In this document: positions 1-64,000 of the stretch, in pieces | Layout of the letters: each line of letters starts with the position of its first letter | Numbering within the stretch: position 1 is the stretch's first letter | Origin: Lysobacterales bacterium 15-68-25 | Lineage (GTDB): Bacteria; Pseudomonadota; Gammaproteobacteria; Xanthomonadales; Rhodanobacteraceae | Length of the DNA stretch: 64,000 nt | Reading direction: 5' to 3' | Assembly: GCA_002279065.1 (NCBI GenBank) | Contig: NCKB01000015.1 | Coordinates: 1 to 64,000, forward strand | Program-made: the position numbers and the translations under genes | The notes under the pieces: generated by a model | The model's input: the letters and a program-made list of their open reading frames with translations, nothing else | Told to the model about the DNA's origin: nothing | Databases searched by the model: none

Positions 1-1
1 C

Positions 2-85
2 CCCCACGAATCACTCGGCGACCTGACACCCGCCGAATACCGTCAACAAGCCGCCAGCGGTTCTACTTTTGAAGTGTCTGCTTGA
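2..85 (+). CDS. IS3-family transposase OrfB, C-terminal end (partial)
   Basis: This is an open frame entering from the left edge and ending at TGA 83-85. Its 27 residues include HESLGDLTPAEYR and end STFEVSA, which resembles the extreme C-terminus of IS3-family OrfB integrases (the R-P-H-x-x-L-x-x-L-T-P-x-E motif after the DDE domain). The catalytic DDE residues would lie outside the window. It overlaps the 3' end of the antisense IS110-type transposase, so one insertion sequence has probably landed in or against the other. The match rests on a short motif. Confidence 0.7.
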   Translation, partial: PHESLGDLTPAEYRQQAASGSTFEVSA

Positions 86-1107
86 CGGGGGAGCTTACGG
101 TCGCGCGCCAGCATCGCCCACGCCTGCCGCGCGTGCTTGTTGGCGATCGCCACCAGCACCTTTCCGAACGGCATCCGCCGATCCAGCGTGCGTATCCACA
201 ACTGCTCCGGCGTGGCCTGTTCGGTCGCCACCGCCTTGGCCCGTTGCAGGCTGCTGCGCGCACCCTGGATCAGCAGCGTGCGCAGGTAGGCATCCCCATG
301 ACAGCTGATCGTGCCCAGCCGCGCTCGCCCGCCCGTGGAGTGCTGCATCGGCACCAGGCCCAGCCAGGCGGCCAGCTGCCGACCGTTGCGAAAGTCGGTC
401 GCAGAACCCAGCGTCGCCACCACCGCGTCGGCGGTGATCGGCCCGATGCCGACGATCGCGCGCAGCCGCATGCAGCGCGCATCCTGTCGCGCGTGGGCGT
501 CGATGCGGGCATCGCACGCGTCGATGCGCGCGCGCAATTGTGCCCAGTGGGCGGCCAGGTCGCGCAACAGCTCGCGAAACTCGCCGGGCAAGCCATCCTG
601 CGCCTCCAGGTCGGCCAGCACCCGGCGCAATGCCACGTCGCTGTTGGCCACCACGAGGCCGAACTCGGCCAGCAGGCCACGCAGCCGGTTGCCGATCGCC
701 AGGCTCTCGGCCTTGTAGCCCTCGCGCACCCGGTGCCACGCCAGCCGTGCCTGCTGCTCGACCGACTTCACCGGCACGAAGCGCATGTTGCCCTGCCGGG
801 CGGCGGTGGCGATCGCCTCGGCGTCGTTGCGGTCGTTCTTGGTGGTGCGGCTCTTGCGGAACGGGCCGACGAACTGGGCGGCGATGATCTTCGGCTGCAA
901 GCCCAGCGCCAGGCAGTGCCGGGCCCAGTGATGCGCCCCGCTGCACGCCTCCATCGCCACCACCGCACCGGCCGGCTGCTGGCCGAGCCACGCGGCAAAG
1001 GCGTCGCGCTTCAACTCCTGCCGCCGCAGCACGTGCCCGGCGGCATCCATCTCACACACCGAAAACACCCGCTTCGCCAGGTCCACACCCAGGGTTATAG
1101 TGCCCAT
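43..1107 (-). CDS. IS110-family transposase (DEDD/serine recombinase)
   Basis: The 354-aa protein has the two domains of IS110-type transposases. The N-terminal RuvC-like DEDD domain carries D9 in GVDLAK, an acidic residue in VVAMEACSGAHHW and the KNDRNDAEAIA block. The C-terminal IS116/IS110/IS902 domain carries AAWLGLVP and HSTGGRARLG, which contain the Ser region used for strand exchange. Family members act with a structured bridge RNA encoded in a non-coding end of the element. The last dozen residues (ADTSKVEPLAAC) are antisense to the IS3 OrfB tail at 2-85, so the native C-terminus may have been altered or extended by flanking DNA. The start ATG has a strong GAGGAGGAAG Shine-Dalgarno sequence. 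The length is normal for the family, so it is probably intact. Confidence 0.93.
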   Translation of the reverse strand: MGTITLGVDLAKRVFSVCEMDAAGHVLRRQELKRDAFAAWLGQQPAGAVVAMEACSGAHHWARHCLALGLQPKIIAAQFVGPFRKSRTTKNDRNDAEAIATAARQGNMRFVPVKSVEQQARLAWHRVREGYKAESLAIGNRLRGLLAEFGLVVANSDVALRRVLADLEAQDGLPGEFRELLRDLAAHWAQLRARIDACDARIDAHARQDARCMRLRAIVGIGPITADAVVATLGSATDFRNGRQLAAWLGLVPMQHSTGGRARLGTISCHGDAYLRTLLIQGARSSLQRAKAVATEQATPEQLWIRTLDRRMPFGKVLVAIANKHARQAWAMLARDRKLPRQADTSKVEPLAAC

Positions 1108-1108
1108 G

Positions 1109-1182
1109 GAGACTTCCTCCTCTGCTGACGGTTGTGTCGCAACACCATCATGGCCCTCGAGGCCGAAAGGGGAGGAAGTCTC
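1109..1182 (-). promoter_or_regulatory. IS110 5' leader: long-range stem covering the transposase Shine-Dalgarno
   Basis: The 12 bases at 1109-1120 (GAGACTTCCTCC) are perfectly complementary to 1171-1182 (GGAGGAAGTCTC). In the transposase transcript the arm next to the start codon is its Shine-Dalgarno sequence, so the fold would mask it. The loop of about 50 bases contains further short self-complementary runs such as ggccctcgaggcc. In IS110-group elements the 5' non-coding end also encodes the bridge RNA, so the stem may instead belong to that RNA. Element ends and RNA boundaries cannot be fixed from one copy. Confidence 0.6.
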
Positions 1183-1303
1183 TTTTTACTCGTTCAAGGC
1201 GGACTGCTGCGCCGTTGCCTAGCTCCACTGTTGGACGCCCGCTTCTGGCCGAAAGCGGCCTCCGAGATCTCGTTCCAGCTCATTCGTGAGTGTCTCGGGG
1301 CAA

Positions 1304-1492
1304 AAGCTTTCGTGCGCCTTCGGCGCCCGAGTCACTTTCTCTTGGGTCGCCAAGAGAAAGTAACCAAAGAGAAGGCGACCCTCCTCGGCACTTGCCGGGC
1401 ATGCTGCCCGGCAAGTCCGTGAGCCGTGGCCGGGCTTTTCGACAGTGCATCCATGCACTGGCGAAAAGGCATCGGCGTCCCTGCCGATGCCC
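1304..1492 (-). repeat. Structured intergenic repeat, copy A (inverted, diverged)
   Basis: Read on the minus strand, this copy has the same order of hairpins as copies B and C, but most stems differ in sequence while staying paired. The stems are 1469-1477/1483-1491, 1443-1449/1454-1460, 1390-1401/1405-1416, 1335-1345/1350-1360 and 1314-1318/1322-1326. The block around 1331-1372 (gagtcactttctcttggg and its partner) is the best conserved by sequence. Chance open frames across it are not credible genes because they follow the repeat, not a protein pattern. Confidence 0.8.
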
Positions 1493-1751
1493 CTGCGGGC
1501 CTGATCGTCCACGACTCACTGCCTCACAAGGGAGGTGGGGATCAAAAGCAAGGGCGACGGCCAAAGCCAAAGCCACAGCAACGGCAACGATGACGGTGAC
1601 GGCGACCGAAGCGCGGTAGCGGTAGCAGCGGCAATAACAGCGACCACCGCCTCAGCAACAGCATCGGCACGGACAACAACGCAAAGGCGATGGTGATCGC
1701 GTGAGCGATCGCCGAGCCTTTGCGCGCACCGCGCGCGGCTTTTGACCTTCC
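1493..1751. other. Intergenic spacer with low-complexity triplet-like tract
   Basis: There is no credible gene here. From about 1552 to 1700 the sequence is a degenerate tract of short units (caaagccaaagccacagcaa, ggtagcggtagc, and similar) of purine-rich GCA/GGC character, unlike neighbouring coding DNA. It may be expanded simple sequence between repeat copies A and B. The end (1690-1712) has gcgatcgcgtgagcgatcgc, a self-complementary stretch. Confidence 0.6.
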
Positions 1752-1994
1752 CTCCCCTCTGCAGCGGCGGCCGGGCGGAGGATCAGCCCGGAGGGTGGCC
1801 GGCAGGGATGCCGGCCAGTTTGGCGTCAGGGCAGGATGCCCTGTCGACAAACCCCGTAGCCCGGACGCGTACCTCCCGGGCCGCCGGCCCGGGAGGCGCG
1901 GAAGCGGGGTGGCCTTTCTCTTGGTTACTTCTCTTTGGCCACGCAAAGAGAAGTGACTCGCCCTCCGAAGGAGGACGAAACCGCTTTTCGCTCT
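1752..1994 (+). repeat. Structured intergenic repeat, copy B
   Basis: This 243-base unit is nearly identical in layout to copy C. It begins ctcccctctgcagcggcggc and ends about ggacgaaaccgcttttcgct. Its hairpins are 1797-1804/1809-1816 (loop GGGA), 1827-1833/1837-1843 (loop GGA), 1872-1882/1886-1896, an 11-bp stem in the ttctctttg/caaagagaa segment near 1926-1955, and cctcc-gaa-ggagg near 1963-1975. Just downstream (2032-2085) there is a split palindrome related to the element at 2402-2421. Confidence 0.85.
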
Positions 1995-2120
1995 ACAAGA
2001 TCGATATGAGCTGAAAGGGCAAAAGACGCTGGATTCGCGCTTGAACAGCCTGCGTCTGTTGAAGAGCTCTTCGCGGGAATGACGGCGGCGGGGCGTGCGG
2101 CAACGCTTGGTGCGCGGCAC

Positions 2121-2364
2121 CTCCCCTCTGCAGCGGCGGCCGGGCGGAGGATCAGCCCGAAGGGTGGCCGGCAGGGATGCCGGCCAGTTTGGCGTCAGTC
2201 CATGGATGGACTGTCGACAAACCCCGCAGCCCGGCCGCGAACCTCCCGGGCCAACGGCCCGGGAGGCGCGGAAGCGGGGTGGCCTTTCTCTTGGTTACTT
2301 CTCTTTGGCCAAGCAAAGAGAAGTGACTCGGCCTCCGCAGGAGGACGAAACCTCTTTTCGCTCT
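2121..2364 (+). repeat. Structured intergenic repeat, copy C
   Basis: This is the direct repeat of copy B, 369 bases downstream. Paired segments are 2166-2173/2178-2185 (loop GGGA), 2196-2202/2207-2213 (loop TGGA) and 2242-2252/2256-2266, followed by the ttctctttg/caaagagaa stem and a cctcc-gca-ggagg hairpin. Stem 2 is CAGTCCA/TGGACTG here against CAGGGCA/TGCCCTG in copy B, so both sides changed together. It ends about 125 bases before the aldo/keto reductase start. Confidence 0.85.
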
Positions 2365-2401
2365 GATGATGGGCGCAGTGCGAACTGCGGAAAGTCACTG
2401 G

Positions 2402-2421
2402 ATTCCGGCTTCCGCCGGAAT
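2402..2421. repeat. dRS3-like short palindrome (ATTCC...GGAAT)
   Basis: This is a perfect 8-bp inverted repeat, ATTCCGGC-ttcc-GCCGGAAT, in the context ctggattccggc...ggaatgacg. The form resembles the ATTCCC-N8-GGGAAT repeats seen dispersed in many proteobacterial genomes. A related version, interrupted by extra sequence, follows repeat copy B at about 2032-2085, so each long repeat copy is trailed by one of these. Confidence 0.65.
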
Positions 2422-2487
2422 GACGATCGGTGAGTTCGAGGGGAGGAGTAACCTCTCCGGGTTACCCACACCGGAGCCCCATTCCCC

Positions 2488-3462
<975 letters not shown>

Positions 3463-3549
3463 GAAGCCCCGCGTTCGACCGCGTCGACAACCGGGACTGG
3501 AGCCGTGCGACCGACGCCGGCTCCACTCACCGCATCGCGAATCGGCGCG

Positions 3550-3669
3550 CTAGCGATGCCTCCATGCGTGGACGCCGATCACGACCAGACCGATCACGGT
3601 CATGGCGACATAGAGGATGGTACGTAGCCAGTACAGGCGGCGAAGGTTCTTGGTCTGGGGCGGAAACAC
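3550..3669 (-). CDS. Small predicted membrane protein (39 aa)
   Basis: This short frame starts at GTG 3667-3669 and ends TAG 3550-3552. The residues run about VFPPQTKNLRRLYWLRTI and then a single hydrophobic span (LYVAMTVIGLVVIGVHAW) with basic residues on both sides. That is a typical single-pass small protein pattern: a positive N-terminal cytoplasmic end and one helix. GGAGAGG sits about seven bases upstream of the GTG. A 67-residue frame in another register overlaps it but has no protein-like character. I do not recognise a family. The convincing features are the hydrophobic segment and the ribosome site. Confidence 0.5.
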   Translation of the reverse strand: MFPPQTKNLRRLYWLRTILYVAMTVIGLVVIGVHAWRHR

Positions 3670-4220
3670 GTGGCCTCTCCGTGGTCATCTGCGGCGAAGG
3701 TAGCAGAGGAATCGGCGAGGTAGAGACCACCCGTTTCCTCCGGAAAATGACAACGCGATAGAGGCTGGAATCCGTGGGCCGGATGCGTGTCTTGCACAGA
3801 ACGGCAAGGCCCCGCGTTACTCCGTAACACCACCGATTTTTCTTCCCCCGCGCGAAGGGCGGGAGTAAAATTCATCGCGTCGAGTCCCTGATTCCATACA
3901 CGGCCATGATCACCTTCAATCCGCGTTGGGCCATTTTCGCCAGCGGTCTGTTTGCCACGCTGACCGACGTCCCGCCCGCGCGTTGACCCACTCCGCGTCG
4001 TGAGTCGCGTCCCCAGGCGAAAACCCGCCTGATCCGGACGACGGCCGCCCCTCGAACCGCTTGCACGCCGTGCCGATGCCATTGCATTGGCTGACCGCCT
4101 GCAGCCCTTTCCCGCGAGCCCGCCAACGATTCATGCCGCAGCGCCTTGCCGCCGTCGGCGGCGTCACCGCGCGCGTGCCAGTCCCTGCCCCGCGCGCCCA
4201 TCATCAGGGGAGAAACACCG
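3670..4220. other. Intergenic region without a clear gene
   Basis: About 550 bases. A 26-codon frame at 3906-3986 (MITFNPRWAIFASGLF...) has no ribosome site and is not called. A T-rich patch (gatttttcttccccc, 3835-3849) is followed by a weak G/C hairpin at 3845-3865. The rest is compositionally like degraded coding DNA. The promoter for the 4221-5301 pair should lie in the last 200 bases, but I could not pick a box with confidence. Confidence 0.5.
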
Positions 4221-4418
4221 ATGGATCCACAACCGCGTCACCACCGCGCCAGCCCGTGGCTGTTCGCCGCCTGCGTGGCGCTCTACCTGGGCCTGGTCGG
4301 CCCGTGGCTGATTTCCGCCGCCAGCACGCTGGCGGTCACCGTTGGCCTGGTTTTGCTGGTCGCCCTGCTCGCCTGGGCATGGCGGCTGTTTGGACACACC
4401 TTCACTCAAGGAAAGTGA
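4221..4418 (+). CDS. Small two-helix membrane protein
   Basis: This 65-aa protein starts at ATG 4221 behind AGGGGAG (4206-4212). After a short basic N-terminus (MDPQPRHHRASPW) it has two hydrophobic helices separated by about SAAST, and a short C-terminal tail ending TFTQGK. I do not recognise the family. The stop codon is one base before the ATG of the SPFH lipoprotein gene, so the two are almost certainly co-transcribed and possibly translationally coupled. It may be a small membrane partner of the SPFH protein; that is inference from position only. Confidence 0.75.
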   Translation: MDPQPRHHRASPWLFAACVALYLGLVGPWLISAASTLAVTVGLVLLVALLAWAWRLFGHTFTQGK

Positions 4419-4419
4419 C

Positions 4420-5301
4420 ATGAAGACGATTTTCTCCACCCGCCTGGTCGTGGGCATCCTCGTGCTCGCCCTCGCCTCGCTCTCGCTGACCCAGTGCAGC
4501 AAGGTGCCGGCCGGCAACGTCGGCGTGAAGTTCAAGCTGTACGGCGACGGCAAGGGCTCGCTCAAGGAACTGCCGCCGGGCCGCTACTGGGTGGGCTGGG
4601 GCTACGACCTCTACACCTTCCCCACCTTCACCCAGAACTACACCTGGACCCGCAGCCCCACGGAAGGCTCGCCGAACGACGAGTCGCTGACCTTCCAGAC
4701 CGTGGAGGGCCTGTCGGTGAACGCGGACGTGGGCATCACGTACCACATCAACCCGGACAAGGTGACCACGATCTTCCAGAAGTACCGCAAGGGGGTGAAC
4801 GAGATCACCGACATCTACCTGCGCAACATGGTGCGCGACGCGCTGGTGAAGGAGGCCAGCGTGCTCGGTATCGAGTCGGTCTACGGCCGCGGCAAGGCCT
4901 CGCTGATCCAGTCCGTGCAGGACGACATCAGCCACGAGGTGGCGTCCACCGGCATCGTGATTGAGAAGATCTACTGGATCGGCGAGCTGCGCCTGCCGGC
5001 GACGGTGGTGCAGTCGATCAACGCCAAGATCCAGGCCACGCAGATGGCCGAGCAGCGCAAGAACGAGATCGCCCAGGCCCAGGCCGAGGCGGCCAAGGAA
5101 GTGGCGATGGCCGAAGGCAAGGCGAAGGCCCAGCTGGCGATCGCCGAAGCCGAGGCGCAGGCGATCCGCATGAAGGGCGACGCCCTGCGAGCCAACCCCG
5201 ACGTCATCCACATGACGGCGGTGGAGAAGTGGAACGGCCAGTTGCCGATGTACACCGGCGGCAACTCGGTACCGCTGATCCAGCTGCCACAGGCGAAGTA
5301 A
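4420..5301 (+). CDS. SPFH/Band-7 domain lipoprotein
   Basis: The 293-aa protein begins with a hydrophobic signal (ILVLALASLSLTQC) and a Cys at about residue 26 that fits a lipobox loosely (Gln at -1 is unusual), so membrane anchoring is likely but the lipid attachment uncertain. Residues about 30-200 form an SPFH/prohibitin-type domain (VPAGNVGVKF, YWVGWGYDLYTFP, LSVNADVGITYHI). Residues about 205-260 are an Ala/Glu/Lys-rich heptad region (NEIAQAQAEAAKEVAMAEGK) that should form a coiled coil for oligomerisation. SPFH proteins form ring assemblies that organise membranes or restrain proteases. It follows a small two-helix protein by one base. The exact role is unknown. Confidence 0.88.
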   Translation: MKTIFSTRLVVGILVLALASLSLTQCSKVPAGNVGVKFKLYGDGKGSLKELPPGRYWVGWGYDLYTFPTFTQNYTWTRSPTEGSPNDESLTFQTVEGLSVNADVGITYHINPDKVTTIFQKYRKGVNEITDIYLRNMVRDALVKEASVLGIESVYGRGKASLIQSVQDDISHEVASTGIVIEKIYWIGELRLPATVVQSINAKIQATQMAEQRKNEIAQAQAEAAKEVAMAEGKAKAQLAIAEAEAQAIRMKGDALRANPDVIHMTAVEKWNGQLPMYTGGNSVPLIQLPQAK

Positions 5302-5308
5302 GTCATCG

Positions 5309-5334
5309 GCGGCGACGGAGCGATCCGTCGCCGC
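5309..5334 (+). terminator. Hairpin after the SPFH gene
   Basis: A perfect 11-bp stem (GCGGCGACGGA / TCCGTCGCCGC) closed by a GCGA tetraloop starts eight bases after the stop codon. The following tract (tatttcatc) is only weakly U-rich, so this is a probable but not textbook intrinsic terminator, or an mRNA 3'-end stabiliser. Confidence 0.5.
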
Positions 5335-5367
5335 TATTTCATCAGGCGCAGGAGGAGCGTCGGCCGC

Positions 5368-5440
5368 GTAGGAGCGCGCTCGCGCGCGATGCTTTTTCCC
5401 GAACCCGAAGAAGAGCATCGCGCGCGAGCGCGCTCCTACA
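5368..5440. repeat. REP-type long palindrome
   Basis: Two perfect 26-base arms (5368-5393 and 5414-5439; gtaggagcgcgctcgcgcgc and its complement) flank a 20-base centre. The gtaggagcgcg...cgcgctcctac form is that of extragenic palindromes of pseudomonads and xanthomonads, which are mobilised by RAYT transposases. It sits between the convergent SPFH and tetR genes, the usual location, and may also act as a bidirectional transcription barrier. Confidence 0.8.
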
Positions 5441-5464
5441 GGGGGAGTATGGTGCGTGCAGGGT

Positions 5465-6040
5465 TTACCGCGCGAGGCCGGCTAGCAGGGACTTTCCGAC
5501 GGCCTCGGGACCACCGCCGGAGCGACTCCCCCGGCCCACCACCATTGCACCCTCAAGCGCCGACAGCATCAGCTCGGCCAGTGCGGCGGGACGCTGGTCG
5601 CTGGTCACCCGCCCGCATTGCTGGGCGTCGCGGAAGGCGGCGGTGAGCCAGTCGAGGTTGAGCCGGAAGAAGCCGGCGACCGCGTCGGCAACGTCGGTCG
5701 GCAGGGCGTCGGCCTCGGCACCGAGCATGCCGCAGACGCACAGGCGGCCGTCCTGCGCGTAGGTGGTGGCGAACAGCCGCACATAGGCCTTCAGCCGCGC
5801 CACGGGATCGCGGCGGGCCACGTCGATGGCGGCCAGCGCCGACTCGAAGCGCCCGGTGTAGCGATGGGCGAGCGCGGCGACCAGGTCGGCCTTGGTGCGG
5901 AAGTGGTGATGCACGCTGGGCTTGCGGATGCCCACCGCCTGCGCCACGTCATCGAAGGAGAAGCCGCCGTAGCCGCGCTGCTGGATCAGCGCCTCGGCCA
6001 CGTCCATCACCCGCGTCGCGGTGCCGGCCACCGCGCTCAT
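5465..6040 (-). CDS. TetR/AcrR-family transcriptional regulator
   Basis: This 191-aa repressor has an N-terminal helix-turn-helix (RVMDVAEALIQQRGYGGFSFDD, then VAQAVGIRKPSVHHHFRTK, residues about 10-55) and an all-helical ligand domain. A CVCGML motif near residue 105 places two cysteines one residue apart, a possible redox or electrophile sensor as in NemR-like members. Its ATG overlaps the TGA of the bicupin gene (ATGA), so the two are translationally coupled. A CTACCT-N6-AGGTAG palindrome just upstream of the bicupin gene is the obvious candidate operator, which would make it autoregulatory. Confidence 0.9.
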   Translation of the reverse strand: MSAVAGTATRVMDVAEALIQQRGYGGFSFDDVAQAVGIRKPSVHHHFRTKADLVAALAHRYTGRFESALAAIDVARRDPVARLKAYVRLFATTYAQDGRLCVCGMLGAEADALPTDVADAVAGFFRLNLDWLTAAFRDAQQCGRVTSDQRPAALAELMLSALEGAMVVGRGSRSGGGPEAVGKSLLAGLAR

Positions 6041-6711
6041 GCGGCGGCCTCGGCGTCGGTGATCAGGTGCCCGGTCTTCACCAGGATGATGCAGCCCTCG
6101 CGGCTGAACGGCTTGTGCTGGCTCAGGTGCGGGCTGCGGATCCAGCTGCCGGCCGGATAGCGGCCATGCTCGTCCTCGAACGTGCCCTCCACCACCAGGA
6201 TCTCCTCGCCGCCGTAGTGGCGGTGCGGATTGAAGTAGGTGTTCGGCGCCCAGCGCACCAGCGCGGTGTGCGCGGTGCGGAAGTCGTGCAGCGGCATCAC
6301 CGACAGGCCCGGCACCAGGCCGGGGAGCCACGGCTCCTCGCGGGTGTGCACGACCACGCGGGCGTGGTCGTTCGGGTCGAAGTAGCGCAGCTTCACGAAC
6401 AACACGCAGCCGGTGTCCGACCACGGCGCATGCGAGGAGCCGGGCGGGTTGCGGATGTAGCTGCCGGGGCCGAAGCGGCCGGTTTCGTCGCAGAACTCGC
6501 CCTCCAGCACGAACAGTTCCTCGCCCAGCGCATGCACGTGGTTGTCGAAGCGCGAGCCGGGCGCGTAGCGGACGATGGACGTGGCGCGGGCCACCTCGTC
6601 GCCGTCGCGCTCGAGCATCTTGCGCTCGACTCCGGCGGCGGGCGACGGCATCCATTCCAGCGCGGCGGCGTCGACGACCTCCCGCCGGGACCAGTCGGAA
6701 CGGAGTTGCAT
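6037..6711 (-). CDS. Tandem cupin protein (ChrR-type cupin domains)
   Basis: This 224-aa cytoplasmic protein has two ChrR-like cupin repeats. The first (residues about 45-110) has HVHALGEELFVLEGEF and a later SSHAPW His. The second (about 155-215) has HRHYGGEEILVVEGTF and LSQHKPF. The conserved HxH...E...H sets should bind a metal, typically Zn or Fe, in each barrel. ChrR-like cupins occur in anti-sigma factors and in small stress or detoxification proteins; there is no zinc-finger anti-sigma domain here. It is the first gene of the cupin-tetR unit and starts 11 bases from a TetR-type operator. The substrate is unknown. Confidence 0.85.
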   Translation of the reverse strand: MQLRSDWSRREVVDAAALEWMPSPAAGVERKMLERDGDEVARATSIVRYAPGSRFDNHVHALGEELFVLEGEFCDETGRFGPGSYIRNPPGSSHAPWSDTGCVLFVKLRYFDPNDHARVVVHTREEPWLPGLVPGLSVMPLHDFRTAHTALVRWAPNTYFNPHRHYGGEEILVVEGTFEDEHGRYPAGSWIRSPHLSQHKPFSREGCIILVKTGHLITDAEAAA

Positions 6712-6721
6712 GATCGTTTAC

Positions 6722-6739
6722 CTACCTATTGGAAGGTAG
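6722..6739. promoter_or_regulatory. Probable TetR operator
   Basis: This is the perfect inverted repeat CTACCT-attgga-AGGTAG, whose near edge is 11 bases upstream of the bicupin start codon (6711, minus strand). It would overlap the transcription start or ribosome site of the cupin-tetR operon. Size and symmetry fit TetR-family sites, and the regulator is encoded in the same operon. The lipocalin gene lies on the other side, 127 bases away, and could also be affected. Confidence 0.65.
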
Positions 6740-6866
6740 ACAGCATGCGCCTGCATCCGGAAACGGGCAAGCCGGCGTACCAGCCGGGCTGGCCGGTGCT
6801 GACCACGTTCACCCATCGCGGACGGGTTCGCCGGCAAGCTTTCCCGACCGTCCAAGGAGCTTCCCG

Positions 6867-7406
6867 ATGACCCGCTTCCTGCAGCTCGCCGCCTTCGCCA
6901 TGCTCGCCATGGTCGGCACCGCCGCCGGCGAGCCGCTGCCGAATCGCCCGGTGCCGCAGCTCGACCTGGATCGCTACCTGGGTCAGTGGCACGAGATCGC
7001 GCACCTGCCGATGTTCTTCCAGCGCAAGTGCATCGACACCATCACCGCCACCTACACGAAGCGGCCCGACGGCACCGTCAACGTGCACAACGCCTGCCGC
7101 ACCGCCGACGGCATGGATGCGTCCGATGGCGTCGCCCGCCGCATGGACGACCAATCCGGCGCGCTCAAGGTGCGCTTCGCCCCGGCGTGGCTGGGCTGGC
7201 TGCCGATGGTGTGGGCGGACTACTGGGTGGTCGAGCTGGACCCGGACTACCGCTGGGCCGTGGTCGGCAGCCCCAGCCGCAAGTACCTGTGGGTGCTGTC
7301 GCGCGAGCCGCACATGGACGCGGCCACGTTCCGCGGCATCCGCGAGCGCGCCGCGGCCCGCGGTTATCCGGTCGACAAGCTGGTGATGGCCGCCCCGCTG
7401 GATTGA
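6867..7406 (+). CDS. blc: Bacterial lipocalin
   Basis: This 179-aa protein has an N-terminal signal peptide (FLQLAAFAMLAMVGTAAG) and a lipocalin barrel. The family signature D-L-D-R-Y-L-G-Q-W-H-E-I is at residues about 31-42, and the closing region includes DYWVVELDPDYRWAVVGSP. Bacterial lipocalins (Blc) bind lysophospholipids or fatty acids at the envelope and are induced in stress. Unlike E. coli Blc it has no lipobox cysteine, so it is probably soluble in the periplasm. The start ATG is chosen for the AAGGAG at 6854-6859; an in-frame upstream extension lacks a signal peptide. Confidence 0.9.
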   Translation: MTRFLQLAAFAMLAMVGTAAGEPLPNRPVPQLDLDRYLGQWHEIAHLPMFFQRKCIDTITATYTKRPDGTVNVHNACRTADGMDASDGVARRMDDQSGALKVRFAPAWLGWLPMVWADYWVVELDPDYRWAVVGSPSRKYLWVLSREPHMDAATFRGIRERAAARGYPVDKLVMAAPLD

Positions 7407-7470
7407 CGGTGGCTTGATCGGGCGTCCACGAGCGCCCCGGCATGCTCGGCTTTTTGCACGGAGGCTGCCG

Positions 7471-8139
7471 ATGCCGGAGTGGCTGCACGTCCTCGCCCTT
7501 GTCTCGCTCGCCGTCGCCCTCGCCTGCGCGGCGGTCATCGCCCTGGACATCGCGCGGGGTCGCCGCCAGCCGATGGCGATCATGAACCTGGTGTGGCCGA
7601 TTACCGCGCTCTACGCCGGGCCGCTGGCCCTGTGGGCCTACGCGCGGATCGGCCGCGTGCCGAAGCACGGTAGGCACGACCACCACGGCGAGCGCCCCTT
7701 CGCGCAGAGCGTGATGCTGGCCGCTACCCACTGCGGCAGCGGCTGCACGCTGGGCGACCTGACCGCCGAGAGCATCTTGCTGGCGGCGCCGTTCACCCTG
7801 TTCGGCAGCGCGCTGCTGACCGGCTGGACGCTGGATTTCGTGTTCGCCTTCGTCATCGGCATCGCGTTCCAGTACTTCACGATCAGGCCGATGGGCCGAA
7901 TGTCCGCACGCGAGGCACTGCTGGCCGCGCTCAAAGCCGACACGCTCTCGCTGGTGTCCTGGCAGGTCGGCATGTACGGCTGGATGGCGATCGCCACCTT
8001 CGGCCTGTTCGACGGCGAACTGGACAAGGCCGGGCCGGTGTTCTGGTTCATGATGCAGATCGCCATGCTGGCCGGTTTCGTCACCGCCTGCCCGGTGAAT
8101 GCCTGGCTGCTGAAACGCGGCATCAAGCATCCGATGTAG
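7471..8139 (+). CDS. DUF4396 domain membrane protein
   Basis: This 222-aa polytopic inner-membrane protein has about six hydrophobic helices. The cytoplasmic loop contains a His-rich stretch (PKHGRHDHHGERPF), and a THCGSGCTLGDL segment carries two cysteines. Both are characteristic of DUF4396 proteins and suggest metal handling or ferroxidase-like chemistry, but no function is established that I know of. Start ATG 7471 follows ACGGAGG with good spacing; an upstream extension is rejected for lack of a ribosome site. Confidence 0.85.
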   Translation: MPEWLHVLALVSLAVALACAAVIALDIARGRRQPMAIMNLVWPITALYAGPLALWAYARIGRVPKHGRHDHHGERPFAQSVMLAATHCGSGCTLGDLTAESILLAAPFTLFGSALLTGWTLDFVFAFVIGIAFQYFTIRPMGRMSAREALLAALKADTLSLVSWQVGMYGWMAIATFGLFDGELDKAGPVFWFMMQIAMLAGFVTACPVNAWLLKRGIKHPM

Positions 8140-8182
8140 CGCCGGACCGCGTACCCGACGCACCTCCTCCCGAGCCGTCCCG

Positions 8183-8965
8183 ATGCCCGACCATCCACCG
8201 CTGATCCAAGGCCTCGACCGCCCCGCCCACGTGCTGGTGACCGGTGCCAGCCGAGGCATCGGGCTGGCGATCACTGCGGCCCTGCTTGCGCATCCGCAGG
8301 TGGCCGGGCTGACCGCGGTCGCCCGCTACGCTTCCGGCAGCGCCGCGCTGGCGCGACTCGCCGAGGCGGAGCCCGGCCGGCTGCACCGCGCGGATGTCGA
8401 CCTCACCGACGAAACCGCACTCGACGCCCTGGCTGGCGAGGTGGCGTCGCGGCAGCCGTCGCTGGCGCTGGTGGTGAACGCGGCGGGCGTGCTGCACGGC
8501 GACGGCCTGCAGCCGGAGAAATCGGTGCGTGAGGTGCGGCGGCAGTCGCTGGAGCAGGTGTTCGCGCTCAACGCGTTCGCGCCGGTGCTGCTGGCCCGCG
8601 CGCTGCTGCCGCTGCTGGAGCGCGGCCCCACGGTGTTCGCCTCGCTGTCGGCGCGGGTCGGCTCGATCGGCGACAACCGGCTAGGCGGCTGGTACGCCTA
8701 CCGCGCCTCGAAGGCGGCGCAGAACCAGTTGATGAGGACGTTCGCGATCGAGTGGTCGCGCCGCAACCGCCAGGGCTGCTGCCTGCTGCTGCATCCCGGC
8801 ACGGTGGACACGGCGCTGTCCGCGCCGTTCCAGAAGAACGTGCCGCCCGCGAAGCTGTTCGAGCCGGCGCGGGCGGCCAACCAGCTGCTGGCGATCATCG
8901 CCGGCGCCACGCCCGCCGACAGCGGGCGCTTCATCGCCTGGGACGGCCAGGACATCCCCTGGTGA
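8183..8965 (+). CDS. Short-chain dehydrogenase/reductase (CsgA/C-factor-like)
   Basis: This 260-aa Rossmann-fold oxidoreductase has the nucleotide-binding TGASRGIG motif at residues about 20-27, the NAAG motif near 105, a catalytic Ser in SLSARVGSIG and the Y-x-x-x-K pair in YAYRASKAAQ. The C-terminal HPGTVDTALSAPFQ segment is the substrate-side signature of C-factor-type SDRs. It is cytoplasmic, and its substrate is not predictable. It is encoded alone between DUF4396 (same strand, 43 bases upstream) and a convergent DUF3014 gene. Confidence 0.9.
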   Translation: MPDHPPLIQGLDRPAHVLVTGASRGIGLAITAALLAHPQVAGLTAVARYASGSAALARLAEAEPGRLHRADVDLTDETALDALAGEVASRQPSLALVVNAAGVLHGDGLQPEKSVREVRRQSLEQVFALNAFAPVLLARALLPLLERGPTVFASLSARVGSIGDNRLGGWYAYRASKAAQNQLMRTFAIEWSRRNRQGCCLLLHPGTVDTALSAPFQKNVPPAKLFEPARAANQLLAIIAGATPADSGRFIAWDGQDIPW

Positions 8966-8987
8966 AGAGACGTCCCGGCCGCGACGC

Positions 8988-9851
8988 TCAGTGCGCCGTG
9001 GTCGCGCCAGCCGGCGCGACGGCTTCCTTGTGCAGGCCGCTGCCGACCAGCCGGGCACGCAGGTCGCGCAGCTTGGCCTTCACCGCCGCCTCGTTTTCCG
9101 CGCCGATGCGCAACATGGTGCGCTGGCCGATCGACAGCGACTGCAGCGACGGATCGGCGTAGGCGAAGCCCTCCTTGTACGGCACCACGGCCAGCGGCCC
9201 GGTCCGCTCCGGCGCGGCCAGCAGGTGGTCGATCACCGCGATCAGGCGATCGTTGAAATACGCATGCGGATAGCCCAGGTCGCGATAGGCCTGCTGGAAC
9301 AGCGGGTAGCTGTGCACGTACCAGTCCACCAGCGCCTGGCTGTCCACCGCCTGCATCGCCTTGACGTAGGGCGCGTAGCGCGCGGCGTTCGCCGCGTCGA
9401 TGACCTTCTGGCCGTTTGCATCCTGCGTCTTCAGGCTGCCCTTGGCCGGGTGCACCGGCAGGATGAACGGGCTGAGGTCCTGGCGCGGCAGCGCGTCCAC
9501 CGTGGCCACGATGCGCGGAATGATCGACTGGTGCACCAGCCAGGCACCGATGTCGCTGCCCGGGACCAGCGCCGACAAGCCGGCGAGCACGCTGGCATCG
9601 CTGTCGCCCAGTGCCGGCAGTGGGGCGGTGCTTGCCGCGGCGGGTGCCGTCTGCGCCTGCTCGATCGGATGCGCAATCGCCGGGGCCGTGCTGGCCGGGG
9701 CGGGTGCCGGGGTCGTGGCCGCAGGGACCGGGGCCGGCTTGGCCGCGTCGGCCTTGCGCGCCCGCTGCACCAGGAACCAGGCTGCGATGGCGATCAGCAC
9801 CAGGGCAATGACGGCGAAAACCCAGCCGCCACCGGAGGAACGCTTGCTCAT
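8988..9851 (-). CDS. DUF3014 family membrane-anchored protein
   Basis: This 287-aa protein has one N-terminal transmembrane helix (WVFAVIALVLIAIAAWFLVQ), then a long Ala/Pro linker (residues about 35-85) and a conserved C-terminal DUF3014 domain (LVPGSDIGAWLVHQSIIPRI, ATVDALPRQDLS, YPLFQQAYRDLGYP). It should sit in the inner membrane with the domain in the periplasm. Members are frequent in gammaproteobacteria, with no assigned function. The gene is monocistronic, convergent with the SDR gene and divergent from the GGDEF-EAL gene. Confidence 0.85.
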   Translation of the reverse strand: MSKRSSGGGWVFAVIALVLIAIAAWFLVQRARKADAAKPAPVPAATTPAPAPASTAPAIAHPIEQAQTAPAAASTAPLPALGDSDASVLAGLSALVPGSDIGAWLVHQSIIPRIVATVDALPRQDLSPFILPVHPAKGSLKTQDANGQKVIDAANAARYAPYVKAMQAVDSQALVDWYVHSYPLFQQAYRDLGYPHAYFNDRLIAVIDHLLAAPERTGPLAVVPYKEGFAYADPSLQSLSIGQRTMLRIGAENEAAVKAKLRDLRARLVGSGLHKEAVAPAGATTAH

Positions 9852-10040
9852 GACTTTGACCTTTGGCTGTGACCCGAACCACTCGACCCGGAGCGGCAGG
9901 AATCGTTCATTCTAAAGAAGTCGGCATCCTGGCCGATGGGCCTCGTGAGCCTGAGCTCGGAGGGAACGCCGCCCCTGACGAAAGGGCCGGAGCTTTTGTC
10001 GCAGGCTTCGGTTATCGTGGCAGTCCAGGGGGAGTTCCAC

Positions 10041-10064
10041 ATGGTAGCAATCGGGAACCGCTAG
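10041..10064 (+). other. Seven-codon leader frame directly before the GGDEF-EAL gene
   Basis: ATG 10041 follows a strong GGGGGAG ribosome site (10028-10034) by six bases and reads MVAIGNR before TAG 10062-10064. The GGDEF-EAL ATG at 10068 is in the same frame three bases later and has no good ribosome site of its own. Either translation reinitiates from this leader or the TAG is a nonsense change that shortened the protein's N-terminus. Confidence 0.55.
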
Positions 10065-10067
10065 AGC

Positions 10068-12221
10068 ATGGTCGAGGCTGCAGGTCACGCCGTCTTCGGT
10101 TACTACACGGCTGCGCTCGTGGCCACCGCATGCATTGCGGTGACCTCCAGCATCCAGTTCCTGATCATCGGCCTGCGTCAGCAGCGCGATCGCCTCTATC
10201 TCTCCTACGCGATGCTGTGCCTTTCCATCGCCAGCCTCTCGTTCTTCAACGCGCTGTTCGGCCTGGCGCACGATCAGGCCCGCGCGGTACAGATGCTGCG
10301 CGTGATGTGCACCTCGGCAGCGGTGTCGTTCCCGTTCTTCTTCACCTTTGTCGGCACCTACACCAAGCGCCCACTCAGCACGCGGGCGCTGCTGGCGATC
10401 ACCGGGACGGCGATTGCCTTCGCGCTATACAACCAGTTCGCCCCCGGCACGATGTTCTATTCGCACATCAGCGGCATGCAGTCGGCCGAGCTGCCATGGG
10501 GCGAGTGGATCACCAAGGTGAACGGCGTGCCCTCGCCGGTCGGCTGGACTTTCCACCTGCTCACCTACCTGGCCTTCGCCTGGGCGCTGCTGATGACCGC
10601 GCTGCAGTTCCGCCGCGGCGACCGGTTGCCGGCAATTCTGCTCGCGCTGTGCCTGCTGACCCAGTTCGCGGCGTTGCTGTGGGGCGACATCGTGATCGAC
10701 CTCATGGGCATGCCCTACCCCTACCTGGATGCATTCTCGTTTCTGCCGTTCGTGCTGCTGATGGGCCTGTCGATGGCCAGCCAGTTGCACCTGCGCACCA
10801 TGCAGCTGGAGCGGACCACCCGCCATCTGCGCGAAGAGGCCGAGACGCGACAGCAAGCCGAGCTGAGCCTGCGCCACCTGGCCTACCACGATCCGTTGAC
10901 CGGCTTGCCCAACCGCCGCAGCGTGCTGGACATGATGGCCGAGATGGCCGCCGAGGCGCGCCGCCTGCGCGGCACATGCGCCGCGATGGTGATCGACCTG
11001 GATAACTTCAAGACGATCAACGACGCACTCGGCCATCACGTCGGCGACCGCATGCTCGAGGCGGTCGCCGATCGCCTGCTCGGTGCGATTCCCGCCGGTT
11101 CGGCGCTGGGGCGTCTGGGTGGCGACGAGTTCGTGGTGGTGATCGGTCAGCTGTCGGCGGAAGCGAGCGATGCAGCGCGCCACAGCGAGAAGATCGCGCA
11201 GGAGATGCGCACGCGGCTGGCCGCGCCGGTCAGCGTCGACAGCCGCGTGTTGGCGGTAGGCGCGAGCGTCGGCGTGGCGCTGTTCGACGGACGCGACGGC
11301 GAGCCCAACGACGTGATCCGCCGCGCGGACATCGCGCTTTACCGGGCCAAGGCGGCCGGACGCAATGCGGTACGCCTGTTCGAACCGGACATGCAGGTAG
11401 CCGCGGACGAGCGGTTGGAACTGGAGCGCGGCCTGCGCGCCGCGGTCGAGCGCCTGGACACCGATCACTCTTTCCAGCTGCATTTCCAGCCGCAGGTGCG
11501 GATGGACGGCCGGCTGATGGGCGCCGAGGCACTGCTGCGCTGGCGCCACCCCACGCTGGGTGACGTGTCTCCCGAGGTGTTCATCCCGATCGCCGAGGAG
11601 ACCGGCCTGATCCACGCACTCGGTGCCTGGGTGGTCCGCCAGACCTGCGAGCATATCCGCACCTGGGACGCGCAGCGGGTGGATTTCGGCGAGCACCTGG
11701 CCGTCAACGTCAGCCCGTGGCAGCTCTCCCACCCGGGTTTCGTCGACGACATGGACCGGCTGGTGCGCGAGGCCGGCGTCCAGCCCGGACGGATCACCCT
11801 GGAACTGACCGAGAGCGCACTCCTGCAGGGCTTCGAGTCGGCCCTGCAGACGATGTACGCGCTGGCCGGGATCGGCTTCCGGCTGGCGCTGGACGATTTC
11901 GGCACCGGCTACTCCTCGCTGGCCTACCTGAGCCAGCTGCCGCTGCATGAACTGAAGATCGACCGCTCGTTCATCTGCGGTCTGCGCCCCGAAGCCCCCA
12001 GTCCGCTGGCCAGCTTCATCGTCGACGTCGGCCACCGCCTGGGCATGACCACCATCGCCGAGGGCGTGGAGAGCGAAAGCCAGCGGGACACGCTCGCGGC
12101 ACTGGGATGCGATGGCCTGCAGGGTTACCTGATCTGCCCGCCGCTGCCGGGCGGCGAGTTCATGCAGTGGCTCGAGCGCCACGAGCAGGCGCGGCAGGTG
12201 GCCGCACAGCAGATGCCCTGA
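10068..12221 (+). CDS. Membrane GGDEF-EAL protein (diguanylate cyclase/phosphodiesterase)
   Basis: This 717-aa protein has seven or so N-terminal membrane helices (residues 1-245), a GGDEF domain (about 275-440) and an EAL domain (about 460-705). The cyclase motif is intact (RLGGDEF), but there is no RxxD inhibitory site before it. The EAL domain keeps the residues needed for hydrolysis: GAEALLRWRHP, VNVSPWQLS, LTES, DDFGTGYSSL and LKIDRSF. It therefore could make or degrade cyclic di-GMP; which dominates cannot be told. The membrane part may sense a small ligand or membrane state. It is convergent with another GGDEF gene with seven bases between them. See the leader frame for the unusual start. 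Confidence 0.93.
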   Translation: MVEAAGHAVFGYYTAALVATACIAVTSSIQFLIIGLRQQRDRLYLSYAMLCLSIASLSFFNALFGLAHDQARAVQMLRVMCTSAAVSFPFFFTFVGTYTKRPLSTRALLAITGTAIAFALYNQFAPGTMFYSHISGMQSAELPWGEWITKVNGVPSPVGWTFHLLTYLAFAWALLMTALQFRRGDRLPAILLALCLLTQFAALLWGDIVIDLMGMPYPYLDAFSFLPFVLLMGLSMASQLHLRTMQLERTTRHLREEAETRQQAELSLRHLAYHDPLTGLPNRRSVLDMMAEMAAEARRLRGTCAAMVIDLDNFKTINDALGHHVGDRMLEAVADRLLGAIPAGSALGRLGGDEFVVVIGQLSAEASDAARHSEKIAQEMRTRLAAPVSVDSRVLAVGASVGVALFDGRDGEPNDVIRRADIALYRAKAAGRNAVRLFEPDMQVAADERLELERGLRAAVERLDTDHSFQLHFQPQVRMDGRLMGAEALLRWRHPTLGDVSPEVFIPIAEETGLIHALGAWVVRQTCEHIRTWDAQRVDFGEHLAVNVSPWQLSHPGFVDDMDRLVREAGVQPGRITLELTESALLQGFESALQTMYALAGIGFRLALDDFGTGYSSLAYLSQLPLHELKIDRSFICGLRPEAPSPLASFIVDVGHRLGMTTIAEGVESESQRDTLAALGCDGLQGYLICPPLPGGEFMQWLERHEQARQVAAQQMP

Positions 12222-12228
12222 GGCGGCT

Positions 12229-15135
12229 TCAGGCCGCGCTTGCTGCCATCGCCAGGCGGTTCCGGCCCGATTGCTTGGCCTTGTAGAGCGCCTCGTCGGC
12301 GTCGCGCACGATCGCCTGCGTGTCCGTCTGCGCGGTGCCGGCCCAGGCCAGCCCGAGGCTGATGGTGACATGCAGCGGGCAGTCTGGAGGCCCCAGCGGC
12401 AAGGCGGCAACCGCCTCGCGCATGGCATCGAGGCGCTGCTGCGCCTCGCGCGCGCCGATTCCCTCCATGACCAGCAGCAGCTCCTCGCCGCCGTAGCGGC
12501 CCAGGCAATCGTGTGGCCGCAGCTGGCGCAACAGGCATTGCGCCACCGCATGCAGCACCTCGTCGCCGACCTGGTGGCCGTAGTTGTCGTTGACGTTCTT
12601 GAAGTGATCCAGGTCGATCAGCACCACCGCCACGCCGCGGCTGCGCCGCAGGTCGTCGGCCAGCACGCCGGCAAGCTGCTCGAGGATCGCCCGACGGTTC
12701 AGCAGGCCGGTCAGTTCGTCGAACCGCGCCTGCACGTAGAGGCGCGCCCGTGCCTGCTCCAGTTCGCCCTTTTCGCGGCGCAACTCCCGCGTGCGCTGGC
12801 GCACCATGGTGTCCAGCCAGAGATTCCTGCGCAGCAGTGCACGCACCCGCCAACGCCACGCCAGCGCCACCAGCATCGCCGCCGCCAGCCCCCATATCGA
12901 CAGCGCCCACCAGCGCAGCCACCAGGCCGGACGCACATGGAACTCGAAGGTCGTCACTGGCGAGAGCATGCGCAGGTCGTCGTCGATCACCTGGATCTCG
13001 AAGCGGTAGTCGCCGGCGGGCAGCGCCGAGACCACCACCTCGTTGGCCGTCGTCTCGACCGTCCCGGTACCGGTACCTCGCAGGCGGTAGCGGTAGCGCG
13101 GCAACGAGCCGGAGGCCGCGCCCAGCCGGGCAAAGCGCAGCACCAGAGGCGCCCGACGTCCACCCATCGAAATCGCCTCGCCCTGGGCGAGGCGGCGTTC
13201 GCCGACGGTGACGCTGGTCAGCACCACGCGGTGCGGATGCCCGCGGAACAGCGCCTGCGGATCGCGGATGTGGCTGACTCCGATCGCCGATCCGATCCAT
13301 ATCGACCCGTCGGCGTCCTCGAAAAAGGCGTTCTGGTCGGTTTCGTCCCACAGCAGTCCGGCGTCCTGCGACACATGCACCCAGCGGTGGCCGTCGAACA
13401 CGTCGACACCCGCGCTGCCCCCCACCCACAGCCAGCCGCGGCGATCGAGCCGGACGAAATAGGCCAGCGTGTTGTCCAGCCAGCGATCGGCCACGCGCTG
13501 CAGTTGCACCGAATCACCGCGGACCTCGCCACGGAACAGGCCGGGCTCGTTGGCCCCCAGCCACAACGTGCCGTCAGCCGCAGCAGCAACCGCGATGTAT
13601 CCCCCCGGAGCGATGTCGCCGTGCGCCGCGAGCAACGTCCAGCGCCCGTCGGCGAAGCGCAGCAGGCCGGCCTGGCAGGCGAACCAGAGCGCACCGGGGG
13701 CGGATTCGGCGATGTCCGAGCACTGCGTGGCGGGAGCGCCCTCGGCCAGCCGCGGCACGTCGTCGCCGGGCGCAAGCGAGAACACACCCTTCATCGTGGC
13801 GATCCACAGGCGTCCACCGCGATCGAAGCGGATCGCCTTGATGAACCAGGGCAAGGTGGCGACCAGGCGTGTGCCCTGCCCGTCGTAGCGAAACAGGCGG
13901 CCGTCGTAGGAGGCCACCCACATCGCCCCATCCGGGCCGGCCTGCATGCTCAGGTTCTGCCGCGGCGGCGGCCGGGCATCCAGCGGCCACGGATCGATCC
14001 GCGACGCCCCCGGGACCCAAACATTGCCGCCCATTTCGTTGGCAAACCACATGCGGCCCCGCGCGTCGCGGGCGATCGACCAGTTCGGCGCCGTATCCAT
14101 GCCTTGGGCGCGGGACCAGCCCTCGATCACCCCGTACCCGTTCCAGAGCGCGACGCCGCGACCGTAGGTGCCGAGCCAGAGGTCGCCGTCCCGATCGAAC
14201 ATCAGGGCGGTGATGCCCACGTCCGGAAGGCCGTTGGCGGCGTCGAACACCGTCCAGCGGCTGCCGTCCCAGCGCGCGAGACCGCGATCCGTCCGGGTCA
14301 GGATGTGACCCTGGGGGTCCTCGGTGACGCCGATGTCGTCGGTGAGGATGTCCATCGCCTCGCCCGGCACGTCACGGGAAACGAAGCGGGTGGCACCGGG
14401 CGGGCGGGCCCGCAGGACGTGCGTGCCACGCAGCCACAGCGTGCCGCGACGGTCGCGGAAGATGCCCGACCAGACGTCCTCGGGCACGCCGTCGGCGGGA
14501 CCGTATACCCGCACGTCCGATCCGTGCACCTGGCAAACCCTACGCCCGCAGCCCAGCCACAGCGTGCCGTCGACCATCTGCACCGCCGAGACATCCTGCA
14601 GCCCCGGCCAGGCCTGGCGCTGTGCCGCGGTGAAGCGCTCGCCCACGCGCCATCCGCCCTGGCCATCCGCTGCCACTTCCAGCAGGTGTCCGCCACGCAC
14701 CAGCAATACGGCGTCTCCCGGCAGGGCGATCAGTCGCCGCCCCGCGTCGGGCACCAGCGACCGACCGCCCGGCTCCACCGGACGGAACTCCAGCCCATCG
14801 CCCACGCGCAGCCCGGACTGGGTGGCGATCCAAAGCCGCCCACTGGGGCCTTCGGCGATCGCATTGACGAACTCGCCGGCGGCAAAACCCTCCGCCGGCC
14901 CCATCCGATGGAACGAGGCACCGTCGAAGCGGTAGAGCCCCATCTCGGTCCCCACCCAGATGAAGCCGCGGCGGTCCTGCAGCATGGCGTTGACGGTCTG
15001 GCTCTCCAGGCCGGACTTGCGCCCGTAGTACTGGACGGAGAACTGCTGCGCGCAGACCTGCGCGCCGGCAAGCAACCCGCAGAGCGCGAGTGCGGCCAGC
15101 CACAGGAACCGGGAGGGGAGACGGGAATTCGACAT
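12229..15135 (-). CDS. Two-component-type propeller sensor with GGDEF output
   Basis: This 968-aa protein has a signal peptide, then a large periplasmic beta-propeller built of reg_prop repeats (RRGFIWVGTEMGLYRFDG, GDLWLGTYGRGVALW and others, residues about 40-650) and a Y_Y_Y domain (about 690-755). One transmembrane helix near 770 and a short coiled coil lead to a C-terminal GGDEF domain (about 800-965). The cyclase signature is GGEEL with an RPHD inhibitory site upstream, so cyclic di-GMP synthesis with product inhibition is likely. Such propeller sensors often respond to polysaccharides or their breakdown products. The ligand is unknown. It is divergent from the lipoprotein hydrolase gene. 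Confidence 0.92.
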   Translation of the reverse strand: MSNSRLPSRFLWLAALALCGLLAGAQVCAQQFSVQYYGRKSGLESQTVNAMLQDRRGFIWVGTEMGLYRFDGASFHRMGPAEGFAAGEFVNAIAEGPSGRLWIATQSGLRVGDGLEFRPVEPGGRSLVPDAGRRLIALPGDAVLLVRGGHLLEVAADGQGGWRVGERFTAAQRQAWPGLQDVSAVQMVDGTLWLGCGRRVCQVHGSDVRVYGPADGVPEDVWSGIFRDRRGTLWLRGTHVLRARPPGATRFVSRDVPGEAMDILTDDIGVTEDPQGHILTRTDRGLARWDGSRWTVFDAANGLPDVGITALMFDRDGDLWLGTYGRGVALWNGYGVIEGWSRAQGMDTAPNWSIARDARGRMWFANEMGGNVWVPGASRIDPWPLDARPPPRQNLSMQAGPDGAMWVASYDGRLFRYDGQGTRLVATLPWFIKAIRFDRGGRLWIATMKGVFSLAPGDDVPRLAEGAPATQCSDIAESAPGALWFACQAGLLRFADGRWTLLAAHGDIAPGGYIAVAAAADGTLWLGANEPGLFRGEVRGDSVQLQRVADRWLDNTLAYFVRLDRRGWLWVGGSAGVDVFDGHRWVHVSQDAGLLWDETDQNAFFEDADGSIWIGSAIGVSHIRDPQALFRGHPHRVVLTSVTVGERRLAQGEAISMGGRRAPLVLRFARLGAASGSLPRYRYRLRGTGTGTVETTANEVVVSALPAGDYRFEIQVIDDDLRMLSPVTTFEFHVRPAWWLRWWALSIWGLAAAMLVALAWRWRVRALLRRNLWLDTMVRQRTRELRREKGELEQARARLYVQARFDELTGLLNRRAILEQLAGVLADDLRRSRGVAVVLIDLDHFKNVNDNYGHQVGDEVLHAVAQCLLRQLRPHDCLGRYGGEELLLVMEGIGAREAQQRLDAMREAVAALPLGPPDCPLHVTISLGLAWAGTAQTDTQAIVRDADEALYKAKQSGRNRLAMAASAA

Positions 15136-15236
15136 GACGGAACGGGCAAAGCACGAAACGCGCCACCGCCGTGGATCGCGCTCGTGCTAGGGTCCGGTCG
15201 TGCCGCGCCGGCGTGCGCGGCGGCATGGAGCCCGTG

Positions 15237-15989
15237 ATGTCCCGCGCCTTCCTTCGCGTGCTGGGTGCCGCGATCGTGGCGGCCGCACTCCTGAGCGGCT
15301 GCATCGCAGGTGGCAATCCGCGCCAGCCGATTCCCACCCGGCTCGTGCCGGCCGGCATGCCCGCCTCGCGGCTGGTGGTGGTTCTGCCCGGGCGCGGCGA
15401 CGACCTCGAAGGGCTGCTGCGCCATCGGGTCGCCGAACAGGTGCACCGTCAATGGCCCGACGCCGACGTACTGCTGACGGGGCTCACCCTGGCCTATTAC
15501 CGCGAGGGCCAGGCGGTTCCCCGGCTGGACCGGGAGATCGTGCAGCCGGCGCTCGAACGCTATCGGCAGGTCTGGCTGGCCGGCATCTCGCTCGGCGGCC
15601 TGGGAGCCCTGCTCTACGACCGGGCGCATCCCGGTGTGGTCCATGGCCTGCTGCTGTTGTCACCCTACCTGGGCGACGCGCCGATCCATCGCGAGATCCT
15701 CGCCGCAGGCGGCCTGTCATCCTGGCAGCCGGGTCCGGCGCAGCCGATCGGCCCGCAGAACTTCCAGCGCGAACTCTGGCGCTACCTCCAGCACTGGCGG
15801 CAACACCCGCAGCGCACCGCCACGACCTGGCTGGCCTACGGCGACCGCGAGCGCTTCCGCACACCGATCGAGATGATGTCTCCCCTGCTTCCGCCAGGCC
15901 ACGTCGTGATGCTCTCCGGCCACCACGACTGGACGCTCTGGTCCACGGCGCTGCCCGCTTTGCTGGCACGTGCCGGCCAGTCGCCATGA
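15237..15989 (+). CDS. Lipoprotein alpha/beta hydrolase
   Basis: This 250-aa protein has a lipoprotein signal (AAIVAAALLSGC), so it is anchored by a lipidated Cys near residue 22. The alpha/beta-hydrolase core has LVVVLPGRGDD, the nucleophile elbow GISLGG and a late SGHHDW with the catalytic His. It resembles esterase or lipase-like hydrolases; the substrate is unknown. Start ATG 15237 is preferred over 15225 because GGAG lies six bases upstream and the signal peptide follows directly. The next gene is a PAS-GAF-GGDEF protein 30 bases downstream, so they may be co-transcribed. Confidence 0.82.
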   Translation: MSRAFLRVLGAAIVAAALLSGCIAGGNPRQPIPTRLVPAGMPASRLVVVLPGRGDDLEGLLRHRVAEQVHRQWPDADVLLTGLTLAYYREGQAVPRLDREIVQPALERYRQVWLAGISLGGLGALLYDRAHPGVVHGLLLLSPYLGDAPIHREILAAGGLSSWQPGPAQPIGPQNFQRELWRYLQHWRQHPQRTATTWLAYGDRERFRTPIEMMSPLLPPGHVVMLSGHHDWTLWSTALPALLARAGQSP

Positions 15990-16019
15990 GTCGTCACCGG
16001 AAACCGGCACGCATCGTGC

Positions 16020-17453
16020 ATGACGTCCGTGTCCCCAAGCGAACCCACATCTCCGACCATGACCCCACCCGGCTATCTGCCCCCACTGGCCAACGTCATC
16101 GACCTGCTGGTCGACGTCGTCTGCGTGGTCAACCCCCAGCATGAGTTCGTCTATGTCAGCGCATCGAGCGAACAGATCTTCGGCTACCGGCCGGAAGAGA
16201 TGATCGGTCGACCGATGACCGACTTCATGCATCCGGACGATCGCGAGCGCACCTTCGCCCACGTCGCCGCCGTCGTGGACGGAGAGGCCCCGCCCCATTT
16301 CGAAAACCGTTATGTCCGCAAGGACGGCAACGTGGTCGACGTGATGTGGACGGCCCGCCATTCGCCGGAGGACGGGGTGCGCGTGGCGGTGGCTCGCGAC
16401 ATCACCCAGCGCAAGCGTTCCGAGTCGCTGCAGTCGGCGCTTTTCGCCATCTCGGAGGCAGCACATGCGGCGGCCGACCTGACCGAGCTGTTCGGTCGCG
16501 TGCACGCGATCATCGGCGACCTGCTGCCCGCGCGGAACTGTTTCGTCGCCCTCTATGACGAGCTCGAGGCCACACTGAGTTTCCCTTACTTCGTCGACGA
16601 GTTCGATGCCCCGCCCGAACCGCGCCAGCTGGACTCCGGCACCCTCAGCGGCGAGGTCATCCGCAGCGGGGAGCCACTGCTGTTCCGTTCGGATGACGTC
16701 GAGCACCCGTGCGAAAACGTCCGCGCGGTGATCGCGCGCCGCCCGCCCGGCCAGGCACCGCTGGCATGGCTGGGAGTACCGCTGATCACGCCACGCGGCG
16801 TCATCGGGGCCCTGGTGGTACAGAGCTATCACGGCGATGTGACCTACGGGGAGAACGACCTGCAACTGCTGCAGTTCGTCTCCACCCAGGTAGCGGCAGC
16901 GATCGAACGCAAGCAGATCCAGGCACAGCTCAACCACATGGCGCTGTACGACCACCTTACCGACCTGCCCAACCGCACGCTGTTCCGCGACCGGCTGGCG
17001 ACCGCGCTGTCACTGGCCCGGCGCGAGGTCGGCCGCGTGGCGATGCTCTATCTCGACCTGGACCGGTTCAAGGACGTCAATGACCAGCGGGGTCACGGCA
17101 CCGGCGACCAGTTGCTGCGTGAAGTGAGCAAGCGCCTGCTCGGATGCGTGCGCGAGTCGGACACCGTGGCCCGTCTCAGCGGCGACGAATTCGCGATCCT
17201 GCTGCCAAGGATCGAGCAGCACGAGGACGCACTCCGTGTCGCCGAAAAGCTGCGGCGCGCCATGCACCAGCCATTCGACATGCCCGGAGGGGCCGCCCAG
17301 GTATCGGCCAGCATCGGCATCGCGCTGTACCCCGACCATGGGGAGAACGAGGACGCACTGCTCAAGCGGGCCGACGACGCCATGTATGCGGCGAAGCGAC
17401 GCGGCGGCAACCGCCTGCTGATGAGCCTGGTGCTATCCGCGACGGACGACTAG
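16020..17453 (+). CDS. PAS-GAF-GGDEF diguanylate cyclase
   Basis: This 477-aa soluble protein has a PAS domain (residues about 25-135: FVYVSASSEQIFGYRPEEMI, DITQRKRSE), a GAF domain (about 145-295) and a GGDEF domain (about 310-470). The cyclase signature is SGDEF, with an RESD inhibitory site five residues before it. SGDEF variants are often active. It probably senses a small molecule or redox state through PAS and GAF and makes cyclic di-GMP. Neither the ATG at 16020 nor the in-frame ATG at 16059 has a clear ribosome site, so the start is uncertain. Confidence 0.92.
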   Translation: MTSVSPSEPTSPTMTPPGYLPPLANVIDLLVDVVCVVNPQHEFVYVSASSEQIFGYRPEEMIGRPMTDFMHPDDRERTFAHVAAVVDGEAPPHFENRYVRKDGNVVDVMWTARHSPEDGVRVAVARDITQRKRSESLQSALFAISEAAHAAADLTELFGRVHAIIGDLLPARNCFVALYDELEATLSFPYFVDEFDAPPEPRQLDSGTLSGEVIRSGEPLLFRSDDVEHPCENVRAVIARRPPGQAPLAWLGVPLITPRGVIGALVVQSYHGDVTYGENDLQLLQFVSTQVAAAIERKQIQAQLNHMALYDHLTDLPNRTLFRDRLATALSLARREVGRVAMLYLDLDRFKDVNDQRGHGTGDQLLREVSKRLLGCVRESDTVARLSGDEFAILLPRIEQHEDALRVAEKLRRAMHQPFDMPGGAAQVSASIGIALYPDHGENEDALLKRADDAMYAAKRRGGNRLLMSLVLSATDD

Positions 17454-17551
17454 GCGAGCCGGCAAAGGCGTCGTTATTGACCAGCATCAAGAAGGTTCTG
17501 GCGGCAGGCGCGACAGTGGGGGGGCTTACATACCCATCTGGAGATTCCATC

Positions 17552-18109
17552 ATGCGCCGCGCCACCCTGTTTGCCCTCACCGCAACCCTTTCCCTGGCCT
17601 GCAGCCTGCCATTGCCCGCCTTCTCCGCCGGGCAGCAGAGTCGTCCGGTTGCCGGTAGCAGCGCGACGGGCAGCAAGACCATCTATGGGTCGCAGCTGAT
17701 GACTCCCGCCGAGCGCAGCGCCTACCGGCAGAAGATGCGCAGCCTGAAGACGGTGCAGGAACGCGAGGCGTTCCGTATGCAGCATCACGAGGAAATGCAG
17801 AAGCGCGCCCAGGAGCGCGGCATGCAATTGCCCGACATGCCTCCGACAGGGGGAGCGCGTGGCGGCATGGGTCCGGGCATGGGTCCGGGCATGGGGCCCG
17901 GCATGAAGCAAGGGGCAGGCATGGGTCCCGGGATGAGGCAGGGGGCGGGCGCCGGCATGCAGCGCATGCGCGTCCAGACGGAGCAGGAAACCCGTGAGCG
18001 CACCCAGCCGCAGACGCCGTCGTCGTCTGGCAAGGGTGAGCCGACGCGCAAGCAGACCGAGCAGGAGCAGCGCGAGCGCAACACGGGCGACCAGAGCGGC
18101 GGCAACTGA
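17552..18109 (+). CDS. Secreted Met/Gly-rich protein
   Basis: This 185-aa protein has a signal peptide (residues 1-26) and a helical segment with MTPAERSAYRQKMRSL and EEMQKRAQERG, a pattern shared with small periplasmic CpxP/Spy-like proteins. A Met-rich repeat region follows (GPGM units, residues about 105-135), then a Gln/Glu/Arg-rich tail. Clustered Met in Gly-Pro context suggests binding of Cu(I) or another soft metal; that is inference. CTGGAG precedes the ATG. It heads a likely operon with a dihaem peroxidase (44 bases downstream) and cytochrome b561, so a role in periplasmic redox or copper protection is plausible. Confidence 0.75.
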   Translation: MRRATLFALTATLSLACSLPLPAFSAGQQSRPVAGSSATGSKTIYGSQLMTPAERSAYRQKMRSLKTVQEREAFRMQHHEEMQKRAQERGMQLPDMPPTGGARGGMGPGMGPGMGPGMKQGAGMGPGMRQGAGAGMQRMRVQTEQETRERTQPQTPSSSGKGEPTRKQTEQEQRERNTGDQSGGN

Positions 18110-18153
18110 GCGCGCGCCGCGCTTTACTGTCCCATCACTGGAGGAACGGTGCC

Positions 18154-19194
18154 ATGCGATCGCTTTCCCTTATCGTTTCAATGACGCTGGCCAGCCTGAT
18201 GGCCGCACCCGCCTGGTCGCAGTCCGACCTGCAGCGGCAGGCCCAGCAGCTGTTCAAGCCGATCCCCTCGACGCCACCGGCGCTGCCGGGCAATCCGGCG
18301 ACGCCCGAGCGTGTGGCGCTGGGCAAGATGCTCTACTTCGATCCGCGCCTGTCCGAGAGTCATGCGATCAGCTGCAACTCGTGCCACATGGTCGGCATGG
18401 GTGGCGTGGATCTGCAGGAAACCTCGCTCGGCCACCGCTGGCAGCACGGTGGCCGCAACGCGCCCACGGTGTACAACGCGGTATTCGACATCGCCCAGTT
18501 CTGGGACGGTCGCGCCAAGGATCTCGAGCAACAGGCCGGCGGGCCGTTGGTGAACCCGGTGGAGATGGATACCACCGAGGCCCACGTGGTCGAGCAGCTG
18601 CGCGCCATCCCGGGCTATGTCCAGGCGTTCGCCAAGGCGTTTCCCGGGGGAGGCGACGCGATCACGTTCGAGAACATCCGTCGTGCCATCGCCTTGTTCG
18701 AAGCCACGCTGATCACCCCGAACGCACCGTTCGACCGCTACCTGAAGGGCGATGCCAAGGCGCTCGATGCGAGCCAGCGCGAAGGGCTGGCGCTGTTCAT
18801 CAACAAGGGCTGTGCCGCCTGCCACGCCGGCATCAACGTCGGTGGCGCCATGTATGCGCCATTTGGCGTGGTCGAGCGTCCCGGTGCGGAGATCCTGCCG
18901 CCGGATGATCGCGGCCGCTTCGCCGTGACCAAGACGGCGAGCGACGCCTACGTGTTCCGGGTACCGTCCCTGCGCAACGTCGCGCTGACGCCGCCGTACT
19001 TCCACTCGGGCAAGGTATGGGACCTGCGCCAGGCGGTGGCGGTAATGGGCAGCAGCCAGCTCGGGGCCCAGCTCACGGATGCGGAGATCGACAGCATCAC
19101 CGCCTTCCTCGGCAGCCTGTCCGGCGACCAACCGAAGGTCACCTTGCCGATCCTGCCGCCCAGCGTCGCCACCACGCCACGCCCCAAGCCCTGA
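18154..19194 (+). CDS. Dihaem cytochrome c peroxidase
   Basis: This 346-aa periplasmic protein has a signal peptide cleaved after about WSQ. Two c-type haem sites are present: C74-N-S-C-H78 and C220-A-A-C-H224. Other conserved parts are LGKMLYFDPRLS at the start and PSLRNVALTPPYFHSG toward the C-terminus. The family reduces hydrogen peroxide to water using electrons from small cytochromes or quinol donors. The neighbouring cytochrome b561 (19 bases downstream) could supply electrons from the quinone pool. The length is typical for CcpA/BCCP-type peroxidases. Confidence 0.93.
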   Translation: MRSLSLIVSMTLASLMAAPAWSQSDLQRQAQQLFKPIPSTPPALPGNPATPERVALGKMLYFDPRLSESHAISCNSCHMVGMGGVDLQETSLGHRWQHGGRNAPTVYNAVFDIAQFWDGRAKDLEQQAGGPLVNPVEMDTTEAHVVEQLRAIPGYVQAFAKAFPGGGDAITFENIRRAIALFEATLITPNAPFDRYLKGDAKALDASQREGLALFINKGCAACHAGINVGGAMYAPFGVVERPGAEILPPDDRGRFAVTKTASDAYVFRVPSLRNVALTPPYFHSGKVWDLRQAVAVMGSSQLGAQLTDAEIDSITAFLGSLSGDQPKVTLPILPPSVATTPRPKP

Positions 19195-19212
19195 GCCCGG
19201 GACCGCCGATCG

Positions 19213-19752
19213 ATGCATGCTGCTGCCCGCAACAGCCGCTACTCCGCGACGGTCCGCTGGGCCCATTGGCTGACCGTGCTGGCCGTCGCGGCGGCCTACC
19301 TGCTGGTGGAGCTGGGGGATGACGACGAGCATGGCGGCACCGCCGGGTCCGCCATGCAGGGCCACTACCTGGCCGGGCTGGTGGTGCTCGGCCTGTTGCT
19401 GGTCCGCGTCATCGGGATGGCGATCGGCCCCCGGCCGCCGATCGTTCCGGCGCCAGGCCATCTCTCCGTGCTGGTAGCGCGGGTCACGCACCTGGCGTTG
19501 TACCTGTTCCTGCTGGCGCAGCCGATCATCGGCATCCTCTCCGTGAACTACGCCGGCGAGACGGTCACCTTGCCTTGGTCCGGCACGGCCTTGCCTGCGC
19601 TGGTGCATGCCGACCCGGGCGCGCGCGAGTTCGTCGAGGAACTGCACGAGTCGCTGGGCGAGATCTTCTACTGGGTGATCGGCCTGCACGTGGTGGCCGC
19701 GCTCTGGCACCACTTCGTGAAGGGAGACAACACACTGCGGCGGATGCTGTAG
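19213..19752 (+). CDS. Cytochrome b561-type membrane protein
   Basis: This 179-aa inner-membrane protein has four hydrophobic helices. Conserved His residues (RWAHWL, QGHYLAG, HESLGEIFYWVIGLHV) should ligate two b haems. The family passes electrons between quinol and a periplasmic partner. It directly follows the dihaem peroxidase gene, supporting a quinol-to-peroxidase path. A DDDEHGG loop near residue 40 gives a short acidic periplasmic patch. It is convergent with a PanE-like gene 10 bases away. Confidence 0.9.
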   Translation: MHAAARNSRYSATVRWAHWLTVLAVAAAYLLVELGDDDEHGGTAGSAMQGHYLAGLVVLGLLLVRVIGMAIGPRPPIVPAPGHLSVLVARVTHLALYLFLLAQPIIGILSVNYAGETVTLPWSGTALPALVHADPGAREFVEELHESLGEIFYWVIGLHVVAALWHHFVKGDNTLRRML

Positions 19753-19762
19753 CGGCCCCCGG

Positions 19763-20704
19763 TCAACCGGCCCGTCGCCGCGCCTCGTACGCCTGCAGGT
19801 GCACCCACGCCAGATCCAGCAGCGGCGCCGCCTGCCCGGCCGCGCGGGCCCGGCGCAGCATGTCGCCGACGATGTGCGCGCCCTCGGTGCGCTGGCCGCT
19901 CTCCAGGTCGCGCAGCATCGATGCGGTGACGCTCGATCCGGCCTGGGTCAGCATGCCCAGTGCCTTGTCCCGGGCCTCGGCAGGGATCGGTTGCCCCGCG
20001 GCTTCCGCCACGGCCAGGCACTCGCCGTACAGCCCCTCGATGAAGGCGCGGCCGCCCTCGGCCCCGACAATGTCGCCGACGCTGGCCCGCATCAGGCAGG
20101 TGGCGCCGGCCAGCGCGGTGAGAAAGGTGAACTTGATCCACTGGTCGCGGGCGATGTGCTCCGAGTAATGGAACTCCACGCCTGCCGCGGCGAAGGCGTC
20201 GGCCAGCGCCTGGCAGCGGGCGCTGCGCGGATCGCCCGCCCGCTCGCCGAACGTCACCGACGCCGGGCGCCCCAGATGCAGCACCTCGCCACCGTCGTTC
20301 TTGGTAGCACTGATGAAGCACAGCCCGCCGAGCACGCGATGCGCGCCGAAGCGCCCATCCAGTGCCTCGTAGTGCTTCAGGCCGTTGAGGATCGGCCAGA
20401 CCGTGGTGCCCTCGCCCACCGCCGGCGCGATGGCCTCGACCGAGGAGTCCAGGTCGTATGCCTTGCAGCTCAGCAGCACCACGTCGAACGGACGGGCGGC
20501 GGCAGCCTCGGGCAATTGCGGTGCGGTGAGGTGCTGCACCGGGAACCGGGCGTCGCCCAGCGGACTGCGGATCACCAGCCCGTCACGATCCAGCTGCGCG
20601 GCACGGGCCTCGCGTACCAGGAAGGTCACGTCCAAGCCCGCCTGGGCCAGACGTCCGCCGAAATAGCCACCGGTGCCGCCGGCACCGAGGACGAGCATGC
20701 GCAT
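19763..20704 (-). CDS. panE: 2-dehydropantoate 2-reductase family protein
   Basis: This 313-aa NADPH-dependent reductase has GAGGTGGYFGG at residues 7-17, PILNGLKHYE (the Asn-Gly pair near 110), a catalytic-type Lys in QWIKFTFLTA, and the SMLRDLESGQRTE block that binds ketopantoate. In the pantothenate pathway PanE reduces ketopantoate to pantoate. Many genomes have several paralogues acting on other 2-oxo acids, and the gene is not with other pan genes, so the exact substrate is open. AGGAG precedes the start codon. Confidence 0.85.
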   Translation of the reverse strand: MRMLVLGAGGTGGYFGGRLAQAGLDVTFLVREARAAQLDRDGLVIRSPLGDARFPVQHLTAPQLPEAAAARPFDVVLLSCKAYDLDSSVEAIAPAVGEGTTVWPILNGLKHYEALDGRFGAHRVLGGLCFISATKNDGGEVLHLGRPASVTFGERAGDPRSARCQALADAFAAAGVEFHYSEHIARDQWIKFTFLTALAGATCLMRASVGDIVGAEGGRAFIEGLYGECLAVAEAAGQPIPAEARDKALGMLTQAGSSVTASMLRDLESGQRTEGAHIVGDMLRRARAAGQAAPLLDLAWVHLQAYEARRRAG

Positions 20705-20991
20705 GGGAAACTCCTGCTGGGGAATCAGGGGTCCTCCAGTGTAGACGCTGAGCGCACGCCCGGACTCCGTCCGTCGGCCGGGTCGTGAGGTTGCCGGCCC
20801 ATCCGGTCCGCATGCCGGAGCCGGTCACACCCCGCCTGCAACCGTGAACGCATGATGATCCGGCCGGCAACGAGGGGCCCATGGATCGCGCTCTGTTCAC
20901 GGTGCCGCCGGCAGCCTTGTCCGCCGGGCCGCTCGCCGCGCCCCGAAGAGCCGGGACACGACGAAGAACGGTCGCAACGATGAGGTACGCC

Positions 20992-22566
20992 ATGGGCCGG
21001 ACCCTGCCGAAACTCGCGCTCATCCTGCTCGCCGCACTGGCGCTGGGCGGCTGCGCCACGTTGCGCAAGGACTTCGTGAAACACCCCTCGACTGCCCTTC
21101 CCCCTCGACACGACACGCCGAGCACGCGCTACGTGCACAGGGAAGTATCGCGGCATGGCGACCTGTCCGGCTTCCGCCTGCTGACCTTCAGCACCAATGC
21201 ACTGATGAGTCGCGTGGCATTGGCCGACCATGCCGAACACACCATCGACCTGCAGTACTACCTCTTCGCCAACGACGACACCGGCCGGCTGGTTGCCCAG
21301 CGCCTGCTCGCCGCGGCCGACCGCGGCGTGCGCGTGCGGCTGCTGCTGGACGACATCAACGTGGGCGACGAGATCGACATGCTCGACGCGCTCGACGCGC
21401 ATCCGAACATCGAGGTGCGGCTGTTCAATCCGTTCGGCACCCAGGCCCGCTCGGGGCTGGCCAAGGCCGCGCAGTTCGTGCTCGACGGCAGCCGGCTCAA
21501 CCACCGCATGCACAACAAGTCCTTCATCGTGGACAACAGCGTCGCGGTGATCGGCGGGCGCAACATCGGCGACGACTACTTCGACGCAGGGCGGAACACC
21601 CACTTCCGCGATCTCGACCTGATCGCCATCGGCCCGGTGGTCCGGCAGGCCTCGCGGGCCTTCGACACCTACTGGAACTGCGATGCGGCCTACCCGGTGA
21701 AGGCGTACAGCGGCACGCACGCCGGTCCGGCCGATCTGGCCAGGCTGCGCGAGGAACTGGCGCAGCACGCACGCCGGTTCGCGCAGAGCGATTATGCGCA
21801 GGCCACGCTGGACCAGCTGCCGCATGGCCCTTCCGGTGACCGGCCCGGCAAGTGGTTCTGGGGCCACGCGGTGCTGGTGGCCGACCAGCCGGCGAAGATC
21901 GACGGCGACGGCGACGACCCGCAGTTGCGCATCGGCCCGGACATCAAGGCGATGATGGACGGCGCGAAGCATGACGTACGGCTGATCTCGCCCTACTTCA
22001 TTCCCGGCGACGACGGCACGCGTCTCCTCACCGGCATCACCGCGCGGGGCGTACGCGTACAGGTGCTGACCAACTCGCTGGCCTCCACCGACGAGCCGGC
22101 CGTGCATGCCGGCTATTCGCGCTACCGCCTGCCGCTGCTGCGCGGCGGCGTCGAGCTCTACGAATTGCGCCCTCAGCCGGGAGCGAGGCAGACGGCCACG
22201 GACGCGGGCAAATCCTCCGGCGTGAGCCTGCACGCCAAGGCCATCGTGGTGGATTCGCACGAGACCTTCATCGGCTCAATGAACATGGACGAGCGCTCGA
22301 AGCTGCTCAACACCGAGATGGGCATCATCGTGGACAACGCGCCACTGGCGAAGGCAGTGGAACAGTTCTTCGACTCGGCCACCACCCCGGTCCGCGCGTG
22401 GCGCGTGATGCTCGACCCCGCCCAGCCGCCCGGGCACGCTTCGCTGATCTGGCGAGGCATGGACGACGGTCGGATGGTGACGCACACCAGCGACCCGGAC
22501 GCGACGACAGGACGCAAGGTCGAGGTCGGCCTGATCAAGCTTCTGCCGGTGGAGAACCTGCTCTAG
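20992..22566 (+). CDS. Phospholipase D family lipoprotein (ClsC/YmdC-like cardiolipin synthase)
   Basis: This 524-aa protein has a lipoprotein signal (LILLAALALGGC). Two HKD motifs are complete: HNKSFIVDNSVAVIGGRN near residue 172 and HAKAIVVDSHETFIGSMN near 412. The two-HKD layout and the SRVALADHAEHTIDLQYYLF opening resemble ClsC/YmdC, which makes cardiolipin from phosphatidylglycerol and phosphatidylethanolamine. E. coli ClsC works with the neighbour YmdB; no such neighbour exists here. Start 20992 follows a GAGG; ATG 20980 is an in-frame alternative. The 287 bases upstream hold no gene. Confidence 0.85.
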   Translation: MGRTLPKLALILLAALALGGCATLRKDFVKHPSTALPPRHDTPSTRYVHREVSRHGDLSGFRLLTFSTNALMSRVALADHAEHTIDLQYYLFANDDTGRLVAQRLLAAADRGVRVRLLLDDINVGDEIDMLDALDAHPNIEVRLFNPFGTQARSGLAKAAQFVLDGSRLNHRMHNKSFIVDNSVAVIGGRNIGDDYFDAGRNTHFRDLDLIAIGPVVRQASRAFDTYWNCDAAYPVKAYSGTHAGPADLARLREELAQHARRFAQSDYAQATLDQLPHGPSGDRPGKWFWGHAVLVADQPAKIDGDGDDPQLRIGPDIKAMMDGAKHDVRLISPYFIPGDDGTRLLTGITARGVRVQVLTNSLASTDEPAVHAGYSRYRLPLLRGGVELYELRPQPGARQTATDAGKSSGVSLHAKAIVVDSHETFIGSMNMDERSKLLNTEMGIIVDNAPLAKAVEQFFDSATTPVRAWRVMLDPAQPPGHASLIWRGMDDGRMVTHTSDPDATTGRKVEVGLIKLLPVENLL

Positions 22567-22614
22567 AGGCAGCCGCCATTCCGGATGGCAACCTACGCCC
22601 GCCGCGTCGGGGCA

Positions 22615-23559
22615 TCACCCGGGCCGCCGGTTCACCAGCCACAGGCCCACAGCGATCGCCGCGCCGCCGAGCCATTGCGAGGGCGCCAGCGTGGTATGCA
22701 ACACCACGAAGCTCAGCAACACCGCGAACAGCGGTGCGAGGAACAGCCAGCCGCTGGCATGCGTGGCGCCACCCCGGCGCAGCGCCACGAACCACAGGCC
22801 GAACGATCCGGCCGAGGCCGGGATCGCCAGCCAGGCGAACCAGCCCCAGTTGCGCAGGGCGAAGTCGGCCGGCCAGCGCTCGCCACCTGCATGCGCGAGC
22901 GCCAGCAACACCAGCGAGCCCACCAGCATCTGCCAGAAGTTCAGCGCCAGCCCGCCGATCGGCAACGCAGCGCGCTTGTTCACCGTGGTCGCGACCGCCC
23001 AGCACACCGCCGATGCCAGGCAGCACAGCTCGCCGAACAGGGCCGCACGCTGTCCCTGCAGCAACGCCCCTGGCCCGATCGCCAGCGCCACGCCGACCAT
23101 GCCGAGCACGAGCCCGACGAGCCGCACCGCGCCCAGCCGCTCGTGCAGGAACAGTCGCCCCAGCAGGGCGACCCAGATCGGATTGCTGAACAGCAGGATC
23201 GCCGCGGCAGCCGCCGGGATCGTCCGCATCCCGACGAACAGCAGGCCCATCACCGCGGCGGTCTGCAGCAGCCCGATCGACCCGACCACCGGCACGTGCC
23301 GCCAGCGCATGCCTGGTGGCCACAACGCCCTGGCCAACGGCATCCGGCTCGCCAACAGCAGCGGCAAGGTGGCCAGTGCGGCCACGAGGAAGCGCCAACC
23401 CACCAGCAGGATCGCCGGTACGCCATGCGACAGCAGGATCTTCCCGGCGATGAAACTCGAACCCATCAGGAACGTGGCCCCGACCAACAGGGCATAGAAG
23501 CCGGGGTCCGGGGCATGTCGGTCGACGTGCCGGGTGGTCATCGGAAGGTGGAGGTGCAC
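22615..23559 (-). CDS. EamA/DMT-family transporter
   Basis: This 314-aa inner-membrane protein has about ten helices arranged as two EamA repeats (GATFLMGSSFIAGKILLSHG at the start of the first; LASAVCWAVATTVNKRAAL at the second). The family exports metabolites such as amino acids or purines; the substrate is unknown. It is convergent with the cardiolipin-synthase-like gene and monocistronic. An internal ATG six codons in is an alternative start. Confidence 0.88.
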   Translation of the reverse strand: MHLHLPMTTRHVDRHAPDPGFYALLVGATFLMGSSFIAGKILLSHGVPAILLVGWRFLVAALATLPLLLASRMPLARALWPPGMRWRHVPVVGSIGLLQTAAVMGLLFVGMRTIPAAAAAILLFSNPIWVALLGRLFLHERLGAVRLVGLVLGMVGVALAIGPGALLQGQRAALFGELCCLASAVCWAVATTVNKRAALPIGGLALNFWQMLVGSLVLLALAHAGGERWPADFALRNWGWFAWLAIPASAGSFGLWFVALRRGGATHASGWLFLAPLFAVLLSFVVLHTTLAPSQWLGGAAIAVGLWLVNRRPG

Positions 23560-23672
23560 GGCATGGCTGCCACGCTAGCGAGCGCATCGGCAAAGTGTCG
23601 ACACGGCCTTGGTCGAATGCGAAACACGCGGGCCCGGCCTCCACCGGGCCCGCGCCTTGCGGACACTGGAGA

Positions 23673-25268
23673 TCAGCGCCCCAGGTCGGACAGGAAGCGC
23701 TTGCTGTATTCCAACGCGGTGGTGCCGTCGAGCGAGTTGCACACCGGCGAGGCGTAGCCGGTGCTGCCGCCGGCACACGGGGTGTCGCGATCCAGCGACC
23801 AGAAATGCACGCCGACCAGGCCGGCGTTGATCGCGTAGCTGGTCATGGTGTCCACGTCGGCCGCGGTGAAGACCTCGCTGCTCACGTCGTTGGTACCGAT
23901 CATCGGGGTCAGCTCGATGTGGTTGGCCGGCACCCCATAGGTGTGCTGCAGGTTGGTCACCGCCTGGATCGCCGACTGGCCCATGTCGCACTGGCCGTTG
24001 GCGACCACGCACACGCCGGGGCTGGCCGCGCCGTAGTCCATCACCATCAGGTTGATGGTGTAGTTCTGCAGCGAGGAAGCCAGTACCGAACGCACCACCA
24101 TGTCGCCCACGCCGTTCAGTCCGCCGTAGCTGCCGTCGGAAGCGGCCAGCGTAGCCAGCGTGAACGAGAAGCGCAGGTTCGGGTACAGGCTCTGCGCATA
24201 GACGGCGCCGGCGACCAGGTTGTCGATCTGGGCCTGGGTCTGGCCACCCTCGATGTCGAAGTCCACGCCGACCATGTGCGAGGTGTAGTAGGTCGCGATG
24301 AACTGCGCCATGCCGGAGGGCGTGCCGCAGGTGAAGCTGCCCGCCTGGCCGCCGGTGGACACCACGTAGTTCACGCCGGCATTGGCCAGCGGCTGGATGT
24401 TGGCCGTGGCGAAGCTCGCCGCCGGGATGCCGCCCCAGCTCTCGCTGCCGCACTCGCCGGAGGCGAACGCCAGGGTGATCGCGCCGATGTTGGGCAGGTA
24501 GTCGGAGACCAGGCTACCGCTGCCGACCACCGGGATCGGCGAGCCGGTGGCCGCCGCGGTGCGCATGGTGTTGGTGTTCCAGTCGAGATTGATGGTGACG
24601 TCCTTGTAGGGACTGAACAGCAGCGTGCCCGGCGCCGGACCGCCGGTGCCACCGGTCCCGCCCGTTCCTCCGGTGCCACCTGTGCCACCGGTGCCGCCTG
24701 TTCCCCCGGTCCCCCCGGTCCCCCCGGTCCCACCACTGCTGGAACCATCGCAGCTGCCCTGCGAGGTCCACGGCTGCGCCGAACCCGTGGGGCCGTTGTG
24801 GGTCGCCGGATCGTCGCCCTGGGTCCACCAGTTGGCCACGTAGTTGATGCCGTTCTCGCTCGCCGTGTCGCCACCGACATAGGCGGTGCTGGCGCTCCAG
24901 GCGGTGGCGCAGGTGGAGCCGGTTCCGCCGGTGCCACCACCCGAACCGCCACCCGCGCCGCCGGTGTCGCCGCAACCTCCTTGCGAAGTCCACGGCTGGC
25001 CGGAGCCCGAACCACCGTTGTGGGTGGCCGGATCGTCGCCCTGGGTCCACCAGTTGGCCACGTAGTTCACACCGCCTTCGCTGACGGTGGCGCCGCCGGA
25101 ATACGCCGTGGTCGAACTCCACGGCGCGGCGCAAGCCGCGACGGTCTGCGCATGCAGCGGCTGCACCGGCAACGCCGACAGCAGCCCCGCGGAGATCACC
25201 GAACCGCCCAGGCTGCCGAGCACGCCGAGGGCCAGCCGGGACAGGGATATCGATCGCTTCACAAGCAT
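23673..25268 (-). CDS. Secreted GH18 chitinase with two chitin-binding modules
   Basis: This 531-aa secreted protein has a long signal peptide (cleaved about LHAQT) and two CBM5/12 modules (residues about 45-95 and 115-165, each with the WWTQGDDPATHN signature). A flexible Thr-Gly-Gly repeat linker (about 175-205) is followed by a GH18 catalytic domain (about 210-530). The acid pair and catalytic Glu are in VDFDIEGG near 337. It should hydrolyse chitin outside the cell. The start is fixed by GGAGGAAATCCC before ATG 25268. A LacI-type palindrome overlaps its promoter and another lies 200 bases further upstream. Confidence 0.93.
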   Translation of the reverse strand: MLVKRSISLSRLALGVLGSLGGSVISAGLLSALPVQPLHAQTVAACAAPWSSTTAYSGGATVSEGGVNYVANWWTQGDDPATHNGGSGSGQPWTSQGGCGDTGGAGGGSGGGTGGTGSTCATAWSASTAYVGGDTASENGINYVANWWTQGDDPATHNGPTGSAQPWTSQGSCDGSSSGGTGGTGGTGGTGGTGGTGGTGGTGGTGGTGGPAPGTLLFSPYKDVTINLDWNTNTMRTAAATGSPIPVVGSGSLVSDYLPNIGAITLAFASGECGSESWGGIPAASFATANIQPLANAGVNYVVSTGGQAGSFTCGTPSGMAQFIATYYTSHMVGVDFDIEGGQTQAQIDNLVAGAVYAQSLYPNLRFSFTLATLAASDGSYGGLNGVGDMVVRSVLASSLQNYTINLMVMDYGAASPGVCVVANGQCDMGQSAIQAVTNLQHTYGVPANHIELTPMIGTNDVSSEVFTAADVDTMTSYAINAGLVGVHFWSLDRDTPCAGGSTGYASPVCNSLDGTTALEYSKRFLSDLGR

Positions 25269-25416
25269 GGGATTTCCTCCAGTTGAAATTCATCACTGCA
25301 TGGATGGATCGGACGAAGCCCCGACCGGCGTCCTCCGGTCGGCGGGGAGGGCTCGCCGCCGCGTCCTTGCCGCTACCGCATGTCTGGGTGTTGCCGGCCC
25401 TTGTTAGCGTTGATAT

Positions 25417-25453
25417 GACAACGTTGTCTATCGGACTTTTTCCGAACTGTGAA
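25417..25453 (-). promoter_or_regulatory. Chitinase promoter with overlapping LacI-type operator
   Basis: On the minus strand TTCACA (25448-25453) and TAGACA (25425-25430) are separated by exactly 17 bases and could be -35 and -10 elements. A perfect 12-bp palindrome GACAACGTTGTC (25417-25428), with the central CG typical of LacI-family operators, overlaps the -10 box, an arrangement suited to repression. It lies about 150 bases upstream of the chitinase start. A NagR-like amino-sugar regulator is a candidate binder; the regulator is not in this window. Confidence 0.6.
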
Positions 25454-25618
25454 CTCCGACGCGAAGGCCAGTCCTCCCCTGACTTCGCGCGAGACGTCCG
25501 TTTCATTCGATGTCTCGACTCATGCCTCGCGCCCTCCGTATGGCAAGACGAGCCACAGCCGTCGATCGACGACCCGGGGCAGCAACCCGGCCATGCAGAG
25601 TGATTCGGACAAATTTTT

Positions 25619-25630
25619 GACAACGATGTC
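25619..25630. promoter_or_regulatory. Second LacI-type operator-like site
   Basis: GACAACGATGTC matches the 25417-25428 palindrome at 11 of 12 positions and is preceded by the same T. It is about 200 bases upstream of the first site, a spacing compatible with repressor looping. No gene start lies closer than the chitinase. Confidence 0.5.
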
Positions 25631-25693
25631 CGTCAGTGCCTGATCGACTGCCTGGAGGCGCTGCCGTGCAGCACCCCACCCGGACCGTGGCGC

Positions 25694-25722
25694 AAAGAAA
25701 ACGGCAGCCTTGCGGCTGCCGT
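25694..25722 (-). terminator. Intrinsic terminator of the GH3 gene
   Basis: The stem ACGGCAGCC/GGCTGCCGT (25701-25709 with 25714-25722) has a four-base loop. On the minus strand it is followed by TTTCTTT (complement of 25694-25700). It lies 26 bases after the glucosidase stop codon. Confidence 0.85.
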
Positions 25723-25747
25723 CTCGGGTATCCCTGATCGATCCCGG

Positions 25748-28132
25748 TCAGGGAGTGATGTCGAAGTCCGCCTGCTGGTCGGCCAGCGAGCTGCCACCCA
25801 CCCATACCGTGTAGTGCGTGGGCTCGACCACCTGCCGGCTCTTCACGTTCCAGAAGCTCAGCTCGGGGAAGCCGAGGTGGAAGGTCACCTGTTTCGACTC
25901 GCCCGGCTTCAGCGCCACGCGCTGGAAGCCCTCCAGGCTGCGTACCGGCTGCTCCACGCTGGCACCGAGGTTGCGCACGTACAACTGCACCACCTCGGTA
26001 GCGGCGCGCTGGCCGGTGTTCTTCACCGTGGCAGTGACGGTCACCAGGTCTTTCGCATCCGGGCGGTTGGCCTCGGCCAACGGCACGCGCGTGCGCGAGA
26101 CATGCACGCCCGAGTAGGCGAAGGTGGTGTAGGTCAGGCCCCAGCCGAACGGATACAGCGCGCTGTTGGGCACGTCGATGTAGCGCGAGATGAAGCGCGT
26201 GGCACCCTCCGGCGGCTTGCTCAGGTCGGCGTCGCCGGCCGGGCGGCCGGTCGGGAACTGGTTGTAGTACAGCGGCTCCTGGCCCACTGCGCGCGGGAAG
26301 CTCATCGTCAGCTTGCCGCTGGGCGCGACGTCACCGAACAGCACGTTGGCCACGGCGTTGCCGGCCTCGGTGCCGGGGAACCAGGTTTCCATGATCGCCG
26401 GCACGTGCCGGTCGGCCCAGTCCAGCACCAGCGGACGGCCGGAGAACACCAGCAGCACCACCGGCTTGCCGGTGGCGACGATGGCCTCGAGCAGCTTCTG
26501 CTGGTTGCCCGGCAGGTCCAGATGCGCGCGCGAACCGGCCTCGCCGCTCATGCTGGAGGACTCGCCCAGCGCCATCACAACAACATCGGCCGCCTCGGCG
26601 GCCTGCTTCGCCGCGGCGAACCCGGCCTGCGAATCGGTCTCGATGTCCGTGCCCTGGGCGTAGAGCAGCTCGCCGCCCAGCTGCTTCATCCGCGCAGCCA
26701 GGCCATTGCGCAGGGTGATCACGTCCGGCTGATGCTGCGCACCGCCCCAGGCGCCCTGCATCTCGGCCGCGTTGTCGGCCAGCGGGCCGATCAGGGCGAG
26801 CTTCCTCACGCCCGACGACAACGGCAGCACCGGCGCGGCACCGTTGCCGCCATTCTTCAGCAGCACGAAGGACTCCTCCGCCGCCCGGCGCGCCAGCGGC
26901 CGATGCGCATCCACCGCCCGGGTCACCTCGGTGCCCCGCGCATACGGATGCTCGAACAGCCCCAGTGCAAACTTCACCCGCAGCACCCGGCGCACCGCCT
27001 CGTCCACGGTGGCCATCGAGAGGCGACCTTCCTTCAGCAGCGTCGGGATCTGCGTGTCGTAGAAGTGGCTCATCATGTCCACCTCCACGCCGGCCGTCAG
27101 CGCCTTTTCGGTGGCAGTGGCAGCATCCAGCGCGATGCCATGGTGGGTCAGCTCCATCACTGCCGTGTAGTCGCTGACCACGAAGCCGTCGAAGCCCCAC
27201 TCCTTGCGCAGGATCTCGTCCATCAGGTAGGGGTCGGCGGTCGCCGGAACGCCATTGAGTGCATTGAAGGCGCTCATCATCGTGGCCGCTCCCGCCTCGA
27301 CCGCCGCCTTGTACGGCGGCAGGTAGACCTGCCGCAGGCGGATGTCGGACATGTCGGTGGTGTTGTATTCGCGACCGGCTTCCGCCGCGCCATAGGCGGC
27401 GAAGTGCTTGACCGAGGCCGCCACGCTCTCCGGCTTCGACAGGTCGGTACCCTGATAGCCACGGATGTAAGCCTTGGCCATCACCGAGCCGAGGTAGGCG
27501 TCCTCGCCCGCGCCCTCGGTGGAACGGCCCCAGCGCGCATCGCGCGAGATGTCCACCATCGGCGAGTAGAACCACTTCACGCCGGCGGTGGTGGCCTCCA
27601 CCGCGGCCATGTGCGAGACGTCCTGAACCAGTTGGGGATCCCACGAGGCGGACAGTCCCAGCGGCACCGGATAGATCGTGCGATAGCCGTGGATCACGTC
27701 CGCGCCGAACAGGATCGGGATGCCCAGGCGGCTGTGCATCGCCGTCTCCTGGAAGCGGCGCGTCTTCTCCGCGCCGATCACGTTGAGCATGGAGCCGAGC
27801 TCGCCCTTGCGCGCCAGCTCCAGCGCATCGACATGGTCGCGGGTTTCGGGATTGACCGCGATCGCCTTGTCGGCGTCGGCGGCCGTGGGCGCGGAGGACC
27901 CCTGATCGTTGTATTGCACCAGCTGGCCGATCTTTTCGGCCAGCGTCATCTTCGCCAGCAGGGCATCGACCTTGTGCTCGATCTGCGGAGACGCGAGCTG
28001 GGCATTCGACGGTGGCGCCAGTTGGGCGACTTCGGCCGGTGCCGCGCAGGCGGCACCAACCATGGCGAGCGCGATGGCGGAACTCAGTAGCAGCGAGCGG
28101 GGACGCAGGCCGGAGCGGGACTGGGGCTTCAT
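25748..28132 (-). CDS. bglX: Periplasmic GH3 beta-glucosidase (BglX-like)
   Basis: This 794-aa protein has a signal peptide ending about ACAAP and the three-part GH3 layout. The N-terminal barrel holds the nucleophile Asp in VVSDYTAVMEL (near residue 320), followed by the alpha/beta sandwich and a C-terminal fibronectin-III-like domain (TVKNTGQRAATEVVQLY). It should release glucose from beta-linked oligosaccharides in the periplasm. The start ATG 28132 follows GTGGAGAATCG; a longer reading frame upstream lacks a signal peptide. It is monocistronic with its own terminator. A LacI-type palindrome, different from the chitinase one, overlaps its promoter, suggesting sugar-specific induction. Confidence 0.93.
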   Translation of the reverse strand: MKPQSRSGLRPRSLLLSSAIALAMVGAACAAPAEVAQLAPPSNAQLASPQIEHKVDALLAKMTLAEKIGQLVQYNDQGSSAPTAADADKAIAVNPETRDHVDALELARKGELGSMLNVIGAEKTRRFQETAMHSRLGIPILFGADVIHGYRTIYPVPLGLSASWDPQLVQDVSHMAAVEATTAGVKWFYSPMVDISRDARWGRSTEGAGEDAYLGSVMAKAYIRGYQGTDLSKPESVAASVKHFAAYGAAEAGREYNTTDMSDIRLRQVYLPPYKAAVEAGAATMMSAFNALNGVPATADPYLMDEILRKEWGFDGFVVSDYTAVMELTHHGIALDAATATEKALTAGVEVDMMSHFYDTQIPTLLKEGRLSMATVDEAVRRVLRVKFALGLFEHPYARGTEVTRAVDAHRPLARRAAEESFVLLKNGGNGAAPVLPLSSGVRKLALIGPLADNAAEMQGAWGGAQHQPDVITLRNGLAARMKQLGGELLYAQGTDIETDSQAGFAAAKQAAEAADVVVMALGESSSMSGEAGSRAHLDLPGNQQKLLEAIVATGKPVVLLVFSGRPLVLDWADRHVPAIMETWFPGTEAGNAVANVLFGDVAPSGKLTMSFPRAVGQEPLYYNQFPTGRPAGDADLSKPPEGATRFISRYIDVPNSALYPFGWGLTYTTFAYSGVHVSRTRVPLAEANRPDAKDLVTVTATVKNTGQRAATEVVQLYVRNLGASVEQPVRSLEGFQRVALKPGESKQVTFHLGFPELSFWNVKSRQVVEPTHYTVWVGGSSLADQQADFDITP

Positions 28133-28188
28133 CGATTCTCCACGGGGACGGCGGGCCCGGGCTCGTGGCCCGGGCGGGTGACGCGGCA

Positions 28189-28217
28189 ATGTAAACGTTT
28201 ACGGGCGCCGCCGTAAA
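28189..28217 (-). promoter_or_regulatory. bglX promoter with LacI-type operator
   Basis: On the minus strand TTTACG (28212-28217) and TTACAT (28189-28194) are separated by 17 bases and fit weak -35/-10 boxes. The perfect palindrome GTAAACGTTTAC (28191-28202) overlaps the -10, and a half-similar site CGTAAACGT (28212-28220) overlaps the -35. The central CG and symmetry are those of LacI/GalR-family operators. The operator is 59 bases upstream of the start codon. Confidence 0.6.
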
Positions 28218-28303
28218 CGTGCGCTGCAATATCGGGGACTACCTGGCGGCCACCGGGCCGGATCGGCTGTGTCCCTTGCGCCAGGGAAAGCGGGGACGAG
28301 GGC

Positions 28304-28570
28304 TCAGCGCAGCTGGCTGTCCTTGCTGCCGCGGCGGTTGAACAGGGATGTCGCCTGATCTTCCCGATCCTGCTCGGCCTGGCAGGCCACGCACAGACGC
28401 ACGCCGGGGACCGCCTTGCGACGTGCCTCCGGAATGGATGCACCGCATTCCTCGCAATGCGTCAGGCCGGGCCCCTGCCGAAGCTGTCGGCGCGCCCGCT
28501 TCACGGCATCGTCCACCATCGCGCCGATCTGATCCTGCACGGCACCGTCGCCTGCCCAGCCCGTCGCCAT
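28304..28570 (-). CDS. DksA/TraR-family zinc-finger protein
   Basis: This 88-aa protein has a C4 zinc finger, C-E-E-C and C-V-A-C (residues about 43-65), spaced as in the short TraR/YbiI members of the DksA superfamily. A coiled-coil N-terminus (MVDDAVKRARRQLRQG) precedes it. Such proteins bind the RNA polymerase secondary channel and alter promoter kinetics; short members lack the long DksA coiled coil, so activity is uncertain. The start is chosen at ATG 28570 because GAGGAGG lies eight bases upstream. Confidence 0.85.
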   Translation of the reverse strand: MATGWAGDGAVQDQIGAMVDDAVKRARRQLRQGPGLTHCEECGASIPEARRKAVPGVRLCVACQAEQDREDQATSLFNRRGSKDSQLR

Positions 28571-28661
28571 GGCTTGCCTCCTCGTGTCCGGCGCGGCCGA
28601 CAGCAGCGGTCCGCGACTACCGATCTGCCAACATGGCGGCGCCCGGCCGCCGGGGCAAGTC

Positions 28662-29924
28662 TCAGTCTGCCCGTGGCTCTCGCCCGGTGGACTTGCGCGC
28701 GTACATAGCGCGGTCGGCGGCTGCCAGCAGGCTGGCCTCGTCGTCACCGTCCTTCGGATAGAACGCGACGCCGATGCTGGCCTGCACGACGATGCGTTCC
28801 CCCTCGATCTCGAATCCCGCGCGCAGGGCCCTGAGCAACCGCTCGATCTGGCCGCCCACCGCATCGACCTGGCCGGGATCGGGCAGGATCGCGGCGAACT
28901 CGTCGCCGCCCAGTCGGGCCAGCGTGTCGGTGACCCGCAGGCGCGACTGCAGGCGGGAAGCCGCTTCGGCGAGCACGGCATCCCCGGTGGCGTGACCGCG
29001 GGTGTCGTTGACCTGTTTGAAATCGTCCATGTCGATGACCAGCAGGGCGACGCTCCCGCGCTCACGTCGCGCCCGCTCCAGCGCAGTATCCAGCCGCTGG
29101 GCGAACAGGCGCCGGTTCGGCAGGCCGGTGAGCGCGTCGTGCAGCGCCGCGTGCTTGGCCGCGCCGAGCTGCTCCTCCAGCACGGTGAAGATCATGCCGG
29201 TGGCGACCATGAACTTGGGCAGATTCCAGGCCTCGTTCTCGATGCCCAGCCCGGGCAGCCATCGATCCAGCGCGGTGGCCACGGGAAAAACCAGGGCCCA
29301 GGCCACGAAGCTCAGCGTGGTGAAGGACACGCCCAGCGTCGCGCGGTCCGAACCGCGCCAGAAGAAGTAGGCCACCAGCGCGTAGTGCCAGAACAGCATC
29401 CAGATCAGCGCCAGATCGGGCGCGCCGCGTGTCACCAGCAACGCCTGGGCGCCATAGGCAAGCAGCACCGCGACGGCTACCAGTCGGCGCTCGCGCGGGC
29501 GCGCACCGCGCCGGTCGGAATGGAACAGCCACAGTGCGGTGCAGGCGGCCAGGCCGGTCAGCCACAGGAACACCGCGCGATCCTCCACGCCCCAGGCCAG
29601 CAGCACCACGAAGACCACGTCCGGCAACGCCGCCAGCAGGCTCCAGGCGAAGCCGTTGACCCAGCCCGAACGCCGGTCGTGCCCTGCCCAGATGAAAGCC
29701 ACGCTGGTCAGCAGCAGCATGCTGAGCGAGACCGCCTCGCCGACGTGCTCCAGCGCGGGGACGTTGAGGTAAAGCAGCTGCGCGACGATGTGGACCAGGA
29801 TCATCATCCAGCCGAGCAGCCAGTAGCGCAGCCGGGTCTGCTGCGTACGGCGCAGCAGCGAGGCGAACACCAGCACCAGGCCGCCGATCGCCAGGAAGTC
29901 GGGAAACACGGAGAGATTCAGCAT
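28662..29924 (-). CDS. Membrane diguanylate cyclase (GGDEF)
   Basis: This 420-aa protein has about seven N-terminal membrane helices (residues 1-215, from LAIGGLVLVFASLLRR) and a C-terminal GGDEF domain (about 245-410). The active motif is RLGGDEF and the inhibitory site RVTD lies five residues before it, so it should make cyclic di-GMP under product inhibition. The signal sensed by the membrane part is unknown. The start is placed at ATG 29924, where the first helix begins; the ribosome site is weak. It is 91 bases upstream of the DksA-type gene on the same strand. Confidence 0.9.
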   Translation of the reverse strand: MLNLSVFPDFLAIGGLVLVFASLLRRTQQTRLRYWLLGWMMILVHIVAQLLYLNVPALEHVGEAVSLSMLLLTSVAFIWAGHDRRSGWVNGFAWSLLAALPDVVFVVLLAWGVEDRAVFLWLTGLAACTALWLFHSDRRGARPRERRLVAVAVLLAYGAQALLVTRGAPDLALIWMLFWHYALVAYFFWRGSDRATLGVSFTTLSFVAWALVFPVATALDRWLPGLGIENEAWNLPKFMVATGMIFTVLEEQLGAAKHAALHDALTGLPNRRLFAQRLDTALERARRERGSVALLVIDMDDFKQVNDTRGHATGDAVLAEAASRLQSRLRVTDTLARLGGDEFAAILPDPGQVDAVGGQIERLLRALRAGFEIEGERIVVQASIGVAFYPKDGDDEASLLAAADRAMYARKSTGREPRAD

Positions 29925-30107
29925 GAAGGGTCCACGGGCAGAGCACCGCCGCAGCCGACGGCGGCGATCTTCATGCAGGAAACATGCCGCTGATGCCGAC
30001 ACCTGCCGATCGCCGATGGCATCGGCCTCCCGGCATGGCCGGGGGACCGTATGCCCGCCGGGCGGCCACCGGCGTGGCGCTTCAGGTTCCCTTTGTGCCG
30101 CCTCGCG

Positions 30108-31394
30108 TCACCCGGGGATGGGGTGATCCATGCGTGGCACTGCAGCCAGTGCCGCCAGCGTGATCGCCGCGGCCACGGCCAGATAGATCCCGACCGAGGC
30201 GAGCCCATGGTGCACGGCGAGCCAGGTGGCGAAGTAAGGCGCCAGCGACGCACCGAAGATCCCGGCCAGGTTGAACGCCAGCGACGCACCGGTGTAGCGC
30301 ACCGCAACCGGGAACATGTGCGCGAGCACGGTTCCGAGCGGCCCGTAGGTCAGCCCCATGATGGCCAGCCCCAGCCCGAGGAACGCCAGCACGTGCCCCG
30401 TGCTGCGGGCGGTGAACAGACCAGGCATCGCCAGGCCGAACAGGAGGATCAGCACCGTGGCCACCACCATCACCCGGCGCGCGCCCGCGCGGTCGGCCCA
30501 CGCCGCGGAGAGCGGAATGGTCAATGCAAAGCACAGCACGCCGAGCATCTGCAGGCCGAGGAAGCCCTCGCGCGAGTAGCCCAGCCGACTGGTCGCCCAG
30601 CTCAGGCTGAACACCGTCATCAGGTAGAACAGCACGAAGGTGGCGAGTGCGGCGAACGTACCTGCCAGCAGCGCACGCGGATGGCGAAGCAGAACCTCGA
30701 GCATCGGCAGGCGCACCCGCTCGTGCTGCTCCATGGCGCGCGCGAACGCCGGCGTCTCGGTCAGGCGCAGGCGCATCCACAGGCCGACCGCCACCAGCAC
30801 GGCACTGGCCACGAACGGTACGCGCCAGCCCCAGGCGAAGAACGCCTGCTCGCCGATCGCACGGGTGAGCCAGAGGAACAGGCCGGTCGACAGGAAGAAC
30901 CCGATCGGTGCGCCGAGCTGGGGGAACATGCCGTACCACGCCCGCCGTCCAGGCGGCGCGTGTTCCACTGCCAGCAGCACCGCCCCGCCCCACTCGCCGC
31001 CCAGCCCCAGTCCCTGCCCGAAGCGGCACAGCGCAAGCAGCGCCGGCGCCGCGATCCCGATCGATGCGTAGGTCGGCAGCAAGCCGATGGCCACCGTCGA
31101 CACCCCCATCGTGAGCAGCGCCGCCACCAGCGTCGCCTTGCGCCCCACGCGATCGCCGAAGTGGCCGAACAGCGCCGAGCCGACCGGCCGGGCGAAGAAT
31201 GCGAGAGCGAAGGTGGCCAGCGACTGCAGCGTCGCCGAGGTCGCATCGACGGAAGGAAAGAACAGCGACGGAAACACCAGCACGGCAGCCGTCGCGTAAA
31301 TGTAGAAGTCGAAGAACTCGATGGTGGTGCCCACCAGGCTGGCCAGCAGCACGCGGCGCGGGGAGCGGGCCGGCGCGGTTCGGGCAAGGGACAT
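30108..31394 (-). CDS. MFS transporter, metabolite:H+ symporter group
   Basis: This 428-aa protein has twelve membrane helices. The family signature loop between helices 2 and 3 is GHFGDRVGRKATL, and the opening SLVGTTIEFFDFYIYATAA is diagnostic for the MHS group that includes ShiA, KgtP and ProP. It imports an organic acid or osmolyte with protons; the substrate cannot be told. GAGG lies seven bases before the ATG. It is divergent from pilU. Confidence 0.9.
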   Translation of the reverse strand: MSLARTAPARSPRRVLLASLVGTTIEFFDFYIYATAAVLVFPSLFFPSVDATSATLQSLATFALAFFARPVGSALFGHFGDRVGRKATLVAALLTMGVSTVAIGLLPTYASIGIAAPALLALCRFGQGLGLGGEWGGAVLLAVEHAPPGRRAWYGMFPQLGAPIGFFLSTGLFLWLTRAIGEQAFFAWGWRVPFVASAVLVAVGLWMRLRLTETPAFARAMEQHERVRLPMLEVLLRHPRALLAGTFAALATFVLFYLMTVFSLSWATSRLGYSREGFLGLQMLGVLCFALTIPLSAAWADRAGARRVMVVATVLILLFGLAMPGLFTARSTGHVLAFLGLGLAIMGLTYGPLGTVLAHMFPVAVRYTGASLAFNLAGIFGASLAPYFATWLAVHHGLASVGIYLAVAAAITLAALAAVPRMDHPIPG

Positions 31395-31566
31395 GCGGCA
31401 ACCTCAACGGAACGGATAAGCGGCCGATTCTGCCAGAGCCAACGCATCGTCCGGGCGCCTTGTCCGGCCCGTCGTCCCGGCCGCATTCCCCGAAATGCCG
31501 CGGTATCCGGCCCTGCACGCGGCCTTACTCGCGCTAGGATGCGCCATCCCTGGACGGAGGCGGACC

Positions 31567-32688
31567 ATGGCGATCGAACTGACGCGATTCCTGCACCTGA
31601 TGGCCGAGCGCAAGGCATCGGACCTGTTCTTCTCCGTCGGCGCCACGCCCCATATCAAGATCGACGGCGAGACCCACCATCTGGACGGCCCGCCGCTGAC
31701 GTCCGAAAACCTCCGCGACCTTGCCTACTCGGTCATGAACGATCGCCAGCAACGCGAGTTCGAGGCCACGATGGAGATGAACCTCGCGCTGGGCCTGCCC
31801 GAGACCGGGCGCTTCCGCGTCAACGTCTACCGGCAGCGGGGACACGTGGCCTTGGCCGTGCGCTACATCACCGGCGAGATCCCGTCGATCGAGGCACTCA
31901 ACCTGCCGCCGATCCTGCACGACCTGATCATGCTGCCGCGCGGACTGATCCTCATGGTCGGTGCGACCGGCTCGGGCAAGTCGACCACGCTGGCCTCGAT
32001 GATCGACTACCGCAACGCCCGCAAGACCGGCCACATGCTCACCGTCGAGGAGCCGATCGAATACCTGCACTCGCACAAGCGCTCGATGGTCGACCAGCGC
32101 GAGGTGGGACTGGACACGATGAGCTACGCCGCCGCGCTGAAGAACGCCATGCGCCAGGCGCCGGACGTGATCATGATCGGCGAGATCCGCGACCGAGAGA
32201 CCATGCAGGCGGCCATCGCCTATGCCGAGACCGGCCACCTGTGCCTGTCCACCCTGCACGCCAACAACGCCAACCAGACGCTGGACCGCATCATCAATTT
32301 CTTCCCCGACTCGGCCCACCACCAGCTGCGCATCGATCTCTCGCTCAACCTCAAGGCGGTGGTGTCGCAGCGGCTGCTGCGAGGCGTGGATGGCCGACGC
32401 CTGCCGGCCGCGGAGATCCTGCTGTCCACCCCCTACGTCGCCGACCTGATCGAGAAGGGCGAGATCCTCATGCTCAAGGAAGCCATGAAGCAGGGGCTCG
32501 ATCACGGCATGCTGACCTTCGACGAGTCGCTGTACCGACTCTATGCGGCCGGCCGCATCAGCTACCGCGAAGCGCTGGACCACGCCGACTCGCAGACCGA
32601 CCTGGCGCTGCGCGTCCGCCTGCAGGGACCGGAGCCGGGAGGAACCGGCCACGAACTCGACAGCGCGCACATCGACGGACTGGGATGA
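31567..32688 (+). CDS. pilU: Type IV pilus retraction ATPase PilU
   Basis: This 373-aa cytoplasmic hexameric ATPase has Walker A GATGSGKSTT near residue 132, the Asp box (TVEEPIEYLHSHK), Walker B (DVIMIGEIRD) and the His box (LSTLHANNANQ). The length, the MAIELTRFLHLMAERKASD opening and the C-terminal extension past residue 345 fit PilU better than PilT. PilU helps PilT pull back type IV pili. In many relatives pilT lies next to it; here it stands alone. The start has GGAGG in good position; an upstream extension is rejected. Confidence 0.92.
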   Translation: MAIELTRFLHLMAERKASDLFFSVGATPHIKIDGETHHLDGPPLTSENLRDLAYSVMNDRQQREFEATMEMNLALGLPETGRFRVNVYRQRGHVALAVRYITGEIPSIEALNLPPILHDLIMLPRGLILMVGATGSGKSTTLASMIDYRNARKTGHMLTVEEPIEYLHSHKRSMVDQREVGLDTMSYAAALKNAMRQAPDVIMIGEIRDRETMQAAIAYAETGHLCLSTLHANNANQTLDRIINFFPDSAHHQLRIDLSLNLKAVVSQRLLRGVDGRRLPAAEILLSTPYVADLIEKGEILMLKEAMKQGLDHGMLTFDESLYRLYAAGRISYREALDHADSQTDLALRVRLQGPEPGGTGHELDSAHIDGLG

Positions 32689-32752
32689 GGTTCAAGCAGC
32701 CGACAGCCGCGATACCGGAGAATGCGCCGCTTTCCGGCCAGCCCTGCCAGCG

Positions 32753-33898
32753 ATGACCGCCAGCCCTCCGCTTCGCCCACTGCGTCTCCCGGTCAGGCTC
32801 CGCCCCCGGTCGCTGCGCACGCTGGCGCTGGCACTGGCGGCCCTGGTGGCCGGCTGCAGCACCCCGAAGGCGGAGTCGCCCGGTTACGACCCGGCCAGGG
32901 TGCAGGCGCGCATCGAGCACGTACTGCCCGCGGGTGCCGACGACCGTGCCGGCTGGGCCCGCGACATCACCGCTGCGCTCGCCGCGCAGCGGATCGCACC
33001 GGACCGCGGCAACCTCTGCGCGGTGATCGCCGTGGCCGGCCAGGAATCCAACTTCCAGTCCGACCCCACCGTCCCCGGGCTGGGCCGGATCGCCCGCGCC
33101 GAGATCGACCGCCGCGCCGCCGAACACCACGTGCCTCAACTCCTGGTGCGCGCCGCGCTGGCACTGCACGGCCCGGATGGACGCAGCTACGCCGACCGCA
33201 TCGACGCGGTGCGCAGCGAGCGCGAGCTGAGCCGCGTGTACGAGGATTTCATCGGCATGGTGCCGCTGGGCAAGCGGCTGTTCGGCGACGCCAACCCGAT
33301 CCACACCGGCGGACCGATGCAGGTCAGCGTGGCCTTCGCCGAACAGTACGCGAAGGATCATCCGTACCCGTATCCGGTCGAAGGCTCGATCCGCCACGAA
33401 GTGTTCACCCGGCGCGGCGGCCTTTACTTCGGCATCGCCCATCTGCTCGGCTATCCGGCCGACTACCCCTCGCCGATCTATCGCTTCGCCGATTACAACG
33501 CGGGGTTCTACGCCAGCCGCAACGCGGCGTTCCAGAACGCCGTCACGCGCGCCACGGGCATCCCGCTCGAGCTCGACGGCGACCTGGTGAGCTACGGCAA
33601 CTGGGGCGAGGTGGGCAAGACCGAACTGGCCGTGCGCACCCTGGCCGCCCGGCTGGGCCTGGGCGAAGGCGAAATCCATCGCGCACTGGCCCAGGGCGAG
33701 CGGGCCGACTTCGCACAGACCGATACGTACACCAAGGTCTTCGCGCTGGCCGACCGCCTCAACGGCCGACCGCTGCCGCGCGCGATGCTGCCGAAGATCC
33801 GGCTGGAAAGCCCCAAGATCACCCGTCGCCTGACCACCGCCTGGTTCGCCCAGCGCGTGGACAGCCGCTACCGCAGCTGCATGGCCCGCATGCGCTGA
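32753..33898 (+). CDS. DUF1615 lipoprotein (YaiW-like)
   Basis: This 381-aa protein has a basic N-terminus and a lipoprotein signal (LALALAALVAGC), then a DUF1615 domain with GQESNFQSDPTVPGLGRIA, GPMQVSVAFAEQYA and RFADYNAGFYASRN. In E. coli, YaiW is an outer-membrane surface lipoprotein of this family that works with SbmA in peptide uptake. The GQESNFQ and ADYNAG parts recall lysozyme-like folds. No sbmA is nearby. The start is tentative because the ribosome site is weak. It is convergent with the glucosyltransferase gene, three bases apart. Confidence 0.85.
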   Translation: MTASPPLRPLRLPVRLRPRSLRTLALALAALVAGCSTPKAESPGYDPARVQARIEHVLPAGADDRAGWARDITAALAAQRIAPDRGNLCAVIAVAGQESNFQSDPTVPGLGRIARAEIDRRAAEHHVPQLLVRAALALHGPDGRSYADRIDAVRSERELSRVYEDFIGMVPLGKRLFGDANPIHTGGPMQVSVAFAEQYAKDHPYPYPVEGSIRHEVFTRRGGLYFGIAHLLGYPADYPSPIYRFADYNAGFYASRNAAFQNAVTRATGIPLELDGDLVSYGNWGEVGKTELAVRTLAARLGLGEGEIHRALAQGERADFAQTDTYTKVFALADRLNGRPLPRAMLPKIRLESPKITRRLTTAWFAQRVDSRYRSCMARMR

Positions 33899-33901
33899 GG
33901 C

Positions 33902-35455
33902 TCAGCGTCGCTGCGCGGCCGAAGGCAGCGCAGCGGGCAGGAAGGTCACCAACGCCACATCGCCGTCCAGACATACGCGGTAGCCGGCGGCTTGCCGGTC
34001 GGGCGCAGTTGCACAGCGTGCCAATGCCGCGCGCTCATCTGGCAGCATCCGGATGCTGTCCGGCTTGCGGGCGTCCACCCATTGCGGCAGGTAATCCATC
34101 AGGAAACCGCTGGTACCGAACAGGTCGGCTTCGGTGAGGTAACCCGGCACCAGCGTCCGCAGCAACGGAAACTCGACCGCTGCGTGCTCGGCCAGCGGCG
34201 CGAACCCGGTCGAGCCGGATACGTGCAACGCGGTGATCGCATGACCGGAGGCCAGGACCGACAGGTCGTCTGCGAGCCGCGCCGCAACGTGACGCTCCAT
34301 CCGCTGCTGCGCGGCCATGGCGTTGCCGTACGCACTGGCGACGACCAGCATCGCAGCCGCCAGCACGCCGGCCAGCGTCGCGCTCGCCCGCAGGCCGTGG
34401 CGCCATTCGGACAGCAGCTCGTGCGCGGCGACCAGTCCTGCCACCAGCAGCGCCCCTAGACCAATCAGTACGCGCGGCCGTATCTCGGGCTCGCGCAGGA
34501 CCAGCATCGGCCCCAGCACCGCCACCATGACGGCCAGCGGCATGGCCAGCGCGGCCAAGCCAAGCGCGGCCGTCGCCAGCGGAGACCTGCCACGTGCATG
34601 CCGCAACCCGATCACGACCGGCGCCAGCGCGAGTACGGCCAGCACCGGCAGGAACACGCTCCACCAGTGCGCATTGAACGCGTCTGCGACGAAGCCATAG
34701 AACAGCATGAAGTTGTGCCCCAGCAGCGGCAGTTCGTGCAGCCCCTGGATCGGCGTGGCCTGGCGTCGCACCCAGCCGCTGATGTGCATGCCCACCAGCA
34801 GCTCGTAGATCCCCATCGCCACTACCCATTGCAGCGCGCGACTGCCGAGCTGGCGCAACCAGGCCGCTGGCGAACGGTCGTGGGTCTGCCTCTGCCAGAC
34901 CTCCAGCAACGCAAGCACGAGGAACACGTTGGTGGCCGGCTGGTACAGGCACAGTGCGGCGAACAGACAGAGCACCCCGTTCTGCCAGTGCTTGCGCCCC
35001 TCCACCATCAGCAGCGGCCAGGCGGCGAGCAGCACGGCCAGCGCCATGCTCAGGGCGTCGAAACGGAAGGAAAGGTTCTCCAGGAAGAACGGCTGCGCGC
35101 CCAGCGGAAACACCAGCAGCGCGGCCAGCCAGGGCGAGGCACGGGTGTAGCGCACGGCGATGCGCGCACCGACCCAGGCCAGCAGCAGCACCGCGCCGAT
35201 CTGCGGCAGCGGTGCGATGTCGACCATGGTGTGGTCGTAGGCCTGCAGCGCACGCATCAGCAGCGTGGTGAGCGGGCGCCCGTTGGAATCCCAGCTCGCC
35301 CGCCCCAGCAGCGCGCGCTTCAGGTCGTCGTTGTAGGGACGATCCGCGCGCAGGATGGGATAGAGGACGAGTCCCAGCAGGCCGGCCAGGCGCCAGAACA
35401 CCGCGCGGAACCGTTCGCCATCCTCTCGTCCTTCCGTTTGTCCGACTATCGCCAT
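33902..35455 (-). CDS. GtrII-type membrane glucosyltransferase
   Basis: This 517-aa protein has about eleven hydrophobic helices. The early YNDDLKRALLG segment in the first periplasmic loop holds the acidic pair of the Glucos_trans_II family. In serotype-converting cassettes GtrII-type enzymes move glucose from undecaprenyl-phosphate-glucose to O-antigen in the periplasm and are encoded after gtrA and gtrB. Neither is present here, so it is an orphan. The C-terminal 120 residues form a soluble periplasmic domain. The start at ATG 35455 is preferred (AAAGG, about eight bases) over GTG 35461. Confidence 0.8.
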   Translation of the reverse strand: MAIVGQTEGREDGERFRAVFWRLAGLLGLVLYPILRADRPYNDDLKRALLGRASWDSNGRPLTTLLMRALQAYDHTMVDIAPLPQIGAVLLLAWVGARIAVRYTRASPWLAALLVFPLGAQPFFLENLSFRFDALSMALAVLLAAWPLLMVEGRKHWQNGVLCLFAALCLYQPATNVFLVLALLEVWQRQTHDRSPAAWLRQLGSRALQWVVAMGIYELLVGMHISGWVRRQATPIQGLHELPLLGHNFMLFYGFVADAFNAHWWSVFLPVLAVLALAPVVIGLRHARGRSPLATAALGLAALAMPLAVMVAVLGPMLVLREPEIRPRVLIGLGALLVAGLVAAHELLSEWRHGLRASATLAGVLAAAMLVVASAYGNAMAAQQRMERHVAARLADDLSVLASGHAITALHVSGSTGFAPLAEHAAVEFPLLRTLVPGYLTEADLFGTSGFLMDYLPQWVDARKPDSIRMLPDERAALARCATAPDRQAAGYRVCLDGDVALVTFLPAALPSAAQRR

Positions 35456-35541
35456 CCGCACACCTTTGCCTCATTGCCGTCGAAGATGATGGGCGGCTGC
35501 AGCTTGCATACCGCTTTCGGGTTGATGCCGAGCGGCAGGGG

Positions 35542-36180
35542 CTAGACCGCCGGCCGATCGAAGCGGTAAGCGGTGGCGCCTGCGGAGGGCCGCTGCGCGA
35601 AGTCGCCGGCGAAGGCCCGCAGCCTTGGATGCTCGGCCCAGCCGACACTGGGGCGGAAATCCAGGTGTTCGAGCAGGCAGAACAGCGTGACCTCGAACAG
35701 GCTCAGCTCACGCTGCGGCAGGGTGGCCAGCACGTCGTCGATGCGCGCGTCCAGCCAGGCCAGCACCTGCGTCATACCTTCGGCCGCCTTCGCGAAGTAG
35801 AGATTGTCGGCGGGTAATCCTGCCGCCTGCGTACCGAATACCAGCTGCACCTGCGCCGCCATGGCGTGCCAGACCATTTCCTGCGCATTGCGCGCAGCCG
35901 ACCCGGGCAACTGCTCGGTCCACAGGATGCGGGCCCCGCCCGGAAAGCGCTCGGCCAAAGTGCGGCAGATGTTCTCCGTGCCGAATACCGTCTCGGCACC
36001 GAGCCGCAGCACCGGCAGTTTCATCGCCGGGTTGCCGCCGTAATCTGCCGCATCACGCGATCCCAGGTCATAGACCGGCTGGAAGGCCAGGTCGACGCCC
36101 AGCTCGGCCGCGACGATGCGCGCGACACGCGTGAAGTGGGAACTGCTGCGGCCGATCAACAGGGGCGTGGCTGGATTCAC
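35542..36180 (-). CDS. Glutathione S-transferase family protein
   Basis: This 212-aa protein has a thioredoxin-like N-terminal domain (LLIGRSSSHFTRVARIVAAE; MKLPVLRLG with the cis-Pro; FGTENICRTLAERF) and an all-helical C-terminal domain. The usual catalytic Ser/Cys region is the SSSHFTR turn. Cytoplasmic; the substrate is unknown. It starts at GTG 36180 behind GGAGA. It lies 28 bases downstream of an amidase gene on the same strand, so the two may be co-transcribed. Confidence 0.85.
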   Translation of the reverse strand: MNPATPLLIGRSSSHFTRVARIVAAELGVDLAFQPVYDLGSRDAADYGGNPAMKLPVLRLGAETVFGTENICRTLAERFPGGARILWTEQLPGSAARNAQEMVWHAMAAQVQLVFGTQAAGLPADNLYFAKAAEGMTQVLAWLDARIDDVLATLPQRELSLFEVTLFCLLEHLDFRPSVGWAEHPRLRAFAGDFAQRPSAGATAYRFDRPAV

Positions 36181-36208
36181 TTTCGTCTCCGGGAATTGGG
36201 CGGTGGGT

Positions 36209-37708
36209 TCATCGCGGCTCGGACGGTCGACGACCGGCCCAAGGTGCGGCCTGCTCGAGCTGGGCGGCCAGTTGCAGCAGGGTCGCCTCGTCGCCGAACG
36301 GCGCGACGAACTGCACGCCGAACGGCAGCGCCGGACCGCCCTCCTCGACCGCCGCCCAGTGCAGCGGCACCGACATGCTCGGCGTGCCGGTGAGATTGGA
36401 CAACTGGGTGAACGGCACGCGCGATAGGCTGGCTTCCACCAGTTCGTCGACCATCCCGGTGAGCATCAGCAGACGGCCGGCCCGCAGCGCGAGTACCAAT
36501 CGGGCCAGTCGCTGCTGCGCTGGCGGCGTATCGAGCTCGCCGATGCGGTTGGGAGGTTGCGCGGTCGTCGGCGTGAGGTAGAGGTCGTGGCGCTGGTGGA
36601 AGTCCGCCAATGCATGGCTGAAACCGTTCCAGCGGGCATGCCGGCTGACGTACTCCCCCGCACTCACTGCCCGCCCGAGCAGGCCGAGGATTCGTGTCTC
36701 CAGCTCAAAGCCGTCGTCGCCGGCGCCGGTCAGCGCCCGCGCCCGTGCCATCGCCGCCGCGGTCTGGCCGAAGTACATGGTGATGTAGCAGCGCGCCAGA
36801 TCGCCACCGTCGATCGCCGGGGCGGCCTCCTCGACCTGATGTCCAAGGTCCGCCAGCAGGGCCGCCGCACGCTCCACCGCCGCCACGCATTGCGAATGCA
36901 CCGGTGTGCCCAGTGGCGAACGCGTACTGAAGCCGATACGCAGGCGTCGGGGCAGACGGCCGATCGCCTCGGTCCACGGCTGAGCCGGCGGCGCGATGAC
37001 GAATGGCGCGCCATGCTCCGGGCCGGCGATGGCATCGAGCATGCGGGCCGAATCGCGCACGCTGCGGCTGATCACGTGGTGGCTGGAGGCGCCGTCCCAG
37101 TGCTCGGCGTCGTCCGGTCCGTTGGGCACGCGCCCGCGCGAGGGGCGCAGTCCGAACAGGCCGCAGTAGGCGGCGGGAATCCGGATCGAGCCGCCACCGT
37201 CGGAGGCACCGGCCACCGGCACGATACCGGCAGCCACCGCCGCTGCGGCACCGCCCGACGAACCGCCCGGCGTACGCGCCGGGTCCCAGGGATTGCGCGT
37301 GGGCTGCGGCCACACGCGCGGCGCGGTTTCCGCTTTCAACGCGAACTCCGGCGACGCGGTCTTGCCGAACACCACCAGGCCCGCATCGAGGAAGCGACGC
37401 ACCACTTCGCTGTGATGATCGGGCACCCAGTGGCGCAGCGCCCGGCTGCCGGAGGGGCTGGGCACGCCGGCATGGTCCTGCGCCATGTCCTTGAGCAGGA
37501 ACGGCACGCCGGCGAACGGACCGGACAGCGGACCGGCCACCCGCGCGCGGGCGATGTCCTCCATCGGCAGGCAGATCGCCGCCAGTGCCGGGTTCACCTC
37601 GGCGGCACGCGCCAGCGCGGCTTCCAGCACCTCGGTGGCGGACACCTCGCGGCGCGCGATCAGCGCGGCCAGCGCGGTGGCGTCGTGCCGCACGTACTCG
37701 TCGAACAT
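36209..37708 (-). CDS. Amidase (amidase-signature family)
   Basis: This 499-aa protein has the Ser-cisSer-Lys triad region complete: Lys73 in [23 protein letters not shown] with the cis-Ser, and [17 protein letters not shown] with the nucleophile Ser. It hydrolyses an amide bond, but substrate within this family varies from aryl amides to 6-aminohexanoate dimers. It is not GatA: no gatB or gatC is nearby and the C-terminus differs. The start is tentatively at ATG 37708, with ATG 37735 also possible. Confidence 0.88.
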
Positions 37709-37765
37709 GGACCGCCCCTGCGTGGAAAGCCCCATCGTAAGGCCGCGACGGGCAATGCGCGCGGC

Positions 37766-40144
37766 TCAGGGGGCGACGACATCGACCCGCAGCGAGCTCC
37801 AGGCCCCGCGCTCACCGAGCGCGGTGATGACGTGACTGCCCGGCTGCTGCAACGCCAGCAGCATGCTGTGCGCGTCCTGCGTCGTGCCCTGCAGGCGGCC
37901 ATCGAGCAGCCATTGCACGCTGCCGCTGGCACCCAGGGCATGCAGGGTCACGCGCAGCGGTTCGCTGCTGTTCGGCGCACGGCGCAGGCGCGTGCCGTCG
38001 GCGAGACCGGCGATACGGATCGGATCGGCATCGTCCAGCGAATCCGGCGGACAGCCCGGCGCCAGCGGCGGCAGCGCCGAGGCCGCGCGGTCATCGGCAT
38101 CGAGCCAGGGGGTGGCGAGTGCCGGCCAGCGCGCGATGCGCACCGTGTGCTCACCCGGGCCGCCGCACGTCGCGCTGAGTCGACGCCCCTTGCCGTCCAC
38201 GCGCAGTGTCAGCAGGCCCGCCGACCAGGCGCCCAGCCCGCGCTCGGCGAACGTCGGCGGTACGGCACCGTCGAGTGTCCAGGCCGAGCGGCGCTGCCGG
38301 CACAGGGCCGGATCGGTGTCGGCCTGAGCTGCGCCAAGCGGCCAGCAGATATCCACCGATCGCACGCTGGCCGGCTGGGCGAAACGCGCGGCGGCACCCC
38401 GCGTAGGCAGCATGTCGGCGATCTGGAACAGCAGCGGCAAGGCGGTCACCGCGCCGTACTGGCCGGGCGACGGGGTGCCGTCCGGCCGGCCGATCCATAC
38501 GCCGATGGTGAACTGGTCGGTGACGCCGATGGCCCAGGCGTCGCGGTAGCCGTAGCTGGTGCCGGTCTTCCACGCTACGGCGGCATGACGGTTCACGGCC
38601 CCGGCCAGTGGCGCACCTTCCACGTCCGCCGGGTTGTGCGCGAGGATGTCGCGGATGATCCATGCCGCCCCTGGCGAGAGCATGCGCCGGGGCTGCAGCG
38701 GCTGCTGCGTGGTGTACCGCGGCGCGGCTGCGATGCCCCGGTCGGCGAACGCCGAGTAGGCGCCTACCAGGTTCTCCAGCGTGGTTGCCGCACCACCCAG
38801 GATGATCGACAGGTTCGGCTTCGCGCCGTCCGGCAGGCCCAGGTCCACGCCGCCGGCGGCCAGCCGCGCCACGAAGCGGTTCGGGCCGACCCGGTCGAGC
38901 ACGTCCACCGCCGGCACGTTGAGCGAGCGCTGCAGGGCCTCGGCCACACCGACCGGCCCGGAGAACGCCTCGTCGAAGTTGCCCGGCTGGTAGCCGTCGA
39001 AATCCTGCGGCGCGTCCACCAGCAGGCTCTCGGAGGTGATCAGCCCGTCGTCCAGCGCCAGTCCGTAAAGAAACGGCTTGAGCGTCGAGCCGGGCGAGCG
39101 CGGCGCCTGCACCATATCGACGTAACCATGGCGCTCCGGATCGGCGAAGTCGCTGGTGCCCAGATAGACCCGCGCCTCGTGCGTGGCGTTGTCCATCACC
39201 AGCACGGCGGCCGTGGTATGCCGCGGCAGGCGCGCCAGGTAATCGCTGACGCGATCCTCCGCCGCGCGCTGCAACTCGGCGTCGATGGTGGTGGTGATCC
39301 GTCGTGCCAGGGGCTGCTCGCGGTGCAGGCGCTCGGCCAGCAGCGCGGCCGACAGCGGCGCACGCAGCGAACGCGCCACCACCGGCTCGATCCGCGCCGC
39401 GCGCACCTGCGCGGCGGTCCAGATGCCCTCGTCGTGCAGCCGCGCCAGCACCTTGTCGCGGGCCGCCCGGGCCGCGTCCGGGTGGCGATCCGGACGCAAG
39501 CGGCTCGGCGCCTGCGGCAGCACCGCCAGCAGCGCCGCCTCTGCCCGCGACAGCCGCTTGGCCGGCTTGCCCAGGTAGGCCCACGACGCGGCCTCCACCC
39601 CCTGGATCGGTCCGCCGAACGGCGCGTGATTGAGGTACAGCTCGAGGATCTGCCGCTTGCTGAGGTGCGCCTCCAGCTGCAGCGCACGCAGAATCTGGAT
39701 GAACTTGCCACCGAACGTGTGCGGGATCGGCTCGATGATCCGCGCCACCTGCATGGTCAGCGTGGAGCCGCCCGAAACGATGTGCCCGTGCAGCAGCCCG
39801 CCGGCCAGGCCACGCGCCAGTGCATACGGGTTGACGCCCGGGTGCCGGTAGAACCAGCGGTCCTCGTACCCCATCAGCGCGGTGAGGTACAGCGGCGACA
39901 CCGTGTCCACGGTCACCGGGTAGCGCCACACGCCGTCGCTGTCGGCGAATGCGCGCAGCGGCGTGCCGTCGCGCGCCAGCACCACCGTGCTGCCGCCGTC
40001 GGGCTTCGGCAGCGGCAGAGGAAACACGCGGTCCAGGATCACGGCCACCAGCAGCATCGCAGCGAGGGCGATACCGCCACGGCGCAACCAGCGCCACAGG
40101 CGCCGGTGCCCCTTGGGCCAGATGGTTTCGGTCGGTTCCGTCAT
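37766..40144 (-). CDS. pbpC: Penicillin-binding protein 1C
   Basis: This 792-aa bifunctional peptidoglycan synthase has one membrane anchor (residues about 16-35), a GT51 glycosyltransferase domain (about 60-230; YEDRWFYRHPG with the catalytic Glu, STLTMQVAR) and a transpeptidase domain (about 300-570; SPGSTLKPF with the Ser-x-x-Lys, SLN, KTGTS). A C-terminal BiPBP_C domain is also present. The length is close to E. coli PbpC. It follows yfhM by about 100 bases, the same pairing as in E. coli, where the A2M protein is thought to guard the periplasm together with PBP1C. The start is placed at the codon before TEPTETIWPKG. Confidence 0.93.
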   Translation of the reverse strand: MTEPTETIWPKGHRRLWRWLRRGGIALAAMLLVAVILDRVFPLPLPKPDGGSTVVLARDGTPLRAFADSDGVWRYPVTVDTVSPLYLTALMGYEDRWFYRHPGVNPYALARGLAGGLLHGHIVSGGSTLTMQVARIIEPIPHTFGGKFIQILRALQLEAHLSKRQILELYLNHAPFGGPIQGVEAASWAYLGKPAKRLSRAEAALLAVLPQAPSRLRPDRHPDAARAARDKVLARLHDEGIWTAAQVRAARIEPVVARSLRAPLSAALLAERLHREQPLARRITTTIDAELQRAAEDRVSDYLARLPRHTTAAVLVMDNATHEARVYLGTSDFADPERHGYVDMVQAPRSPGSTLKPFLYGLALDDGLITSESLLVDAPQDFDGYQPGNFDEAFSGPVGVAEALQRSLNVPAVDVLDRVGPNRFVARLAAGGVDLGLPDGAKPNLSIILGGAATTLENLVGAYSAFADRGIAAAPRYTTQQPLQPRRMLSPGAAWIIRDILAHNPADVEGAPLAGAVNRHAAVAWKTGTSYGYRDAWAIGVTDQFTIGVWIGRPDGTPSPGQYGAVTALPLLFQIADMLPTRGAAARFAQPASVRSVDICWPLGAAQADTDPALCRQRRSAWTLDGAVPPTFAERGLGAWSAGLLTLRVDGKGRRLSATCGGPGEHTVRIARWPALATPWLDADDRAASALPPLAPGCPPDSLDDADPIRIAGLADGTRLRRAPNSSEPLRVTLHALGASGSVQWLLDGRLQGTTQDAHSMLLALQQPGSHVITALGERGAWSSLRVDVVAP

Positions 40145-40244
40145 CCCTTCAACGCTGTCCCGTCGTACTTCGCTGGTCTCGGGGTGACATCTCCGCGATC
40201 CGCCGCGGAGATGTCCTTCACCCGGTCCATTCACGCGCGGCCGG

Positions 40245-43200
40245 TCACGGCTCCACCACCTTGATCTGCGCCGGATCGGACTTGCCGATGCCGCGGATCG
40301 CCGGGCGGTACATGTCCTCCACCTGCGGCGGCGGCACGGTGTAGGTGCCTGGCGTCACCGCGCGCACGAGGTAGAACACGTGGGCCGCGTCGCCACGGTC
40401 GAGCTTGAGCGCGGCCGCGTAGCGATCGTCGCGGTACTCCTCGTGCTGCACCTGAGCAGCCGAGTCGTGCTGCTGCAGGTCGATGCCGTCGATCACCACA
40501 CCGGCCCACTGCTGGGCACCGCTCAGGTTGAGGTTCTCCACTTCGAGACCGCCGGGCAGCAGGTCGGTGACCATCGCGTCGGGCATGAACGTCCGCGCCT
40601 CGATGGTCAGCTCGACGATCAGCGTGTCGCCCTCCTTCAGCGTGTCGCCGGTCCACGGTTGGCCGTCGGTGGTGAAGTAGCTGCGGCGCACGTCGACCTG
40701 GCTGTCGTCCGGCGGCGGTGGGGCCTTGGTGATGCCAGCGGTGTCCAGCGTGGCGAACACGGTGGCGTCGCTGGTCGGCTGCAGGCGCACGCCCGAAGCC
40801 AGCTCGGCCGCATCGAGGTCGCGCGTCCACACGCGCGCCTCCGGCGCCTGCTCGGCCTTGCCACCCACGGTGATCGAGACGGCCAGCGGCGCCGAGCCGG
40901 CGGCACCGAAGGCCTTGGCCACGCGGGCGATCGCCACCTGCTCCTGGGTGCTCAGGTAGGACCAGGACCAGAAGAACAGCGGGTCCGCCTGCTTGCGGCC
41001 GCGCACGTAGTTGTCGACGTTGCGCGCCCAGTCGATCAGCTTGGCGTCGTACTCCGGCTTGTTCAGGCCGTAGGTGTGGGTAAGCGCCACCATCAGCGCG
41101 AGGTCGCGCAGGTCCGAGCCGTAGTCGCCGACGTACCAGGGACGCTCCTTGTTCCAGGCAAAGGCCTCGGCGATCGCCTTCTGCGCGCGCTCGTTGTCGC
41201 CCATCAGCTTGAACGCGATGCCGAAGTGCACCAGCGGCAGCGGACCGACCAGCTTGCTGCGCTCGTTGTCGAAGATCGCCCGCAGCGTGCCCAGCGGCGC
41301 GCGGTTCACGCGGGCCAGCACGAAGCCGGAGTAGGCCTCATCGGCGATGCGCATGTGATCGTGGTGCTCGTAGCCGTAGTACGGATGACCGCCGGCGAGC
41401 AGGTCGTCGCTGAGCCGCTGCAATGCCTTCTGCAGCACGTCCTGCGGCACCGCGAAGCCGGCGTCGCGGACATCGAGCATGAAGTCCACCACGTAGGGTG
41501 TGGTGAAGGTCATGATCGGGCTGGTGCCACCCCAGAAGCTGAAGTGTCCGTTGGCGGCCTGGAACGAGGCGATGCGCGACAGCGCGCCCTCCACCGCCGC
41601 CTGCCGCACCCCGGGCGCCATCGGCTCGAGGCCCAGCGCCTTGGCCAGGTCGCCGTCCAGGATCAGGGCCGCGTAGCCTTTGCTAGTGGTCTGCTCGATG
41701 CAGCCGTAGGGGTATTTGAGGATGCTGCGCAGCGCCGAGCCGTAAGGCAAAGGCGGCAGCGTGCTCAGGCTCAACCGCGCGTGCACCGTGGCCGGAATCA
41801 GGCCGGCGAGCTGTTCGCCGCCCAGCGTGACCGCCTTGCCGCCCTCCAGCGCCATCGGCCGGGTATGCAGCACCTCCGGCCAGGCGGGGCGCACGGCGAA
41901 CTCGAAGTGGCGATCGACCTGGTAGTCGTTGAGCTGGGCGTGGATATCCACGCCGGCGACGGCGGCACCGGGCTCGGCGGTCACCGGCAGGGTAAGCGTG
42001 GTGCCGGCGCCGTCCTTCAGCGGCACGCTCTGCTCGCCGTGCTCCAGTCGCACCGGCCCGGTCGTGGTGACCTTGATCCGGGCGGTACCGTCCTTGCCGG
42101 AGAGGTTCTTCAGATCCAGGCTGACCACCGCCTTGTCGCCGGCCGCCATCACCCGCGGCGTGCTCGGCTCGACCACCAGCGGCGCCCGCACGGTGATCGA
42201 ACTGTCAGCGTTGCCGAAGCTGTCTGCCGTGAAGGCCAGCGCGCTCAGCCGCAGGCTGCCGTTGAAATCGGGTACGTCCACGTGCAGCTGCGCACGCCCC
42301 TGCGCGTCGAACGCCACCGGGCCGGCGAACAGGTCGACGATCTTCACCTTGGGATTGATGCGCGCGGCCTTGGGCAGCGCCGGCCCGCTCATGTCACCGC
42401 CGTAGCGCAGGCGTCCGGTGTCGCCGTCCATCGCCTCGATCAGGCGGCTGTACAGGTCATACGCCTCGGTGGCCAGCGCGCGCTTGGCGAACATCCACGA
42501 CCAGGCGTCGGGTACCGGGTAGTCGGTGATATTGATGACGCCCTGGTCGACTGCCGACAGGGTGACGTAGCCCTCCTTGCCGGCCAGGCCAGTAGCCTGC
42601 ACCGTCACGTCCAGCGGGTTGCCCGGGCGCATCAGTGAGGGCGCCTTGAGCGTGAGCGGGATGCGCCGGTCGTTGCGATCCATCGTCACGTATTCCACGC
42701 CCATCGCACGCGCCGGCGTGGTGCGCTCGGTGGCCTCGCCACCGCGGAACACCAGGGCGACCACGTACACGTCGTGGCGCTCCCAGTCCTTGGTGACCGG
42801 GATCGAGAAGGTCGATCCGGCCTTGGCATCGATGTCCTTCAGGTACAGCAGGTGATCGGATTCGACCATCAGCACGCCAGGGCCGTCATGCGGCGGCGTC
42901 ACGGTGACCTTCATGGTGTCGCCGGCGCGATAGCGTGCCTTGTCCAGCGCCAGCTTCACCTTGTCCGGGCGCGCCTCCTTGCCCAGGTTCTCATCGTCCC
43001 AGCTGTAGCCGGCGAAGAACGGGAACACCGTGGTCAGTTTCGTGTCCGGGTCGTACACCTCGACGCGGTAGCTGCCCCACTGCACCGGGAACTCGACCCG
43101 GGTGGTGCCGCTGGCGCCGACATCGACGTCCTTCTCGTCGACCAGTTGCAGGCTGGCGTTGGCGTCGGCCTTCCAGCCGCCATTGCGCTCATAGAGCCAG

Positions 43201-45239
43201 TAGAAATCGCGCAGCTCTCGCTGCAGTCGCACCTTCAGATGGTGGCCGGCGACGCGCTGCCCCTCGGCGTTGACGCGGACGATCTCGAAACCGGCCGGCG
43301 CCTCGCTCTCCGCGCCCTGCTTGGGATCGAACTCCGGCCGCACGCCGACCAGGCTGTCCGCCGGCCAGTAGGTGCGCTTGAGCAGGCGGGTGACGGCGCG
43401 GCCGCCGGTCTCGTAGACGCTGCCGGACAGCGTCACGGCCAGCGGCGCGACCGGCTTCACGTCGTCGGGCAGCGCGATGTCCTGCGCCAGTTCGCCCTGG
43501 GCATCGAGCTTGGTATCGACCACGTCGTCCGCGGACTTGGGCAGGTCGACCGTGGGATCGCCGAAGAAGGTGTCCTTCATGCTGGCCACCGGATGCACCT
43601 CCGGCGACACCAGCAGCTTGGCGGTGAAGCGGTTGCCGGCGGCCGGCGCGCCGTACAGGTAGCTCGAGGCCACTTCCAGGTGCAGCGGCTCGTTCGGCGC
43701 CAGGAGCACCTGCGTGCTGTCCAGCGCCACCTTCAGGCGCTCGGGCAGGAATTCCTCCACATGGAACGGAAACGCCTGCACCGATTCCTTGCTGGCCGGG
43801 TCGAGGCGGAACTCCAGTTGCCACAGCCCGGTCGCGGCATCGGCCGGGATCGCCTCGCTGAGGTCGTAGTAGTTCAGCGCCTTCGGCTCCAGCCGGGTAT
43901 CGGCCAGCGTGCGCCCGTCGGGCTGGCGCACGCGCACGAACAGCGGCTGCGCCTTCATCGGCTTGCCGTCCGCGTCACGCAAAAGCGCCGAGGCGTGCAG
44001 CGTCTCGCCGGGGCGGTACAGGTCGCGCCCCGACCACGCGTACACCTCGAACGGCGCCTGCTTGCGTCCGGTGATGTCGAAGTTCGAGACGTCCAGTGCC
44101 GGGCGGTTGAACGGCAGTACCGAAACGTCCTTGCCGTGCCGCGCCACCAGCACGTCGGTCGGACGCACCTGGTAGGTCATCAACGCATTGCCACCGTCGT
44201 CGGTGGTGGCCTTCAGCGTGGTGCTGCCGGAGGCGTCCTGCACAGTGACGTCCACGCCGGCCACCGGCGTGCCGTCGCGCAGCGAGGCCACATGCAGCAG
44301 TACGTTGTCCTTGTAGACGCGCAGGTGCAGGCCCAGGTCGCTGACGAAGAACACCGCGGTGTCGTAGCCGCCGCGGAAGGTGCCGCCCGCCTTCACCACC
44401 GCCATGTAGACGCCCGGCTGCGACAGCTGGGGGACGTCCTGCACCGGGATGTAGGTGACCGTGCGCTCGTTCGCGGCCCCCTTCAGCGTGTAGTGGTTGG
44501 CGTAGACCGAGTCGGCCATGTCGGTGATCGACCGCTTGGCCCGCTTGTCCTTGCTGCAGGTGTCGTACCAGTACGGATCGTGGTCCAGCTCGTAGTTGTC
44601 GCGGTGGCCGTTGCGCGGGTACGCGCAGAACAGGTCGGAAAGCGCGTTGTCGTGGACCCGGAAGAACTCGATGTCGGCGTCGTGCACGTTCACCGACACC
44701 AGCGGCAGTCCCCGCGTGCCGCGTGCCGGCAGCACGCTGCCGTGGGAGGCGAAACCGACGGCTCCGGGCAGGTTGCCGGAATAGACGTCGCGGTGGACCG
44801 CCTCGCCCAGCGTGCGGCCATCGGCTGCCAACAGGCCGGGTTTCACTTCGACCGCATAGCGGCTGTCCGGGTTGACGAACGGAAAACTGAGCGTGATGCC
44901 GTCGTTGCCCAGGCTCCAGCTGCCACTGACGGTTTCGCCCGAGGGTCCGTTCACCGCGATCAGCTGGTCGAAGCCCTGCGCCCCGGCGAGCTTGGCGTTG
45001 AACACCAGCTCCAGCTGGCTGCGACCGTCGCGCACCGAGGCGCTGGCCGACATCAGCTGGAAGTGGGTGGAGTCGGCCTTACCGGCACTCGCCGCGGTGG
45101 CCGGCGCGCCCTGCAAGGCGGGCTTGTCGCCCTGCGGATGGCCGCCGCAGGCGGCCAGCAGCAGGCACAGCAAGGGAGCCAGCAGGCGCCCGGAGGACGG
45201 AAGGGAACGACGACGCGGCGCGATCGACGGACGTGACAT
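40245..45239 (-). CDS. yfhM: Bacterial alpha-2-macroglobulin lipoprotein (YfhM-like)
   Basis: This 1664-aa protein has a lipoprotein signal (LCLLLAAC) anchoring it in the periplasm. It carries MG-type domains, a bait region, and the thioester motif C-I-E-Q within KYPYGCIEQTTS near residue 1180, followed by the alpha/alpha thioester domain. Bacterial A2M traps proteases that breach the outer membrane by covalent linkage through the thioester. The intact CxEQ says this copy should be able to crosslink. The strong ribosome site GGGAGAGG precedes ATG 45239. It forms an operon with pbpC. Confidence 0.94.
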   Translation of the reverse strand: MSRPSIAPRRRSLPSSGRLLAPLLCLLLAACGGHPQGDKPALQGAPATAASAGKADSTHFQLMSASASVRDGRSQLELVFNAKLAGAQGFDQLIAVNGPSGETVSGSWSLGNDGITLSFPFVNPDSRYAVEVKPGLLAADGRTLGEAVHRDVYSGNLPGAVGFASHGSVLPARGTRGLPLVSVNVHDADIEFFRVHDNALSDLFCAYPRNGHRDNYELDHDPYWYDTCSKDKRAKRSITDMADSVYANHYTLKGAANERTVTYIPVQDVPQLSQPGVYMAVVKAGGTFRGGYDTAVFFVSDLGLHLRVYKDNVLLHVASLRDGTPVAGVDVTVQDASGSTTLKATTDDGGNALMTYQVRPTDVLVARHGKDVSVLPFNRPALDVSNFDITGRKQAPFEVYAWSGRDLYRPGETLHASALLRDADGKPMKAQPLFVRVRQPDGRTLADTRLEPKALNYYDLSEAIPADAATGLWQLEFRLDPASKESVQAFPFHVEEFLPERLKVALDSTQVLLAPNEPLHLEVASSYLYGAPAAGNRFTAKLLVSPEVHPVASMKDTFFGDPTVDLPKSADDVVDTKLDAQGELAQDIALPDDVKPVAPLAVTLSGSVYETGGRAVTRLLKRTYWPADSLVGVRPEFDPKQGAESEAPAGFEIVRVNAEGQRVAGHHLKVRLQRELRDFYWLYERNGGWKADANASLQLVDEKDVDVGASGTTRVEFPVQWGSYRVEVYDPDTKLTTVFPFFAGYSWDDENLGKEARPDKVKLALDKARYRAGDTMKVTVTPPHDGPGVLMVESDHLLYLKDIDAKAGSTFSIPVTKDWERHDVYVVALVFRGGEATERTTPARAMGVEYVTMDRNDRRIPLTLKAPSLMRPGNPLDVTVQATGLAGKEGYVTLSAVDQGVINITDYPVPDAWSWMFAKRALATEAYDLYSRLIEAMDGDTGRLRYGGDMSGPALPKAARINPKVKIVDLFAGPVAFDAQGRAQLHVDVPDFNGSLRLSALAFTADSFGNADSSITVRAPLVVEPSTPRVMAAGDKAVVSLDLKNLSGKDGTARIKVTTTGPVRLEHGEQSVPLKDGAGTTLTLPVTAEPGAAVAGVDIHAQLNDYQVDRHFEFAVRPAWPEVLHTRPMALEGGKAVTLGGEQLAGLIPATVHARLSLSTLPPLPYGSALRSILKYPYGCIEQTTSKGYAALILDGDLAKALGLEPMAPGVRQAAVEGALSRIASFQAANGHFSFWGGTSPIMTFTTPYVVDFMLDVRDAGFAVPQDVLQKALQRLSDDLLAGGHPYYGYEHHDHMRIADEAYSGFVLARVNRAPLGTLRAIFDNERSKLVGPLPLVHFGIAFKLMGDNERAQKAIAEAFAWNKERPWYVGDYGSDLRDLALMVALTHTYGLNKPEYDAKLIDWARNVDNYVRGRKQADPLFFWSWSYLSTQEQVAIARVAKAFGAAGSAPLAVSITVGGKAEQAPEARVWTRDLDAAELASGVRLQPTSDATVFATLDTAGITKAPPPPDDSQVDVRRSYFTTDGQPWTGDTLKEGDTLIVELTIEARTFMPDAMVTDLLPGGLEVENLNLSGAQQWAGVVIDGIDLQQHDSAAQVQHEEYRDDRYAAALKLDRGDAAHVFYLVRAVTPGTYTVPPPQVEDMYRPAIRGIGKSDPAQIKVVEP

Positions 45240-45423
45240 GGTGACCTCTCCCTGGATGCAGCCGAAGTATGGCTTCCTTTCATGGCGACGCGATGGCGTA
45301 GGCCAGGCGAGCCGTCATGGAATTCTGGCATGCGAGGGCAAGATCCCGGGCCGGTCTCGCCGCAATGTCGAATTGCGCCTACGCCGGTCGTCGTCGATGC
45401 AGAAGCCCACTCCGGAGTGCCGC

Positions 45424-46083
45424 ATGACCGCCCTTCCCCGCCTGTACGCCCATCCGTTCTCGTCCTACTGCCAGAAGGTGCTGGTCGCCCTCTACGAGCA
45501 GGACACGCCGTTCGAGTACCGCCATCTCGAATCCCCCGGCGCGATGGACGAGTTGGCCGGACTCTGGCCGATGAAGCGTTTCCCGGTGTTGCTGGACGGC
45601 GACCGCACCGTGCTCGAGGCGACCTGCATCATCGAATACCTGCAGCAGCGCCACCCAGGCAGGCACCGTCTGATCCCGGATGCTCCAGACACAGCACTGG
45701 ACGTGCGCCAGATGGACCGCTTCTTCGACAACTACGTGTCCACCCCGCAGCAGAAGATCGTATTCGACCGGCTGCGTCCCGCCGATCGGCGCGATCCTCA
45801 TGGCGTCGATGAAGCGCGTGCCATGCTGGACACCAGCTACGCCTGGCTGGATCGACACATGGCCGAACGCACGTGGGCGGCCGGAGAACAGTTCAGCCTC
45901 GCGGACTGCGGCGCCGCGCCGTTCCTGTTCTATGCCGACTGGACGCATCCGATCCCGGGCTCGTGCGCCAACGTCCATGCCTATCGCGCCCGCCTGCTGT
46001 CCCGGCCATCGATGGTCCGCGCGGTGGAAGAGGCGCGCCCCTATCGCCACTACTTCCCGCTCGGTGCACCCGATCGCGACTGA
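45424..46083 (+). CDS. Glutathione S-transferase family protein
   Basis: This 219-aa protein has an N-terminal thioredoxin-like domain with a Ser-Ser-Tyr-Cys turn (PFSSYCQKVLVALYEQ), the cis-Pro in KRFPVLLDGD and the glutathione-contacting VLEATCIIEYL. A helical C-terminal domain follows. It belongs to a different GST class from the gene at 35542, since the active-site SSYC turn differs. The start at ATG 45424 follows GGAG. It is divergent from yfhM. The substrate is unknown. Confidence 0.88.
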   Translation: MTALPRLYAHPFSSYCQKVLVALYEQDTPFEYRHLESPGAMDELAGLWPMKRFPVLLDGDRTVLEATCIIEYLQQRHPGRHRLIPDAPDTALDVRQMDRFFDNYVSTPQQKIVFDRLRPADRRDPHGVDEARAMLDTSYAWLDRHMAERTWAAGEQFSLADCGAAPFLFYADWTHPIPGSCANVHAYRARLLSRPSMVRAVEEARPYRHYFPLGAPDRD

Positions 46084-46150
46084 TCGCGGCAGCGCGGTGA
46101 GTGGGCCCGGCGAGGTGCCCGGACTGACCGTTACATCGACCTGCCGCGGC

Positions 46151-46178
46151 AAAAAAGGCGGCAGCCGGGGCTGCCGCC
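46151..46178 (-). terminator. Intrinsic terminator of the 46207-46755 gene
   Basis: A perfect 10-bp stem (GGCGGCAGCC / GGCTGCCGCC, 46157-46166 with 46169-46178) is followed on the minus strand by six T (complement of 46151-46156). It lies 28 bases after the stop codon and also faces the convergent GST gene. Confidence 0.85.
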
Positions 46179-46206
46179 TGACATGCGTCGGCACATGGAT
46201 ATCCGA

Positions 46207-46755
46207 TCAGGGCTTGCCGCCGGCCCCGGAGGGCACACCTGCCGCCGCGGGAGTGGGCGGCGGGCTGTTGCGCATGAAGCGGGGCATCGGTGGCGGCGTC
46301 CTCCAGCCTCCATCGGGCGAGCGACGCCACGCCTGCGGGCGAAGCTCGTCGCGGTTGACCAGCGTCAAGCGATGACCGTCCTCGTGCTGCCAGAACCAGC
46401 GGCCGGCGGGTACCGGCTGGGCGGACACGTAGAAGAAGCTGGCGTCGTAGCGGCCATCCTCGCGGAGCTTGGCCTGCATGCCCAGCTTCATCACGAACTG
46501 GCTCGCCACGGGCCTGCCGCGATAGGACGCGGGCCTCGTGACCATCCTGTCGAGCGTCTCGCGAAGCAACCGGTCGTAGCGGGGACTCAACTCCACCGCT
46601 GGAGAGACATCGGTTACCTTGCCATGGGAATCGACCTGCACCAGCACGGGCAGGACATGATCGGGAAAACTGTTCAGCGACCGGCTGTCGGCGTGCACCG
46701 CCGCACTGCCGAGTGCCAGGCATCCGGCCAGGACGATGGGGAGAGCAACTTTCAT
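46207..46755 (-). CDS. Secreted protein with TonB C-terminal-like domain
   Basis: This 182-aa protein has a signal peptide (residues 1-22) and a domain whose VLVQVDSHGKVTDVSPAV segment, followed by a paired strand (ASQFVMKLGMQAKL), is the fold pattern of energy-transducer TonB C-terminal domains (VxVxVdxxGxV). It lacks a transmembrane anchor and the Pro-rich arm, so it is not a working TonB. A Pro-rich tail (PTPAAAGVPSG) ends the protein. The start is fixed by AAGGAGG before ATG 46755. Function unknown. Confidence 0.75.
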   Translation of the reverse strand: MKVALPIVLAGCLALGSAAVHADSRSLNSFPDHVLPVLVQVDSHGKVTDVSPAVELSPRYDRLLRETLDRMVTRPASYRGRPVASQFVMKLGMQAKLREDGRYDASFFYVSAQPVPAGRWFWQHEDGHRLTLVNRDELRPQAWRRSPDGGWRTPPPMPRFMRNSPPPTPAAAGVPSGAGGKP

Positions 46756-46960
46756 GACGACCTCCTTGGGCCAGGGTGCCAGTCGCGCATGGACCAAGCT
46801 GGGTTGGGAAGCATCGACAATCAAGCATTTCCTCAACCCACCGGTTCAGGATAGCACCCGACTCTCTCCGCCAAGCAGGTTCGCTGCGACAACCCGGCTC
46901 GGCGCAGCCCCCGACCATGGCGGCCAACCACCCCACCCGCTACCGAGCCAGCACCGTCAT

Positions 46961-47185
46961 GTCCGGTACCGCCACCATCCCGCTGCCCCACCGCACAGCC
47001 CTTGCCGACTCGCCGGTGCACCATATCGCCGTCGTCGTCGTCGGCACCGCCGGCTGGATGACAGCCTCGCCGCCATCGACAACCTGATCGAGCGCAGTGC
47101 GCGCAACTTCCCCGACCACCGCGAGCTGCTCGGCGCCATTCCGCCGCGGTCGCGCGAGGAGACGCTGCAGGTGTATTTCTGGTGA
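46961..47185 (+). pseudogene. Possible frameshifted small gene or gene remnant
   Basis: The last 45 codons before TGA 47183-47185 (LDDSLAAIDNLIERSARNF and then PDHRELLGAIPPRSREE) look like real protein, rich in charged helix formers. Upstream in that frame the residues are Arg/His-rich nonsense, while the neighbouring frame from ATG 46961 reads a plausible N-terminus (MSGTATIPLPHRTALADSPV, then HHIAVVVVGTAG). The switch point is near 47055, just after a GTC/CGT repeat. This is either a one-base frameshift or a decayed gene. No homologue is recognised. The rest of the 46756-47210 gap holds nothing else that I can see. Confidence 0.4.
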
Positions 47186-47210
47186 TCGGCGGGTAACGGA
47201 CGCGACTGCC

Positions 47211-47969
47211 TCAGCGCGTCGCCTCCGGCCCGGCCACGCGATCGATGTATTTCAGCTCGCCGAGCGACCTCGGCTCGCCGGGGATCAGCCCCAGGCACTT
47301 CCGGTACGCCGCGCGCGCCTCGGGGTAACGGTGCAGCTCGACCAGGTCGTAGCCCTCGCCGCGCAACGCCTTGCAGGTCATCTCGGCCACTTGCTTGTCG
47401 TCCATCGTCAGGCTGGCATGGTCCTCGGCCACTTCGTAGTGCTTCAGCGATTCCTCCCACGCACGCTTGCGCTGGTAGGCAAAGCCGATCTCGATGTTGT
47501 ACTGGGTATCGAACGGCGCCAGCGCGAGCGCCTTGTCCAGCTCGACGATGGCGTCGTCGTAGCGGGCCATCTCGTTGTAGGCGTAGCCGCGTCCCCAGCA
47601 CGCCATCGCCCAGGCCGGGCCGATCACCCGGGACGTGGCGATGTGCTTGTCCGAGGCCGCCATCGTGGAGTACAGCAAGGCGTCGGCCATGCTCCGGGCG
47701 CTGAAGATCGTGTCGGTGTGGCCACGGTATTTCGTCTCGTAATAGCCGACCACCTCGTCGAATGGTCCGTCGATGGCCGCCTGGATGTGGCCCTGCTGGA
47801 TCATCTGCACGCCCTCGACCACGCGCTGCACCTGCGCGTCCTCGGTCGCCTGCTCGGCCGGATCCGGCTGCACGATCCGGATTTCCTGCCCGGCCGGCTT
47901 ATCCGGATGCGTGGCACAGGCGGCCAGCCCCAAGGCGATCCATGCGATCGCCGCGCACTTCCATTTCAT
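47211..47969 (-). CDS. TPR-repeat lipoprotein
   Basis: This 252-aa protein has a lipoprotein signal (AWIALGLAAC). The mature part contains tetratricopeptide-like helical pairs (WGRGYAYNEMARYDDAIVEL then DKALALAPFDTQYNIEIGFA, residues about 130-175, and a later ARAAYRKCLGLIPGE), so it is likely a periplasmic scaffold for a protein complex. The start at ATG 47969 is set by the GGGGAGGCGAGG ribosome site. It is divergent from the DUF885 gene. The partner is unknown. Confidence 0.82.
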   Translation of the reverse strand: MKWKCAAIAWIALGLAACATHPDKPAGQEIRIVQPDPAEQATEDAQVQRVVEGVQMIQQGHIQAAIDGPFDEVVGYYETKYRGHTDTIFSARSMADALLYSTMAASDKHIATSRVIGPAWAMACWGRGYAYNEMARYDDAIVELDKALALAPFDTQYNIEIGFAYQRKRAWEESLKHYEVAEDHASLTMDDKQVAEMTCKALRGEGYDLVELHRYPEARAAYRKCLGLIPGEPRSLGELKYIDRVAGPEATR

Positions 47970-48168
47970 CCTCGCCTCCCCTTGCGGTCCATCCTTGTCC
48001 ACGCAGCGCCATGGCACCGCCCCCTGGCTCCGGTATGCCAGCGCCGCGTGCGGACAGCAAGTCGCACATGGTGGACGCCCCTCCCGACAGCGCCGCCTGC
48101 CGGTGATTGCCCCTTGCGGCGGCAGCGCCTAATGTCGGCGGGTCCAACACACCCTGGGGAGGAGCACC

Positions 48169-49971
48169 ATGCAATCGTTGCGCACGCTCACGCTATCCGC
48201 CGTCATCGCCACCGCGCTGCTGGTCGGCTGCTCGCAGGACAAGGCCCCACCGACCAGCCAGGCCACCGCGCCGGCGCCGGCGGCCACCACGGCCGCCAAG
48301 CCGGTCGCCCACCGCGACGCCGAGCTGGCCACGGCGGTCGATGGTTTCATCCAGGGCATGTTCGACCATGACCCGGTGTTCGCCGCCAACGCCGGCAAGC
48401 ACGAGTACGACGGCAAGCTGCCCGACTACAGCGCGGACGGCCTGAAGGCGATGGCGACGTGGCTGCACGACGAGCGCAGCAAGTTCGCCGCCTTCACCGA
48501 CGACAGCCTCGACGCCGAGGGCCGCTTCCACCGCGACTACGTGCTGGCGGTGATCGACGGGCAGCTGTTCTGGCTGGAGCAGTCCGGCTTCCCCTATTCC
48601 AACCCGGCCTTCTACACCGACCATCTCTCGCCGAGCATGTACGTGACCCGGCCGTATGCGCCGCTGGCCGACCGCATGGCGGCCTTCGTGCGCTACGAGG
48701 AGGCGCTGCCGACCGCGCTGGCGCAGGTGAAGGCGAACCTGAGGCTGCCGCTGCCGGCGAGCTACGTCGACCTGGGCGTCAATTCCTTCGGCGGCTACGC
48801 CGCGTTCTTCAAGAAGGATGTGCCCGGCATCTTCGCCGACGTGAAGGACCCGGCCCTGCAGGCGCGCTTCAAGACCGCCAATGCGGCGGCGATCAAGGCC
48901 GCACAGGATCTGGCCGACTGGCTCAAGGCGCAGAAGCCGCACGCCACCCAGGACTTCGCGCTGGGCGCGGACAAGTTCGCCGCCATGCTCAAGGCGACCG
49001 AACGGGTCGACCTGCCGCTGGGCCAGCTCAAGGCCGTCGGCGAGTCGGACCTCCAGCGCAACCTCGCCGCGCTCAAGAGCGCCTGCGACCAGTTCGCCCC
49101 CGGCAAGTCGCTGGCCGCCTGCGTGGCCAAGGAGGCCGCGGACAAGCCCACCGGCGGCGCGGTCGAAGGCGCGCGCAAGCAGCTGGCCGGGCTGCGCCAG
49201 TTCATCGTCGACAAGAACCTGGTGACGATCCCCGGTACCGAGCAGGCCAAGGTGGAGGAAGCCCCGCCGTTCAACCGCTGGAACTTCGCCTACATCGAGA
49301 TTCCCGGCCCGTACGAGAAGAACCTGCCGTCGGTCTACTACATCGCCCCGCCCGACCCGCACTGGAGCAAGGCCGACCAGGCCGCCTACGTGCCGGGCAA
49401 GGCGGCGCTGCTGTTCGTCTCCTCGCACGAGGTGTGGCCGGGCCACTTCCTGCAGTTCCTGCACGCCAACCGCGCGCAGTGGATGTTCGGCCGGCTGTTC
49501 GTCGGCTACGCCTATGCCGAGGGTTGGGCGCACTACGCCGAGGAGATGATGTACGACCAGGGCGTCGACGGTGCCACGCCGGAGGTGCACATCGGCCAGC
49601 TCACCAATGCGCTGCTGCGCGACGTGCGCTACCTCTCGGCGATCGGCCTGCATACCGGCGGCATGACCATGGCCGAGTCGGAGAAGATGTTCCGCGAGCA
49701 GGCCTTCCAGGACCCGGGCAGCGCCCGCCAGCAGGCCGCGCGCGGCACCTACGACCCGGCCTACCTCAACTACACACTGGGCAAGCTGATGATCATGCAG
49801 CTGCGCCAGGACTGGATGGCCAAGCACCCGGGACCGGATGCGCTGAAGGCCTTCCACGACCAGTTCCTCAGCTACGGCGGCCCGCCGATCCCGCTGGTGC
49901 GCCAGCAGATGCTCGGCGGTCCGGCGGAAGCGAAGCTGTGGACCAAACCCGAGGCCACCACGGCGCAGTAA
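48169..49971 (+). CDS. DUF885 family metallopeptidase lipoprotein
   Basis: This 600-aa protein has a lipoprotein signal (AVIATALLVGC) followed by an Ala/Pro linker. The predicted active site is HEVWPGH near residue 420, with a later acidic residue region (EGWAHYAEEMMYDQG), together the zinc-binding signature of DUF885 proteins. These are presumed peptidases of the envelope, and no substrate is established that I know of. GGGGAGGAGC lies just upstream of the ATG. The palindrome GCCCCGCCGGCCGGCGGGGC (49987-50006) after the stop may end transcription. Confidence 0.88.
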   Translation: MQSLRTLTLSAVIATALLVGCSQDKAPPTSQATAPAPAATTAAKPVAHRDAELATAVDGFIQGMFDHDPVFAANAGKHEYDGKLPDYSADGLKAMATWLHDERSKFAAFTDDSLDAEGRFHRDYVLAVIDGQLFWLEQSGFPYSNPAFYTDHLSPSMYVTRPYAPLADRMAAFVRYEEALPTALAQVKANLRLPLPASYVDLGVNSFGGYAAFFKKDVPGIFADVKDPALQARFKTANAAAIKAAQDLADWLKAQKPHATQDFALGADKFAAMLKATERVDLPLGQLKAVGESDLQRNLAALKSACDQFAPGKSLAACVAKEAADKPTGGAVEGARKQLAGLRQFIVDKNLVTIPGTEQAKVEEAPPFNRWNFAYIEIPGPYEKNLPSVYYIAPPDPHWSKADQAAYVPGKAALLFVSSHEVWPGHFLQFLHANRAQWMFGRLFVGYAYAEGWAHYAEEMMYDQGVDGATPEVHIGQLTNALLRDVRYLSAIGLHTGGMTMAESEKMFREQAFQDPGSARQQAARGTYDPAYLNYTLGKLMIMQLRQDWMAKHPGPDALKAFHDQFLSYGGPPIPLVRQQMLGGPAEAKLWTKPEATTAQ

Positions 49972-50176
49972 GTCTTGGCGCCCCACGCCCCGCCGGCCGG
50001 CGGGGCGACCGGCCGCGGGGACGGCGGCGTGCGCCCACGACTTCGCCGCCCTGCACCGGCGCCCGCCGGTTCCGCGCCCCCGCAACCTGTTAGCAATCGC
50101 CCCCGCCGGCTGCCGCGCAATTCCCCCGATCCAGCGGTAGGCTCGAGCCGTCGAGCACCAACAGGGGGTACGCGAC

Positions 50177-50635
50177 ATGATCGAGGCATTCCACCGCGGC
50201 ACGCCGGCGCAGGTCTGGCAGGAACTGGTGCAACAAGCCGCCCGGCACGCCGGGCACCCGCTGGACGAGACCCAGGAGAGCCACCTGGTCTTCGTGCTGC
50301 TGCGCTTCCAGCGCGACGCGCAACTGCTCAGCCACACCCACGGCCTGGACTGGCTCGACGCGCTCGAGCAAGTAGGCAGCGCGCGCACCGAAGCGCTGCG
50401 CGACGTCGGCGACCGCTGCCTGCTGGTGGCCGGACTGTTCCCGCAGCTGGCCGAACGCCGCCGGGTGAGCGTGGGCTACTACGTCGACATCGGCCGCGCC
50501 GCCTACCAGGGCGTGGCCGACGCCGGCCGGCGCGCCTACGCGGCGCTGTACGAGCAACTTGCCGCCAGCTATCGCGAGCTCGTGCACACGCTGTCGGCGA
50601 TGCGCCGGATCGACGTGCCCGCCGTGCTGCACTAG
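50177..50635 (+). CDS. Conserved-looking hypothetical protein
   Basis: This 152-aa protein is soluble and all-helical by composition (WQELVQQAARHAGHPLDETQ, LEQVGSARTEALRDVGDRCL). It has no signal peptide, membrane helix, Cys or recognisable catalytic motif. A clear ribosome site (GGGGG about 10 bases before ATG) and normal codon use support it as a gene. I do not recognise a family. It is convergent with an MFS transporter gene. Confidence 0.72.
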   Translation: MIEAFHRGTPAQVWQELVQQAARHAGHPLDETQESHLVFVLLRFQRDAQLLSHTHGLDWLDALEQVGSARTEALRDVGDRCLLVAGLFPQLAERRRVSVGYYVDIGRAAYQGVADAGRRAYAALYEQLAASYRELVHTLSAMRRIDVPAVLH

Positions 50636-50666
50636 GCCATCGCGGGCTGCCGGCCCCGCGCGTGGA

Positions 50667-51854
50667 TCAGGCGGTGGCCGCCTGCAGCCGATGTGCGCGC
50701 CACTGCGAGAGCATCGCCACCAGTGCCAGCGCACCACCGAACAGGCTGACACCGAACCATCCCAGGTGATGCCAGGCGAACGCGGCGCCGATCGATCCGA
50801 GCGAACCGCCGAAGAACATGGTGGTCATGAACACCGTGTTGAGCCGGCTCTTGTACTCCGGATGCAGGCCGTAGATGAGGTGCTGGTGGGAGACCAGCGC
50901 CACCTGCACGCCGAAGTCCAGCAGCATCACGCCGACCACCATGCCGATGACCGACTCCCACAACCCGAACACCAGCCAGGCCAGCAGCGCCACCGAGGTC
51001 CCCAGCGCGATCACCACGTAGGGGCCACGACGGTCGGCCATGCGCCCGGCCAGCGGCGCCATCGCCACACCGACTGCACCGACCACGCCGAACAGGCCGG
51101 CTACGTCCGGGCCCAGATGGAACGCCGGCTGTTGCAGGCGCAGCGCGAGGATGGTCCAGAACGCGGTGAATGCGGCGAACAGCATGCCCTGGGTGAAACC
51201 CGCGCGACGCAGTACCGGCTCGCCTCGCCACAGCCCAACCAGCGACGCCAGCAGTGCGCCGTAGTGCAGCGACCGGTTCGGCCGGTGCACTGGCAGGCAC
51301 AGCCGCATCAGCAGCGCGCTGCCCAGCGCGATCGGCACGGCCACCCAGAACATCGTCTGCCAGCCGAAATGTTCGGCGACGAAGCCGGCCAGCGTACGGC
51401 TGAACAGAATGCCGGTGAGCAGGCCGCTCATCACGAAGCCGATCGCCGCACCCCGCCGCGACGGCTCGGCCAGGATCGCCACGAACGGCACGATCTGCTG
51501 TGCCACGGTGGAAGCTGCGCCCAGCGCCAGCGAGGCCGCCAGCAGGCTCCAGGCACTGGTGGAGAGCGCCGCGCCCGCCGAGGCGACGGCCACCGCGACG
51601 AACTGCACGACGATCAGCCGCCGACGCTCGTACAGGTCGCCCAGCGGCAACAGCAGCAACAGTCCCAGCGCATAGCCGACCTGGGTCAGCGTGGCGACCA
51701 GCCCGGCCACGCCACCAGCGGGAAAGCGCGCGGCGATCATGCCGAGCATCGGCTGGTTGTAATAGATGTTGGCCACCGCGGTACCGCAGGCCAGCGCCAT
51801 CGCGAACAGCGCGCTGCGGGTGAGTGGAGGCACCGGTGTCTGGGCAGTCGTCAC
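50667..51854 (-). CDS. MFS transporter
   Basis: This 395-aa twelve-helix transporter has the first-helix signature GTAVANIYYNQPMLGMI of a group related to arabinose or drug exporters. The loop after helix 2 is PLGDLYERRRLIVVQ, and after helix 8 AGRMADRRGP. The substrate is unknown. I place the start at GTG 51854, where the first helix follows after about 17 residues; the longer frame upstream lacks transporter-like sequence. The FAD monooxygenase gene is 120 bases upstream on the same strand, so a catabolic or export unit is possible. Confidence 0.85.
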   Translation of the reverse strand: MTTAQTPVPPLTRSALFAMALACGTAVANIYYNQPMLGMIAARFPAGGVAGLVATLTQVGYALGLLLLLPLGDLYERRRLIVVQFVAVAVASAGAALSTSAWSLLAASLALGAASTVAQQIVPFVAILAEPSRRGAAIGFVMSGLLTGILFSRTLAGFVAEHFGWQTMFWVAVPIALGSALLMRLCLPVHRPNRSLHYGALLASLVGLWRGEPVLRRAGFTQGMLFAAFTAFWTILALRLQQPAFHLGPDVAGLFGVVGAVGVAMAPLAGRMADRRGPYVVIALGTSVALLAWLVFGLWESVIGMVVGVMLLDFGVQVALVSHQHLIYGLHPEYKSRLNTVFMTTMFFGGSLGSIGAAFAWHHLGWFGVSLFGGALALVAMLSQWRAHRLQAATA

Positions 51855-51974
51855 GCAGGGATCCGTTTCATCGCGCCATCCCTTCACATCGCCGTGGCCC
51901 GTTGGCAGCCCAACGGACATGGCCACGACACGGCATGGCTGAAGCGCAACAGGTGGCCCCATTCGACGCGAATC

Positions 51975-53228
51975 TCAAGTCTCCGCACATGCCTCGAGCG
52001 GCGAACGGGCATCCATTGCCAGACGGTCGAGGAACGCCGGGGGAAGAATCACCTTGCCGAGCCATCCACGACGAGTGCCGGTCAACACGCGCAGCATCTG
52101 GCCACGGCCACCCGGCAGGCGCGAAAGCGGATGGAACAGCGCATCGCGCAACGCTGGGCCCATTCGCCGATCGGACTGGAACAACGGGGTAAGCCAGCGA
52201 CTCCAGAAATGGTAGATGCCCATGTGCGCCCGGCGATCGGCCTGATAGCGGGCCAGTGCCTCCGGCAGGGCCTCGCCGCTGCGCAGGACATCGCGCAGTG
52301 CCAGCGCATCCAGCAACGCCATGTTGACGCCCTGCCCCAGCTGCGGGCTCATCGCGTGCGCGGCATCGCCCAGCAATACGGCACGGCCGCGATACCACTG
52401 CCGATGCATGGCGTCACGGTAGCGCGCAGGCGCCAGCCCCTGCGGCACGGCCGTCGTCGCCAGCCGCTCCGCGGCCTCGGGCCAGACCGCTTCCAGCGAT
52501 GCGCGCCACGGCTCCACCGCGCCGCCATCCGCGTCGAGCGATGCAGCCGGCAGGCTCCAGAAGAAACTCATCCTCGGCACCGGGTCGTCCGGCCGCGTAC
52601 CGACCGGCAACATGCCGGCCATGCGCCGCGCCGCCACGTAACGCTGGCGCAACTCGCCCGCCCAAGGCCACTGCGCCTGATCGACTAGGCACCATTGCGC
52701 CCCCCACGGGTAGGGCCGGTCGAGGACCGCCGGCGCGATCTGCGCGCGCAGCGACGATGCCGATCCGTCGGCCACGACGATCAGGTCGAAGCCGTCATGG
52801 ACCCGCCCCTCACCATCGACCAGCCGCCCCGCTTCCGCATCGACCCAAACGATGGCGTTGCCCGCATGCAGGCAACGTCCGGACTGCCACGCCGCATCGA
52901 GCAACTGGAACAGCGCCCCGCGCTGCAGGCCGAGGCCGAACAGGCGCGCGTCCAGTTCCGCGTAGCGCATGTCCATCACCGCGCGTCCGGCCGCGGTCTC
53001 GCCGAACAGGCGGCCGATCCGCACGCCATGCGCCAGCACGGCGTCGAGCAGGTCCAGTTCCCACAGCACGCGCAGCCCCACCGGCTGCAACAGGAATCCC
53101 GCACCGACCGGCCCCGGTTGCGCCACCCGCTCGAACACTTCCACCCGGTGGCCGTCGCGCGAAAGCAGCAGCGCCGTCGCCTGCCCGCCGCTGCCGTAAC
53201 CGACCACCGCCACCCGCAAGCGTTTCAT
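51975..53228 (-). CDS. FAD-dependent monooxygenase
   Basis: This 417-aa flavoprotein has a variant dinucleotide site VVGYGSGGQATALLLSRDG at the N-terminus, a DG-type motif (DLIVVADGSASSLR) near 155 and the second FAD signature GRAVLLGDAAHAMSPQLGQG near 285. This is the group A aromatic hydroxylase or ubiquinone hydroxylase fold. The substrate is unknown. It may be co-transcribed with the downstream MFS gene. Confidence 0.88.
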   Translation of the reverse strand: MKRLRVAVVGYGSGGQATALLLSRDGHRVEVFERVAQPGPVGAGFLLQPVGLRVLWELDLLDAVLAHGVRIGRLFGETAAGRAVMDMRYAELDARLFGLGLQRGALFQLLDAAWQSGRCLHAGNAIVWVDAEAGRLVDGEGRVHDGFDLIVVADGSASSLRAQIAPAVLDRPYPWGAQWCLVDQAQWPWAGELRQRYVAARRMAGMLPVGTRPDDPVPRMSFFWSLPAASLDADGGAVEPWRASLEAVWPEAAERLATTAVPQGLAPARYRDAMHRQWYRGRAVLLGDAAHAMSPQLGQGVNMALLDALALRDVLRSGEALPEALARYQADRRAHMGIYHFWSRWLTPLFQSDRRMGPALRDALFHPLSRLPGGRGQMLRVLTGTRRGWLGKVILPPAFLDRLAMDARSPLEACAET

Positions 53229-53442
53229 CGTCCCTGCCCCGATTCGTTTCCTGTCGATCGGACCAAGCCTAGCGACATTTCATCGATACGCCGACGATCC
53301 TCGGTTAGGGTGTCCCGGCGTTGCCGGCACGTCTGCAACGGTCTTGATGACGACGTTACGGCCGGGCCGGTCTTCGATGACCGGTCGCGTCGATGACAGG
53401 CTGGCGCAGATGGCGTCACCCACACCAAGGATGGTTCACCTC

Positions 53443-53934
53443 ATGCTTCTGCTGACCCCGATCACCCCAGAGCACCTGCCCGACGTCCAGCGACACGCTG
53501 CCGCCCCGGGCATCGGTGCGACAAGCTACGTTCCGTCGCCCTACCCGGAAGACGGTGCCATCGCATGGCATGCGGTGGTGGCAAGCCGCATCGACGAGGG
53601 CCGTGCGCAGGTCTTCGCCATCACCGAGGACGGCGACTTCCGTGGCGTCATGAGCATCAACGACATCGACCACAGCGCGGCCCGGGCGCATCTCGACTAC
53701 TGGGTCGCCACGCCGTACCAGGGCCGCGGCATCGCCTCCCTGGCGACCGCGCTGGCCATGCGGCTCGCGGGAACCGATTTGCAGCTGAAAGCCATGCTGA
53801 GCACCTGCCTCGCTACCAACATCGCCTCCCTCCGTGTGCTGGAGCGCAACGGCTTCGTCGCCTACAGCCAGGCGCTGGCGCCCCGGGGCAAATTCCGCGG
53901 CCAGGAACTGTTGCATCTTCGCCGCCGGCTATAG
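53443..53934 (+). CDS. GNAT-family N-acetyltransferase
   Basis: This 163-aa protein has an acetyl-CoA-binding segment (DYWVATPYQGRGIASLATAL, with the Gln-Gly-Arg-Gly-Ile of motif A) and a C-terminal RVLERNGFV typical of the RimJ/RimL group, which acetylates N-termini of ribosomal proteins or other small substrates. The start is uncertain between ATG 53431 and ATG 53443; the latter is used. It is convergent with plsY. Confidence 0.85.
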   Translation: MLLLTPITPEHLPDVQRHAAAPGIGATSYVPSPYPEDGAIAWHAVVASRIDEGRAQVFAITEDGDFRGVMSINDIDHSAARAHLDYWVATPYQGRGIASLATALAMRLAGTDLQLKAMLSTCLATNIASLRVLERNGFVAYSQALAPRGKFRGQELLHLRRRL

Positions 53935-53993
53935 GTCGACCACGCTGAGCGAAAGTTTCTGGTCCTCCACAGCCGGGAAAGCCCGACCCGGCT

Positions 53994-54647
53994 TCAGGAT
54001 TTCGTTCCTTGCCGCCGGAACACTCTCACCCGCTCGAAGCGCGACTCGGTGCCCGCACGCAGCCGCGCCAGGTTGGCGCGGTGGGTGTAGACCAACAGCG
54101 CGGCGGCGACCAGCGCGAACACGATCCGGATCGCTCCTGCCCCGGATACGAGCGCGAACAGCGGCAAGCTGATCGCGGCGAGCACGGTGGACAGCCCGAC
54201 ATAGCCCGTGGACAGCAGGCACAGCAGCCACACGGCCAGGACCGCCGGCAGCGCGACCGGCCACGCCACGGCCAGTGCGCCAACCAGGGTCGCGGCGCCC
54301 TTGCCGCCCCGGAAGCCGTGGAACAACGGCCAGACGTGGCCGGCGACAGCGGCCAGTGCCGCGAGGTATTCGGCCCAGGTGCGGGTCGCCTCGGGCATCC
54401 AGTGCACCGCGAGCCAGGTGGCCAGCGCGCCCTTGCCGATGTCGATCAGCACCGTGCCCAGCGCGAAGCGCCAGCCCTGCGTGCGCAGCGCGTTGGTGCC
54501 GCCGGCGTTGCCGCTGCCCAAGGTGCGGATGTCCACGCCGCGCAGCCGGCCCAGCAACAGGCTGCCGGACAGCGAGCCGAACAGGTAGGCCAGCACGAGG
54601 AGGGACAGCGTGAGGCCCCATGACACCGGATGTGCGGTGGGCGCCAC
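53994..54647 (-). CDS. plsY: Acyl-phosphate:glycerol-3-phosphate acyltransferase PlsY
   Basis: This 217-aa inner-membrane protein has five to six helices. The three conserved PlsY loops are present: SGNAGGTNALR (motif 1), HGFRGGKGAAT (motif 2) and an L-R-H/Y-type segment near the end (THRANLARL). PlsY transfers an acyl group from acyl-phosphate to glycerol-3-phosphate, the first step in phospholipid synthesis. The start appears to be GTG 54647, three bases after the stop of the Fak-type fusion gene, so translation is probably coupled. Confidence 0.92.
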   Translation of the reverse strand: MAPTAHPVSWGLTLSLLVLAYLFGSLSGSLLLGRLRGVDIRTLGSGNAGGTNALRTQGWRFALGTVLIDIGKGALATWLAVHWMPEATRTWAEYLAALAAVAGHVWPLFHGFRGGKGAATLVGALAVAWPVALPAVLAVWLLCLLSTGYVGLSTVLAAISLPLFALVSGAGAIRIVFALVAAALLVYTHRANLARLRAGTESRFERVRVFRRQGTKS

Positions 54648-54650
54648 GGC

Positions 54651-56462
54651 TCAGTTCTCCACCGGCTGCACGCTGACCACCAGCGTGCCCGGCCCGGCAT
54701 GCGCACCGATCGCCGGCCCCGTCTCGACCAGCCACGATTCCTCGCACGGCAGACGGGCGCGTAAGGCATCGAGCAGGGCCGCACCCTCATCCGCCGAGTC
54801 GCAGTGGCCGACGATCACCCGCCAGCGCGCTCCCGCCGGCAGACGCCGGGCGATGTGGCCCGCGAAGCGTTCAATCAGCCGGCCACGGCCGAACAGTCCA
54901 GCGACCACGCCGAGCTTGCCGCTCGGCTTGACCCGCGCGATCGGCACCAGCCCCAGCAGCTCCACCACGGTCTTGCTCCACGCCGGCAGGCGCCCGCCGC
55001 GCACCGGCATGGTCAGGTCGCGGGTCATCGCCCAGGTCAGCGTACGCGGCCGCAGGGCTTCCAATCGGGCCACGATCTCCGCCGCATCGGCTCCCTCGCG
55101 CGCCGCCTCGGCAGCGGCGATGGCGAGCAGCGCCTGGCCACCGGCGGCATTCGCGCTGTCGACGATGAAGGTGCGCGCGGCATCGCCGCGCTGCGCGGCG
55201 GTCTCGGCCGACTGGATCGTGCCCGACACCGCGCGCGCCACGCCCACGTAGATCACCGCCGGATGATGGGCGAGCAGGAAGTCGAACTGGCGACGGAAAT
55301 CGCCCGGCGCCGGCTGGCTGGTCCGTGGCAGCACGGCGCTCTCGCGCAGGCGGGCGTAGAACTGCGCCGGCGTCATGCCGACCTTGTCCAGGTAATCCTG
55401 CTCGCCGAAATTGAGCCGCAGCGGCACCACGTGCAGGTGCAGCGCCTCGGCCAGTCCCTCGGGCAGGTCGGCCGAGGTGTCGGTGACGATGGCAACCGCT
55501 CCGGCCCGCTCCGCCGAGCGCGCCTGCGCATGCATGTCGTCCGCCTTGGTCGACTCGACCCGGCCGAATCGGGCCGCCGTTTCGAACAGGGCCTGCGGCG
55601 AGGCGACGTGCGCATGCAGGCGCATCCTGGTGACCGACCCAGCAACCACGATGCAGGAGGCACCCAGCGCCTGGACCGCCTCGCGCACGGCAGCGGGATG
55701 CAGGTCGCTGCCGGTGATCAGGCACTCGCTGCACCAGCGGTGCGCCGGGTCGGCGTCGGCCAGTTCGTCGTCGCCGTGGGCAAGCAGCGGATCGAGCTCC
55801 GGCACGGCCGCGGCGATCGGCGCCGCCTCCCCGCCGAGCACCGCGCCAATACCCTCGAGCAGATGCACGAAGCCCTGTGCCCCGGCGTCGACCACACCGG
55901 CCTTCTGCAGCACCGGCAGTTGCTGCGGCGTGTGGGCCAGGGCGCGGCGGGAGCGTTCGAGCGCGGCGCCGAACCACGCGCGGAGATCGCCCACGTCGTC
56001 GCGTGCCTCCAGCGACTCGGCGAAGGCGGCGATCACGCTGAGCATGGTCCCCTCGCGCGGCTCGGCCACCGCCTCGCGCGCGGCGCGTGCCCCGGCCTGC
56101 ACCGCCTGCGCCAGTCGCGCCGGCGCCACCGCGACGCGGTCGCCGAGGTCGCTGGCGACGCCCGTGAGGAACTGCGCCAGGATCGCCCCGGAGTTGCCGC
56201 GGCCGCCGTCGACCGCCTCCTCGCCGACCCGACGCAGCAGTTCGCCCACGCCAGCCGACCGACGGCTCAACGCACCGCTGAGCACGCTGCCCATGGTGAA
56301 GGCCAGATTGTTGCCGGTATCGCCGTCGGCCACGGGAAACACGTTGATCCGGTTGAGCCCGTCGCGGCCGGCGATCACCCGGTGCGCGCCGGCGATCAGG
56401 GCGCGGCGCAGGCCGGGGCTGCGGATCGCGCGTCCGGCGCGCGGCAAGGTAGCGGTGATCAT
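54651..56462 (-). CDS. DAK2-FakA-middle-DegV fusion: putative single-chain fatty acid kinase
   Basis: This 603-aa protein has three parts. Residues 1-205 form a DAK2 kinase domain with VFPVADGDTGNN (Asp46 and Asp48 for metal/ATP). Residues about 242-315 match the FakA middle domain: RWCSECLITG (Cys244) and RLHAHVASP (His283, His285), the set used for a structural metal in FakA. Residues about 322-603 form a full DegV/FakB fatty-acid-binding domain (VTDTSADLP, PRTSQPAPGDF, GTIQSAE, GAHAGPG). In Firmicutes, FakA phosphorylates the fatty acid held by separate FakB, giving acyl-phosphate. Here both are in one chain, three bases upstream of plsY, whose substrate is acyl-phosphate. The start is placed at ATG 56462. 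Confidence 0.88.
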   Translation of the reverse strand: MITATLPRAGRAIRSPGLRRALIAGAHRVIAGRDGLNRINVFPVADGDTGNNLAFTMGSVLSGALSRRSAGVGELLRRVGEEAVDGGRGNSGAILAQFLTGVASDLGDRVAVAPARLAQAVQAGARAAREAVAEPREGTMLSVIAAFAESLEARDDVGDLRAWFGAALERSRRALAHTPQQLPVLQKAGVVDAGAQGFVHLLEGIGAVLGGEAAPIAAAVPELDPLLAHGDDELADADPAHRWCSECLITGSDLHPAAVREAVQALGASCIVVAGSVTRMRLHAHVASPQALFETAARFGRVESTKADDMHAQARSAERAGAVAIVTDTSADLPEGLAEALHLHVVPLRLNFGEQDYLDKVGMTPAQFYARLRESAVLPRTSQPAPGDFRRQFDFLLAHHPAVIYVGVARAVSGTIQSAETAAQRGDAARTFIVDSANAAGGQALLAIAAAEAAREGADAAEIVARLEALRPRTLTWAMTRDLTMPVRGGRLPAWSKTVVELLGLVPIARVKPSGKLGVVAGLFGRGRLIERFAGHIARRLPAGARWRVIVGHCDSADEGAALLDALRARLPCEESWLVETGPAIGAHAGPGTLVVSVQPVEN

Positions 56463-56573
56463 GCGGCAGGCAGCATCCGTGGACAGGTCAGCCGCACGAG
56501 CGTACGACGAGGTATGGAGTGCGCGCATGCTGCATCGCACGCGGCGCCGGGCCGGGCGCCATCGTGGAGTACC

Positions 56574-57464
56574 ATGCCGCCCCTTCCCGCACGCGGCCGC
56601 GCCGCACCTCCGGAGCCTTCCTTGACGCACTACGCCGGCCCCCTGCTGACCCGCGACACCGGCGCGGCCCTGCTCGACGCCGCCCGGCGCGGCGACGCCT
56701 CGTGGCAGGGTTCGCTCGATCTCGGCCGCTCGACCGGCGAGGCGCAGCTCGACGCGGAAGGCTGGCGGTGGCGCGACCGGCGTTACCCCTACCCCGGCAA
56801 GCTCAGGGACCGCACGATCTACTGGTGGGACGGCGAGGAGTTCGCACCGGTCTCGCGCTTCTCCGGCTCGCTGATCAAGCTGGTGCCGACCGAGTGGAAC
56901 GTGCCGACCTTCGAGATCGACGGCATCAAGATGCTGCCCTCGGCGAAGGAGTCGCCGCTGGACGACGCGCGTCGCAAGGTGGCGCTGGTCGAACCACGGG
57001 GCAAGACCGTGCTCGACACCTGCGGCGGCCTCGGCTACTTCGCCGCGTGCTGCCTGGAGAGCGGCGTGGCGCGCATCCGGTCGTTCGAGAAGAACGCCGA
57101 CGTGCTGTGGCTGCGCACGATCAATCCGTGGTCGCCCGACCCGGACGCATCCGCCAGCGGCGGCCGCCTGCAACTGACCCACGCCGACGTGTCGGAGGCC
57201 ATCACCGGCCTCGCCGACGCTTCGGTGGACGCCGTGCTGCACGACCCGCCGCGCTTCGGCATCGCCGGCGAGCTGTATGCGCAGACCCTCTACGACCAGC
57301 TCGCCCGCGTGCTGCGTCGGGGCGGCAGGCTGTTCCACTACACCGGCAGCCCCAACAAGCTCACCAGCGGGCGCGACGTGCCGCGCGAGGTGGCACGTCG
57401 GCTCGAACGCTCGGGCTTCAAGGCGGAACTGGCGCTGGACGGGGTATTCGCGACGCGGCGGTGA
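56574..57464 (+). CDS. Class I SAM-dependent methyltransferase
   Basis: This 296-aa protein has a SAM-binding motif I (VLDTCGGLGYFAACCLESG) near residue 147 and a catalytic D-P-P-R-F loop (VLHDPPRF) near residue 226. The DPPxF pattern is shared by N6-adenine or other amino-group methyltransferases of RNA/DNA, and the arrangement recalls a group described from archaea. An N-terminal domain (residues 20-135) with YWWDGEEFAPVSRFSGSLIK and TFEIDGIKML is of unknown role. Start ATG 56574 follows GTGGAG; TTG 56622 behind CGGAG is a real alternative. The target is unknown. Confidence 0.82.
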   Translation: MPPLPARGRAAPPEPSLTHYAGPLLTRDTGAALLDAARRGDASWQGSLDLGRSTGEAQLDAEGWRWRDRRYPYPGKLRDRTIYWWDGEEFAPVSRFSGSLIKLVPTEWNVPTFEIDGIKMLPSAKESPLDDARRKVALVEPRGKTVLDTCGGLGYFAACCLESGVARIRSFEKNADVLWLRTINPWSPDPDASASGGRLQLTHADVSEAITGLADASVDAVLHDPPRFGIAGELYAQTLYDQLARVLRRGGRLFHYTGSPNKLTSGRDVPREVARRLERSGFKAELALDGVFATRR

Positions 57465-57479
57465 AGACCGTACGGCCGC

Positions 57480-58160
57480 TCAGCCCGTCTTCGCGGCGGG
57501 TGGCATGCCCAGGTCCTTGCGCAGCTCGTCGCGCACCGACGAGAGCTCACCCTGGGTCGAGCCGATGGTGGTGATCATCTGCCGCAGCTCGTACAGGAAA
57601 TCCTTCGGCACCACTGGATTGCCCAGTTGCAGGTCGCTGAGAAAATCGACCATGCGTGGCCCGTTGAACAGCAGCACGGCGTCGTGCTGGATCCACGAGG
57701 TCAGCTCGCGATCGGCCGAATAGGCCGCGGAATAACGCTGCAGCTCCGGCGCATCGATCCAGCCGGCGGACTGGTTGGCCACCGCCACGTCCCAGGCGTC
57801 GGTCGCCTGCGAGGGAAAATTGAGGTTGAGCGCAAACAGTTCGCGGTGATCGTGGATGTCCGCGTTGATCTGCGCATCGGTCTTGCCGGATGCGATGTCC
57901 GCACGCACCAGCTGCTCGAGCTGGTGCAGCTTGGCCAGATTCTTGCCGTTCTTCGCCAGTGATTCCTCGATGCCATCGAGGTTCTCGTGCAGCTCGCGAT
58001 CCATCCGCTCCACTGCAACTTTTGCCGCCTCGGCGTGATGCGCATGCTCGATCCAGGCCTCCAGACCCAGCGCGGTGAGGATCGACAGCACGATCATCAG
58101 ATAGTGCTTGGCGAAGTCCTTCAGCGACTCCAGCCTGGCCTTGGGCAGTTCCAGATGCAT
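57480..58160 (-). CDS. Hypothetical membrane-anchored protein
   Basis: This 226-aa protein has a single N-terminal transmembrane helix (YLMIVLSILTALGLEAWI) then a long helical, probably coiled-coil region (HAEAAKVAVERMDRELHENL, GIEESLAKNGKNLAKLHQLE). The topology is N-in with a periplasmic helical domain. Similar proteins are seen in Xanthomonadales with no known role. GGAG precedes the ATG. It is convergent with the methyltransferase gene. Confidence 0.75.
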   Translation of the reverse strand: MHLELPKARLESLKDFAKHYLMIVLSILTALGLEAWIEHAHHAEAAKVAVERMDRELHENLDGIEESLAKNGKNLAKLHQLEQLVRADIASGKTDAQINADIHDHRELFALNLNFPSQATDAWDVAVANQSAGWIDAPELQRYSAAYSADRELTSWIQHDAVLLFNGPRMVDFLSDLQLGNPVVPKDFLYELRQMITTIGSTQGELSSVRDELRKDLGMPPAAKTG

Positions 58161-58228
58161 GGCGATACTCCGTCCGGGGGCGCGGCAGCGTACACGATCT
58201 CCCCGTCAGTCTGACCGCGCAGTCTCCC

Positions 58229-58966
58229 TCAGCGCCAACCGGCCTCGCGTGCGGCACGTTCCTCGGCGGCATCGAAGGCGTCGCCGCGAATCCTCGCATC
58301 GACTGCCGCCCGGACAGCGGGCGGCAGCGCGCTGGCCGCCTGGCGGATCGGGCCGGCGCCTTCGCTGGCCGGCGCCACCAGCACCGGCAGCGACCAGCCG
58401 TCGCCGCGGCGACACGCCAGCCCGGCCATCGCCGGTTCGTCGCGATGAACGAACGTGCGGCAGATGACGCCGTCGGCGTCGCGGAAGGTCAGCCCCACCG
58501 AAGTCTCCACGCCGGCTGCCGGAGCACTGGCCAACTGCGTGTCCAGCGCCCGGCGCAACGCGCCGGAGGCGAACGACTGGCCGTCCTGGGTTCGCACCAG
58601 CGGGGGCGGAGCGCCATGCCAGAACAACGCGGCGAGCAGCGCTACCGATGCGGCGAGCGCGGCCGGCACCAGCCAGCGTGCGCGGCGCTGCCGGCCCGAC
58701 CGGCGCGCGGGCAGCGGCACGACCTTCGCCGGCTCGGCATCCGCTGTCGCGGGGGCGCGCAGCAGATCGGCGAGGCGTTCGGGCACCGGCTCGTCCAGCA
58801 CCGGGTCGAAATGTCCGCGCAGCGCGGCAAGCAACGCGCGCTCGCGAGCCACGCGCGCGGCAAGCGCCGGGTCGTTGGCCATGGCCGCCTCGATCCGCGC
58901 CAACTGGGCGGAATCGAGCTGCCCATCCACGTAGGCCCGCAGAGTGTCGTCGTCGATCGGATTCAT
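58229..58966 (-). CDS. Anti-sigma factor (ECF partner)
   Basis: This 245-aa protein has a cytoplasmic N-terminus (DDDTLRAYVDGQLDSAQLAR) of the kind seen in anti-sigma domains, though it lacks the HxxxCxxC zinc motif. One transmembrane helix near residue 100 (WLVPAALAASVALLAALFW) and a periplasmic domain (about 120-245) follow. Its start overlaps the sigma factor stop (ATGA). It should hold the sigma factor at the membrane until a signal arrives, probably through regulated proteolysis. Confidence 0.83.
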   Translation of the reverse strand: MNPIDDDTLRAYVDGQLDSAQLARIEAAMANDPALAARVARERALLAALRGHFDPVLDEPVPERLADLLRAPATADAEPAKVVPLPARRSGRQRRARWLVPAALAASVALLAALFWHGAPPPLVRTQDGQSFASGALRRALDTQLASAPAAGVETSVGLTFRDADGVICRTFVHRDEPAMAGLACRRGDGWSLPVLVAPASEGAGPIRQAASALPPAVRAAVDARIRGDAFDAAEERAAREAGWR

Positions 58967-59469
58967 GCTTCGCTTCCCAGGTGATCTTGCAGGGCACTGC
59001 GCGCGCGGGACAGCCGGCTGGTGACGGTGCCGACCGGCACGCCGAGCAGGTCGGCGGCCTCGCCGTAGGACAGGCCCTCGACCAGTACCAGCGCCACCAC
59101 TTCGCGGTGGTCCTCCGGCAGGGCCGCCATCGCCTCGGCCAGGGCGAGCCGCTGCGCCGGCGGCGCGCTGCCGTCCGCCACCGTCGCCGCGTCGTCGTCT
59201 TCGGGCACGAACACCTCCCGCGAGCGACCGCGTGCGCGCAGCTCGTCGCGCCAGGCATTGCGCGCGATGGCGAACACCCAGCGATCCAGCGCGCCGTCCG
59301 GCCGCCACTGCGAGGCACGCGCCAGCGCCCGCTCGATCACCAGTTGCACGAGATCGTCCGCGTCATCGACATGGCCGGTCAGCGCCCGCGCCAGACGGCG
59401 CAGGCGCGGCAGCAGGTGGATCAGTTCTTCGCGCACTCGCGAACCGCTCTCGGTGTTCTTCATGTGCAT
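58963..59469 (-). CDS. ECF-family RNA polymerase sigma factor
   Basis: This 168-aa sigma-70-type ECF factor has region 2 (LLPRLRRLARALTGHVDDAD, DLVQLVIERALARA, DRWVFAIARNAWRDEL) and region 4 (LPEDHREVVALVLVEGLSYG, EAADLLGVPVGTVTSRLSRA). The start is uncertain between ATG 59469 and ATG 59463; no good ribosome site is seen for either. Encoded with its anti-sigma factor and divergent from a secreted S8 protease, which may be a regulon member. A divergent promoter must lie in 59470-59582. Confidence 0.92.
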   Translation of the reverse strand: MHMKNTESGSRVREELIHLLPRLRRLARALTGHVDDADDLVQLVIERALARASQWRPDGALDRWVFAIARNAWRDELRARGRSREVFVPEDDDAATVADGSAPPAQRLALAEAMAALPEDHREVVALVLVEGLSYGEAADLLGVPVGTVTSRLSRARSALQDHLGSEA

Positions 59470-59582
59470 GACGTTCGAGCCAGGCCAATCCTTCCATCCG
59501 ACGCGAGTGCTCGGTTCGGAAGCATAAATCCGCCCGATGCTAGCATCCGCGCCGTTTCCGTCCTGCCGCTCCGGATCCCCGC

Positions 59583-60845
59583 ATGCGCCTGCCTCGCCAT
59601 CTCCTGTCTGCCAGCATCGCCATTGCCGGTGGGCTGATCGCGCCGGTGGCCTGCGCGCAACTGACCGGCGTGCTGCACGGGCCGCCGCCACTGCCGGCGA
59701 ACCTGCCCGCAATGGTGCCGCAGGTCGCCGTCAGCGGACGCGTCGACACGCCGCGTATCGACGACCTGCTGCGCGGCGTGCGCGCCATGAGCCGTCCGCA
59801 GCAGATCCAGGCCCTGCTGCGCGACCCGTCGCAGCGCGTGGCGCTCGATCCATCCGGCAACCCGGTGCTGCGCGGCGAGTTTCTCGCCACCGGACTCACC
59901 GACGCGGAGGTAGCCACGTTGCAGGGCCTGGGTTTCCAGGTGGAGCGGGCACCTGGGGATCAGGACGACCTGGGCCTGCATCTGGCCATCGTGCGCGACT
60001 TGCGTCGTCGCAAAGAGGCCGATGCCTTGCGCGCGCTCGAGCGCAGCGCCCCCGGCGCCAGCTTTACCTACCAGCATCTCTACCTGCCGGCCGGCGCGAT
60101 CGGTGCCGCTGACGACAGCATCGCTCCCGCGACAACCGACCCGCGCGCGACCCCCGCGCCGATCGAAGTGGGACTGATCGACGGTGGCATCGCCTCGGAT
60201 GCGCCCGCCCTGGCGCACACCCGGATCACCCGGTTCGGCTGCACCCGTCCGGACGCATCGCCTCATGGCACCGCGGTGGCCTCGCTCCTGGCCGACGGTG
60301 TCGGCGACCGGCTCTATGCGGCCAACCTGTGGTGCGCAGACGCGGTGGGTGGGGCCACCTCCAGCCTGATCCGCGCACTCGCCTGGATGGACCGCGAGCA
60401 CGTGCCGGTGATCAACATCAGCCTGGTCGGCCCGGACAATCCGCTGCTCGCCCGGGCGGTGCAGGCCATGCTCGCGCGCGGCCACGTGCTGGTGGCGGCC
60501 GTGGGCAACGACGGCCCCGCCGCGCCGCCGCTGTATCCGGCTGCCTACCTCGGCGTGATCGGCGTCAGTGCCGTCGACAGCCACGACCGCCTGCTACCCG
60601 AGTCCGGCGCGGGCCCGCAGGTGGCGTTCTGCGCCCTCGGCGTGGTCGGCGAGGGGGACGACGCCATGCGCGGGACATCCTTCGCCGCACCGATCGTCGC
60701 GCGACGCGCTGCGCAGCTGCTGGCCGCACCGCAGGCCGGGGCGGCTGCACGCATCGAGGCTGCGCTGGCACGACAGGCCCAGGACCTCGGCGCCCCCGGC
60801 CGCGACCCCCGCTACGGATTCGGGCTGCTCGCGCCGGAAGGCTGA
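59583..60845 (+). CDS. Secreted S8 (subtilisin-like) serine protease
   Basis: This 420-aa protein has a signal peptide (cleaved about ACAQ) and a propeptide-like region (residues about 30-190), then the catalytic domain with Asp200 (GLIDGGIAS), His228 (PHGTAVASLLAD) and Ser366 (RGTSFAAPIVA). The oxyanion Asn is in AAVGNDGP. It should be active in the periplasm or outside the cell. It is divergent from the ECF sigma/anti-sigma operon, suggesting it is under that system's control. Confidence 0.92.
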   Translation: MRLPRHLLSASIAIAGGLIAPVACAQLTGVLHGPPPLPANLPAMVPQVAVSGRVDTPRIDDLLRGVRAMSRPQQIQALLRDPSQRVALDPSGNPVLRGEFLATGLTDAEVATLQGLGFQVERAPGDQDDLGLHLAIVRDLRRRKEADALRALERSAPGASFTYQHLYLPAGAIGAADDSIAPATTDPRATPAPIEVGLIDGGIASDAPALAHTRITRFGCTRPDASPHGTAVASLLADGVGDRLYAANLWCADAVGGATSSLIRALAWMDREHVPVINISLVGPDNPLLARAVQAMLARGHVLVAAVGNDGPAAPPLYPAAYLGVIGVSAVDSHDRLLPESGAGPQVAFCALGVVGEGDDAMRGTSFAAPIVARRAAQLLAAPQAGAAARIEAALARQAQDLGAPGRDPRYGFGLLAPEG

Positions 60846-60949
60846 ACGGTCCCGCAACGCAGCCGGAGGCAGTGGGAAGGATCATCGTCACCGGCGCGTC
60901 CTGGACCTTCGCAAGCCGCGGATCCCCCGCCGGCAAGGAGGTCCACCTC

Positions 60950-61744
60950 ATGAAGCACACGACCCGCTCGATCCAGACGATCCGTTCGACCCTCATCGCC
61001 GGAGCCGTCGCCCTCGCGTCGATCGCCCCGCTGCATGCCCAGATGCTGGGCGGCGCGATCGGCGGCGGACTGGCCGGCCGGATCACACCGCCGACACCGC
61101 CGACCCTGCCGAACGTGGGCCAGGTGGGCAGCCGCGCGCAGGACATGGGCGGCCGCGGCCTCGACCGTGCGTCCACCGAGGTGAGGAGCCGCGCGTCGCA
61201 CCTGAGTCAGCACGCCTCGTCGACGGCCAGCGGTGCCATGCAGCACGCGGACAGCGCGCTCGCCAACGCCGAAGGCCATGCCGCCGGCGGGGCCAGCGCC
61301 GCGGGCACGGTGGGCACCGTCGCCAACCAGGAAACCGCGATGGCGAGGGGTTCTGCCGAGGCCTCGGGGCCGGTCAACGACAGCGCAAGCGCCATCGACG
61401 ACGCCGCGAAACAGACCGCCACCCGCACGATTCAGCGCGCGGGGGAAGCCGGCACCACCGCCCGCCACCGCGTGCGCGAGCAGGTGCAGAACAGACTGGA
61501 ATACGCCAGCAGCCAGGCCGCGCAGAACGGTCGGCAGGGACTGCAGCGCGCCACCGGCGCGGTCGATGGTGCCAGCGGTTCCGGCGTGGGCGGTGGCTCG
61601 GCGAACGGCCAGACACAGGCCGGCGGTGGCACGAACGACGGCGGCAACGGCTCCGCCCGGATGGGTGGCCAGGCCCACGCCTCGATGGGTGAAGCCGACG
61701 CCTCGGCCAGCGGCCAAGTCGATGCGAGCGCCAGCGGCCACTGA
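60950..61744 (+). CDS. Secreted Ala/Gly/Ser-rich low-complexity protein
   Basis: This 264-aa protein has a signal peptide (about residues 1-30, ending PLHAQ) and then an Ala/Gly/Ser/Gln-rich sequence (GGAIGGGLAGRITPPTPPTL; ASAAGTVGTVANQETAMARG). It lacks Cys and has no recognisable domain; the C-terminal 70 residues are Gly/Ser-rich (GGGTNDGGNGSARMGG). It could be a surface or spacer protein. The start at ATG 60950 follows the strong AAGGAGGTCCACC site. It is encoded 104 bases after the S8 protease and has its own terminator. Confidence 0.75.
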   Translation: MKHTTRSIQTIRSTLIAGAVALASIAPLHAQMLGGAIGGGLAGRITPPTPPTLPNVGQVGSRAQDMGGRGLDRASTEVRSRASHLSQHASSTASGAMQHADSALANAEGHAAGGASAAGTVGTVANQETAMARGSAEASGPVNDSASAIDDAAKQTATRTIQRAGEAGTTARHRVREQVQNRLEYASSQAAQNGRQGLQRATGAVDGASGSGVGGGSANGQTQAGGGTNDGGNGSARMGGQAHASMGEADASASGQVDASASGH

Positions 61745-61767
61745 GCCGTCGCCTGGGTCCACCTTTC

Positions 61768-61800
61768 GAGCCCCCACGCGGGGGCTCTCTTTTTTTCGCT
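61768..61800 (+). terminator. Intrinsic terminator
   Basis: The stem GAGCCCCC/GGGGGCTC (61768-61775 with 61780-61787, loop ACGC) is followed by tcttttttt. It is a textbook rho-independent terminator 23 bases after the Ala/Gly-rich gene. Confidence 0.92.
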
Positions 61801-62127
61801 GCGACGTCCGCGATCTCGCCGGCCACGGCGGACGACGAAGTGCCACCACCCAAGATCCACCGCCGTGAAACCAGGCAATCCACCCCTGCTTGGCGCCAGC
61901 GCCAGATGACGCATGCCTTGGGACAGGTGGGTGGATCGTCTTTCCGGCCTGACCGCCAAAGCCGGCATTCACCTTATCGGTCGTGGCTCCCGCCGTCCCC
62001 ATGCACAACCGCGGCAGGCACGACGCGAGCGCGATCCGCACGTGGGGGCACGGCCTGGCCTTCGGGACATCCGTGGGGGAAGAACCCGCGTATAACGGAG
62101 GCTTGTTCGTCCCCAAGGAGCCCGACC
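61801..62127. other. Intergenic region before the peroxiredoxin gene
   Basis: About 330 bases without a supported gene. A TATAAC box at 62091-62096 (cgcgtataacggaggc) could be a -10 element for the peroxiredoxin gene, 32 bases before its start; no clear -35 is paired with it. AAGGAG at 62115-62120 is the ribosome site. Nothing else is seen. Confidence 0.5.
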
Positions 62128-62676
62128 ATGAAGTCCCTGTCTAAGCTGGCCGCCTTCGCCCTCGTGGGCGTGGCCGCCCTCGCCTCGCCCGCCCACGCTG
62201 CGCTGAAGGAGGGCACTCAGGCACCCGACTTCACCCTGCCCGCCTACCTCGCCGGCCAGCCGTTCACCTTCAAGCTCTCCGACGCGCTGAAGAAGGGGCC
62301 GGTGGTGGTGTACTTCTTCCCCGCCGCGCACACGGCCGGCTGCAACCTCGAGGCGCACCTGTTCTCTGAGGCCATCGACCAGTTCAAGGCCATGCATGCC
62401 ACCGTGATCGGCGTGACCGCCGGCAACACCGACCAGTTGTCCGATTTCTCCAAGGAAACCGAGCACTGCAGCGGCAAGTTCCCGGTCGCCGCCGACGAGG
62501 GAGCCAAGGTGGCCAAGCAGTACGACGCCACCCTGATGATGCGGCCGGGCTGGTCCGACCGCACCTCGTATGTGATCGCCCCGAGCGGCAAGATCACCTA
62601 TGTCTATTCCTCGCTCAGCCCGAACAAGCACGTGCAGAACACGCTGGATGCCGTGAAGGCCCTGGAAAGCAAGTAA
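62128..62676 (+). CDS. Secreted peroxiredoxin (AhpC/TSA-BCP type)
   Basis: This 182-aa protein has a signal peptide ending in SPAHA. The thioredoxin-fold peroxidase site is VVYFFPAAHTAGCNLEA, with the peroxidatic Cys at the TxxC position (Ala replaces the usual Pro). A second Cys in ETEHCSGKFPVAAD could be resolving. It would reduce hydroperoxides in the periplasm with an unknown reductant. Start and AAGGAG are clear. It is followed by a possible terminator and the borosin pair, with no sign of co-regulation. Confidence 0.88.
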   Translation: MKSLSKLAAFALVGVAALASPAHAALKEGTQAPDFTLPAYLAGQPFTFKLSDALKKGPVVVYFFPAAHTAGCNLEAHLFSEAIDQFKAMHATVIGVTAGNTDQLSDFSKETEHCSGKFPVAADEGAKVAKQYDATLMMRPGWSDRTSYVIAPSGKITYVYSSLSPNKHVQNTLDAVKALESK

Positions 62677-62696
62677 ACGGTTTCAAATGGAATAGA

Positions 62697-62731
62697 GCGT
62701 CCGGCCGATGTGCTGGACGCCTCCCCTTTTT
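62697..62731 (+). terminator. Possible terminator after the peroxiredoxin gene
   Basis: The stem GCGTCCGG/CTGGACGC (one G-U pair; 62697-62704 with 62713-62720) is followed by ctcccctttttcc. The U run is modest and starts six bases after the stem, so this is a weak intrinsic terminator. Confidence 0.5.
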
Positions 62732-62736
62732 CCGTG

Positions 62737-62761
62737 CATTCGCCGTAACATCCGGCGAATG
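62737..62761 (+). promoter_or_regulatory. Hairpin that sequesters the borosin methyltransferase start codon
   Basis: CATTCGCCG (62737-62745) and CGGCGAATG (62753-62761) are perfectly complementary over nine bases with a seven-base loop. The ATG start codon (62759-62761) and the preceding CGGCGA form the 3' arm. Folding would hide the start, suggesting translation-level control, or else translation begins elsewhere (GTG 62771). Confidence 0.6.
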
Positions 62762-63583
62762 TCCGAATCCGTGAACCCCATCACACCCACATCCCCGCGC
62801 GGCAGCATCGCCTGCGTGGGTGTTGGCATGACCCTCGGATCGCATCTGACCCCGCTGGCGCGCAGCCATATCCAGCAGGCCGACGTGGTGTTTGCCGCCG
62901 TGTCAGACAACATCGTGGAAATGTGGCTGGAACGCATGCACCCGGACGTGCGCAGCCTGCAGCCCTACTACGGTGAGGGCAAGCCGCGGATCGACACCTA
63001 CCGCGAATGGGTCGAGGTGATGATGGCCGAGGTGCGCGCCGGCAAGCGTGTCTGCGGTGTTTTCTACGGTCACCCCGGGATTTTCGCGTGGTCTCCGCAC
63101 AAGGTGATCGAGGTCGCCCGCTGGGAGGGCTACGAAGCCCGCATGGAACCCGGGATCTCCGCCGAGGACTGCCTGTACGCCGATCTCGGTATCGATCCGG
63201 GCACCTTCGGTTGCCAGCATGTCGAAGCCAGTCAGCTGCTCTTCTATGAGCGCAGCATCGACACCACTGGCCACGTCGTACTCTGGCAGATCGGCATGCT
63301 GGGCAACCGGTCCGTTGCCAACCCCGACCAGGGAAGCGCCTACCGCGGGCTGCTCGTCGAACGGCTGCTGCAGGACTACCCCGGGGAGCACGAAGTCATC
63401 CTTTACCGGTGCGCGACTCTTCCTATCGAGCATCCGCGCATCCGCCGTCTGCACCTGTGCGAGCTTCCGCTCGCGGACATTCAGCAGGAAGAAACCCTGA
63501 TCATTCCGCCGGCCAGGCCACTGCGGCGAAATGAGCTCCTGCGCCAACGCCTGGCGATGCTGGACAAGGAGCACGCAGCCTGA
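62759..63583 (+). CDS. Split borosin alpha-N-methyltransferase (SonM/OphMA-type)
   Basis: This 274-aa protein belongs to the tetrapyrrole-methylase fold, with the SAM-binding VGVGMTLG (about 20-27) and FYGHPGIFAW (102-111). It matches borosin N-methyltransferases (fungal OphMA, bacterial SonM) rather than porphyrin enzymes. The active-site residues are in place: Tyr70, Tyr71, Arg77 and Tyr81 in QPYYGEGKPRIDTY, and Tyr103 in FYGHPG. Other shared segments are MEPGISAEDCLYADLGIDPG and VEASQLLFYE. It lacks the fused C-terminal core of fungal borosins, as in bacterial split borosins where the peptide is a separate gene. It should methylate backbone amides of the precursor encoded 160 bases downstream. 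Confidence 0.93.
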   Translation: MSESVNPITPTSPRGSIACVGVGMTLGSHLTPLARSHIQQADVVFAAVSDNIVEMWLERMHPDVRSLQPYYGEGKPRIDTYREWVEVMMAEVRAGKRVCGVFYGHPGIFAWSPHKVIEVARWEGYEARMEPGISAEDCLYADLGIDPGTFGCQHVEASQLLFYERSIDTTGHVVLWQIGMLGNRSVANPDQGSAYRGLLVERLLQDYPGEHEVILYRCATLPIEHPRIRRLHLCELPLADIQQEETLIIPPARPLRRNELLRQRLAMLDKEHAA

Positions 63584-63742
63584 TGCTATTGAGTGGCCCG
63601 GGGGGGGCCATGCCATACAAGACACATTCGCCTTGGCCAGATAACCACAAACGGACGCGAGTCCTTTGTCGGCAGGGCGGATGGAGTATCCGATCACCTT
63701 CCGTGATCATCACTGACATCGCAAGTCATGAAGGGGGAAAAA
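63584..63742 (+). promoter_or_regulatory. Spacer between borosin methyltransferase and precursor genes
   Basis: Contains a run of eight G (63600-63607) beside GGCCC, a small hairpin GATCAC-cttcc-GTGATC (63692-63708), and the precursor's strong ribosome site AAGGGGG (63731-63737). No convincing promoter is seen. An internal hairpin and spacer of this size would allow the precursor to be made at a different level from the enzyme. Confidence 0.5.
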
Positions 63743-64000
63743 ATGCTGGATTCGATCGACATGCTGGAAGCCATCGGACAGGATGCGTCGCTGCGATATG
63801 CGACCGCCGAAGCATTGGCTACCGATAGCAGCCTGGAGGATGCCCCGGAGGCCCTGAAGGCAGCGATCCTCAGCGGCGCCCGGTCCGAGCTGAGCTCGGA
63901 ACTCGGCCATCGCGTCATGCAGGCCACGCAGGTCACCCAGAACCCCGGAAAGGAAGACGATGATGAGGATGAGGACGACGACAAGGAAGGCTCGTCGCTT
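63743..64000 (+). CDS. Borosin precursor peptide (partial, runs off the window)
   Basis: Open frame from ATG 63743 with no stop before the right edge; 86 residues seen. The strong AAGGGGG site fixes the start. Residues about 4-60 (SIDMLEAIGQDASLRYATAE through SELSSELGHR) are a small helical domain of the type that binds the methyltransferase in SonA and in the clasp of OphMA. A short Gln/Thr linker (VMQATQVTQNPG) and a strongly acidic stretch (KEDDDEDEDDDKEG) follow; the hydrophobic core that would be methylated lies beyond the window. No signal peptide is present. Confidence 0.85.
   Translation, partial: MLDSIDMLEAIGQDASLRYATAEALATDSSLEDAPEALKAAILSGARSELSSELGHRVMQATQVTQNPGKEDDDEDEDDDKEGSSL

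What the first reader, a model, noticed from the sequence alone, without database searches (positions are those of the whole stretch)
62759..64000. Split borosin RiPP system: OphMA/SonM-type methyltransferase with an adjacent precursor gene
The methyltransferase keeps the segments shared by borosin enzymes (PYYxxGKPRxDTY, FYGHPG, ISAEDCLYADLGIDPG) with the catalytic Tyr/Arg set, and is followed by a short acidic gene whose N-terminal helical domain has the look of borosin-binding domains. Borosins carry alpha-N-methylated backbones, a modification otherwise rare in ribosomal peptides. Split borosins are known from Shewanella (SonM/SonA); a Xanthomonadales pair with a longer acidic linker appears uncharacterised.
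Basis: partly seen in the sequence, partly recalled or inferred. Interest (0 to 1): 0.95.

Follow-up and report, generated by a model that had tools for sequence, protein, structure and literature searches.

The report
Split borosin beside c-di-GMP sensor gene
A soil bacterium carries an enzyme and a small partner protein that probably make a backbone-methylated peptide, and next to them sits a membrane sensor gene found beside such pairs in many related bacteria, which suggests that the peptide may be a signal.

Summary
Window 62759-63583 encodes a SonM-type borosin alpha-N-methyltransferase (E 2.7e-69) with SonM Y58/R67/Y71/Y93 kept. The next gene (63743-64033, closing 33 nt past the window) belongs to a precursor family whose profile finds SonA (E 1.3e-5). 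Just outside the window lies a signal-peptide/TPR/TM/GGDEF gene. Methyltransferase-precursor-sensor order occurs in 57 of 62 same-family loci; enzyme and TPR region co-occur in 157 of 233 family genomes, 6 discordant. Of 40 loci from another order, 32 have a GGDEF or kinase gene there, one beside a SonM/SonA orthologue. Best reading: a type IV split borosin whose product is sensed by the partner TPR protein and changes c-di-GMP. The enzyme-precursor pair is near certain; methylation and signalling are inferred. Part of the link may be in print: one 2024 legend labels GGDEF in a borosin architecture.

The parts
62759..63583 (+). Borosin-type peptide alpha-N-methyltransferase (SonM-like), 274 aa
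   Evidence: phmmer SonM 7ltc_A E 2.7e-69; Y58/R67/Y71/Y93/F99/W166/Q167 of SonM kept
63743..64000 (+). Split borosin precursor; gene runs on to window-equivalent 64033 (96 aa; 101 aa if ATG 63728 is used). Past the window on the same contig and strand follow the TPR-TM-GGDEF gene (64062-65831, 589 aa) and a second TPR paralogue cut by the contig end (66090-67208)
   Evidence: ORF closed on the genome contig; the profile of its family finds SonA E 1.3e-5; GGDEF Pfam E 1.1e-43, sensor model of the D. lutea homologue mean pLDDT 85.5
63743..63907 (+). N-terminal borosin-binding domain, residues 1-55
   Evidence: alignment of 12 homologues, family profile aligned to SonA 1-64; five helices in a low-confidence AlphaFold2 model
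63914..63949 (+). Probable core VMQATQVTQNPG, residues 58-69; SonA's methylated L63/I65 fall in or next to TQVTQ
   Evidence: profile alignments; homologues that end directly after this motif, e.g. FLPQVSQV at the C terminus
63953..64000 (+). Acidic C-terminal tail (runs on to 64030)
   Evidence: sequence; in the family a tail with >=8 D/E after residue 60 marks 61 of 66 precursors directly before a TPR/GGDEF gene and 0 of 26 others

Best explanation
This is a type IV split borosin cassette tied to a sensor. The methyltransferase binds the precursor's N-terminal helical domain and puts one or more methyl groups on backbone amides of the short segment after it (VMQATQVTQNPG). The product, with or without the acidic tail, reaches the periplasm by a route not encoded in the cassette, binds the TPR domain of the partner protein encoded just downstream, and changes its diguanylate cyclase activity, so that the cell reads its own (or its kin's) N-methylated peptide as a change in c-di-GMP. 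Shown here: sequence homology of enzyme and precursor to SonM/SonA, kept catalytic residues, gene order, co-occurrence, sensor architecture, intact GGDEF motif, and the match between precursor type and sensor type. Inferred: methylation itself, its sites, export, binding and signalling.
For: Enzyme. Precursor: the family profile A3 (12 rows, the window's protein one of them) finds SonA chains, best E 1.3e-5 among 177,635 PDB sequences; the window's group A1 matches A3 at E 1.6e-25. Cassette: 57 of 62 distinct same-family loci have methyltransferase, then precursor(s), then a TPR(-GGDEF) gene, one strand. Genome level: methyltransferase and TPR region both in 157 of 233 family genomes, methyltransferase only in 5, TPR only in 1, neither in 70; 39 of the first 40 listed TPR places lie within 5 kb downstream of a methyltransferase. 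Sensor: TM before GGDEF in 69 of 69 TPR-GGDEF frames, N-terminal hydrophobic segment over a crude cut-off in 56 of 69, two cysteines in 72 of 72 TPR regions; GG[DE][EQ]F in 77 of 81 GGDEF-type frames of all 74 loci, RxxD I-site in 63 of 81 (two of the four misses run off the end of their locus). Pairing: in loci with one methyltransferase and two precursor-sensor pairs the sensors group by core type across loci; 5 of 6 pairs of four such loci agree, and over 14 hand-picked hydrophobic-core units TPR and core similarity correlate (r 0.82, 0 of 5000 permutations as high). Tail: 61 of 66 against 0 of 26. Wider: of 40 loci from another gammaproteobacterial order 22 have a GGDEF and 10 a histidine-kinase gene downstream; over those 32 plus L064 and L065 Pfam finds TPR_12 in 27, GGDEF in 23 and HATPase_c in 11 of 34. 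In L186 the pair is a SonM/SonA orthologue (E 3.4e-163 and 2.4e-38) and a TPR-GGDEF frame opens directly after SonA's stop codon.
Against: No experiment. The precursor has no signal peptide and I saw no transporter or peptidase in the cassette; no other neighbour recurs in more than 13 of 62 loci, within stretches of mostly under 8 kb. The window's core is polar, while characterised borosin cores are described as mainly hydrophobic (PMC11285071, passages). The window group A1 alone does not reach SonA convincingly (hhalign probability 5.9%, E 0.0065), no relevant PDB hit by sequence, and Foldseek of the weak precursor model gave one non-significant hit, OphA, E 4.7. Five genomes of one genus have a methyltransferase without the TPR region. 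Of the 62 family loci three have precursors and no sensor in the stretch, one has the order precursor-sensor-methyltransferase, in one the contig ends. Of the 40 loci of the other order 7 show no candidate and one has a MASE1-CHASE kinase without TPR; of 8 loci of other families in the class sample 6 have none. Five sensor-linked precursors lack a strongly acidic tail, and eight sensors have no precursor of their own. Loci are related, I chose them, and the tail cut-off and core classes were set after looking.
Confidence: 0.55

Rival explanations
1. The borosin is an ordinary secreted natural product (toxin, scavenger or the like); the TPR-GGDEF protein senses envelope or population state and controls when it is made, without binding the peptide.
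For: Sensor and biosynthesis genes are often neighbours (general knowledge). A review of c-di-GMP inputs has no occurrence of TPR and one of 'peptide', and the quorum signals in the passages seen are a fatty acid and AI-2 (PMC8846402, passages).
Against: Extra sensors often come with their own precursors of matching core type under one methyltransferase, and the acidic tail goes with a sensor gene directly downstream; a mere regulator would not need that.
Confidence: 0.25
2. The precursor acts as an adaptor or inhibitor of the sensor as a whole protein, mainly by its acidic tail, and methylation only fixes its shape; no small peptide is released.
For: The acidic tail tracks the adjacent sensor; no recurrent peptidase or exporter beside the cassette in the stretches seen.
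Against: The sensor's TPR region is predicted periplasmic while the precursor lacks a signal peptide; tail-less tandem precursors with conserved cores exist.
Confidence: 0.1
3. One reading: the acidic stretch is a linker and the core lies to its right.
For: None found; the frame goes on 33 nt past the window as ...GSSLGHNGLKASNG.
Against: The end is short, polar and not conserved among the homologues aligned, and tail-less homologues keep the PQ..Q motif.
Confidence: 0.03
4. The enzyme is a porphyrin, siroheme or diphthine methylase, not a borosin enzyme.
For: Pfam TP_methylase superfamily; weak NCBIfam hits far below cut-offs.
Against: SonM E 2.7e-69 as first PDB match, the residue set and the precursor next door.
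Confidence: 0.01

Closest known systems
SonM/SonA, type IV split borosin of Shewanella oneidensis (PMC8429565; PDB 7LTC and others)
   Same: Separate methyltransferase and precursor, same catalytic and clamp residues except E173, helical BBD first and core directly after it; in an unnamed relative (L186) the orthologous pair is also followed by a TPR-GGDEF gene.
   Different: SonA ends at residue 71 soon after a hydrophobic core; the window's precursor has a polar core and an acidic tail. The held main text of the SonM paper has 0 occurrences of GGDEF or diguanylate; whether S. oneidensis itself has the sensor gene I did not see.
OphMA/dbOphMA, fused borosins of fungi
   Same: Same methyltransferase family.
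   Different: There enzyme and core are one chain; here they are separate genes.
Borosin architecture drawn with 'GGDEF' in Figure 1 of PMC11395268 (2024; legend seen, figure not held)
   Same: A GGDEF-containing part is labelled among borosin types, so some link is in print.
   Different: Which type, and whether fused or adjacent, cannot be read from the legend; the sections I read (introduction, 2.1, discussion, legends, references) propose no sensor function.
Membrane diguanylate cyclases with extracytoplasmic sensor domains (review PMC8846402, passages)
   Same: Sensor domain-TM-GGDEF layout.
   Different: TPR and tetratricopeptide have 0 occurrences in the held text, and no ribosomal peptide ligand is listed in the passages seen.

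Membership tests
Type IV split borosin | Methyltransferase homologous to SonM/OphMA with the conserved active-site residues | tested here: met
Type IV split borosin | Precursor encoded separately next to the methyltransferase | tested here: met
   61 of 62 same-family loci have one, 60 downstream, L011 upstream; in L010 the contig ends
Type IV split borosin | N-terminal borosin-binding domain homologous to SonA's | tested here: met
   through the family: A3 to SonA E 1.3e-5, A1 to A3 E 1.6e-25. Direct A1 to SonA is weak
Type IV split borosin | Five-helix fold of the BBD | tested here: inconclusive
   five helices in the model, but pLDDT 63.8 and no significant Foldseek match
Type IV split borosin | Core at the end of the precursor, mainly hydrophobic | tested here: inconclusive
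   position matches SonA 62-71 but the core is polar and an acidic tail follows; relatives with hydrophobic cores exist
Type IV split borosin | Backbone alpha-N-methylation of the core | not testable with these tools
   needs co-expression and MS/MS
Diguanylate cyclase | GGDEF domain with active-site motif | tested here: met
   Pfam GGDEF E 1.1e-43, GGEEF and RPGD in the sequence
Diguanylate cyclase | Makes c-di-GMP | not testable with these tools
   none
Peptide-receptor signalling pair | Receptor binds the peptide and responds | not testable with these tools
   only genetic linkage and pairing

The most novel reading that the evidence does not exclude
Many split borosins of Gammaproteobacteria are self-made N-methylated peptide signals read by dedicated periplasmic TPR receptors whose output is c-di-GMP or, in other lineages, a phosphorelay; the characterised Shewanella SonM/SonA pair is one of them. 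Acidic-tailed precursors are the receptor-linked form, and tail-less tandem copies are a diversified pool of peptides.
Probability: 0.4. Interest if true: 0.9.

Novelty: new variant of a known kind. Interest (0 to 1): 0.7.

Why it matters
The 2021 SonM paper says that no type IV pathway was yet tied to a final natural product (PMC8429565, Discussion). From memory, a later paper (Chemical Science, 2023) reported a Shewanella borosin product, 'shewanellamide'; that name has 0 occurrences in the papers listed, so I could not check it or its proposed role. A conserved receptor-like partner gives a testable function, links ribosomal backbone N-methylation to second-messenger control, and can be tried in a standard laboratory strain. 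It also corrects where the core lies in acidic-tailed precursors, which matters for mining and mass spectrometry.

Tried and rejected
Acidic linker with a core to the right: rejected after reading to the contig end and comparing homologues. Porphyrin/diphthine enzyme: rejected. Precursor by single-sequence PDB search: nothing for the window's, one irrelevant ribosomal protein for an Alteromonadaceae one; A1 profile: nothing relevant. Precursor fold: low-confidence model, one non-significant Foldseek hit. A conserved exporter or peptidase beside the cassette: not found; frames outside the cassette recur in at most 13 of 62 loci, in stretches of mostly under 8 kb, so distant genes were not seen. 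RNA structure in the 162-nt stretch between enzyme and precursor: z -1.32, not notable. Promoter/terminator scan: 0 promoter-like sites, 1 terminator-like against 0.9 expected. Plasmid records: 13 with distant relatives, all under 60% identity; two opened for their annotation only. Literature: searches; the only held paper with both borosin and GGDEF is PMC11395268, in a figure legend. Two borosin mining papers (doi 10.1021/acschembio.1c01002 and 10.1021/acschembio.4c00066) are not held, so an earlier description of the sensor link cannot be excluded.

Full report
WHAT IS THERE. The window ends inside a gene, but the genome contig goes on to 67208 (locus L002; window x = L002 x-61999). In order on the + strand: methyltransferase 62759-63583, precursor 63743-64033, a 589-aa ORF 64062-65831, and a second, cut ORF from 66090. 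The methyltransferase matches SonM first of all PDB sequences (E 2.7e-69) and then OphMA-type enzymes. SonM Y58, R67, Y71 and Y93, tested by mutation in PMC8429565 (introduction, results part 1 of 4, discussion and passages seen), are kept in it and in all 65 same-family enzymes aligned; E173 of the 'top lock' is N in the window enzyme. The genome has no name here; the nearest named loci are Dyella ginsengisoli LA-4 (81%) and Dyella lutea (78%), whose places match G001 and G002, listed as the same genus.

THE PRECURSOR. Its first 55 residues align with relatives in Dyella, Rhodanobacter and Luteibacter. A profile of the wider family (A3, 12 rows, the window's protein one of them) finds SonA chains as the seven best PDB hits, best E 1.3e-5, aligning SonA residues 1-64. 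The window's own group alone is too far from SonA to show this, but matches A3 at E 1.6e-25. SonA's methylated L63 and I65 then fall on or next to TQVTQ in the window's protein. In relatives the same place holds PQ[VIAS][TS]Q-like, CxxLxPG-like or NN/NH-rich segments. In a tandem array of 12 precursor matches (L096, one of them partial) the first 11 have only 7-15 residues after residue 60. The acidic stretch is therefore a tail.

THE NEIGHBOUR. The next protein has an N-terminal hydrophobic segment, weak TPR matches, a TM helix and a GGDEF domain (Pfam E 1.1e-43) with GGEEF and an RxxD I-site in the sequence. The model of the D. lutea homologue (mean pLDDT 85.5) shows a helical solenoid, then one long helix, then the cyclase; the 50 best Foldseek matches are GGDEF-containing structures for the cyclase part.

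HOW GENERAL IN THE FAMILY. The methyltransferase is in 162 of 233 genomes of the family, the TPR region in 158; both 157, methyltransferase only 5 (one genus), TPR only 1, neither 70. Genomes are related, so the Fisher P (3e-52) does not count independent events. Of the first 40 TPR places listed, 39 lie within 5 kb downstream of a methyltransferase on the same strand (places copied by hand; both lists were cut by the tool). I fetched stretches around methyltransferases: 77 loci, 74 after removing 3 duplicates. Sixty-two are of this family: 57 have methyltransferase, then precursor(s), then TPR(-GGDEF); L011 has precursor-sensor-methyltransferase; L089, L094 and L097 have precursors and no sensor in the stretch; L010's contig ends. 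Three loci that the script printed as M-T-p or T-M-p (L073, L076, L105) are counted as M-p-T, because their sensor match starts 32-48 nt after the precursor. Four Alteromonadaceae loci (L015-L018) have a short acidic ORF and then a GGDEF gene after the methyltransferase, with TPR found in L015's; the precursor profile did not pick up those ORFs. By contrast, of eight loci of other families from the class sample (10 of 369 genomes positive, two of them this family) only L064 and L065 have a TPR sensor beside the enzyme. The own genome has 47 GGDEF matches in 3.9 Mb, so a GGDEF gene within a given 1 kb by chance would be about one per cent.

PAIRING OF PRECURSOR AND SENSOR. Some loci have one methyltransferase and two precursor-sensor pairs. 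In a tree of 72 TPR regions (8 without a precursor of their own) the pairs group by core type across loci, not by locus: the CC[LY]I[NS]P type (L106_2, L111_2, L112_2, L120_1, L121_1), the VC/LC..[YF][LF]PG type (L075, L113, L120_2) and the FLAP/MLAP type (L104, L108, L111_1, L112_1), each on a 100/100 branch. Core classes given by regular expressions need 11 changes on the tree against a shuffled mean of 34.4, as low in 0 of 200; they are not single clades. L114 groups by locus; its two cores are alike. Over 14 hydrophobic-core units that I picked (of 64 with a paired precursor) TPR and core similarity correlate (r 0.82, 0 of 5000 permutations as high), and in 5 of 6 comparisons among L106, L111, L112 and L120 the better sensor match is the better core match; L106-L111 disagrees. 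Co-duplication of the unit explains the correlation as well as recognition does; either way the unit moves as one.

THE TAIL. Of 92 precursors in the 62 loci, 66 stand directly before a TPR/GGDEF gene and 26 do not. A tail with at least 8 D/E after residue 60 is in 61 of 66 and 0 of 26; the 26 come from 12 loci, 11 of them from the L096 array, and one (in L106) has hardly any sequence after the BBD. I set the cut-off after seeing the data; the medians are 11 and 2.

WIDER. In 394 genomes of the order of G580, 94 have a related methyltransferase. I fetched 40 loci chosen for spread: 22 have a GGDEF gene and 10 a histidine-kinase gene starting within 1.3 kb downstream (L168 was added to the kinases by Pfam), 1 has a MASE1-CHASE kinase without TPR, 7 none. 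Over those 32 plus L064 and L065 Pfam finds TPR_12 in 27 of 34, GGDEF in 23 and HATPase_c in 11. L186 holds SonM/SonA orthologues (E 3.4e-163 and 2.4e-38); a TPR-GGDEF frame opens directly after SonA's stop codon, its true start being unknown. The held text of the SonM paper has 0 hits for GGDEF and diguanylate.

MECHANISM. The simplest account of a cassette kept as enzyme-precursor-sensor, of matched duplications, of a tail that goes with a sensor, and of exchange of the output domain (cyclase or kinase) with a TPR input kept in at least 27 of 34, is that the peptide is the sensor's ligand. Export is the weak step: no recurrent transporter or peptidase in the stretches seen and no signal peptide on the precursor.

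NOVELTY. The pair is a member of type IV split borosins by the features I could test, with core hydrophobicity and the fold left open and methylation untestable here. The sensor link may be partly known: a 2024 legend labels GGDEF among borosin architectures, and two mining papers are not held. No held paper that I found proposes a peptide-to-sensor function (searches listed in Tried and rejected).

Noticed in passing
L096 (G111:C1:1821300-1829000): Tandem array of 12 precursor matches (one partial) after one methyltransferase; most end shortly after a PQxxQ-like core, only the last, next to the TPR gene, has a strongly acidic tail.
   Followed up: partly
L065, L157, L158, L163, L164, L167, L168, L170, L171, L172, L174: Borosin methyltransferase loci where the downstream gene is a histidine kinase; L065, L157, L163, L167, L168, L170, L172 and L174 were shown one by one to carry TPR repeats, L065, L157 and L163 also receiver domains.
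   Followed up: partly
L002 4091-5209, window-equivalent 66090-67208: Second TPR paralogue without its own precursor, cut by the contig end; also present in three relatives (L003, L004, L098); the four group together in the TPR tree.
   Followed up: partly
72 TPR regions aligned: Two cysteines are present in all 72; alignment A2, with three Alteromonadaceae sensors, also has two invariant cysteines, presumably the same, suggesting a periplasmic disulphide.
   Followed up: no
G123:C1:1028398-1029198: A relative's methyltransferase frame holds an internal stop codon.
   Followed up: no
L175: The start of the sensor gene and its TPR-GGDEF part lie in different frames, so that copy may be broken or its sequence faulty.
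   Followed up: no
window 59583-60845 and 58963-59712: A subtilase-family protease gene (+) and an ECF sigma factor gene (-) lie upstream of the cassette.
   Followed up: no
window 62128-62676: A peroxiredoxin-family gene with a signal-peptide-like start lies directly upstream of the methyltransferase.
   Followed up: no
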